DNA of 35,245 nucleotides from the NCBI GenBank assembly GCA_019236695.1, contig JAFAIN010000026.1, positions 1 through 35,245 of the forward strand. The letters are read 5' to 3'. The notes under the pieces were generated by a model. That model searched no databases. It saw nothing but the letters and a program-made list of their open reading frames with translations, and was not told the DNA's origin. Below, one piece after another: positions 1-35,245 of this stretch. A program made the translations under genes and the position numbers. How positions within the stretch are numbered: position 1 is the first letter of the stretch; each line of letters starts with the position of its first letter. Source of the DNA: Acidobacteriota bacterium. Its GTDB lineage: Bacteria > Acidobacteriota > Terriglobia > Terriglobales > Acidobacteriaceae.

Positions 1-212
1 CCGTCATCGTAGGCGATGGCCGGCTGGCCATGGAATTTTCGCGGGCGCTGTTTAATGAAGGCGTGCTGGCAACCGGCATCGCTTTCCCCACGGTTCCGGA
101 GGGCAAGGCCCGCCTCCGCACCATCATGACCGCAACCCACACGCGCGCGGACCTCGAGCAGGCGCTCGAGGTCCTCGGCCGGGTAGGAAAGAAGCTGGGA
201 ATCATCTCTTAA
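1..212 (+). CDS. kbl: Glycine C-acetyltransferase (2-amino-3-ketobutyrate CoA ligase), C-terminal fragment
   Basis: The frame is open from base 3 and ends at TAA 210-212, so the gene enters from the left edge and about 69 residues are visible. They match the end of the PLP-dependent alpha-oxoamine synthase family: a GIAFPTVP segment, then an R-T-I-M-T-A-T-H stretch and a final helix ending in GKKLGII. In Kbl the equivalent region reads as a P-V-V-P-x-G-x-A-R-I-R motif followed by an A-A-H segment. Kbl cleaves 2-amino-3-oxobutyrate with CoA to glycine and acetyl-CoA in threonine breakdown. The lysine that binds PLP lies outside the window. The close relatives 8-amino-7-oxononanoate synthase and serine palmitoyltransferase cannot be fully excluded from the C-terminus alone. 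Confidence 0.75.
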   Translation, partial: VIVGDGRLAMEFSRALFNEGVLATGIAFPTVPEGKARLRTIMTATHTRADLEQALEVLGRVGKKLGIIS

Positions 213-247
213 GTGCGAAACTGCGGAAGTGCGAAAGTGCGAAAATT
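213..247 (+). repeat. Octamer array A (unit GTGCGAAA)
   Basis: Four consecutive 8-bp units start at 213, 221, 229 and 237. Three are GTGCGAAA and the second is CTGCGGAA. The array begins directly after the kbl stop codon. A related array in inverted orientation lies at 313-346, so the pair could form a long imperfect hairpin around about 65 bp. Confidence 0.8.
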
Positions 248-312
248 GGCCGGGGGCTTGCGGCGAAATAAACGGTTCAAAATGGGTGCCGATATGGGCG
301 GTCATCTGATTA

Positions 313-346
313 AATTTCGCAGTTCCGCACTTTCGCAATTTCGCAC
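313..346 (-). repeat. Octamer array B (inverted partner of array A)
   Basis: Read on the minus strand, the units are GTGCGAAA, TTGCGAAA, GTGCGGAA and CTGCGAAA, in strict 8-bp register. The array ends four bases before the ATG of the small gene at 351, so it occupies the place where that gene's ribosome binding site should be. Confidence 0.8.
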
Positions 347-350
347 TTAA

Positions 351-590
351 ATGATTGCCATCTTCCGCTTCCTGTGGAACGCCACTCGCGGTTACCGGCT
401 CCAACCATGGCGCAGCCCTTATTTGTGCTGGCGCATCGAGACCTACAGCGGCCGGAAGATGGCCGACGTCGATTTCCCGGCATTCTGGCAATTCGTGTGG
501 CACGAACGTGGTGAACTGCTTCGCTTCCTGCGATGGGCCGCGCGCATGGACCGCATTGCCCGGCGCAAGCCGCTGCGGGAATATTCTTAA
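351..590 (+). CDS. Small basic protein of unknown function (79 aa)
   Basis: I do not recognise a characterised family. The predicted protein is rich in Arg, Trp and aromatic residues: an F-R-F-L-W start, a W-R-S-P-Y-L-C-W-R-I-E-T-Y stretch around residues 20-32, and a helical C-terminus with several Arg. It has no signal peptide and no clear membrane segment. The composition is protein-like, and short proteins of this style occur in acidobacterial genomes as far as I recall, which is why I call it a gene. No Shine-Dalgarno sequence is visible because octamer array B occupies the upstream bases. It faces the minus-strand permease operon convergently. An overlapping reading frame starting at 355 is treated as a shadow. 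Confidence 0.5.
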   Translation: MIAIFRFLWNATRGYRLQPWRSPYLCWRIETYSGRKMADVDFPAFWQFVWHERGELLRFLRWAARMDRIARRKPLREYS

Positions 591-623
591 GAAGCTCCAT
601 AAACCCTGAGCCGGAGCGTGCTG

Positions 624-658
624 GCTTAGAGCTTAGGGCTGAGAGCTTGGAGCTTCCC
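624..658 (+). repeat. Heptamer array K (unit GCTTAGA)
   Basis: Five 7-bp units in register: GCTTAGA at 624, GCTTAGG at 631, GCTGAGA at 638, GCTTGGA at 645 and GCTTCCC at 652. The array fills the gap between two convergent genes. The third unit is the same as in the arrays at 4010-4044 and 4151-4185. Confidence 0.8.
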
Positions 659-659
659 T

Positions 660-1631
660 TCATATTCCCGCTTCCATCCTCGATCGGGGATCGAGAAAAT
701 CGCCGAGCGCATCGCCAATGAAATTGAAGCTCAACACCGCCAGCATCACCGCGGCCGCCGGGAACAGGACCAGGTGGGGCGCATCGAAGAAGTGGGAGCG
801 CGCGTCGTTCAGCATGGAGCCCCAGCTCGCGGCCGGCGGTGGGACGCCGAGGCCCAAAAAACTCATGGTCGCTTCCGCCAGCACTGCCCCCGCCATCCCG
901 ATCGCCGCCTGCACCAGTATCGGCTGAATGATATTCGGGAAAATGTGCCTCACGACAATGCGAAGGTCGCCGCCCCCCATTGCGCGTGCCGCTTCCACGA
1001 ATTCACGCTCCCTCACCGCCATGACCTGCGCCCGCACCAGGCGCGCGTACCCTACCCAACCCCCAATGGCCAGCGCGAATACAAGGTTGAGGATGCCCGG
1101 GCCTAGGAACGCCACAAACGCAATGGCCAGCAAAATTCCCGGAAAGGAGAGAAACGCGTTCATGAACACTACATTGACCATGCGATCGATGCGCCCGCCG
1201 TAGTAGCCGGCGAGAGCGCCCACCAGCAGGCCGATTGCGAGCGACGCCGCCACTACACTCACCCCGACCAGCATCGAAATACGCGCGCCGAAAATCACCC
1301 GGGACAGAATGTCGCGCCCCAGTTCATCTGTTCCAAACCAATGCAGCAGCGAAGGAGAGCCGAGCCGGGCGGGCAGATCGATTTGTGCAGGATCAAACGG
1401 CGCAATCCAGGGCGCAAAGGTTGCAAAAACGCTGAACAGCGCCACCAGGAAAAGGCCGGCCGTCGCGAGAGGATTGCGGCGCGCGGCGGAGCGGAGCCGG
1501 GCCCATCGCGTTTTCAGCCGGCCCAAAATGCTCCCCGCAGGCGGATCGGGAAATCCAGGTTGAACGCAGCCGCCCTCGACAATGCTACGGCTCACGGCCG
1601 GACCGTTATTCAAGCTCGGGTCTTTATTCAC
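660..1631 (-). CDS. ABC transporter permease, DppC/OppC type
   Basis: This is an inner-membrane permease subunit of a peptide- or nickel-type (PepT family) ABC importer. From the chosen start it has 323 aa. There is a Pro-rich cytoplasmic N-terminus, a first membrane span around residues 54-75, the OppC-type F-G-T-D-E-L-G-R-D motif near 100, further spans, and an EAA coupling loop at about 213-233 containing E-A-A-R-A-M-G. The long reading frame extends far upstream in shadow sequence. I chose GTG at 1631 because its first bases overlap the TGA of the upstream permease gene (a 4-bp GTGA overlap), which indicates translational coupling. A TTG six codons further in is an alternative start. No substrate-binding protein or ATPase is encoded nearby, so the substrate is unknown. 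Confidence 0.88.
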   Translation of the reverse strand: MNKDPSLNNGPAVSRSIVEGGCVQPGFPDPPAGSILGRLKTRWARLRSAARRNPLATAGLFLVALFSVFATFAPWIAPFDPAQIDLPARLGSPSLLHWFGTDELGRDILSRVIFGARISMLVGVSVVAASLAIGLLVGALAGYYGGRIDRMVNVVFMNAFLSFPGILLAIAFVAFLGPGILNLVFALAIGGWVGYARLVRAQVMAVREREFVEAARAMGGGDLRIVVRHIFPNIIQPILVQAAIGMAGAVLAEATMSFLGLGVPPPAASWGSMLNDARSHFFDAPHLVLFPAAAVMLAVLSFNFIGDALGDFLDPRSRMEAGI

Positions 1632-1637
1632 GCTCGG
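1606..1637. repeat. 18-bp tandem duplication at the permease gene junction
   Basis: Two 14-bp segments at 1606-1619 and 1624-1637 match at 13 positions with an 18-bp period. The copy at 1624-1637 contains the TGA stop of the upstream permease gene and the GTG start of the downstream one. The other copy has TTGA at the same place, which is in frame and could be an alternative start. Confidence 0.7.
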
Positions 1638-2545
1638 ATTCTCGGGTCGGCCAGCGAATAAAGGAAATCGGTAATGAAGTTCACCGCCACATAGGTCAGC
1701 CCAATGGCGAGAATGCAGCCCTGCACCACCGCGTAATCGCGATTTGAGATAGCCTGCACCGTCAGGCGCCCGATGCCCGGCCAGGCAAAAATTGTCTCGG
1801 TAACAATGGCGCCCGCCAGCAAGGCTCCAAACTGCAACCCCACAACCGTCAGCACCGGCACCGCCGCGTTCCGCAGTGCATGCCGGTAAATGACCGCGCC
1901 CTCTCGCAGGCCTTTGGCCCGCGCCGTGCGAACGTAATCCTGGCCCAGTTCCTCCAGCATGGACGTGCGCACCATGCGCGTCAGGATTGCCGCCAGCCCT
2001 GTGCCGAGGGTCAGCGCGGGCAGCACCAGGTGCATCCACGTGCCCGATCCGGAAACCGGCAGGATGCCGAGAAAAATTGCAAAGAACAGGATCAGGATGG
2101 GCCCGAGAGCAAAATTGGGAAATGACAGGCCCAGCAGGCTGACGAAGCCGATGAGGCGATCGTCCCAGCGGTTTCGCCGCCGAGCCGAGCGAACGCCGGC
2201 GGGAATCGAGAGCAGAAGCGCCACCGCCATCGAAGCAAGCGTGAGTTTCATGGTGAACGGATAACGCTGCATGAGCAGGGTTGTGACCGGCTGGTTGTAG
2301 CGCAACGATTGGCCGAGGTCACCGTGCAGCACGCCTCGCCAGTAGTGCGCATATTGTTCTCCCAGCGGCCGGTCAAGGCCGTAGGCATGCCGTGCCGCTT
2401 CCAGGTCAGCCGAAGCGGCTCCCTCGCCCAGCATCTGGGCAATGGGGTCGCCCGGCACCAGGTGAATGAGCAGGAAGACGACCGAAACCACCAGCCACAC
2501 GACCGGGATGGCATAAAGCAGCCGGGCTGTGATGTAGCGAGCCAT
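1628..2545 (-). CDS. ABC transporter permease, DppB/OppB type
   Basis: Partner permease of the downstream DppC-like protein in an inner-membrane peptide-type ABC importer. It has 305 aa from ATG 2545. The N-terminus M-A-R-Y-I-T-A-R-L-L followed by a membrane span and an H-L-V-P-G-D-P segment is typical of DppB, and so is G-L-D-R-P-L near residue 60. The EAA loop lies at about 204-229 with R-A-K-G-L, and the C-terminal L-Y-S-L-A-D-P-R-I ending is the family signature. A longer frame starts at 2599, but its first 18 residues are a translation of octamer array C, so I prefer 2545. A GGAG lies about 12 bases upstream, so the ribosome binding site is only fair. It overlaps the DppC-like gene by 4 bp. 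Confidence 0.88.
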   Translation of the reverse strand: MARYITARLLYAIPVVWLVVSVVFLLIHLVPGDPIAQMLGEGAASADLEAARHAYGLDRPLGEQYAHYWRGVLHGDLGQSLRYNQPVTTLLMQRYPFTMKLTLASMAVALLLSIPAGVRSARRRNRWDDRLIGFVSLLGLSFPNFALGPILILFFAIFLGILPVSGSGTWMHLVLPALTLGTGLAAILTRMVRTSMLEELGQDYVRTARAKGLREGAVIYRHALRNAAVPVLTVVGLQFGALLAGAIVTETIFAWPGIGRLTVQAISNRDYAVVQGCILAIGLTYVAVNFITDFLYSLADPRIRA

Positions 2546-2575
2546 TCCTAAACGGGGCTCCAGCCGTGCTTTACT

Positions 2576-2607
2576 TTTCGCAGTTTCGCACTTTCGCAAT
2601 TTCGCAC
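2576..2607 (-). repeat. Octamer array C (unit GTGCGAAA)
   Basis: Read on the minus strand, four exact 8-bp units: GTGCGAAA, TTGCGAAA, GTGCGAAA and CTGCGAAA. The order is the same as in array B except for one base. It lies between the CorC-like gene and the permease operon and can be translated as an apparent N-terminal extension of the DppB-like protein. Confidence 0.8.
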
Positions 2608-2614
2608 TGTTCTG

Positions 2615-3964
2615 CTATCCGGCGGTCTCAACCGTGACCACGGTTTCCACCTTCACTTTCGCAATTCGCAAACCTTCCATTTCGAGTACGGTAAAGCGGC
2701 GGCCTTCGTGCTCCACGCGTTCTCCCGCACTGGGCAGGTGCTGGAACTCGGAGAGCAGAAACCCCGCGAGGGTCTCGAATCCGTGATCGCGGGGCAGGTC
2801 AATGCCGTAGTGGGATTCGAGATCGCGAAGCGTCATTGAGCCATCGAGGACTGCCGTCCCTCCTGCCGGTGGTACCGGCGCCGGCGCAATATCGAATTCG
2901 TCTTCAATCTCGCCCACCAGCTGTTCCAGAACGTCCTCTACCGTCACCACTCCTACCGTGGAGCCGAACTCATCGACCACCACGGCGAGATGGCGCCGCC
3001 GCTGCTTGAATTCCGCCAGCAGGTCTGAAATGTTCTTGCTCTCGGGAACGACCAGCACGTCACGCATGATACTGCGCACCCTGAGCCCGGCTACCGCGCG
3101 CGACCAGCTTTCTGATTCGCGGCCGCGGACGTGCAGCCAGCGCATCAACTCCTTGGCATAGAGCACGCCGATAATGTGCTCCGGACCGCGGGCGGGATCG
3201 TATACAGGAATCCGCGAATGCTGCTCTTCCACCACTTTTCCGGCCGCCTCATCGAGCGGCATGTCGGCCGGCAGTGAAAAAATGTCGGGCCGCGGCACCA
3301 TGATTTCCCGCACCGCCACATCGCCCAGCTCCAATGCAGAATGGATCATGGATTCTTCCAGCGGCTGCAGCAACCCCAGCCGGCGGCTGGCCGTAGCCAC
3401 CAGCTTAAGCTCTTCGGGAGAATGGACGCCGCCTTCCAGCACGGGCCGCGTGCCCAGCACGCGCAGCACCAGGCGCGCCGTGCGGCTCAGCACCCAGAGC
3501 GCCGGCCGTGAAAGGGCAATAAAGATCTCCATCGGCGCGGCCACTGCCAGCCCAACCCGCTCTGCCCGCTGCAAGGCAAGCGCTTTGGGCACAACTTCGC
3601 CCAGCGTGACGTGAAAATAGCTGATCAGCGCAAAGGCGATGGCCGAGGCCATGGCATGGGCAAACAGGCCGCCACGCGGGAGCTGCGCGAAGGCCGGCCT
3701 CAGCATCCCGGCCAGTGTGGCCTCGCCCGCCCAGCCCAGCCCCAGGCTGGTTAGCGTAACGCCGAACTGAACCGCGCTGAGGAACTGTTCAAGGTTCTGT
3801 TGCAGGCGCCGGATAGAGGCCGCCGCGGCCCGGCGAGCTTCAAGGAGCTGCTGCAGCCGGGTTTCGCGAATGCTGACGAGCGCAAATTCCGCCGCCACAA
3901 AGAACGCATTCGCGGCAACCAGCGCCAGGATGCCGATCACCCGGAGCAGCGCCAGGCTGACCAT
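2615..3964 (-). CDS. CNNM/CorC-type membrane protein (DUF21, CBS pair, CorC_HlyC domain)
   Basis: The 449-aa protein has the full order of the family often annotated as hemolysin or magnesium/cobalt efflux protein. The DUF21 membrane domain covers residues 1 to about 185 (A-A-E-F-A-L-V near 24-30, G-E-V-V-P-K near 122-127). Two CBS motifs lie around 215-345, with I-M-V-P-R-P-D at 221 and V-V-V-D-E-F-G-S at 328. The C-terminal CorC_HlyC domain covers about 365-445. Proteins of this family are linked to Mg2+ transport at the inner membrane, and CBS pairs usually bind adenine nucleotides. It lies upstream of the permease genes on the same strand with a gap of about 70 bp. The ATG at 3964 has no strong Shine-Dalgarno sequence. 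Confidence 0.9.
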   Translation of the reverse strand: MVSLALLRVIGILALVAANAFFVAAEFALVSIRETRLQQLLEARRAAAASIRRLQQNLEQFLSAVQFGVTLTSLGLGWAGEATLAGMLRPAFAQLPRGGLFAHAMASAIAFALISYFHVTLGEVVPKALALQRAERVGLAVAAPMEIFIALSRPALWVLSRTARLVLRVLGTRPVLEGGVHSPEELKLVATASRRLGLLQPLEESMIHSALELGDVAVREIMVPRPDIFSLPADMPLDEAAGKVVEEQHSRIPVYDPARGPEHIIGVLYAKELMRWLHVRGRESESWSRAVAGLRVRSIMRDVLVVPESKNISDLLAEFKQRRRHLAVVVDEFGSTVGVVTVEDVLEQLVGEIEDEFDIAPAPVPPAGGTAVLDGSMTLRDLESHYGIDLPRDHGFETLAGFLLSEFQHLPSAGERVEHEGRRFTVLEMEGLRIAKVKVETVVTVETAG

Positions 3965-4009
3965 CGGGCCGATTCTAGCTCAAGCGGCGGCGTTTGTTCA
4001 CCACGGAGC

Positions 4010-4044
4010 CGAAAGCTCTAAGCTCTCAGCCTTCAGCTCTAAGC
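4010..4044 (-). repeat. Heptamer array L (left arm of inverted pair)
   Basis: On the minus strand the units are GCTTAGA, GCTGAAG, GCTGAGA, GCTTAGA and GCTTTCG, all in 7-bp register. Over the first 32 bases it matches array M at 30 positions, so the two arms could pair into a long near-perfect stem. Confidence 0.85.
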
Positions 4045-4150
4045 CAGATCTCCTCCGCCGCAGCGGCTGGCCGGGCTCCGCACCGCTGGCGCCACGCCGT
4101 CGGGCGCCACGCTGCGGCACGGAAAGTTGGACATTGGCAGCCCCGCTCCG

Positions 4151-4185
4151 GCTTAAAGCTTAAGGCTGAGAGCTTAGAGCTTTTG
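4151..4185 (+). repeat. Heptamer array M (right arm of inverted pair)
   Basis: Units are GCTTAAA at 4151, GCTTAAG at 4158, GCTGAGA at 4165, GCTTAGA at 4172 and GCTTTTG at 4179. Unit order matches arrays K and L, which indicates copying of one 35-bp element rather than separate expansions. Confidence 0.85.
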
Positions 4186-4289
4186 CCTTAACAATTTTCA
4201 TCCCCGGCAGGGAACCGGCAGGCAACGGCCGCCGTAGATACTGCTGTAACAATTCCGCACCTGACCCGTCCAGTTGGTAGTGAGGTTTT

Positions 4290-5492
4290 GTGGCTAATAG
4301 CAAAAAAAGAAAGCATCCCTTCCTGTACATCACTGTTTCGCTGGCGCTGGTTGCGGCAGTGGTCATTGGAGTGACCGCGGCGGCTCGGGGCGGCACCCAT
4401 GTGGATCCCTCGAAGGTGGCAACCGTCGAGCGCACCGACCTGGCCAAGAGCGTAGTGGCCACGGGCAAGATCGAGCCCATCACAAAGATTGCGGTGAAGT
4501 CCAAAGCCAGCGGGATTGTGAAGAAGCTGCTGGTTGATGCCGGTGAGCATGTCACCCAGGGACAACTGCTTGCCGAACTCGATCGCGACGAGATCCAGGC
4601 CCAGGTGAACCAGGCACGCGCTCAATTGCAGGCGGCCGAGGCCAATGTTGCAGCAGCCCGCGCTGATCTGGAGCGTGCCCGCGTTGACGCTGAGGGTGTG
4701 GATGTCCCCACGCTAAAGCGCGCCTACGAGCGGGCCCAGCAGATGGCGAAAGAAGGCGTGGTGGCGCCCCAGGCCCTCGATGATGCGCAGCGCAACTACC
4801 TGCTGGCGGTCAACAAGACCGATTCCGCCCGGGCACAGGTCACCAGCTCGCAGGCGAAGATCAGGCAGGGTGAAGCGCAGGTCGCCCAGATGCGCGCCAC
4901 GCTCGACCAGCTCGAACAACAGCTCGGCTACACCTACATCACGTCGCCCATTGAAGGCACGGTGCTCTCGCGCGATGTCGAGGTTGGCGATGCGGTCAGC
5001 TCCATCCTGGTGCTGGGCTCAACCGCCACCCAGATCATGACTCTCGGCGACACCCACGAGGTGTATGTGAAGGGCAAAGTGGATGAGAGCGATATCAGCA
5101 AGGTTTACCTCGGCCAGCCCGCCTCCATCAAAGTGGAATCGTTCAAAGACAGGAGCTTTGCCGGCCGGGTCACCAAAATTTCACCCATGGGACTGGAGAA
5201 GGATAACGTCACCACCTTCGAGGTCCGCGTCTCGATCAGCAACCCCGGCGGCGAGCTCAAGGCCGAAATGACGGCAAATGCGGAGATCCTGCTGGAACTG
5301 CACCACAATGTGCTGGTTGTTCCCGAGGCCGCGCTGATTTACGACAAGGACAAGAATGCGTTCGTCGAGCTGCCTGACCCGAACGCGCATGACGGCAAGA
5401 AGAAGGTTCCGGTCACCGTCGGGATATCGAACGGCGCAAAGACCGAGGTCCTCGGGGGATTGAAACAGGACCAGAAAATCGTGCTGCAGTGA
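4290..5492 (+). CDS. Periplasmic adaptor (membrane fusion protein), HlyD/MacA/RND type
   Basis: The 400-aa protein starts with GTG at 4290, preceded by TGAGG at 4281-4285. One membrane anchor spans about residues 11-31. Half of a lipoyl domain follows (G-I-V-K-K-L-L-V-D-A-G near 75-85), then an Ala/Gln-rich coiled-coil hairpin at about 100-215, the second lipoyl half (Y-T-Y-I-T-S-P-I-E-G-T-V), a beta-barrel and a membrane-proximal domain ending in a G-G-L-K-x-x-Q-x-I-V motif. Such adaptors bridge an inner-membrane transporter to an outer-membrane channel. The usual MacB-type ATPase/permease or RND pump is not adjacent; the following genes encode DUF4097 proteins. The only FtsX-type permease nearby is the ADOP gene at 12524-14983 on the other strand, and pairing with it is speculative. 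Confidence 0.9.
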   Translation: MANSKKRKHPFLYITVSLALVAAVVIGVTAAARGGTHVDPSKVATVERTDLAKSVVATGKIEPITKIAVKSKASGIVKKLLVDAGEHVTQGQLLAELDRDEIQAQVNQARAQLQAAEANVAAARADLERARVDAEGVDVPTLKRAYERAQQMAKEGVVAPQALDDAQRNYLLAVNKTDSARAQVTSSQAKIRQGEAQVAQMRATLDQLEQQLGYTYITSPIEGTVLSRDVEVGDAVSSILVLGSTATQIMTLGDTHEVYVKGKVDESDISKVYLGQPASIKVESFKDRSFAGRVTKISPMGLEKDNVTTFEVRVSISNPGGELKAEMTANAEILLELHHNVLVVPEAALIYDKDKNAFVELPDPNAHDGKKKVPVTVGISNGAKTEVLGGLKQDQKIVLQ

Positions 5493-5533
5493 AACAGCTC
5501 CAAGCTCCAAGCCGTAAGCTATAAGCTTCCAGC
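5492..5533 (-). repeat. Heptamer array N
   Basis: On the minus strand the 7-bp units include GCTGGAA, GCTTATA, GCTTACG and two copies of GCTTGGA. The array follows the stop codon of the adaptor gene directly. Together with the oppositely oriented array O it flanks the first DUF4097 gene. Confidence 0.75.
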
Positions 5534-5563
5534 CCAGGGCTGAGACGCGCTGAAGGAGACGCC

Positions 5564-6409
5564 ATGAAATATCTGCTCGGCTTGCTGGCCGCCGGTTCCC
5601 TGGTTGCCGCGGCATCCGCCCAAAACACCGCGCCGGAAAATCACTTCCAGCGCAGCTTCAAACTCCAGCCCGGCGCCACCGTAAAGGTAAAAAATTACAA
5701 GGGCCTCATCCGTATTGAGGCCGCGGATTCCTCCGAAGCCAGCGTTGACGTAAAGAAAATCTGGGAGGGCCACAGTGACGTTCATCGCGACGATTGGTTG
5801 CGCGGCGTGGAGGTCAGCTTCGACTCGAGCCCCAGCCGGCTTGACGTGCGCGTGGAGTACCCCAGCCATATCTGCGTCTTCGGTTGCATGGATGACTGGG
5901 GAGGTCGTGTCGAGCTGGTCATGCGGGTTCCGCGCGCCTCGAACCTCGATATTGACGGCTACAAGCCCGAGCTCAAGATCGAAGGCGTCAAAGGCGACAT
6001 TCGCATCCACAGCTACAAATCGCCCATTGATATCCGCAATACGGTGGGCGCCATCGAAGTTGACACCTATAAGGATCGCATCACACTCGACAATGTGAGC
6101 CTGCGGGGGCGCCTGCGTATTCACGACTACCGTGCCGATACCGAGATTCGTGCCCGCGAGCTTGCGGATGGCGCCGATATTGACAGCAGCCGCGGCGCGG
6201 TCCGCCTGCAGCTTCCTGCCGACACGCATTTCAATCTAAACATCTCGGGTGACCGCCACGCCGACTTGCGCAGCGACTTTCCCGCCCGCGTCGAGGCCGG
6301 AGCTTCGCGGCATATTACGGGCGCCGTGAATGGAGGCGGACCCGAAGTCCGCATTCGCACCAGCCGCGGCTCGGTGTCGCTGGTAAAGTCGTCGGAGAGC
6401 AGTTTGTGA
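5564..6409 (+). CDS. Secreted DUF4097-family beta-solenoid protein
   Basis: The 281-aa protein has a clear signal peptide (M-K-Y-L-L-G-L-L-A-A-G, cleavage probably after A-S-A-Q near residue 20). The rest is a succession of short beta strands typical of DUF4097/putative adhesin proteins: V-K-N-Y-K-G-L-I-R-I-E near 42, then repeated patterns such as L-K-I-E-G-V-K-G-D-I-R-I and V-G-A-I-E-V-D-T-Y. A Cys pair (C-V-F-G-C) sits near residue 104-108. An AAGGAGA ribosome binding site lies a few bases before ATG 5564. The molecular function of the family is not established; members are often found next to sigma/anti-sigma or envelope genes. It follows the adaptor gene and is probably read with it unless the heptamer array between them interrupts transcription. 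Confidence 0.8.
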   Translation: MKYLLGLLAAGSLVAAASAQNTAPENHFQRSFKLQPGATVKVKNYKGLIRIEAADSSEASVDVKKIWEGHSDVHRDDWLRGVEVSFDSSPSRLDVRVEYPSHICVFGCMDDWGGRVELVMRVPRASNLDIDGYKPELKIEGVKGDIRIHSYKSPIDIRNTVGAIEVDTYKDRITLDNVSLRGRLRIHDYRADTEIRARELADGADIDSSRGAVRLQLPADTHFNLNISGDRHADLRSDFPARVEAGASRHITGAVNGGGPEVRIRTSRGSVSLVKSSESSL

Positions 6410-6476
6410 AGAAAAGCGCCTGTGAATTGTCGGATTACAATCCGGGAGCCTGGATTTGAGCCTAAGCTGCGATCCG

Positions 6477-6511
6477 GCTTGGAGCTTACGGCTTAAGGCA
6501 TAAAGCTTTTT
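6477..6511 (+). repeat. Heptamer array O
   Basis: Units in register: GCTTGGA at 6477, GCTTACG at 6484, GCTTAAG at 6491, GCATAAA at 6498 and GCTTTTT at 6505. It is oriented opposite to array N and lies between the two DUF4097 genes. Confidence 0.75.
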
Positions 6512-6559
6512 GATGACGACTTGGCTCGTTGCTCGTCTGTACTTCAGGAGAGAATTGAA

Positions 6560-7537
6560 ATGAAATGCGTACCAGCGTTTGCGGCCCTGTTGTTGAGCGG
6601 CGTCGCTTTCGCCGCCCAGGGCAGCTTTGATCGTACCCTGCAGGTCAGCGGTCCGGTAGACCTCCAGGTTTCTACCGGCTCAGGGCACATCCATGTGGCC
6701 CCGGGCTCCGCCAACCAGGTTCAGGTGCACGCCACTATTCACGCCAATGAAGGCGTCGCGAACTGGTTTGGAGGCGGCGGCAGGCTTTCACCCCAGGAGA
6801 AAGTGCAGCGCCTGCAGCAGAATCCACCCATCGAGCAGACCGGCAACAACATCCGAATCGGGCGGATTGAAGACCAGGACCTCAGAAATAACGTCAGCAT
6901 CGACTACGATGTCACCGTGCCGCCGGCGACGCGGCTCTCCACGTCGAGCGGCTCCGGCGATCAGGACATTCGCGGCATCGAGGGGCCAGTGGACACGCGA
7001 ACGGGCTCAGGAAATCTAACGGTCGGCAGTATCGGCGGCGAAGTGCATGCAAGCTCGGGCTCGGGCGAAATCACGGTCAACGATGCGAAAGGCGGAATGC
7101 GCGCAAGCACCGGCAGCGGCGAAATCCGCGGGAACGGCATCGCTGGCTCCATTGAAGCCAGCACCGGCTCAGGCGACATCCGCCTGCGGCAGTCCGCCGC
7201 CGGCAGCGTGCATGTTCGCACCGGCTCGGGCACGGTCGAACTTGAGGGAGTGGATGGCAGCCTGGCGGTCAGCACCGGTTCCGGAGACATTCGCGCGAAC
7301 GGCAAGCCGGCGGCCGATTGGCGCATCGATACCGGCTCCGGCACCGTTACCGTGAACCTGCCGCAGCAGGCCGGATACGAAGTCTATGCCCGCACCAGCT
7401 CCGGCCGCATCTCGGTGGATGCGCCGATGACCAGCCAGAGCTTCGCCAATCGCGGCCGCGAACTGCGCGCCACCGTGCGCGGCGGCGGACATATGCTCGA
7501 CCTGCACACCAGCTCCGGCGACATCCGGGTGAGGTAG
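6560..7537 (+). CDS. Secreted DUF4097-family protein with Gly-Ser-Gly-Asp/Glu solenoid repeats
   Basis: I placed the start at ATG 6560, which has CAGGAGAG eight bases upstream and gives a normal signal peptide (M-K-C-V-P-A-F-A-A-L-L-L, cleavage near A-F-A-A-Q); the longer frame from 6521 adds 13 unlikely residues. The 325-aa protein has about ten repeats of 17-20 residues with a T/S-G-S-G-D/E/N-I/L/V core, as in A-S-T-G-S-G-E-I-R and V-R-T-G-S-G-T-V-E. This regular spacing predicts a right-handed beta-solenoid at the cell surface or in the periplasm. A Phe/Gly-rich loop (W-F-G-G-G-G) lies near residue 72. It is a more regular relative of the preceding gene. The function is unknown; an adhesin or envelope-scaffold role is a guess. 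Confidence 0.82.
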   Translation: MKCVPAFAALLLSGVAFAAQGSFDRTLQVSGPVDLQVSTGSGHIHVAPGSANQVQVHATIHANEGVANWFGGGGRLSPQEKVQRLQQNPPIEQTGNNIRIGRIEDQDLRNNVSIDYDVTVPPATRLSTSSGSGDQDIRGIEGPVDTRTGSGNLTVGSIGGEVHASSGSGEITVNDAKGGMRASTGSGEIRGNGIAGSIEASTGSGDIRLRQSAAGSVHVRTGSGTVELEGVDGSLAVSTGSGDIRANGKPAADWRIDTGSGTVTVNLPQQAGYEVYARTSSGRISVDAPMTSQSFANRGRELRATVRGGGHMLDLHTSSGDIRVR

Positions 7538-7687
7538 ACGGGTGAGGTAGAAAAGACAAAGGGCAAAATAACGGGCTCAATGGGGCCACGCGTCCTTCTC
7601 GCCTTTGCTGGGGACGAGCCTGGACGGCGCCCTCCGTGTCGAAATCACTAGCTTACGCCGCGAGTTCGGGCGGGCCTCTCCGATTTG

Positions 7688-7716
7688 TTGACAGTGCGGG
7701 TGCGCTTCCATAGCCT
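7688..7716 (+). promoter_or_regulatory. Candidate sigma-70 promoter for the M28 peptidase gene
   Basis: A perfect TTGACA at 7688-7693 is followed after 17 bases by TAGCCT at 7711-7716, which keeps the important second A and last T of a -10 box. The start codon at 7732 would be about 10 bases downstream of the start site, a very short leader. The rest of the gap 7538-7731 shows only a weak imperfect stem around 7598-7634. Confidence 0.4.
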
Positions 7717-7731
7717 TGCGTTAACACCCGA

Positions 7732-9540
7732 ATGACTTTTTCTCACAGGACCCAGAAAAGGCCGGTGTGGCTTGCCCTGCTTGCCGTAGCGGTTTCGCTG
7801 AACCTCGCGGGGGCAGCCGCCGGCGATGGCCAGCGGTACTTGGACGACGTTAAGGCGCTGACCGCGCCGGCGATGGAGGGCCGCGGAAATGGAACCCGCG
7901 GCCTGGAGCGTGCAGCTCATTTGATCGAGCAGAGATTCAAGGATCTCGGGCTCGATCCGGCCGGGACCAACTCCTATTTTCAACCGTTTTCTGTGGTCAC
8001 GGGAGCGCGCCTGAAAGGAAAAAACCTGCTGCAGGCGGGTGGGGATTCGCTGAAGCTGGAGCAGGATTTTGTGCCGTTCAGTTTTTCGGGCAGCGGAGCG
8101 GCCGCCGGCCCGGTAGTGTTTGCCGGGTATGGCATCACGGCGCCGGAGTTCGGCTATGACGATTACGAGGGCGTTCCGGTAAAGGGCCGCATTGTGCTGG
8201 TGCTGCGCAACGAGCCTCCCGCTTTCCAGGCGAAAGGACACCAGGGGGTTACGCAGCACTCGCAGCTCATCAGCAAAGCCATTAATGCAAGAAACCACGG
8301 CGCAAGCGCGCTGGTGCTCGTCAACGGCAAGCTGGGCGACGGCGAAGAGGATTTGCTCACGCGGTTTGGCACGGTGAGCGGCCCCTTGGACAGCGGCATT
8401 CTGCTGCTGCAGGTGAAAAACTCAGAAGCGGAAAAATGGCTTGCCGGCTCCGGCAGAACGATTGCGAAAGCGCAGGGGGCGATCGATGAAGCCGGCAAGC
8501 CGGCATCGTTTGCTCTTGCGGATGATTTTCGGCTTCGGCTGAGCATCGCGATCGAGACTACCTACGCCACAGTGAACAACGTGCTTGCCTGGCTGCCGGG
8601 GCAGACGGATGAGTACGTCATCGTAGGGGCGCATTACGATCACCTGGGCCGCGGGAATTTCGATTCGCTCGCTCCGTCACAGATCGGGCAGATCCATCCC
8701 GGAGCGGACGACAATGCTTCCGGAACCGCGGGGCTTCTGGAACTGGCCCGGCGCATGGCGCCCATGAGAGGGCGATTGCGGCGCAGCATCCTGTTCGCAA
8801 GCTTTGCCGGCGAGGAACTGGGGCTGCTGGGCTCGGCCGCCTGGGTGAACAAACCCACTCGGCCTTTGGAGAAAGCCGTGGCCATGCTGAACATGGACAT
8901 GATCGGCCGCATCCAGGAGGGCAAAGTCTTCATCGGTGGCACCGGCACCGGGTCAGGCTTTGCGAATGTGCTGGAGCGTGCCCAGGTTGGGAAGGGATTA
9001 AAGATCGAATCCTCGCCGGGCGGCTATTCCTCGAGCGACCACATGTCATTCGTTACGGCCAGGATTCCCGCGCTGTTTTTCTTTTCTGGATTGCATTCCG
9101 ATTATCACAAACCGTCGGACACCTGGGAGAAGATCAATGCCGATGGCGCGCTGCGCCTGCTGGATGTGGTTCAGGATACCGCTCTGCAGATTGCCTCGAA
9201 CCCGGAGCGCCCGGCGTTTATCGCGGTTATGGAGGACCGGCCAGGTGCCTCATCCACGGGCGGAGGAGGCGGATACGGGCCGTATTTCGGCTCGATACCC
9301 GATTTCGGGCAGGTGGAGAACGGAGTGCGTTTTTCTGACGTTCGGCCCGGGTCGCCGGCGGCCAAGGCCGGCTTAAAGCCGGGCGACGTGCTGGTGCGGT
9401 TCGGAGATAAGCCCATCCGAAATCTGTATGACTTTACCGATGCGTTGCGCCGCAGCAAGGTGGGCGACGTGGTGGAGGTGAAGGTGCTGCGCGGATCGGA
9501 GACCATTACGGTGAGCGTGAAACTGGAACAGCGGCGGTGA
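7732..9540 (+). CDS. Secreted M28 family metallopeptidase with PA and PDZ domains
   Basis: The 602-aa protein has a signal peptide (residues 1-30) and a PA-like insert at about 125-240. The M28 catalytic domain has the full zinc set: H301 in V-G-A-H-Y-D-H, D327 in G-A-D-D-N-A-S-G, E361-E362 in A-G-E-E-L-G, D389 in N-M-D-M-I-G-R, and H459 in the L-H-S-D-Y-H-K motif. A C-terminal PDZ domain covers about 525-600 (G-V-R-F-S-D-V-R-P-G-S-P-A-A, G-D-V-L-V-R-F-G). Relatives are di-zinc aminopeptidases. The product is expected in the periplasm or outside the cell and probably trims peptides. A Gly-rich linker precedes the PDZ. The PD40-type gene follows after 46 bp, so co-transcription is likely. Confidence 0.92.
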   Translation: MTFSHRTQKRPVWLALLAVAVSLNLAGAAAGDGQRYLDDVKALTAPAMEGRGNGTRGLERAAHLIEQRFKDLGLDPAGTNSYFQPFSVVTGARLKGKNLLQAGGDSLKLEQDFVPFSFSGSGAAAGPVVFAGYGITAPEFGYDDYEGVPVKGRIVLVLRNEPPAFQAKGHQGVTQHSQLISKAINARNHGASALVLVNGKLGDGEEDLLTRFGTVSGPLDSGILLLQVKNSEAEKWLAGSGRTIAKAQGAIDEAGKPASFALADDFRLRLSIAIETTYATVNNVLAWLPGQTDEYVIVGAHYDHLGRGNFDSLAPSQIGQIHPGADDNASGTAGLLELARRMAPMRGRLRRSILFASFAGEELGLLGSAAWVNKPTRPLEKAVAMLNMDMIGRIQEGKVFIGGTGTGSGFANVLERAQVGKGLKIESSPGGYSSSDHMSFVTARIPALFFFSGLHSDYHKPSDTWEKINADGALRLLDVVQDTALQIASNPERPAFIAVMEDRPGASSTGGGGGYGPYFGSIPDFGQVENGVRFSDVRPGSPAAKAGLKPGDVLVRFGDKPIRNLYDFTDALRRSKVGDVVEVKVLRGSETITVSVKLEQRR

Positions 9541-9549
9541 TGGACCGTT

Positions 9550-9576
9550 CACAACAGAGACGCAGTTGCCGGGAGG
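9550..9576 (+). repeat. Degenerate copy of the 27-bp element that forms the stem at 21700-21726
   Basis: The 27 bases at 9550-9576 match 21700-21726 at 21 positions, including the core GAGACGCAG. The last bases (GGGAGG) are the likely ribosome binding site of the next gene, so a dispersed repeat appears to supply this signal. Confidence 0.55.
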
Positions 9577-9586
9577 ATTCGAATTG

Positions 9587-10678
9587 ATGCGGAGTACGAA
9601 GCTGCGGAAGTACGAAACTGTGATGTTTGCGGCCTGGGCCTTGATGTTTGTTGCTTTGGCGTTCGCCCAGGAGGCCAGGCCGGCAGCGCCATTGCTGTAT
9701 CCGGGCGAAAAGCACCTTCGCAATGTCCGGCAGTTGACGTTTGGCGGGCAGAATGCCGAGGCGTATTTCTCAAGCGACGATCGCTACCTGATTTTCCAGC
9801 ACCAGGGCGAGGGCGTTCCCTGCGACCAGATGTACAGCATTGCGGTGGAAACTCCCGATGGCAGGCCGGCGCAACCGCGACTGCTGAGCACCGGCAAAGG
9901 CCGGACCACCTGCGGATATTTTTTTCCCGCGGGAGACCGCATTCTGTTTTCCTCGACCCACGGTTCCAGCCCGGAATGCCCGCCCAAGCCCGACTATTCG
10001 CGCGGGTACGTTTGGCCGATCTACGACACCTATCAGATTTACACGGGCAGGCCCGACGGCAGCGACTTGCGCCAGCTCACGCATGCGGCCGGCTACAACG
10101 CAGAAGCCACCATCACACGCGACGGCAGCAAGATTGTCTTTACCTCCACGCGCGACGGCGATCTGGATATCTACACCATGAACGCCGATGGCAGCGATGT
10201 CCGCAGGCTTACGCATGAGCTCGGCTACGACGGCGGCCCGTTCTGGTCCTATGACGGTAAGAAGATTGTGTACCGCGCAGAGCATCCGAAAACGCCCGCG
10301 GAGATTGCCGATTACAAGGACCTGCTGTCGAAAGGGCTCATCCGCCCGGGGAACCTGGAAATTTGGGTAATGCATGCGGATGGCAGCCACAAGCACCAGG
10401 TAACCCACAACGGCGCCGCCAATTTCGCGCCGTATTTCCTGCCGGATGGCAAACGAATCATCTTCGCATCGAACATGGCCGACCCCAGGAACGGGCGCGA
10501 CTTCGACCTGTACGTGATCCATGAGGACGGCACCGGGCTGGAACGGATCACGTTCTACCCCGATTTCGACTCCTTTCCCATGTTCAGTTCAGACGGCCGG
10601 AAGCTGGTTTGGGCGTCGAACCGCAACGGCACCGCGCCGCATGAAACCAACATCTTCATTGCGGATTGGGTGGATTAG
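9587..10678 (+). CDS. Secreted PD40/TolB-type beta-propeller protein
   Basis: I chose ATG 9587 because GGGAGG lies ten bases upstream; the frame from 9566 would start before that signal. The 363-aa protein has a signal peptide whose basic N-region (M-R-S-T-K-L-R-K-Y-E-T) is encoded by octamer array D, followed by a hydrophobic core ending in A-L-A-F-A-Q. At least five PD40/TolB-like repeats follow, with the usual patterns S-S-D-D-R-Y-L-I-F, R-D-G-S-K-I-V-F-T-S, Y-D-G-K-K-I-V-Y and P-D-G-K-R-I-I-F. Such propellers act as periplasmic scaffolds or peptide-binding modules. Placement right behind a secreted aminopeptidase suggests a joint envelope or peptide-processing role, but that is inference. 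Length is close to a single six- or seven-bladed propeller. Confidence 0.85.
   Translation: MRSTKLRKYETVMFAAWALMFVALAFAQEARPAAPLLYPGEKHLRNVRQLTFGGQNAEAYFSSDDRYLIFQHQGEGVPCDQMYSIAVETPDGRPAQPRLLSTGKGRTTCGYFFPAGDRILFSSTHGSSPECPPKPDYSRGYVWPIYDTYQIYTGRPDGSDLRQLTHAAGYNAEATITRDGSKIVFTSTRDGDLDIYTMNADGSDVRRLTHELGYDGGPFWSYDGKKIVYRAEHPKTPAEIADYKDLLSKGLIRPGNLEIWVMHADGSHKHQVTHNGAANFAPYFLPDGKRIIFASNMADPRNGRDFDLYVIHEDGTGLERITFYPDFDSFPMFSSDGRKLVWASNRNGTAPHETNIFIADWVD
9594..9625 (+). repeat. Octamer array D inside a signal-peptide coding region
   Basis: Units GTACGAAG, CTGCGGAA, GTACGAAA and CTGTGATG run from 9594 in 8-bp register. Because 8 is not a multiple of 3, each unit is read in a different phase, and the array supplies residues 3 to about 13 of the PD40 protein. 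Confidence 0.7.
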
Positions 10679-10680
10679 GA

Positions 10681-10712
10681 TTGCCGAATTGCGGAATTGC
10701 CGAATTGCGCAA
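10681..10712 (+). repeat. Octamer array E (unit TTGCCGAA)
   Basis: Units TTGCCGAA, TTGCGGAA, TTGCCGAA and TTGCGCAA follow each other from 10681 in exact 8-bp register, two bases after the stop codon of the PD40 gene. Confidence 0.8.
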
Positions 10713-10888
10713 AAAGCCTGCAGGGTTTCGCTGAGCCGGGCGCACGCTGCGGAGCTTGGGAGGGCGTTACCGCAGCGCGCGCCGGCCAGCGCGGTTGAAT
10801 GCGTCCGCGAACGCATACCTTCACTGCACCCAAGCCGCCATTGCAGAACGCGTAATCTGCTGAATCTGCACGGCGGCACTCCTTCGGA

Positions 10889-10930
10889 CCGTTCGCAACT
10901 GGGAATCCTGGTTCGCTGGCGAACGGTTTT
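10889..10930 (+). terminator. Candidate intrinsic terminator
   Basis: A perfect 8-bp inverted repeat (CCGTTCGC at 10889 and GCGAACGG at 10919) encloses 22 bases and is followed by TTTT at 10927-10930. It could end transcription of the envelope gene set. The loop is long and the T-run short, and it lies about 210 bp after the stop codon. Confidence 0.4.
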
Positions 10931-10942
10931 CGGGTGGGGTCC

Positions 10943-10993
10943 AGCGGCCTGCGGCCGCCTTGTCCCGGCCGGGGGGCGCCCGGACCCACGTCA
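10943..10993 (+). repeat. REP-like palindrome with CCACGTCA tail, copy 1
   Basis: AGCGGCCTGCGGCCGCC is followed by a GTCCCGGC...GCCCGGAC imperfect stem and then CCACGTCA. The same order is found at 15684-15731, including the 5' GGCC palindrome and the same 3' tail. Confidence 0.65.
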
Positions 10994-10998
10994 TACTG

Positions 10999-11030
10999 AA
11001 TAGCTCAATAACTCAATGGCTTAATTCCCC
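10999..11030 (+). repeat. Octamer array F (unit AATAGCTC)
   Basis: Units AATAGCTC, AATAACTC, AATGGCTT and AATTCCCC are in 8-bp register, directly after the REP-like element. The units are more degenerate than in arrays A-E. Confidence 0.55.
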
Positions 11031-11076
11031 GTGTCTCCAGGTTGAATTGGCAGCTAACGGTTACAATCGGGCAGCC

Positions 11077-11772
11077 GTGGAAAATGTTCTTGCGGTCAGC
11101 AATCTCTCGGTAAAGTTTGGCTCGGTTACTGTCTTATCCGGGCTGAGCTTCACGGTGCCACGAGGCGCTGCGCTTGCCATCATCGGCCCGAACGGCGCCG
11201 GGAAGACTGTGCTTTTTCGCGCGCTGATCGGTGCTGTTCCGTGCGAGGGTGAAGTCCGGTGGGGCGAAGGCACGCGCATCGGATACGTGCCGCAAAAACT
11301 CGACCTGGATCGCGATGTGCCCATCACCGCCTTGGATTTTCTTCGCGCGCGCGCCCAACTGGCACACCTTCCGAGCACCGGCATCGGAGACGCCATGCAA
11401 CTGGTGGGCATTCCCTCCGAAGTGGCGCGGCAGCCGGTGGGCACGCTCTCCATTGGCCAGTTCCAGCGCATTCTGCTGGCCTTTGCGCTGGTGGGCAATC
11501 CCAACGTGCTGATGCTCGATGAGCCCACCGCGGGAGTGGATGAGCCGGGGCAGGAACGCCTGAATGAACTGGTGCAGCGGCTGCAACGGGAGCAGGGGCT
11601 TACCGTAATGTTCATTTCGCACGAGCTCAGCATCGTGAACCGCTACGCCACGAACGTGCTCTGCCTCAATCGCCGGGTCACCTGTTTTGGGCCACCACAG
11701 CAGGTGCTGACGCCCGAACGCCTGCAGGAAATCTACGGCGCCTCCATCAACTTCTACGCGCATGAGCACTGA
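11077..11772 (+). CDS. Metal ABC transporter ATP-binding protein, ZnuC/MntA type
   Basis: The ATPase subunit energises import of a divalent metal (zinc, manganese or iron) together with the overlapping permease. From GTG 11077 it has 231 aa, the usual family length. Walker A is G-P-N-G-A-G-K-T at 37-44, the Q-loop is Q73 in V-P-Q-K, the signature is L-S-I-G-Q at 124-128 (Ile instead of the usual Gly in LSGGQ), Walker B ends in M-L-D-E-P at 146-150, and the switch His is H182. The frame extends upstream to 10960, but that part is translated repeat sequence, so I prefer the GTG even though its ribosome binding site is weak. No substrate-binding protein gene is adjacent, so the metal cannot be assigned. 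Confidence 0.88.
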   Translation: MENVLAVSNLSVKFGSVTVLSGLSFTVPRGAALAIIGPNGAGKTVLFRALIGAVPCEGEVRWGEGTRIGYVPQKLDLDRDVPITALDFLRARAQLAHLPSTGIGDAMQLVGIPSEVARQPVGTLSIGQFQRILLAFALVGNPNVLMLDEPTAGVDEPGQERLNELVQRLQREQGLTVMFISHELSIVNRYATNVLCLNRRVTCFGPPQQVLTPERLQEIYGASINFYAHEH

Positions 11773-12523
11773 AACGCTGCTCCTAGGCATTGCGATGGCG
11801 GTTGCGGCCGGGCTGGTGGGCTGTTTTGCGGTGATGCGGCGCATGGCGCTCGCTAGTGACGCGCTTTCGCATGTGGCGCTGCCGGGGATCGGGGTGGCGC
11901 TCGCCCTGCACCTGAATCCCCTGTTTGGCGCGGTGGCCATGCTGTTTTTCGGCGCGCTGATCGTGTGGGCGCTCGATAACCGCGTGAACGCCGCCACCGA
12001 GACTCTGATCGGCGTGGTTTTTTCGGCGGCGCTGGCCATTGGCAGCCTTACGACCTCAGGAGAGCAATTGTTGGAAGCGCTGTTTGGGGGCGCCGGCACC
12101 CTGAAACCCGCGGAAGTGGTATTCGGTTTTGTGGCGGCGGCCGCCATCGTGGCCTTCATGCTGGCGGAGCGCAACAGCCTTGTGGTGATGCTGGTCTCGC
12201 CCGATCTCGCGCGCACCACCGGCATTAACGTCAGGCGGTTGAACCTTCTGTATCTCGAAATGTTCGCGCTCACCATTGCGCTGGGACTGCGCTATCTCGG
12301 CGTGCTGCTCATGGGCGCGCTGATCATCATTCCGGCGGCAACGGCGAAGCGGCTGGCTCGACGGCTCGATACCATGCTGCTCACGGCCGTTGCAATCGCG
12401 GTTGCGGCTACTCTGGCCGGCTCCTGGGCAGCAGCACGCCTGCACCGCGAAACCGGCCCGCTCATCGTGCTCGCCGCGGCGGCCATGTTTGTGATTGCGC
12501 TGCTCCGGCCGGCTGCCGAATAG
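11762..12523 (+). CDS. Metal ABC transporter permease, ZnuB/ABC-3 family
   Basis: A 253-aa polytopic inner-membrane protein of the ABC-3 family. It has about seven to nine hydrophobic segments, an early D-A-L-S-H-V-A-L-P-G-I-G motif near residues 35-46 that is highly characteristic of ZnuB-type permeases, and an R-Y-L-G-V-L-L-M-G-A-L-I-I-I-P-A-A motif near 178-194. ATG 11762 lies inside the end of the ATPase gene (11-bp overlap), so the two are translationally coupled. The permease matches the ATPase as a two-gene importer that lacks its binding protein here. Confidence 0.9.
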   Translation: MSTETLLLGIAMAVAAGLVGCFAVMRRMALASDALSHVALPGIGVALALHLNPLFGAVAMLFFGALIVWALDNRVNAATETLIGVVFSAALAIGSLTTSGEQLLEALFGGAGTLKPAEVVFGFVAAAAIVAFMLAERNSLVVMLVSPDLARTTGINVRRLNLLYLEMFALTIALGLRYLGVLLMGALIIIPAATAKRLARRLDTMLLTAVAIAVAATLAGSWAAARLHRETGPLIVLAAAAMFVIALLRPAAE

Positions 12524-14983
12524 CTATTCGGCCCGCAGTGCCACCACCGGATCCACGCGCGTGCCGCGCCGCGCCGGAATGTAGCTGGCCAGCACTGCTA
12601 CGGCTCCAAGCGCGATGCACACTGCAATGTAGGTGCCCGGGTCGTGAGGGTGCACGCCATAGAGCAGCGAACCGAGTAGCCGGGCAAACGCCAATGCGGC
12701 GGCAACCCCGGCGGCTGTGCCAAGCAGAGTGAGTTCCGCGCCCTGCTTCAGCAACATGCGAATCACGGCGAGGCGCGAGGCGCCCAGCGCCACTCGAATT
12801 CCGATTTCATGTGTGCGTTGCGCCACCGTGCTGGAAATCACTCCGTAGAGTCCAACTGCGGTCATGAGCATCGCCAGGCCGGCGAAAATTCCAAGCAGCG
12901 TTGCCTGGAAACGGGCCCGCCCCAGGTCAAAGGCGAGCCAGTCATCCATGCTGCGAACATCATAAAGCGGCGCCTCGGGATCTAGTGTAGCCAGCAATTT
13001 TGCGAGTTCGGGCCCAAGCGTTGCCGCCGCGGTTTGCGTTCGGATGACCAGGGTCGGCGTTCCCCACAGCATTTGCGATATCGGGACGCAAAATGCCGGC
13101 GCCGGGGGTTTGGCGAGATTGGTAGTGCGAATGTCGCGCACCACACCGACGATTTCCCGAGTCTCGTACTTTTTTCGGTCGCCACCCTCGCCCGCTCCCA
13201 TGTACACCTTGTGCCCGATCGGGTCCTGGCTGGGGTAGAACCGGCGCGCAAATTCCTGAGTCACGATCATCACCGGCGCCGAATCACGCTGATCGCGATC
13301 GTCAAAGAATCGGCCGCGAAGCAGCGGCATCTGCATGGTCTGAAAAAAGCCGTTTGTCACCAGGTAGAAGCCGGCGCTGGGATAGTCCGATTCCGGCACG
13401 GGATGGTCGAGCAGGTTGATGCCGACACTCCAGAGGTCATTCCCGCCCAGCGGCAGGGGCAGGCTGCCGGCCGCGCTCATAACGCCGGGGACCGCGCCGG
13501 CGCGAGCGACGAACTCGCGGATGAAGCGATCCATCTGCTCCGGCTGGTAGCGCGAAGATGAAATGTCAAAACTGGCAGTCACGAGATGCTCGGGGTTGAA
13601 GCCCAGGTCGACATGTGACAACCGCTCGAATGAGCGGATGAGCAGGCCGGCGCCGACCAGCAGCATAACGCCAAGCGCCGTCTCCGCCACAACCAGTGCC
13701 GACCGCACTCGCTGGTGAGCGGGCCCCGCGGTAAATGTGCGGCCCCTGGAGCGCATGGTTTCGGCGAGGTTCGGGACGGAAATGCGCCACGCTGGAACCA
13801 GCCCGAACAGGATACCGGCCGCGAGCGCCAGGCTCGCGGTAAACAGCAGTACGCGTCCATCGATGGCGATTTCCGAGGCGCGCGGCAGATTCTCCGGATA
13901 GAGTTTCAGCACCGCCGCAACTGCCCACGTGGCCAGTCCCGTTCCCAGCGCAGTCCCCAGCAGCGCGAGCACAATGGATTCGGTGATGAGTTGGCGGATG
14001 AGGCGTCCCCGGGTGGCGCCCAGCGCGGCGCGCACCGCGATCTCCTGAGTGCGCCCGGCGCCACGCGCCAACAGCAGGTTCGCCACATTGACGCAGGCAA
14101 TCAGCAGCACGAGGCCGACAGCGCTCATTAAAACCAGCAGCGGCTCGCGCGTTTGACCGACAGCATAGCGCAGTTCGGGAGTGGCGGCGATTCCGCTGTG
14201 GCGGTTCTTATCGGGGTACTCGGAAGCCAGAGCCCGATAGATGGAACTTAGATCGGCGTTGGCCTGCTCGAGCGTAATACCCGGCCTGAGCCGCGCGATG
14301 CCGAACAGCGAATGATTGCCGCGCTGCGCAGTGGGCCCATTGCCGCCGTTCATCTCGGCCCACCGCGAGAAGGTGGTCCAAAGATCACCCGGCGCGGATC
14401 GCGGCGCGAACTGAAAGCCCGCGGGCATCACTCCCACGATGGTGAAGCTTCGCCCATCGAGCGCCAGCGGCCGCCCCAGGACACCGCGATCGGCATGAAA
14501 ATACTCGCGCCACAGGCGGTCGCTGATGATGGCGACATGGTATCCCGGGCCATCTTCGGAGGGAAGGAAGGCGCGCCCCATCGCCGGTTGCACCCCGAGC
14601 ACGCGAAAAATTCCGCTGGTGACCAGTTCGCCTTTCAGGTGTGCAGCCTTGCCGATGCCGGTGACGGTGAACTCGGTGAACGTGTAGGCAGCGACGGATG
14701 CGAAGGAATGGCTGCGGCTGGCTACATCCTGATAGTCAGGAAAGGAAAGTTGGCCCTGCGGGACTTCTGGCGCCGGGTGGTCACTGTTGAATTCATTGAT
14801 CGCCACCAGTCGGTCGGGCTCTGCGTAGGGCAGCGGCCGCAGCAGGACGCCATTGACCACGCTGAACATGGCGGTGGTGGCGCCGATGCCGAGGGCAAGC
14901 GTGACCAGCGCAACAGTGGTGAATCCGCGGGCATTCCGCAGGTTGCGGGCGGCGTAGCGAAGGTCGTTGAAGAGAGCGTCCAC
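12524..14983 (-). CDS. ADOP-type duplicated orphan permease (MacB/FtsX family)
   Basis: About 819 aa. The N-terminus (D-L-R-Y-A-A-R-N-L-R, then a span with L-T-L-A-L-G-I-G-A) and the large periplasmic MacB_PCD domain are followed by an FtsX domain at about 275-400 (A-C-V-N-V-A-N-L-L-L-A-R). Then a second MacB_PCD and a second FtsX domain end with Y-I-P-A-R-R-G-T-R-V-D-P-V-V-A-L-R. This two-in-one arrangement without an attached ATPase is the hallmark of acidobacterial duplicated orphan permeases. They are thought to move lipids or small molecules or to transmit force in the envelope. I chose GTG 14983 (AGGAA just upstream), which begins as family members usually do; a TTG at 15001 is the alternative. 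It is convergent with the metal permease gene, whose stop lies one base away. Confidence 0.9.
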   Translation of the reverse strand: MDALFNDLRYAARNLRNARGFTTVALVTLALGIGATTAMFSVVNGVLLRPLPYAEPDRLVAINEFNSDHPAPEVPQGQLSFPDYQDVASRSHSFASVAAYTFTEFTVTGIGKAAHLKGELVTSGIFRVLGVQPAMGRAFLPSEDGPGYHVAIISDRLWREYFHADRGVLGRPLALDGRSFTIVGVMPAGFQFAPRSAPGDLWTTFSRWAEMNGGNGPTAQRGNHSLFGIARLRPGITLEQANADLSSIYRALASEYPDKNRHSGIAATPELRYAVGQTREPLLVLMSAVGLVLLIACVNVANLLLARGAGRTQEIAVRAALGATRGRLIRQLITESIVLALLGTALGTGLATWAVAAVLKLYPENLPRASEIAIDGRVLLFTASLALAAGILFGLVPAWRISVPNLAETMRSRGRTFTAGPAHQRVRSALVVAETALGVMLLVGAGLLIRSFERLSHVDLGFNPEHLVTASFDISSSRYQPEQMDRFIREFVARAGAVPGVMSAAGSLPLPLGGNDLWSVGINLLDHPVPESDYPSAGFYLVTNGFFQTMQMPLLRGRFFDDRDQRDSAPVMIVTQEFARRFYPSQDPIGHKVYMGAGEGGDRKKYETREIVGVVRDIRTTNLAKPPAPAFCVPISQMLWGTPTLVIRTQTAAATLGPELAKLLATLDPEAPLYDVRSMDDWLAFDLGRARFQATLLGIFAGLAMLMTAVGLYGVISSTVAQRTHEIGIRVALGASRLAVIRMLLKQGAELTLLGTAAGVAAALAFARLLGSLLYGVHPHDPGTYIAVCIALGAVAVLASYIPARRGTRVDPVVALRAE

Positions 14984-15109
14984 AAGTTCCTGCTGACGCA
15001 AGTCACATGCCAGCGGAGAACCTTGTAATTCAAATGCTTAGGAACCGGTAAGCGTCCGGTGGCGGTACTCGAGTGTTCAGAAATGGACGCTGCCCGCGAA
15101 TGCTCCCAA

Positions 15110-15361
15110 TCATCGTCCTCGTGATAATGACACGTGCAAGAGGAGGCAGGCGAACGCTACGAGCCCCAACCGTCCCAGCCACGACACTGAGAAATGCTGG
15201 GCTACCCCATTCACCACGACGGCAGTGATTGGAACCAGCCAAAGCTCCTTCTGTATCCGCGGGGCCTGTGCAAACGATGTCCGGAATGATCTCAACGAGG
15301 CGCGTGCATCCTCGAAGGTGTCTTTCGAAAGCCTGAGGTTTTGTTTGAACTGTTCGAACAT
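15110..15361 (-). CDS. Small membrane protein of unknown function (83 aa)
   Basis: ATG 15361 is preceded by a G-rich GGGGGGT stretch at short spacing. The first 45 residues are charged and probably helical (M-F-E-Q-F-K-Q-N-L-R). Two hydrophobic segments follow, around 46-58 and 63-80, and the end is S-L-S-R-G-R. This layout, an amphipathic N-terminus with a hairpin of membrane helices, is protein-like, but no family is recognised. It sits between the ADOP gene and the repeat block on the same strand. It could also be a chance frame. Confidence 0.4.
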   Translation of the reverse strand: MFEQFKQNLRLSKDTFEDARASLRSFRTSFAQAPRIQKELWLVPITAVVVNGVAQHFSVSWLGRLGLVAFACLLLHVSLSRGR

Positions 15362-15407
15362 CGACACCCCCCGATCGTACGACTATCCGTGAGACACCGG
15401 AGGCACA

Positions 15408-15501
15408 GCCCGCGAAGCGGGCGGAAGGGCGTAGCCCAGCGGCGTAAGCCCTGGGAAGAGGGGAGCGGTTCCGATATCAGCCCTCGAAGAGGGCGAAAGA
15501 A
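15408..15501 (+). repeat. Multi-hairpin structured element, copy 1
   Basis: Successive hairpins: a 6-bp stem with GAA triloop at 15408-15422 containing the mini-hairpin GCGAAGC; a 4-bp stem with GTA loop at 15427-15437; a CCCAG/CTGGG plus GGC/GCC stem with a GTAA tetraloop at 15435-15455; and a 6-bp stem with GAA loop at 15480-15494, followed by GAAAGAA. The second and third stems share three bases, so they may be alternatives. The same order recurs in the inverted copy. Confidence 0.8.
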
Positions 15502-15540
15502 TTAACGCACTTGGAGAATCCAGTCTATTTGGAAGCGACT

Positions 15541-15631
15541 TTCTTTCGCCCGCGTTGCGGGCTCGAACCATATCCGCCTTGTCACCCATGGCTTACGCCA
15601 TGAGCTACGCTCTTTCGCTCGCTTCGCGAGC
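15541..15631 (-). repeat. Multi-hairpin structured element, copy 2 (inverted)
   Basis: Read on the minus strand: stem GCTCGC/GCGAGC with GAA loop (15617-15631), GAGC/GCTC with GTA loop (15602-15612), CATGGC/GCCATG with GTAA loop (15587-15602), and GCCCGC/GCGGGC with AAC loop (15548-15562), then GAAAGAA. Loops and linkers are mostly conserved relative to copy 1, whereas several stem positions change on both sides so that pairing is kept. Confidence 0.8.
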
Positions 15632-15683
15632 TTTTGTCGTGGGGCAGCCTGCTTGGTCGCTACAACCTGCGTGCAGCGACAGC

Positions 15684-15764
15684 AGCGGCCTTCGGCCCCC
15701 TGTCCGGCCGAGGGCGGCCGGACCCACGTCACACTCTCGACCGAGGGCGGCCGGACCCACGTCA
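15684..15764 (+). repeat. REP-like palindrome with CCACGTCA tail, copies 2 and 3
   Basis: The full copy has a perfect 8-bp stem GTCCGGCC (15702-15709) and GGCCGGAC (15716-15723) with a 6-base loop, then CCACGTCA (15724-15731). A second, 5'-truncated copy follows at 15738-15764 with the same 3' half and tail. Placed just after the GH13 gene, they may also act as a transcription stop or mRNA end for the minus strand. Confidence 0.75.
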
Positions 15765-15767
15765 TTC

Positions 15768-17618
15768 CTACTTTTTCAGTTCGCCGATAAAGACGCCGTA
15801 AGGCTCAAGTTTCATGCTGGCGGGCTTTTGATCGCGCGCGGCGTTCGAGGTGAGCAGGGCGTGCAGCCTGGCTTTCACCCCGTAGCCCTGGCCGGAGAGA
15901 TCGAGGCTCACGGTCTGCGCCTGGGGCGACATGTTGAGCGCCACCAGCAGGGCATGACCGCGATATTGCCGCAGATAGGCCATGACGTTGGGATCGCGCT
16001 CGTTCAGCGCGACGTAATTGCCTTCCACCAGCGCCATGTTGCGATGGCGAAGGCGGATCGCCGCGCGGTAAAAATTCAATACCGAGTTCGGGTCACGGCT
16101 CTCGCTTTCAACATTGTGGGTCTGGTAATTCGCCGCTATGGGGAGCCATGGCTTGCCGCTCGTAAAGCCGGCGTTAGGGCCGGAAGTCCACTGCATGGGC
16201 GTGCGCTCGCCGTCGCGGCCCTTTTCCAGCGGCCAGCCGCGCACGCCAATGGGGTCCTGCACTTCTTCGCGGCTTACCGGATCACGGTTCTCCATGCCGA
16301 GTTCTTCGCCGTAATAAAGGATGGGTGTACCGCGCAGCGTGAGCAGCAGCCCGGCCAGCAGCTTTGCCACCTGGTCTGTGGGATGCGGGCCGCCGTAGCG
16401 GTTGTAGGCGCGCGTGATGTCGTGATTGCTGAACAGGTACACCGGCCAGCCGCCTGCACTCTCCACCAGCGCAACCTGGCGGCGGAATTCCGGCGCGGAA
16501 AGGCGATTGACGTTGGCGAAAAGGAAATCCATGGGTAACTGGATCTCTGCCTTGCTCTCGCCGTAATACTCGCGGAGTTGCGCGATGTTTTCGGTCCAGG
16601 TTTCGCCGATGAGGACGGCGCCATACTGGTCGGCGAGCTGGCGCAATTGCTGCAGCACTACATGGTTCTCCGGAAGGTTGTCGTTGTAAATGCGGCGCTG
16701 CAGCGGCATTCCGTAGGCATCCTTGCCGGGCACGGCGTTGGGCAGGGGATTGCCGGCGGCATCACGCAGGATAACGTTGGGCAACGGCGGGTTATCGCGC
16801 AGATCGGGATCCTCAAAGAGCGTATCGACCGCATCGAGGCGGAAGCCGGCCACGCCGCGCTCGAACCAGAAGCGCGCGGCTCTGAACATGGCATCGTGCA
16901 CTTTGGGATTGCGCCAATTCAGGTCAGGCTGTGCCGGATCAAAAAAGTGGTAATACCACTGCTGCGTGGTGGGGTCGTACTTCCACGCGGTGCCGCCGAA
17001 GATGGAAGTCCAATTGTTCGGCGGTTGCTCGCCGCCAGGCGCATTGGGATCGAGCGGCGGCATGGGCGGTTGGGAAACGTCAGGCGGCTTGCCATCGCGC
17101 CAGATGTACCAGTCCCGGTATTCGCTGCTGCGCGATGATTTCGATTGCAGGAACCAGGGGTGCCTGTCGGAGGTGTGGTTCATCACAAAATCGAGCACCA
17201 CCCGAATGTGGTCCTTGCGGCCGCGCGCCACCATGCCATCGAAATCGGCCAGCGTGCCATACATGGGCTCGATATCGGTGTAGTTGGAAACGTCGTAGCC
17301 AAAATCCACCTGCGGTGAAGGGAAGCACGGCGTAATCCAGATGGCATCCACACCGAGCGACTTGAGGTAGTTCAGGTGGCTCGTGATCCCTTTAAGATCG
17401 CCGATTCCGTCATTGTTGGAATCGGCGAAGCTGCGCGGATAAATTTCGTAAAACACCGCATGCCGCCACCAGGGGTGGCCTTCGCGATCAAGGGCCGCCG
17501 GCTTCTTCTGGGCTGCGGCGGGCGCAGGAAGCAGCAGCGCCAGGGCAAGCGTGGCCAGGAGTTTTTCCCAGCGGAGGCGCGGACGCACGGAGGAACCCTT
17601 TTTTTGACTGGTCATCAT
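15768..17618 (-). CDS. Secreted GH13 alpha-amylase-family enzyme, alpha-glucosidase/oligo-1,6-glucosidase type
   Basis: The 616-aa protein has a signal peptide (hydrophobic core at 20-35, A-P-A-A-A-Q cleavage). The catalytic barrel starts with W-W-R-H-A-V-F-Y-E-I-Y-P-R-S-F. Region I is D-F-V-M-N-H (143-148), region II F-R-L-D-A-V-D gives nucleophile D262, region III G-E-T-W-T-E-N gives acid/base E339, and region IV N-H-D is 398-400. The Q-P-D-L-N-W segment near 230 is typical of the alpha-glucosidase/oligo-1,6-glucosidase branch. It should hydrolyse short alpha-glucans outside the cytoplasm. ATG 17618 follows AAGAAG and lies six bases after the stop of the upstream gene, so the two form an operon. 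An insert of about 50 residues (P-P-D-V-S-Q-P-P) lies near 178-202. Transglycosylation activity cannot be excluded. Confidence 0.92.
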   Translation of the reverse strand: MMTSQKKGSSVRPRLRWEKLLATLALALLLPAPAAAQKKPAALDREGHPWWRHAVFYEIYPRSFADSNNDGIGDLKGITSHLNYLKSLGVDAIWITPCFPSPQVDFGYDVSNYTDIEPMYGTLADFDGMVARGRKDHIRVVLDFVMNHTSDRHPWFLQSKSSRSSEYRDWYIWRDGKPPDVSQPPMPPLDPNAPGGEQPPNNWTSIFGGTAWKYDPTTQQWYYHFFDPAQPDLNWRNPKVHDAMFRAARFWFERGVAGFRLDAVDTLFEDPDLRDNPPLPNVILRDAAGNPLPNAVPGKDAYGMPLQRRIYNDNLPENHVVLQQLRQLADQYGAVLIGETWTENIAQLREYYGESKAEIQLPMDFLFANVNRLSAPEFRRQVALVESAGGWPVYLFSNHDITRAYNRYGGPHPTDQVAKLLAGLLLTLRGTPILYYGEELGMENRDPVSREEVQDPIGVRGWPLEKGRDGERTPMQWTSGPNAGFTSGKPWLPIAANYQTHNVESESRDPNSVLNFYRAAIRLRHRNMALVEGNYVALNERDPNVMAYLRQYRGHALLVALNMSPQAQTVSLDLSGQGYGVKARLHALLTSNAARDQKPASMKLEPYGVFIGELKK

Positions 17619-17624
17619 CTTCTT

Positions 17625-18434
17625 TTACCGCGACCCATGCAGCCAATGCCTGATGTTGAGGTGGTCAAAGCGGTATCCCACAATGCCTTTCACAATGAGG
17701 TGGTCAGTGGCGTGGGTTACGCCAAGACCGACGCCGAAGTTGATTTCCCATTTCGGCGAAACGTCGAGATCAATAGTGGGGAAGAACTGCTGTTCCTGCT
17801 CCGCGAAAGGATCGAACCCGGGCACCGGTCCCACAGCGCCGTAATACTCCAGGCCGCCGGCAATCTGCCTGGTGAGGTTGTAACTGAACTTGAAATTCGG
17901 CGAGAACTCGAATCCTTTGCCGGTGTTCAGGCCAACCAGCGCGCGATCTACGGTGGGATTGAATGACAGGTACCACGGGCCAAGCTGCTTATCGATGATG
18001 GGCCGGATTTCGATGGTCCAGGTGTCTTCCGAATACAGCGGGCGCTGGTAGCCGATCTCGGTTGAAAGGCTCACGCCGACCGGCCACTTCCATTTCTCCG
18101 GCGCGCGGACGCGAGGCCGAATGTGGTCGCCCACCCAGTCCCAGCCCTGGCCCGAACGGGCTGAGGTAAAGATGTAGAACCCGGTTTCGAACCATTCATT
18201 CCAGCCCTGGGTAATCTCAATGGTTTCGTGCACCGCATGGTTCGTGGGTGCGACGCCGTTCAGCGGCATGGAGCGCCCAATGGCGGTGTAGTTGCTGTGG
18301 AGCTCGACCATGGTCGCGCCGGGAGCGACGGTTTCAGCGCCATAAACCTGGATTTCGTAGTTGTCCTGGGCGGCACAGAAAACGACACAGATAAACGGCA
18401 GCGCAATGGGCCAGAAGCGGCGAAGAAAGGCCAT
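17625..18434 (-). CDS. Probable outer-membrane beta-barrel protein
   Basis: The 269-aa protein begins with a signal peptide (residues 1-22, ending C-A-A-Q-D). The rest is made of alternating aromatic/hydrophobic strands such as V-E-L-H-S-N-Y-T-A-I-G, W-F-E-T-G-F-Y-I-F, W-Y-L-S-F-N-P-T-V and W-E-I-N-F-G-V-G-L-G-V. This is the pattern of a small outer-membrane barrel. It resembles proteins annotated as putative outer-membrane transporters, but I cannot name the family with confidence. The GH13 enzyme gene starts six bases after its stop codon, so an obvious reading is a pore or surface protein serving oligosaccharide use, which is inference. Confidence 0.7.
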   Translation of the reverse strand: MAFLRRFWPIALPFICVVFCAAQDNYEIQVYGAETVAPGATMVELHSNYTAIGRSMPLNGVAPTNHAVHETIEITQGWNEWFETGFYIFTSARSGQGWDWVGDHIRPRVRAPEKWKWPVGVSLSTEIGYQRPLYSEDTWTIEIRPIIDKQLGPWYLSFNPTVDRALVGLNTGKGFEFSPNFKFSYNLTRQIAGGLEYYGAVGPVPGFDPFAEQEQQFFPTIDLDVSPKWEINFGVGLGVTHATDHLIVKGIVGYRFDHLNIRHWLHGSR

Positions 18435-18448
18435 CGGACGAATGAGAC

Positions 18449-18454
18449 ATTATA
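18449..18454 (-). promoter_or_regulatory. Candidate -10 element upstream of the outer-membrane protein gene
   Basis: The minus strand reads TATAAT at 18454-18449, 15 bases before ATG 18434. No good -35 is seen at 17 bp; a TTGACT lies only 6 bp upstream, which is too close. Confidence 0.3.
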
Positions 18455-18496
18455 TGGCGCAGTCAAACGGAGTGGGAATGACGCCAGAAAGTAGAA

Positions 18497-18516
18497 GTGC
18501 GAAACTGCGGAATTGG
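18497..18516 (+). repeat. Octamer array G (short)
   Basis: GTGCGAAA and CTGCGGAA are followed by TTGG, a two-unit relative of array A, in the gap between the outer-membrane protein gene and the end of the catabolic operon. Confidence 0.6.
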
Positions 18517-18524
18517 TTCTGAAA

Positions 18525-18559
18525 CCCGCACCTGCGGGCACGCTGCTCAGAACACTGAG
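18525..18559 (-). terminator. Pair of hairpins at the end of the catabolic operon
   Basis: CTCAG/CTGAG with a 4-base loop (18546-18559) and CCCGC/GCGGG with a 4-base loop (18525-18538) follow the LLM gene stop on the minus strand. Only TTTC follows the second stem, so intrinsic termination is uncertain. Confidence 0.35.
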
Positions 18560-18567
18560 TATGCTCG

Positions 18568-19638
18568 TCAGTTTCCCCGGAAGTGCGGCAGCACTGCCTC
18601 GCCGAACAGCCGCGCCTGCTCTTCGCGGTCGTCGCCCCAGAGCTCGAGCATGATGCTGGTGCACCCCGCGGCGCGATATTCCTCAATCCTGCGAATGCAA
18701 TCCTCGGGGGCGCCGGCGATGGGGCAGACTTTCTCGAGGATTTCATCGCTAACTCTTCTTGCCGCGGCTTTCCGGCCGCCTTCTTCCATCGCATCAGCGA
18801 TGGGTTGAATTTCCGGAAACGTGAGCCCGGCCTGCTGCAGCAACACGTCAGCCGAACCCTGAATGTTCTGAACTTTATTGGCCAGGTACATGGCGGCCAT
18901 TTCGCGCGCGCCTTCGCGGCCGCGAGCGGCTTCGGCATGGATGCTGCCGACGATTACGGAGCCGAGCTCGAGCGCGGCGGGATCGCGCCCGGCGCGCCGC
19001 GCGCCCTCATCCATGTTGCGGCGCGCATAGCGCACGAAGCCGGGAGTCGTAATGCTGGCGGTGAGCAGTCCGCTGCTGTGGGAACCGGCGAGCCGCTGCA
19101 GCACCGGACCGGTGCCGGCGATATAGAGGGGCGGGCGCCAGCGCGCAATGTGCGCTTCAGCTTTCAGAGCGGGAGCAAACGCAGAGAATGCCTTGCCTTC
19201 ATACTTAACCTCGCCACCGGCCAGCACCTGTTCGATGATCTCGATGCTTTCACGCATCACAACGGCAGGGCCGGGACCGCCTTGGCCTTCGCCAATTTCC
19301 TTCATGAAGATTTTTGAGGCGCCGAGGCCCAGCAGAAACCGGCCTTCGCCTGCGGCCTCCTGCAGCACGCGTGCTTCCATGGCAATCTGCACCGGGTGGC
19401 GCGTGTACGGCGAAATGATGCCCCAGCCGATCGCAATGCGGCTGGTTTCACGCGCCAGAATGGCGGTGAGCGCGGTGGAAGAGCGTGCTTCAAAGCCGTG
19501 TTTGCGCCACCAGGGGTAGGCTTCGGCGAGCCAGAAGATGTCGAAACCTGCCCGGTCGCAGGCTTTTGCCATGCGCACAGCTTCGTCCAGAGGCTCCATG
19601 CTGAGCTGGAGGACACCGATCTTCAGCGGAAGGCTCAC
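18568..19638 (-). CDS. LLM-class flavin- or F420-dependent oxidoreductase
   Basis: The 356-aa protein belongs to the luciferase-like monooxygenase/methylene-H4MPT reductase superfamily. It has an I-G-V-L-Q-L start strand, A-K-A-C-D-R-A-G-F-D-I-F-W-L-A-E near residues 25-40, G-W-G-I-I-S-P-Y-T-R-H-P near 70-80, an L-G-L-G-A-S strand near 105 and a C-terminal helix after an E-Y-R-A-A-G-C-T-S motif. Members use FMN or F420 for oxidation or reduction of varied substrates. The long frame begins at 19725, but I choose GTG 19638: GGAG lies six bases upstream and the GTG overlaps the TGA of the preceding gene by 4 bp. ATG 19650 is the alternative. It is the last gene of the minus-strand catabolic operon. 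Confidence 0.88.
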   Translation of the reverse strand: MSLPLKIGVLQLSMEPLDEAVRMAKACDRAGFDIFWLAEAYPWWRKHGFEARSSTALTAILARETSRIAIGWGIISPYTRHPVQIAMEARVLQEAAGEGRFLLGLGASKIFMKEIGEGQGGPGPAVVMRESIEIIEQVLAGGEVKYEGKAFSAFAPALKAEAHIARWRPPLYIAGTGPVLQRLAGSHSSGLLTASITTPGFVRYARRNMDEGARRAGRDPAALELGSVIVGSIHAEAARGREGAREMAAMYLANKVQNIQGSADVLLQQAGLTFPEIQPIADAMEEGGRKAAARRVSDEILEKVCPIAGAPEDCIRRIEEYRAAGCTSIMLELWGDDREEQARLFGEAVLPHFRGN

Positions 19639-20555
19639 TCTTCGCTCCATGATTGTTCCAGGCCTTTGACCAGAGCCCACATGGCGCGGTTCAGCGGAAC
19701 CGGCACGCCGGCCTGCTCCGCACATTTCACGATGGCGCCGCTCATGAAATCCACTTCCGTGGGCCGGCCGGCCAGCACATCCTGCAGCATGCTTGCCCTG
19801 TGCCTGCCCGGCGCACGCGCGCCTTTTTGAACCAACTTGCGGGGATCGGCATCGAGCACGATTCCCATGGCGTGCGCCACTGCTTCGCCTTCAGCGATCA
19901 ACTGCTCGAATAACACTGCGGTAGGCGGGAAGAAGGTAGCAGCGGCATGATGCAGGCCTGTGAGAGCACCCACGGGATTGGTGGCAGCATTGAAGATCAG
20001 CTTGGTCCACTGGGCGCCTCTCGCATCCTGCAGCGCGATGGTGTTCATGCCGGCGCGTGTCAGCAGCCCGGCAAGCCTCTGAACCATGGGGAAAGGCGTT
20101 CCGCTCGGCTCAAATGGGCCAATCCAGGTGTCGCCCTTGATATCGAACACTACATGGCCGGGGCCGGCCACATGCCCCGCCGGGAACGTGGTTCCGCGAA
20201 TTACATGCCGCACATGCGCGGCAATGATCTCTTCGCTGCCCAGGCCGTTCTGCACGGAACAAACGGCGCTGCCTTCGCAAAAAATTCCGCCCACCTGCTG
20301 CATAGCTGCGGCCGTGTGCATGGCCTTGGTGGCGACCAGTCCAAAATCGCACGGTGGAAGCTCGGCAGGGTCGGTGGTGGCATGCAGGCTCGCGGTGAAA
20401 TCCTCGGCCCCCGATAGTTTCAACCCTGCTTCATTCATGGCGCGCACGTGATCGCGGTTCACGTCATACGCCCAAACTTCGGCTTCGCCTGAGCGAGCGA
20501 GGTGCGCGGCAAAGATGCTGCCCACCGCGCCGCAGCCAACAATGCATACCTTCAT
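19635..20555 (-). CDS. Ketopantoate-reductase-like (PanE/ApbA family) NAD(P)H-dependent oxidoreductase, paralog 1
   Basis: The 306-aa protein has an N-terminal Rossmann fold with G-C-G-A-V-G at 7-12, the V-A-T-K-A segment at 74-78, the V-Q-N-G-L-G motif near 101-106 and the C-terminal helical domain. The catalytic lysine expected in W-T-K-L-I-F-N-A is K185, with N189 and N193 as the usual partners, and the T-E-V-D-F glutamate is kept. PanE reduces 2-dehydropantoate. Here the gene sits in a catabolic operon next to a paralog (24322-25275) and away from panB/panC, so another 2-oxo acid or beta-hydroxy acid substrate is more likely. It shares one base with the upstream M24 gene (TAATG) and 4 bp with the LLM gene. 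Confidence 0.85.
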   Translation of the reverse strand: MKVCIVGCGAVGSIFAAHLARSGEAEVWAYDVNRDHVRAMNEAGLKLSGAEDFTASLHATTDPAELPPCDFGLVATKAMHTAAAMQQVGGIFCEGSAVCSVQNGLGSEEIIAAHVRHVIRGTTFPAGHVAGPGHVVFDIKGDTWIGPFEPSGTPFPMVQRLAGLLTRAGMNTIALQDARGAQWTKLIFNAATNPVGALTGLHHAAATFFPPTAVLFEQLIAEGEAVAHAMGIVLDADPRKLVQKGARAPGRHRASMLQDVLAGRPTEVDFMSGAIVKCAEQAGVPVPLNRAMWALVKGLEQSWSEE

Positions 20556-21685
20556 TACGCCTGGTCCTCTCCGCCGTGATAGAAGCGCCAGGGCACGTTT
20601 ACGAGCTGCTTGCCTTCATCTTTACCCACGCGATAGGTGTCCTGGGTATAGAGGCAAACCTGGCCGTCGCGATCAACGACCTGGGGATGCAGAGAAAAAA
20701 TCATGTTCTCGCGTAATTCGATATCCCAGCCGGCGCCGATATTCGGCAACTCGAGCATGGTGAGGCCAATGGAGTGGCCGGAGAGATGGCCCAGGCCAAA
20801 ACCGTGGCGCGCCAGTTCCTCGACCACAGCGCGGTGCACGCTGGACGCTAACTCCCCTTCGCGCAGCAAGCGGCGGCCGGCTTCCATAGCGGCGGGATAC
20901 GCTTCGGCCATGGCGGCGGTGCGGGGAGAGAGCTTGCCCTGAATCAGGGGCCGCGAGAACTCAACCCAGTAGCCATCCACCCCGGTAAGCTCGAGCGAAT
21001 ACAGCAACAGGTCATCGGGTGCGACCGCGCGGCTGCCCGGCACCTTGAAATGCGCTTCGGCCTCGCCGTTGGTTCCCGAAAGGATGATGTTCATCATGCG
21101 CGGACCGGCGCCACGGGCAAAAAAGCGCTCCACCGCCGGTGCCATGATTTCCGCTTCAGTCTTTCCCGGCTCATAGCCTCGAACCATCGCGCGAAAACCA
21201 TCCACCACAATATCCATGCTGTCACGCACTGCGGCGAGTTCTTCTTCGCTCTTTACGGCACGAACCATATCGAAAGCCATGTCCCAGGGCACCAGTTCGA
21301 AGCCGGCGTTTTCCAGCTCGCGATAGTCGCGCACCGCCATGACGAAATCGAGACCCTGAATGCCCACCCGCTTCCAGCGGCGCTCCTCTACGCGCTGGCG
21401 CAACCACCGGCCCGGAACCTCAGGCCATACCTGGTCACGCACCCAGGGCTTGGTCTTGTCGCCAATCCAGCGGGCCTCGCGGGGGAAAATCAGCGTCGGG
21501 GCTTCCTCAAGCGGCAGCAGAACATACGCGTAACGATGAACAATTTCAAAGCCGGAAACGTAGCGCACCGCGCCTTCAAAGCCGGCATACTGATTGCCGC
21601 ACACTACAACCGCATCCAGCCGGTCGCGCTGCATGGCGGCGCGCAACTCGCGGTACCGGCGCTCGATTTCGTGCGAACTGGGCAT
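20555..21685 (-). CDS. M24-family (creatinase/Xaa-Pro peptidase fold) hydrolase with non-canonical residues
   Basis: The 376-aa protein has the two-domain pita-bread layout: a creatinase_N domain to about residue 140 and an M24 domain from about 150. The metal ligands of M24 aminopeptidases are mostly absent. The first two Asp positions read L-E-L-T-G and V-E-F-S-R (E242), the late Glu of the usual E-P motif is H333 in S-L-H-P-Q, and the final Glu is Q348. H304 in S-G-H-S-I-G is kept, and A-H (H212) aligns with the catalytic His of creatinase as I recall it. This suggests a metal-free, creatinase-like C-N hydrolase rather than a proline peptidase. A creatine, amide or cyclic amidine substrate is possible. 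A 158-bp gap with a large inverted repeat separates it from the upstream M20 gene. Confidence 0.82.
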   Translation of the reverse strand: MPSSHEIERRYRELRAAMQRDRLDAVVVCGNQYAGFEGAVRYVSGFEIVHRYAYVLLPLEEAPTLIFPREARWIGDKTKPWVRDQVWPEVPGRWLRQRVEERRWKRVGIQGLDFVMAVRDYRELENAGFELVPWDMAFDMVRAVKSEEELAAVRDSMDIVVDGFRAMVRGYEPGKTEAEIMAPAVERFFARGAGPRMMNIILSGTNGEAEAHFKVPGSRAVAPDDLLLYSLELTGVDGYWVEFSRPLIQGKLSPRTAAMAEAYPAAMEAGRRLLREGELASSVHRAVVEELARHGFGLGHLSGHSIGLTMLELPNIGAGWDIELRENMIFSLHPQVVDRDGQVCLYTQDTYRVGKDEGKQLVNVPWRFYHGGEDQA

Positions 21686-21699
21686 TAGAACACCTTATT

Positions 21700-21839
21700 C
21701 ACAGCGGAGACGCAGAGGCACGGAGGAATGTTGAATCTGGAAATGTGAAATCGGCAAAGTCGGAAGGAGCATTGCCCTTACTTTTCACATTCAACATTCC
21801 ACATTTGACATGCCTCCGTGCCTCCGCGTCTCCGCTGTG
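21700..21839. repeat. Large inverted repeat built of heptamer arrays, inside the catabolic operon
   Basis: Arms of 27 bp at 21700-21726 and 21813-21839 pair with one mismatch. Between them the left side reads in 7-bp units (GAATGTT, GAATCTG, GAAATGT, GAAATCG from 21726), and the right side also does (CACATTC, AACATTC, CACATTT, GACATGC from 21786). The whole gap between the M20 gene and the next M24 gene is filled by this structure, which may divide the operon in two or act as an mRNA processing site. Confidence 0.85.
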
Positions 21840-21843
21840 AGAG

Positions 21844-23121
21844 TCAAACAACCCCGCAGATCTGGGCCGCGGTCAGCGCATACACCCTGGTGACATCGAC
21901 CAGGGTTTGAATCCTGACCTTCTCTCCTTCAGCGTCGCGCGGGCCGCTGGACGGTCCATAGTTTACGGTCGGGATTCCATAACGGCTGAGAACCGACGCA
22001 TCGGAGCACCACAGGACCGTATCACGCACCACCGGCGCGCCGGCCACGAAGAGATGGTTGGCGGCGATGGCACGCACCATTTCGTGCTCCGCGCCGATCT
22101 CCGCACCCGGGACCGAAACGTAAGTCTCAAATTGAAGCCCAAACTCAGGATGGCGGTCACGGATTTCGAGAAAGATTCTTTTCCAGTGGCGCCGCGCTTC
22201 CGCCATCGGTATGGCCGGCGGCACGCGCACATCCAGAAACAGGTCTGCGCGTTCGGGAGTGCGGCTGGCTCGCCAGGGATGGCCGGCGCGGATGGCGCCC
22301 ATGTTCACGGTGGCCCGTCGGTCACCGCAGCCGGCATCCAGATTCCATTTGGTTATTTCGGGGAGCAGTTCGGTGATGACGCAGTGCATTCTGCGGATCG
22401 CATTTTCGCTCTCGCTGCCGGCTGCGAATGCCGTATGCACGTATTTTCCGGAAGTCGAAAAGCGCACCCATAACGAGCCGAAGTGCTCAAGCACGATATG
22501 CATGTCGGTGGGCTCGCCCAGGATGCACATATCGGGCAGCACTCCATGGCTCACCAGATAATGCGAGCCGGCGCCATAGCCGCGATACTCCCTGCCGCTG
22601 AATTCTCCCCATTGCGCTTTCTCAATTTCACCGCACACGGCGCCAAGGATGACATCGCCCTTAAGGCGAATGCCCGCGGCCTGCAGTGCCTGTACGGCGT
22701 GGGCATAACAGATCAGCGCGCCCTTCATGTTGTAAATGCCCAGGCCGAAGATCACGCCGTCGCGAACCAGTGCCTTCGGCTTGTAGCCGATGCCGGTGAG
22801 AAAAGCCTCATCCCCGGTGTTCGAAGTATCCATGTGGCCGTTGAACATCAGGTTGGGGCCGGCGCCGAGCCCCGGCCAGCGGCCAATGACGTTGGCGCGG
22901 CCCTCTTCCACTTCTTGCCACGTGACTTCCAGTGCGAGCCGCTGGAACAGGCCGCGCATGAAGCCGGCCATTTGCAGCTCATTCCCAGTGGGGCTGGGGA
23001 TGTCGATGGCGGCGCAGCAATCGCTGATGAGCTCACTTTCGCTGACGCGAGCCAGGATGGCCTCGGCCAGGCGGCGATCGAGCGCCAGCTCTTGCGGTAT
23101 TCCCGCGGCGCCCATGCTCAT
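21844..23121 (-). CDS. M20-family hydrolase/deacylase (ArgE/DapE-like) with altered metal-site residues
   Basis: The 425-aa protein has the M20 layout with a dimerisation insert at about 210-320. H96 and D98 lie in F-N-G-H-M-D-T, and E203 in G-E-P-T-D. The bridging Asp expected in the D-x-K-G motif is N131 (I-Y-N-M-K-G), the catalytic pair reads G-E-I-E-K (E165, E167) instead of E-E, and no His is seen at the final ligand position (G-P-S-S-G-P-R-D). I recall a subgroup with I-Y-N-M-K and G-E-I-E-K, so this is probably a subfamily trait, not decay. M20 enzymes remove acyl or carbamoyl groups from amino compounds. ATG 23121 overlaps the stop of the upstream M24 gene (ATGA). Confidence 0.85.
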   Translation of the reverse strand: MSMGAAGIPQELALDRRLAEAILARVSESELISDCCAAIDIPSPTGNELQMAGFMRGLFQRLALEVTWQEVEEGRANVIGRWPGLGAGPNLMFNGHMDTSNTGDEAFLTGIGYKPKALVRDGVIFGLGIYNMKGALICYAHAVQALQAAGIRLKGDVILGAVCGEIEKAQWGEFSGREYRGYGAGSHYLVSHGVLPDMCILGEPTDMHIVLEHFGSLWVRFSTSGKYVHTAFAAGSESENAIRRMHCVITELLPEITKWNLDAGCGDRRATVNMGAIRAGHPWRASRTPERADLFLDVRVPPAIPMAEARRHWKRIFLEIRDRHPEFGLQFETYVSVPGAEIGAEHEMVRAIAANHLFVAGAPVVRDTVLWCSDASVLSRYGIPTVNYGPSSGPRDAEGEKVRIQTLVDVTRVYALTAAQICGVV

Positions 23122-24311
23122 ATAGCCCTACCTTTCGCCTGCCGGAAGTCATCGGGCCAGCAGCACAGCTTTGTGCAGCCATCGCCCGTAACGTGGAAAT
23201 TATCTTCCAGGCGAAGGCCACCGCCCTCCGGCCAGTAAATTCCTGGCTCGATGGCAAGCACCATTCCCTGGCGGATAGCGCCGCCGCCCGCCTGGTGCGA
23301 GTACGGCGGCTCGTGCGCCCGCGCACCCACCCCATGCGCAATGGGATGCGAAGGCTGGCCGGGATAGCCGGCTTCGGCGATGCGCGCGCGCATTAGGCGA
23401 TCGAGCTCGGGAAGGCTGGCCCCATCGCGCACGTGAGCCACCGCTTCGTGAAAAATCGCGAGCAGTTGATCGAGCAGTTTGTGGTAGCGCGGCGTGAGCT
23501 CGCCCGGGCAGGCATTCTTGGTGAGGTCAGTCCAGTAGCCATCGACTACCACCCAGATTTCGAACAATGTGGGCTCGTTCGGCTGGATGGGCCTCTCGCC
23601 GGTTGCGGTGAAGGTTCGAATGCCTTCTCCCGACCACACCAGGGTGAAGGCGCGGGCCATCTCTACCTTGCCGCGGAAACCGACGCCGGCGCCGTGGACA
23701 AAGCTTTCGAACATTGCGCCAACCTCGCTCTCCTTCATGCCGGGGCGCATGCGCTCGGCAGTGTGCTCCATGGCGAGCGCGGCCAGTTCATTGGCCAGGC
23801 GCATGCGCTCGAGCTCCTGCGCAGTCTTGATACACCGCGCTTCCGAGAGCAATGCGGTGGCGTCCTCCACGGCTCCGCAGGCGCGGCGAAAGGCTTCGAA
23901 GTAGGAACTGGTGAACACGGTGGGTTCTCCCACCATGCGGTCCGCCGCCTGCGAACCGTTTTCCAGCTCGATGGCCACCTTGCGGCCGAGGTCGCGCTGG
24001 CGGATCACGGCAAGCGCGGTTTCGAGCGAGCGCATGGTGGGCGGCCGTGGATCGCGCTCGTCGTAGAACCTGAACAGCCGGATGTCACCCGTCCAGGCCA
24101 TGCGGCGGGCGTCTTCCGCCTGGGGTTCAATCACCACCAGCGTGGGCTCCCCCTCCTGCGGAAACACCGCCAGATCGTAGCCCTTCATGCACCAGTAATT
24201 GGTGAGGTAAAGAACGTTATCGGGAGCACGCACGACCAGCGCATCGAGGTCGCGTTCGCGCATCAGCGCCCTTACGCGGTCAAGTTTGCCGGAATCGAGA
24301 GGCCACGCCAT
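23118..24311 (-). CDS. M24-family metallopeptidase (Xaa-Pro aminopeptidase-like)
   Basis: The 397-aa protein has a creatinase_N domain (1 to about 145; L-V-V-R-A-P-D-N-V-L-Y-L-T-N-Y) and an M24 catalytic domain. Four of five metal ligands are in place: D262 in Y-W-T-D-L-T-K, H326 in A-H-G-V-G, E355 in A-I-E-P-G-I-Y and E369 in R-L-E-D. The first Asp is replaced by E251 in L-F-E-I-W. It is therefore closer to metal-dependent M24 peptidases than the second M24 protein in the operon. Typical reactions are removal of an N-terminal residue before Pro or hydrolysis of related amides. It lies 10 bp after the ketopantoate-reductase-like gene and overlaps the M20 gene by 4 bp, so the M24/M20 pair is translationally coupled. 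Confidence 0.87.
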   Translation of the reverse strand: MAWPLDSGKLDRVRALMRERDLDALVVRAPDNVLYLTNYWCMKGYDLAVFPQEGEPTLVVIEPQAEDARRMAWTGDIRLFRFYDERDPRPPTMRSLETALAVIRQRDLGRKVAIELENGSQAADRMVGEPTVFTSSYFEAFRRACGAVEDATALLSEARCIKTAQELERMRLANELAALAMEHTAERMRPGMKESEVGAMFESFVHGAGVGFRGKVEMARAFTLVWSGEGIRTFTATGERPIQPNEPTLFEIWVVVDGYWTDLTKNACPGELTPRYHKLLDQLLAIFHEAVAHVRDGASLPELDRLMRARIAEAGYPGQPSHPIAHGVGARAHEPPYSHQAGGGAIRQGMVLAIEPGIYWPEGGGLRLEDNFHVTGDGCTKLCCWPDDFRQAKGRAI

Positions 24312-24321
24312 GCGCTATTGT

Positions 24322-25275
24322 TCAGACCGTGGTGACGGCCTGGTTCTCCTGATGAAAATTCCAGCTCGCTTCCCTGCCCTTGATGAGCCGGTACAGCGCG
24401 GTGTGCAGAGGCGCAGCCACACCGAGGCGATCGGCTTCGCGTGCGATGGCGCCGCCCAGAAAATCGACTTCGGTGGCCGAGTGGCTTCGCACGTCAGAGA
24501 GCATGGAGGGCGGATGATTGGTTCTTGCGCCAATGCAGTTCATTTTCCAGGGGTCCTCGTGCAGCTCGATTCCGGCAGCGGAGGCCACGCGCCTGCCCTC
24601 TTCGATGAGCGAATGCAGCAAGCAGCCCAGCGAAGAGAATTCACTGCGATCGGCAAATGCCGGGCAATGCGGCAAATCGGTCAAAGCCGCAACGGCATTC
24701 ACCGAAGCGTTGAAAATTACCTTTGCCCACTGTGCGGGCCGCGCATCGGGCAGCGCCTCAGCCTTCAGCCCGCTTCGTTCAATGAGTTCGGCGGCTTCCA
24801 TTACCTGGTAGAACGGCGTTTCGGTGGGCTCGTAGGGACCCATCCAGGTGGCGGTGTCGAGCTCATACTGTACCTGCGTATCACTGTGCCGCGTGCCGCT
24901 CATGAAGGTGGTGCCGCGAATGACGCGGGCGCGAGTGGCGCGCGCAATGAGTTCTTCGCCGCCCAGGCCATTCTGGGCTGAGAACACCACGCCTCCATCG
25001 AAAAGACCGGCGCAGCCGGCGAGCGCGGCTTCGGTTTGTGTGGCCTTGGTCGCGACGATGCCAAAGTCGCACGCCGGCAGCTCGGCCGGCTGCGTGGTGG
25101 CCCGGACGCTGGCATGAAAATCATGGATTCCGGTAACCCAAAGCCCCTCGCGTTCCAGGGCGCGCGCATGCTCGGGCCGGCGGGCCAGCACATACACCTC
25201 AGCGACGCGCGAAAGGTGCGCGGCATACAAGCTGCCGATGGCGCCGCACCCGACAATGCACACCCGCGTGATCAA
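24322..25275 (-). CDS. Ketopantoate-reductase-like oxidoreductase, paralog 2
   Basis: The 317-aa protein is plainly homologous to the product of 19635-20555 along its length: G-C-G-A-I-G near 9-14, V-A-T-K-A near 74-78, S-A-Q-N-G-L-G-G near 99-106, and W-A-K-V-I-F-N-A with K185. The C-terminal T-E-V-D-F-L-G-G-A-I segment is also shared. Start: TTG 25275 overlaps the TGA of the Mo-subunit gene by 4 bp (TTGA), in keeping with the other coupled junctions; GTG 25263 is an alternative. Two paralogs in one operon suggest two reduction or oxidation steps on related 2-oxo or hydroxy acids, or two substrate isomers. Confidence 0.85.
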   Translation of the reverse strand: MITRVCIVGCGAIGSLYAAHLSRVAEVYVLARRPEHARALEREGLWVTGIHDFHASVRATTQPAELPACDFGIVATKATQTEAALAGCAGLFDGGVVFSAQNGLGGEELIARATRARVIRGTTFMSGTRHSDTQVQYELDTATWMGPYEPTETPFYQVMEAAELIERSGLKAEALPDARPAQWAKVIFNASVNAVAALTDLPHCPAFADRSEFSSLGCLLHSLIEEGRRVASAAGIELHEDPWKMNCIGARTNHPPSMLSDVRSHSATEVDFLGGAIAREADRLGVAAPLHTALYRLIKGREASWNFHQENQAVTTV

Positions 25276-27737
25276 CTCGGAATCCGCCGCTCGGTATTTA
25301 TTCCGCTGCCCGCCCCGCTTCTACGGCCGGCCAGCGCCCGGAAAATGGAATCGCCGTTGTTGAAAGACTCCGTTATGTAGATGCCCTGGGGATACAGGGC
25401 ATCTTGTAACGCCGCGGAAATGGCGTGCACCGGCGCCGCGCCGCCTTCTCCCATTCCCTTTGCGCCGCTGTAGCTGTGGGGCGAGGGCGTTTCGATTCCG
25501 GCGAATTTTATTGTGGGCATATTGATCGCGGTGATGGGCGTGTACTCGCTGAAAGTGCCGGCCATCATGTTGCCGTCTTCGTCATAGGCGCAGTTTTCCA
25601 TCAGCGCCGCGCCAATGCCATGCGCGGTGGCGCCGTGCACCTGGCCTTCCACGATTCGCGGGTTAATCATGGTGCCGCAGTCATCCACCGCACAGTAATC
25701 CAGAATTTTCGGGTTGCCGGTGGCGGGGTCCACTTCGACCACCGCAATGTGGAGCTGCGATGAATAGGTCAGGGTGAGATTGCCGTACTTACGCTGCACA
25801 TCGGGAACCTTGAACGGGGCGCGCCAGGTGTAGCGGCAGTTCAGCGTAACGTCCTGCAGCTCGTCCGGCAGGCCGGCATTGTTGACATTAATAATGTTGG
25901 AGAGCGCCCAGTAATTGATGGCCTTCTCGGTTTCGCGCGCGCGAATTTCAGCGCCCTGGCTGCCAACCCCCATTTCGAGCTGATCTTCTGAGGATTGCAG
26001 GGCGTAGGCGGCAAGGCGCAAGAGCTCCTTGCGCAGCTTCTGCGCCGCCCCGTGAACGGCTGAGAGCCCGGAGACGGCAAACTGGCTGGCGTAGGTGCCG
26101 GTATGCCCGGTGTGGACGTTCCGCTCCGTGTCAAAGCCGGCCCGCACGGTTACCATTTCGGGCGTTACGCCGAGCACGTCAGCCACCACCTGGGCGGCAG
26201 TGGTTTCGTGCCCCTGGCCCTGCGGCACCGAACCCACGCTTACCACGATCTCGCCGTAGATATCGAGCTTGACGTTGGCGGCCTGCGAGTTGCCGGAAAA
26301 CGGCGCGTGCGGGTTCACGATGCGCGACTGCCCGAAGTTATTGGTGCCGGAATCGAGCGTGGTGCCGATGCCGATGCCGATCCAGCGGCCATTCGCGCGG
26401 CCCTTATGCTGCTCATTTTTCCAGCGCTCCCAGCCGATACGCTCTTTTGCCAGCTCCAGCATTCCGGGATAGTTGCCGGAATCATAGATGCAGCCGTTGG
26501 GAGTGGTGTAAGGAAACTGGCCCGGCTGGATGTAGTTGCGGCGCCGCATCTCGTCGGGAGCAATGCCAAGCTCATGCCCGCAGATATCGAGGCAGCGCTC
26601 GAGAAACCACAGGTGCTGCATGCGCGAATACCCGCGGTTTGGTCCTACCGGGCACTTGTTCGTGACTGCCTGGGCAAAGCGGATTCGCGCGTTCCGGAAG
26701 CGATAAACACCGGGGAACACCTGCGCCCAGATGACGCACCCCAAAGGCTCGTATCGCGGGTAGGCGCCGCAATCATCCAGGTGCCGCGATTCAATCGCGG
26801 TGATGACGCCTTCGGCATCCAGAGCGACGCGGGTTTGGAGGAATGTGCGTTCATTGCCGTGCGCGCTGGCTTGCATGTGCTCGGTTCGGGTTTCCGTCCA
26901 CTTCACCGGCTTTCCGCTCGCTTTGCGCGAAGCCAGCGCGCACAGCGTCATGTAAGGGTAGTTCGTAATCTTGATGCCGAAGCTGCCGCCGATATCGTGA
27001 GTTTGAACGCGAATGCGGTCAATCTGCACCCCGAGCGCCGGCGCCACGAGCTGCAGACCGATCGTTGGAAACGAGTTGTTGCACCAGAAGTAGATGTTGT
27101 CGTCGCGCGCGTCCCACTGCCCGATGACGGCGTTGTTTTCCAGCGTCGTGCTGGAAAAGCGGTGGAAGTGCATGCGGTCAATCGAAACTACGGCGGCGGC
27201 ATCGCGGAATGCCCGCTCCACCTCGCCATATTCGAATGTCCCCTCCCACACCTTGTTGGTGCCCGCAGTGGCGTGCAGCAGGGTTCCATCGGCCAGCGCC
27301 TGCTCGGCCGACATGACTGTGGGCAGGCGTTCGTAATCCACGTCCACCAGCTCCGCCGCATCGGCGGCCGCATGGCGGCTGGTAGCGATGACGGCGGCAA
27401 CCGGTTCGCCCTGGTAGCGCACCCTGTCGACTGCCATGCTGTAGTCCTGAATGCGGGAGCTGGGATCCGGTCCAATTTCGATGTAGGGGGTGGTGAGCTT
27501 TGCCACTTCTGCCCCGGTCAATGTGCAAACCACGCCCGGATGCTGCTCCGCCGCGGCGGCATTCACGCTGGTAATCCGCGCATGGCCATAGGGCGAACGG
27601 ACAAGCTGCATGTACAGCATGCCGGGGAGGACGAAGTCATCGACAAATTTGCCGCGCCCGCGCACCAGTCGCTGCTCTTCCTTGCGCTCGAGCGGGCGGC
27701 CAACCCATTTTTTGGCGGGCGTGATGTCGCTGGCCAT
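25272..27737 (-). CDS. Molybdenum hydroxylase large (Mo-binding) subunit, xanthine dehydrogenase/CoxL family
   Basis: The 821-aa protein has the a/b hammerhead domain (about 20-130; R-G-R-G-K-F-V-D-D) and the molybdopterin-binding domain. The latter has D-I-G-G-S-F-G-I-K, G-Q-G-H-E-T and the G-E-G-G motif with the conserved catalytic Glu at about E764. The loop that reads A-Y-x-C-S-F-R in form I CO dehydrogenase is here P-V-G-P-N-R-G-Y-S-R, so CO oxidation is unlikely. Such enzymes hydroxylate purines, N-heterocycles or aldehydes using water. The small and medium subunit genes lie upstream in M-S-L order, with a 4-bp gap to the small subunit. No XdhC/CoxF-type maturation gene is present in the window. 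The substrate is unknown. Confidence 0.92.
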   Translation of the reverse strand: MASDITPAKKWVGRPLERKEEQRLVRGRGKFVDDFVLPGMLYMQLVRSPYGHARITSVNAAAAEQHPGVVCTLTGAEVAKLTTPYIEIGPDPSSRIQDYSMAVDRVRYQGEPVAAVIATSRHAAADAAELVDVDYERLPTVMSAEQALADGTLLHATAGTNKVWEGTFEYGEVERAFRDAAAVVSIDRMHFHRFSSTTLENNAVIGQWDARDDNIYFWCNNSFPTIGLQLVAPALGVQIDRIRVQTHDIGGSFGIKITNYPYMTLCALASRKASGKPVKWTETRTEHMQASAHGNERTFLQTRVALDAEGVITAIESRHLDDCGAYPRYEPLGCVIWAQVFPGVYRFRNARIRFAQAVTNKCPVGPNRGYSRMQHLWFLERCLDICGHELGIAPDEMRRRNYIQPGQFPYTTPNGCIYDSGNYPGMLELAKERIGWERWKNEQHKGRANGRWIGIGIGTTLDSGTNNFGQSRIVNPHAPFSGNSQAANVKLDIYGEIVVSVGSVPQGQGHETTAAQVVADVLGVTPEMVTVRAGFDTERNVHTGHTGTYASQFAVSGLSAVHGAAQKLRKELLRLAAYALQSSEDQLEMGVGSQGAEIRARETEKAINYWALSNIINVNNAGLPDELQDVTLNCRYTWRAPFKVPDVQRKYGNLTLTYSSQLHIAVVEVDPATGNPKILDYCAVDDCGTMINPRIVEGQVHGATAHGIGAALMENCAYDEDGNMMAGTFSEYTPITAINMPTIKFAGIETPSPHSYSGAKGMGEGGAAPVHAISAALQDALYPQGIYITESFNNGDSIFRALAGRRSGAGSGINTERRIPS

Positions 27738-27741
27738 GGTT

Positions 27742-28236
27742 CTAGACCTCTGACTCGTTGGGCTTCATCATTTTGGCGGCGGCGGCGATGGCGCGAAAAA
27801 TGTTCTGATACCCAGTGCAGCGGCAGCAGTTTCCGGCAATCGCCTTCCGAATCTGCTGTTCATCAGGGTCGGAATGCTTCTGAAGAAGCTGCAGGCTGGA
27901 AAGCAGCATGCCCGGCGTGCAAAAGCCGCACTGCAGGCCGTGGTGGGCGGCAAACGCCTGCTGGAGGGGATGCAGCCCGCCCTCACTTGCAAGGCCTTCC
28001 ACGGTGAGCAACTCGCCGCCATCGGCCTGAACGGCGAACAGCGTGCACGATTTGGCGCTCCGGCCGTTGAGCAGGACTGTGCAGGCGCCGCAGAAACTGG
28101 TATCGCAGCCGATGTGTGTGCCGGGCAAATCGATCGCTTCGCGAATAAACTCAACCAGCAGCATGCGGGCCTCAACCTCAGCGCGAACCCGGCGGCCATT
28201 GACGGTCAGCTCGATGGCGACTTTTGCCTCAGGCAT
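27742..28236 (-). CDS. Molybdenum hydroxylase small subunit, two [2Fe-2S] clusters (CoxS/XdhC-type)
   Basis: From ATG 28236 the protein has 164 aa, the normal length. The plant-type ferredoxin domain has [10 protein letters not shown] with C44, C49, C52 and the partner C64. The second domain has C-G-F-C-T-P-G (C103, C106) and C-R-C-T-G-Y (C138, C140). It passes electrons from the Mo site to FAD. The longer frame from 28299 starts inside the medium-subunit gene and adds 21 atypical residues. The chosen start overlaps that gene by 8 bp. Confidence 0.93.
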
Positions 28237-29122
28237 AGTGATGCGACACCTCGACGGTTTCGCCGCGCGCGCGGCGAGCGGCCACCTCCACAGCTTCAAC
28301 CAGCAGCTTGCGGATTAGAGCCTTCTTGTATTCGCCCGAACCGCGATTATCCGATGCCGGATCGGCTGCTGCCCCCGCGGCTTCGGCTGCGCGCTCAGCC
28401 GTTTTCGGGGTGAGCTGGTTGCCGCGCAGCGCGCCCGCGGCTTCGGCTGCGATGACGGGCATAAGTCCGACGGCGCCGAGTGTGACGGCGGCCTCGCGGC
28501 AAATGCCATCTTCAACCCGCAGTTGCACCGCCACGCTGGCGGAAGCATACACCGGGGCACAGCGCTTGTATGCCACATAGCAGCCGCCGCTGCCCGGGCC
28601 GGGCACGCGAACGCGCAGCGAAGAAATCAGCTCGCCGGGCTGCAGTGCGGTGGCAAATGCGTCCGTGATGAACCCAGTGAGCGGCAGGCTGCGCTCTCCC
28701 GCCTTGCTCATGCAGTGAACATCGGCGCCCAGCGCCAGCAGCACAGCCGCCCAGTCGCCCGCGGGATCGGCTTCGGCGATGGACCCAACCACGGTTCCCC
28801 AATTGCGCACCTGAACATCGGCAATCCCTGCGGCGCAATCATGAAGCAGGGGTACTTGATTTAAAGCCGGCGAATGCTCGATATCCGCGTGGCGCACCAG
28901 CGGCCCGAGCTGCAGAAACTCATTGCCCACGGCGATGTAGTCCAGGCCCGGAATATGCCCTAAATCCACCAGCGCAGCCGGCGAGGAGAGCCGCAGCTTC
29001 ATCAGTGGAATGAGGCTCTGGCCGCCGGCCAGAGGCCTTGCCTCCGGCCCAAGTTCCGCCAGCATTCCCGCTGCTTCCTTCAGCGATGCGGCTCGATAGT
29101 AAGCGAACGCCCTGGGGTACAT
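28229..29122 (-). CDS. Molybdenum hydroxylase medium (FAD-binding) subunit, CoxM type
   Basis: From ATG 29122 the protein has 297 aa and begins [10 protein letters not shown], as CoxM proteins do. The FAD-binding L-A-G-G-Q-S-L motif is at 31-37, and the second flavin motif reads R-N-W-G-T-V-V-G-S near 106-114, a variant of the usual R-N-x-G-T-I-G-G. The frame continues upstream to 29302 through octamer array H, so the extra 60 residues are rejected. It is the first gene of the minus-strand catabolic operon, and the small-subunit gene overlaps its end by 8 bp. The ribosome binding site is weak. Confidence 0.9.
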
Positions 29123-29132
29123 TGCGGAACCA

Positions 29133-29174
29133 TTGTAATTTTGTAATCTGGAATTTTGTAATTTGTAATTTGCA
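29133..29174 (+). repeat. Octamer array H (unit TTGTAATT), AT-rich
   Basis: Units TTGTAATT, TTGTAATC, TGGAATTT, TGTAATTT and GTAATTTG start at 29133 in 8-bp steps. It lies in the divergent promoter region between the operon and the aldolase gene and is far more AT-rich than its surroundings. Confidence 0.65.
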
Positions 29175-29206
29175 GGGAACCAAGGGGCGGGACTGAAATC
29201 TGTAAT

Positions 29207-29236
29207 TTGGCAATCCGGGTTGCGGTACTCTATAGG
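29207..29236 (+). promoter_or_regulatory. Candidate promoter for the class II aldolase gene
   Basis: TTGGCA (29207-29212) is followed after 18 bases by TATAGG (29231-29236). Transcription would start near 29243, within a few bases of the possible GTG starts, so the mRNA might be nearly leaderless. Confidence 0.35.
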
Positions 29237-29249
29237 GCGCGAGGTGGCT

Positions 29250-30011
29250 GTGGCTTCCAGTTCCGATTCGCTTCGGTTTGACATGTGCTGTGCAGCCCGC
29301 ATGCTCTACCGCGCAGGGTTGAGCGCCGCCAACGCCGGGCACATCAGCGTAACCACCGGCGAGAACCAGATGCTGGTAAACCGCTTCGGGCCATCGTTTG
29401 CCACTCTGCGCCCGGCCGACATATTGACCGTGGATTTTCATGGCAAGGTTCTCGAGCACGATGCCGGCGTTGACCCGTATGTGAACGAAACCGTTGAGCT
29501 GCACGGCATCATCCATCGTTACAACCCGCAGATTGTGGCCGTGGTGCACACGCATCCACCGGCGGCGATTACGTGGAGCGCGTTTCGCAGGGTTCCGGAA
29601 GTATTCGATCAGGAGAGCTGCATTCTGGCAGGGGATGTTGCGGTCATCGCTGAGGATTACACCGGCCTTGCCTCGAGCGAGGAGCGCAACCGCCCGTTTG
29701 CCGAGGCTCTGGGGAAATCGGCAGCGGTGCTGCTGCCCAACCACGGCGCCATCACCACCGGCGCCAGCGTGCAACTGGCCATGACGCGCATGGTGCTGCT
29801 CGATGGCATGTGCGCCCGCAACATCGCCGTCTATTCCGCGGCGCGTGCCACGGGCTTCACGCCGCAGGCCATAAAACCCGACGATGCGCTCAACGCCCGC
29901 CGCGAGCTCGGGCGAATTCCGTTCCTGCAGCCGCTATGGAACGATTTTCTGCAACGCCTGCGGCAGACGGATCCCGACCTGTTCGCGGGCTCAAATGCCG
30001 CGCGCGCATAA
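29250..30011 (+). CDS. Class II aldolase/adducin family protein
   Basis: The 253-aa protein has the fuculose-phosphate aldolase fold: A-A-N-A-G-H-I-S-V near 26-34, the zinc-binding V-V-H-T-H-P (H100, H102), H165 in L-P-N-H-G-A, and E80 or E83 in V-N-E-T-V-E-L-H as candidate catalytic acid. Family members carry out zinc-dependent aldol cleavage or decarboxylation, or bind hydroxylated carbon chains. GTG 29250 has GAGG five bases upstream; TTG 29220 and GTG 29244 are alternatives. It is divergent from the molybdenum hydroxylase operon across a short repeat-bearing gap, so a role in the same pathway is likely. The substrate is unknown. Confidence 0.87.
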   Translation: MASSSDSLRFDMCCAARMLYRAGLSAANAGHISVTTGENQMLVNRFGPSFATLRPADILTVDFHGKVLEHDAGVDPYVNETVELHGIIHRYNPQIVAVVHTHPPAAITWSAFRRVPEVFDQESCILAGDVAVIAEDYTGLASSEERNRPFAEALGKSAAVLLPNHGAITTGASVQLAMTRMVLLDGMCARNIAVYSAARATGFTPQAIKPDDALNARRELGRIPFLQPLWNDFLQRLRQTDPDLFAGSNAARA

Positions 30012-30042
30012 AGCCAGAGCGGCCGGCCACTGAAGGTAACCG

Positions 30043-30240
30043 ATGATTGACGTTCGCATCCCTATCGGAATGCTGTTCACCGCCATCGGGCTCATTCTTG
30101 CCATCTTCGGTGCGGTGAGCGACCGCGCGATTTACCAGCGATCGCTCGGCATCAACATTAACCTGGGGTGGGGCATTCCGCTGCTGGTGTTCGGAGTCGT
30201 CATGCTCCTGCTCGGCCGGCGCTCGAGCCGCAAGATTTGA
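30043..30240 (+). CDS. Small two-span membrane protein (65 aa)
   Basis: ATG 30043 has GAAGG at good spacing. The protein has two hydrophobic segments (about 8-25 and 42-58) separated by a charged loop with S-D-R-A-I-Y-Q-R-S-L-G, and it ends in basic G-R-R-S-S-R-K-I. This is the profile of a short inner-membrane hairpin protein. I recall similar short proteins in acidobacterial genomes, but no function is known to me. It follows the aldolase gene by 31 bp and may be co-transcribed. Confidence 0.7.
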   Translation: MIDVRIPIGMLFTAIGLILAIFGAVSDRAIYQRSLGININLGWGIPLLVFGVVMLLLGRRSSRKI

Positions 30241-30272
30241 ATGCCAGGGCCGGCGCGCCTCTGCACGCGCCC

Positions 30273-30300
30273 GACTGTCGATTGCCGCACTGTGGATTGG
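30273..30300 (+). repeat. Possible degenerate octamer array
   Basis: GACTGTCG, ATTGCCGC and ACTGTGGA followed by TTGG give an 8-bp register with a 16-bp supermotif (ACTGTCGATTG and ACTGTGGATTG). It is weaker than the other arrays. Confidence 0.35.
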
Positions 30301-30375
30301 ATTTCCCGTTGTGCTTCCGTGGTTTCACCTCTCAGCCAAAACACCGAAGCGCTCCGGCTGGGAGTTGAGTGCTAA

Positions 30376-31041
30376 ATGCCTGCGCATTCCCTGCTCGCCG
30401 CCGCTGCCGTGCTTTTCGACCTTGATGGCGTGCTGGTGAATTCGCGCATTCCGGTTGAGCGCCAATGGCGGCGCTGGGCCGCCGAGCATGCCCTTGACCC
30501 GGGCGAATTGCTCAAGGTGGCGCACGGCCATCGCACCATTGAGACCATAAGGCAGTTCGCTCCTCAGCTCGACGTGGAAGCTGAGGCGGCGGAGATAGAG
30601 CGCCGTGAGACGGAAGACAAAGACGGGCTGGCCGCCATTCCGGGCGCCCGGGAACTCGTCACCTCACTGCCCTCCAGCCGCTGGGCTATCGCAACCTCCG
30701 GAGGAAAGATGCTTGCAACCGAGCGGCTGCGCCATGTGGGCCTGCCGGTTCCGGCCGTTCTGGTGTCGGCCGACGACGTTACGCGCGGCAAGCCCCACCC
30801 GGAACCATACTTGAAGGCCGCGGCCGGGCTGGGTGTCCCGCCAGAGCTCTGCGTCGTGATCGAAGATGCTCCTTACGGCATAACCGCAGCGCACCGGGCC
30901 GGCATGAAGGCCATCGGCGTACTCGGCGCTTACAGGCTGGAGCAGATTCAGGAAGCCGATGCCATTACAGGCAGTGTCGCCGGCATTCACGCGACGTGGG
31001 AGGGCGGCCAAATTATGCTGCACGTAAGCTGTAAAGTTTAA
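30376..31041 (+). CDS. HAD-superfamily phosphatase (subfamily IA, sugar-phosphatase-like)
   Basis: The 221-aa protein shows motif I F-D-L-D-G-V-L (D15 nucleophile, D17), a helical cap domain at about 22-85, motif II as A-T-S-G near 107-110, motif III Lys in R-G-K-P-H-P-E-P-Y near 137 and motif IV in V-I-E-D-A-P-Y-G-I near 157-165. These features fit HAD-IA phosphatases of the sugar-phosphatase/beta-phosphoglucomutase group. The E-D-A-P-x-G-I form of motif IV favours a sugar- or polyol-phosphatase. Cytosolic. The ribosome binding site before ATG 30376 is weak. No close functional link to neighbours is evident. Confidence 0.88.
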   Translation: MPAHSLLAAAAVLFDLDGVLVNSRIPVERQWRRWAAEHALDPGELLKVAHGHRTIETIRQFAPQLDVEAEAAEIERRETEDKDGLAAIPGARELVTSLPSSRWAIATSGGKMLATERLRHVGLPVPAVLVSADDVTRGKPHPEPYLKAAAGLGVPPELCVVIEDAPYGITAAHRAGMKAIGVLGAYRLEQIQEADAITGSVAGIHATWEGGQIMLHVSCKV

Positions 31042-31096
31042 CCTTCCAGGCGTGGGCTGAGGCTGGGGAGGACCTGGCCGCGCCTGTTGAGACTTC

Positions 31097-31137
31097 CCAA
31101 GGCCGCCACATTGGTGCAGAATGTCTGGCCTTGGAGG
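31097..31137 (+). promoter_or_regulatory. Stem that could mask the ribosome binding site of the NHL gene
   Basis: CCAAGGCC (31097-31104) and GGCCTTGG (31127-31134) form a perfect 8-bp stem with a 22-base loop. The last two bases of the right arm are the first bases of the GGAGG Shine-Dalgarno sequence (31133-31137) for ATG 31146, so folding would compete with ribosome binding. Confidence 0.4.
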
Positions 31138-31145
31138 CAAGCCCT

Positions 31146-34100
31146 ATGCTTCGGCGATGCTGCCGCCTGGTGCTGGTTGCATGGTTGACCAGTGCGGCCG
31201 GTAAACTCGCTCTCCTCGCCCAGGGAACCGCCATACCCCAACTCACGCCGGGAATCATTTCGACTCAGGCAGGGAAGTACTATTCGACGTCAGGGGGCGG
31301 CAACTTCGCCGGAGATGGCGGCCCGGCGGTCAATGCCGAGATGGCGAATCCTGAGGGAATTGCCTTCGACGCAGCCGGGAATCTCTTCATTGCCGATACA
31401 TATAACGAAGTCATCCGGGTGGTGAATCGGCAGGCAACCAGCATCACCATCCTCGGCCAGGCCATCCTGCCCGGCAACATCCAGACGGTAGTGGGCGCTT
31501 ACACCGGCGGGGGAAATTTCAGCTTCAGCGGCGACGGCGGGCCGGCCGGGCAGGCAGGCCTCGGTTCGCCGACGGGACTGGCCTTCGATCATCAGGGAAA
31601 CCTCTACATCGCTGACGAAAACAATGATCGCGTCCGCGTGGTCAACATGCAGAGTACGGCAATCACGGTTTTCGGTGTCACCGTGCCGGCCGGGGCAATC
31701 CAGAGCATTGCGGGCGACAGCGCCGCCAATGGAACTTACAGCGTGTGCCCGGCCGCAACCAACAACCGCGGCGACGGCTGCCCCGGTACCCAGGCGGATG
31801 TGCTGAGCCCCACCGGCCTCGCGTTTGATGCCGTCGGGAACCTCTATATCGCGCAGTACGGTGACTTCCGGGTCCGCCGGATCGATGCCGCCACCGGCAT
31901 CGTGACGACCGTAGCCGGCACAGGAAATATCGGCTACTCCGGTGACGGCGGCAGCGCCCTGAAAGCCGACCTGTTCGACCCCAACGCGGTGCAGATTGAT
32001 CCAAAAGGCAACATCTACATTGCCGAAATCGGCAGCGATCGCGTCCGCGTGGTGAACACCCAGAGCACGCCCATCACGCTTTATGGCGTAACCATCCAGC
32101 CGGGAACCATTCAAACCGTGGCCGGCAGCGGCACGGCAGTCCCATTCCAGCCCGGGGGCACTTCGTCGGGTCACTCCGGTGACGGAGGTCCTGCGACGCT
32201 GGCCCACATGTTCGAGCCCAACAGCCTGTGGCTCGACGCCGCAAACAATCTCTACATTGCCGATACGGGCAATGGACTGCTTCGCAAAGTTGATGCGCAA
32301 TCGGGCATCATCACCACAATCGCGGGTTTTTATACCACTAGCCGTCCTGGCGGTTATACCGGCGATGGCGGGCCGGCAACCGCTGCTGCGCTGCGCGGCC
32401 CCAACTACGTTCTTCTCGATGCTGCCGGCAATCTGTGGTTCTCCGATTCGGGCGATCAGGTGATCCGCGAAGTGAACGTGAGCGCCGCGTCAGTTACGTT
32501 TCCTCAAACGTATCCAGGTTCCTTGAGCCCCGACCAGAGTGTCACGCTGCAAAACATTGGGACCGGCACGCTCACCATCGGCAGCGGGGTGGTGGGCGGA
32601 GCCAACGCGGCCGATTTCGCCGAAGGGACAACCTGCGAACCCGCGCTGGCGCCCGGCGCAAGCTGCACTTACACGTTCACGTTTGCTCCGCAGGTTTCAG
32701 GCGCGCTTGCCGCCAGCTTCACCATCACCGAGAGTTCGCCGTCGGCCACTCAATCCATCACCCTGAACGGCACAGGCTCTTCGACTACGGTTGCACAGGT
32801 GGGCATCGCGCCGGCGCAGTTGAGCTTCGGCAACCAGGCCGTGGGCACCGCCAGCGCGGCCCAAAACCTCACGCTCAGCAACACGGGCGCGGGCGCGCTC
32901 ACGCCTTCCGGGGCTGACGCTTCTTTCATCAATATCGTTGGCGCGTATGCGGGAGACTTCAGCGAAACTGATGACTGCGGGACTACATTGGCGGCGGGCG
33001 CCAGTTGCACGGTTGCAGTGACGTTTGCGCCGCAATCGGCCGTACAGGCCAGCGCCTTTCTCGCCGTGGAAGGCAATGCGCGCAACACTCCGCTGCTGGT
33101 TCCGCTCGCCGGAACCGGCATTCCGGCGGCAGGTGGCGTCGCGGGCCCGGCGCCGGTCCTGCAGGTTATCCCGGGAACCATCTCGACCGTAGTCGGCGAT
33201 GGCTTCGGTGCGGGAGGAGTCAGCGCCGGGGGTTATGCCGGCGATGGCGGCCCGGCGGTTGGCGCACGTATCTACGGAGCCGGAGCGCTGGCCGAAGACT
33301 TGGCCGGCAATCTGTTCGTCTTCGACACCTTCAATAACGTAATCCGCTTCGTCAATATGCAGAGTGCTCCCGTCACGGTCACGGGCGTCACGGTGCAGCC
33401 CGGAACCATCCAGACGATCGCCGGAGCAGCCAGCGCCGGTTCCGGCAATGGCGGTTACTCCGGTGACGGAGGGCCTGCGATTGCCGCCAGGCTGAAGACG
33501 CCCGCTTACGGAGTTCTCGACGCTTCCGGGAACATCTATTTCAGCGATTTCGGCAATGACGTGGTTCGGTTCGTGAATACCCAGCCCTCCGGCGTGACGG
33601 TTAACGGGGTCGCGGTGCCGCCGGGCGCCATTCAGACTGTGGTTGGCCTCGCCCCTGGATCGGTCGTTTGTGCCCAGGCTGCGGATGCTGCGGGAGATGG
33701 TTGCCCGGCAACGCAGGCGCAACTGAAAAGCCCCCGCGAGGTCGCTTTCGATTCCGCAGGGAACCTCTACCTGGTTGACAGTTGCCATTCCGTGGTGCGC
33801 GCGGTCAACATGGGCGCCGCACCCGCCACCATTGCCGGGGTGGTGATCCAGCCAGGGCAGATTCAGATCATCGCTGGAACGCTGAACAACACTGCCAAAT
33901 GCAACAATGCGTATGCAGGCGATGGCGGACCCGCGCTGAGCGCAGCATTCAATCTCCCCGCCGGCCTGGCGCTCGATCGTGCCGGCAACATCTACATTTC
34001 CGACTCAGACAACTGGCGGATCCGGGTGGTCAACACGCAATCCACGCCGGGGACCTTCTTTGGTGTCACGATTCCGGCGGGTACAATCCAGACCGTTGCC

Positions 34101-35245
34101 GGAACCGGGACACCGGGTTACTCGGGAGATTTTGGGCCGGCTACGGCCGCATCCTTCACCATCATCTATGGCATGAAGCTCGACCCTGCCGGGAACCTGT
34201 ACTTCGCGGATTCCGTGAACAACCGCATTCGCGTCATATTTGCTTCTACCGGCATGATCCGCACCGTGGCGGGAACCGGCTATGGCGCAATCCAGCTCGT
34301 AAACGGAAAGCCAATCGCCGGGAGCTTTACGGGCGGCTACACGGGCGACGGCGGCATTGCCACTTCCGCAGAGTTGTACTACCCGTTCGATATGTCGGTG
34401 GATTCGCTCGGCAACCTCTATTTTGGCGATATCTACAATGACGTGTTTCGCCAGGTTTCGGCCACGCCCGCCGGCTACAACTTCCCCGACACGCCGGTAA
34501 ATACCACAAGTGCACCCCAGGTCTACACCTTCTCGAATGTCAGCGGACAGAGCATTTCGTTCAGCGGCCTGACCGTCACCAGCAACTTCAAACAGGTCGC
34601 CTCAGGACAAGCCGATTGCAGTTCGAGCACGGTGCTTCCAGCCGGAGGCATTTGCCAGTTGGCCCTGGCATTTGCTCCATCCCGGGTGGGGCCGCTTACC
34701 GGAACTGCCGAGGCAACGAATTCGGCGGGCGCGCAAATCATCCCGCTGAGCGGCACCGGCACGTCCGCCGGGGGGGCGGTGCTTCAGGCGCTGACCATCA
34801 CGCCCGCCAATCCCTCCATAATGACTTCGCAGACGCAGCAATTCCAGGCGACGGGCAGCTTCAGCGACGGTGGAACCCAGGACCTGACCGCCAGCGTGAG
34901 TTGGAGCTCGTCGAATCCTTCGGTGGCCGTAATCGGCGCTGCCACCGGCCTTGCCAGTGGGGCCAACGCGGGCACTACGCAGATTACCGCGACCATCGGG
35001 AACATCAGCAGCCCTGCAACCACGCTTACCGTCACCGCCGCTGCCGTGACCCTTCAATCCATCGGGATAACGCCCGCGAATCCCACGATTACGCTGGGCA
35101 ACACCATCCAGTTCTCGGCAACCGGGACGTACAGCGACGCCAGTTCGCATGACATCAGTTCGAGTGTGGCCTGGAGTTCGGCCACGCAGGCGGTCGCCAC
35201 CATCGCCTCGAACGGAATGGCCACGGGCCTCACCGCGGGCGCAAC
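31146..35245 (+). CDS. Very large secreted protein with twelve NHL repeats, choice-of-anchor-D and Big_2 domains (3' end beyond window)
   Basis: One frame stays open from ATG 31146 to the last base, at least 1,366 codons. GGAGG lies eight bases before the ATG. A signal peptide precedes the first repeat (M-L-R-R-C-C-R-L-V-L-V-A-W-L, cleavage near residue 28). Six NHL repeats follow (about 31270-32480), each with a G-D-G-G-P-A motif, then L-x-x-P-x-G-L-A-x-D-x-x-G-N-L-Y-I-A-D. Two choice-of-anchor-D Ig-like domains lie at about 32480-33160, then six more NHL repeats (about 33170-34470), a third anchor-D domain (about 34480-34770) and two Big_2 domains (34785 to the end). NHL propellers usually have six blades, so two full propellers are predicted. 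The product is extracellular or surface-bound. The exact role, adhesion or glycan/protein binding, is unknown. Confidence 0.9.
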   Translation, partial: MLRRCCRLVLVAWLTSAAGKLALLAQGTAIPQLTPGIISTQAGKYYSTSGGGNFAGDGGPAVNAEMANPEGIAFDAAGNLFIADTYNEVIRVVNRQATSITILGQAILPGNIQTVVGAYTGGGNFSFSGDGGPAGQAGLGSPTGLAFDHQGNLYIADENNDRVRVVNMQSTAITVFGVTVPAGAIQSIAGDSAANGTYSVCPAATNNRGDGCPGTQADVLSPTGLAFDAVGNLYIAQYGDFRVRRIDAATGIVTTVAGTGNIGYSGDGGSALKADLFDPNAVQIDPKGNIYIAEIGSDRVRVVNTQSTPITLYGVTIQPGTIQTVAGSGTAVPFQPGGTSSGHSGDGGPATLAHMFEPNSLWLDAANNLYIADTGNGLLRKVDAQSGIITTIAGFYTTSRPGGYTGDGGPATAAALRGPNYVLLDAAGNLWFSDSGDQVIREVNVSAASVTFPQTYPGSLSPDQSVTLQNIGTGTLTIGSGVVGGANAADFAEGTTCEPALAPGASCTYTFTFAPQVSGALAASFTITESSPSATQSITLNGTGSSTTVAQVGIAPAQLSFGNQAVGTASAAQNLTLSNTGAGALTPSGADASFINIVGAYAGDFSETDDCGTTLAAGASCTVAVTFAPQSAVQASAFLAVEGNARNTPLLVPLAGTGIPAAGGVAGPAPVLQVIPGTISTVVGDGFGAGGVSAGGYAGDGGPAVGARIYGAGALAEDLAGNLFVFDTFNNVIRFVNMQSAPVTVTGVTVQPGTIQTIAGAASAGSGNGGYSGDGGPAIAARLKTPAYGVLDASGNIYFSDFGNDVVRFVNTQPSGVTVNGVAVPPGAIQTVVGLAPGSVVCAQAADAAGDGCPATQAQLKSPREVAFDSAGNLYLVDSCHSVVRAVNMGAAPATIAGVVIQPGQIQIIAGTLNNTAKCNNAYAGDGGPALSAAFNLPAGLALDRAGNIYISDSDNWRIRVVNTQSTPGTFFGVTIPAGTIQTVAGTGTPGYSGDFGPATAASFTIIYGMKLDPAGNLYFADSVNNRIRVIFASTGMIRTVAGTGYGAIQLVNGKPIAGSFTGGYTGDGGIATSAELYYPFDMSVDSLGNLYFGDIYNDVFRQVSATPAGYNFPDTPVNTTSAPQVYTFSNVSGQSISFSGLTVTSNFKQVASGQADCSSSTVLPAGGICQLALAFAPSRVGPLTGTAEATNSAGAQIIPLSGTGTSAGGAVLQALTITPANPSIMTSQTQQFQATGSFSDGGTQDLTASVSWSSSNPSVAVIGAATGLASGANAGTTQITATIGNISSPATTLTVTAAAVTLQSIGITPANPTITLGNTIQFSATGTYSDASSHDISSSVAWSSATQAVATIASNGMATGLTAGA

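Follow-up and report, generated by a model that had tools for sequence, protein, structure and literature searches.

The window analyzed here, a stretch of 35,245 nucleotides from an Acidobacteriota bacterium, carries two structured elements that face each other, with a short ORF (15110-15367) on one side and an alpha-glucosidase-like gene (15768-17618) on the other, and the question raised by this locus is what such an intergenic pair represents. As described in a first-pass annotation, which reported two facing copies of about 92 bp some 40 bp apart with a common order of hairpins and a common GAAAGAA tail, elements of about 93 bp are found at 15407-15501 on the plus strand and at 15541-15632 on the minus strand (covariance-model matches of 90.8 and 91.2 bits). 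Their tails point inward, 39 bp lie between them (15502-15540, assigned to neither strand), and the whole unit spans 226 bp. The best explanation of the pair, with a probability of roughly nine in ten, is that it derives from a small single-strand transposon with an IS200-like tnpA and is itself a non-autonomous unit of MITE/REPIN-like kind.

Each copy consists of three hairpins, namely two side hairpins with GNA loops (H1 and H3) and a REP-like core with a TAG foot and a GNNA-type loop, and alignment of the copies places H1, the core and H3 in an identical order before the shared tail. On the plus strand, copy 1 begins with H1 (15408-15422; GCCCGC-GAA-GCGGGC, with a GNA triloop) and continues with the TAG foot (15432-15434), which lies directly 5′ of the core hairpin and is preceded by G to read GTAG. 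The core itself (15435-15455; CCCAG(C)GGC-GTAA-GCCCTGGG) is followed by a variable linker of 24 nt, H3 (15480-15494; GCCCTC-GAA-GAGGGC) and the tail (15495-15501). In copy 2, read on the minus strand, H1 is GCTCGC-GAA-GCGAGC (15617-15631), the TAG foot is at 15605-15607, the core occupies 15585-15604, and H3 is GCCCGC-AAC-GCGGGC (15548-15562). Relative to shuffled sequence, the two copies fold with z-scores of -2.5 and -3.8 as RNA, and of -2.7 and -2.6 as DNA. The stem differences between the copies are paired in H1 and H3, as had been claimed. The middle hairpin proposed at the same time (GGGC-GTA-GCCC / GAGC-GTA-GCTC) is rejected as a conserved stem, its cells being paired in 54.2% of cases compared with 54.4% after shuffling (36 copies); the hairpin actually present in the middle is the core, which overlaps it and reads CCCAGCGGC-GTAA-GCCCTGGG in copy 1 and CTCATGGC-GTAA-GCCATGGG in copy 2.

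The same element is repeated many times in the window's own genome, where BLAST returned 58 matches and a covariance model (R1) trained on 36 of the copies returned at least 92 at E<=1e-3. The consensus starts with H1 (AGCCCGC-GAA-GCGGGC-GRAAGA), the TAG foot and the core (CCCNGGGC-GTAA-GCCCNGGG), and ends, after about 24 variable bases, with H3 and the tail (AGCCCTC-GAA-GAGGGC-GAAAGAA). Among the 36 copies, standard pairs occupy 99.2% of pair cells, compared with 92.3% in shuffled alignments, and pairing drops to 22-51% when partners are slid by 1-3 columns. The helices that define H1, the core and H3 are paired in 99.5, 98.6 and 99.5% of cells, respectively, and one position of the core stem shows four pair types. 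Absence of further copies, or stem changes that break pairing, had been named as observations that would speak against a selected fold; further copies were found, and their stem changes preserve pairing.

The arrangement of these copies is not that of single scattered hairpins. Neighbors within 300 bp of each other are tail-to-tail in 20 cases, head-to-head in 1 and direct in 6 (tail-to-tail versus head-to-head, binomial p 2e-5), and 41 copies are without a recognized neighbor. Tail-to-tail spacing is 13-23 bp in 16 of the 20 pairs, most commonly 17-23 bp, with 39 bp in the window pair and 130 bp in a pair on contig C20. Because several doublets at different places have the spacer and both arms in common, spread seems to occur by doublets and not by single elements. 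The family thus shows what characterizes REPIN-type doublets, namely two inverted units with a preferred spacing that act as one.

In the sister species G001, of the same genus, a single weak element match and no Y1_Tnp gene were found; the family has therefore either expanded or been lost within the genus. At the corresponding place in G001 the window pair is absent and the neighboring genes are also different, and neither movement nor excision nor an empty site was seen. These observations also bear on the present role of the pair, which might be that of a domesticated host element (a terminator, an mRNA stabilizer or a protein-binding site) derived from a transposon and now immobile. Such a role is compatible with a transposon origin, and it would agree with the intergenic position of the pair, with the host roles that REPs have acquired elsewhere in bacteria, and with the result that no full-length cognate tnpA was found in the own assembly (87.8% complete). 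The near absence of the element from G001, however, leaves no conserved host role visible in the genus, the copies are mostly complete with the intact pairing given above, and no T-run follows the hairpins, all of which makes domestication unlikely.

The transposon origin itself is indicated by relatives in which the members of some inverted pairs are separated by 450-500 bp. At five loci in four other genomes (L041-L045), the space between the inverted copies is filled by a Y1 gene of about 148-150 aa, which starts a short way behind one GAAAGAA tail and whose stop codon lies shortly ahead of the other, so that the autonomous form is a unit of about 630 bp made up of a three-hairpin end, tnpA and the same end inverted; no tnpB lies between the ends. 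The enclosed proteins match PF01797 and no other domain, score 58.8-76.6 bits with NF033573 (the NCBIfam IS200/IS605 model; cut-off 55), and score below the cut-off of the RAYT model NF047646. They carry an HUH motif (mostly DHVH or NHVH), WQ and the signature YxxxQxxHH, of which Y115, Q119, H122 and H123 are invariant in 20 aligned transposase proteins, and the nearest solved chains are ISDra2- and ISHp608-type transposases (PDB 2xm3, which we take to be ISDra2, and 2a6m). The earlier statement that no transposase is nearby is thus true within the window, and it misleads in that relatives hold the transposase between the same two ends, in the position occupied by the 39-bp spacer, where no tnpA remnant was recognized. 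It misleads also for the window's own genome, in which the C20 pair encloses, directly between its tails, 130 bp that correspond to tnpA codons 1-43 and are 60% identical to L041. At L166 (genome G051), another pair encloses a truncated Y1 gene, and both cases represent the step between the full transposon and the gene-less doublet. The window pair accordingly shows one feature of a MITE-like non-autonomous element, namely ends in common with an autonomous transposon whose transposase it lacks.

Two other Y1 genes of the own assembly were considered as cognate enzymes and rejected. L031 (1290-1950), the sole full-length YxxxQxxHH gene of the assembly, is of the right class and has three-hairpin inverted ends, but these ends differ in sequence, with a different core, GTAGCCCGGCATGAAGCGAAAGCGGAATGCCGGG, which has a single match in the genome. 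L032 (1000-2250) is a true RAYT, above the cut-off of NF047646, flanked by repeats of its own around GTGGGAGCACCGGCCTTCAGGCCGGTG without an R1 match; together with these repeats it makes up a further REP system of this genome. The presence of this RAYT, together with the TAG foot at the hairpin, the doublets and the high copy number, which resemble REPs and REPINs, would suit a classical REP/BIME family mobilized by a true RAYT (TnpA-REP). The RAYT present is nevertheless surrounded by other repeats, as noted, and in element-bearing relatives the element flanks 16 of 18 YxxxQxxHH genes compared with 1 of 12 YxxxNP RAYT genes, this one weakly (Fisher p 1.5e-5). Moreover, the flanked proteins pass NF033573 and fail NF047646, and lack the Y---NP motif of RAYTs. 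Classical mobilization by a RAYT is therefore highly improbable. The designation "REP/RAYT-type" in the first-pass annotation holds in kind, since the doublets of inverted hairpins go together with a Y1 HUH transposase; the pair is not a classical REP/RAYT system, because its cognate enzyme is an IS200-like Y1 protein (YxxxQxxHH) and true RAYTs are without the flanking element.

The association of element and enzyme extends well beyond the close relatives. When the aligned transposases were used to scan named genomes, at least 80 loci were kept, whose hosts, named as in the records and mostly metagenome-assembled with some names doubtful, include Acidobacteria, Planctomycetes, Verrucomicrobia, Calditrichaceae, Hydrogenedentota, Nitrospirae, Deltaproteobacteria and others. 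With the window-tuned model R1 and an element within 150 bp of the gene, a correctly oriented element was found among the 80 loci listed upstream in 48, downstream in 46, on both sides in 36 and on at least one side in 58, at median gaps of 15 and 11 bp. Elements in the wrong orientation numbered 6 and 2, about 5% per side being expected. Twenty-two of these 80 loci have no R1 match on either side; by eye, some of them (L095, L146) show divergent ends, and other loci have the identical layout with stems wholly different in sequence. The three-hairpin inverted-end layout is also present on a Persicobacter plasmid (Bacteroidota, L207) and absent from a Bernardetia plasmid (L206). Across 149 genomes of the phylum, element and transposase occur together in 26, the element alone in 7, the transposase alone in 4 and neither in 112, as raw counts uncorrected for kinship and obtained with an element model tuned to the window. 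The occurrence of the same ends around tnpA elsewhere, the specificity of flanking, this co-occurrence and the C20 remnant together make a non-autonomous derivative the best reading of the window pair.

The two ends of a transposon evolve together. Left and right core stems are 94.6% identical within a locus and 63.2% identical between loci (p 2e-20), and H1 and H3 are also more similar within a locus, to a lesser degree than the core. As the core matches best between the two ends, it is likely to be the part that confers specificity.

In an alignment of 150 diverged copies, which was fitted to the model and is biased toward it to that extent, 98.6% of cells hold standard pairs, compared with 71.5% after shuffling and 38-52% in slid controls. 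Helices 1, 2 and 3 are paired in 97.5, 99.6 and 98.4% of cells, and double changes occur at 19 of 20 pairs (622 cells). The core foot is conserved, T being present in 136 and A and G in all 150 copies, and the base before it varies (ATAG 49, TTAG 39, GTAG 39 of 150). Core loops are GNNA or TTCA/TTTA, and those of H1 and H3 are GNA.

Strong covariation in all three stems, and the GNRA-like sequence of some core loops (GTAA, GCAA, GTGA), would also be expected of a structured RNA, either riboswitch-like or a small RNA, in which case the fold would be selected in RNA; a structured RNA was one of the possibilities raised in the first-pass annotation. Against this, a search of Rfam with both window copies gave no match at the gathering score, and the copies are inverted in pairs and oppositely oriented where a transposase gene starts and where it stops, with stems that co-evolve between the two ends of a given transposon. 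Many core loops, furthermore, are not GNRA (TTCA, GTCA, GCCA, TTTA), and the GNA triloops of H1 and H3 suit DNA mini-hairpins. An RNA with a function of its own is thus very improbable. GNA and GNNA loops form very stable DNA mini-hairpins; this stability, together with the several core loops that depart from the RNA rule, makes it more likely that the fold is selected in single-stranded DNA than in RNA.

Movement of the non-autonomous derivative can be modeled on IS608, ISDra2 and TnpA-REP. In these systems, the enzyme binds folded single-stranded DNA from one strand, and the cut is chosen by guide bases lying 5′ of the hairpin (PMC8266576). By analogy, the conserved TAG foot and loops probably mark one strand, and TnpA, acting on single-stranded DNA, would read the strand on which the TAG foot, the core with its GNNA loop and the side hairpins with their GNA loops are displayed. 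It would then cut near the ends and move the doublet as a whole in trans. The doublets spaced 13-39 bp, which form the majority of pairs, may have arisen when tnpA was lost from between the tails.

Among known systems, the family shares with IS200/IS605 (IS608, ISDra2; TnpA class 1.1) its closest solved proteins, an HUH plus Y...Q enzyme above the NF033573 cut-off, hairpin ends with a 5′ foot and, by analogy, an expected single-strand mechanism. IS608-type ends are two unlike hairpins and not inverted copies, whereas the family has matched inverted composite ends, many gene-less doublets and no tnpB. The likeness to REPINs and RAYT/TnpA-REP (PMC3116915, PMC8266576) lies in inverted dispersed hairpin doublets with a foot motif, a tie to a Y1 HUH enzyme and, apparently, mobilization in trans. 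In contrast to REPINs, which have one hairpin of 20-40 nt, each end has three hairpins and about 93 nt. Also distinct is the enzyme, which is YxxxQxxHH and not YxxxNP, with ends that lie against its start and stop codons in a transposon-like layout. The foot is GTAG in the REPIN/RAYT systems (GT[AG]G at a 20-40-nt palindrome in the general definition) and NTAG here, on the core of a larger composite.

Three described groups of Y1 enzymes also come close. By motif only, the enzyme resembles TnpA_Y1 subclass 1.2, with its Y---Q--HH signature and a C-terminal extension after it (PMC6006769). That subclass is of low copy number, mostly from Cyanobacteria and Bacteroidetes, and generally without typical terminal structures (PMC6006769), whereas the present family occurs in Acidobacteria, Planctomycetes, Verrucomicrobia and others, with large derived populations and structured inverted ends, the latter even on the Bacteroidota plasmid L207. 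Class 3 likewise comes from Acidobacteria and Planctomycetes and has structured high-copy repeats, about 600 in Solibacter usitatus. It is rejected by motif, having Y----Q, W[TA], a CnGA foot and 178 aa (PMC6006769) compared with Y---Q--HH (YIxxQ), WQ, NTAG and about 148 aa here. In TIRYT/TIRtrons, inverted repeats lie on both sides of a Y1 gene, some copies are dispersed, and Acidobacteria are among the hosts (PMC3733652), which recalls the present layout; they mostly belong to subclass 2.1 (Y---NP, HTH C-terminus) with GGGGWSAS repeats (PMC6006769), and are rejected by motif, the present enzyme being YxxxQxxHH, about 148 aa long and matched by PF01797 alone. A search of the open-access literature for the repeat letters and for REPINs or IS200 in Acidobacteria and Planctomycetes returned only PMC3733652, PMC6006769 and related papers, and within that literature this transposase branch is apparently undescribed.

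Among bacterial repeats, REPs and REPINs belong to the most common, and their origin from IS200-like transposons and mode of movement are still open questions. The full transposons show that a wide branch of the IS200-type transposase family yields REP-like repeat populations, and each form, from the full transposon through the internally deleted copy to the gene-less doublet, is found either in one genome or among relatives. Evenly poised is the broader proposal of a phylum-spanning class, in which IS200-type YxxxQxxHH enzymes and co-evolving matched three-hairpin ends founded REPIN-like populations independently of RAYTs, and which may be intermediate between IS200/IS605 and REP systems. Since ends and enzyme evolve together, the many natural enzyme/end pairs offer a direct way to test cleavage, specificity and transposition in trans. 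The system also accounts for a frequent unannotated intergenic repeat in genomes of Acidobacteria, Planctomycetes and Verrucomicrobia.

Several smaller features accompany individual copies. In one subfamily (L003, L007, L010, L011, L013, L026, L029), about 50 bp are in common outside one arm, beyond H1 (GGTTTGGCGCTTCACTAGA...CCACTCCGCGAAGCCCCAAAATGAA), and may be either a target repeat or part of a mobile unit that could be larger there. At L027 (330-1650), two copies with near-identical outer flanks bracket a small stretch of two genes that resemble an antitoxin and a PIN toxin; this may be a cassette that was duplicated or carried along. Beside the copies at L005, L015, L020 and L030 lie short tandem repeats of GAATTGCCGAATTGCGG type. 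In the window itself, a second intergenic repeat, CGGCCGAGGGCGGCCGGACCCACGT, occurs twice in tandem at 15700-15765 and resembles sequence beside the copies L004 and L079.
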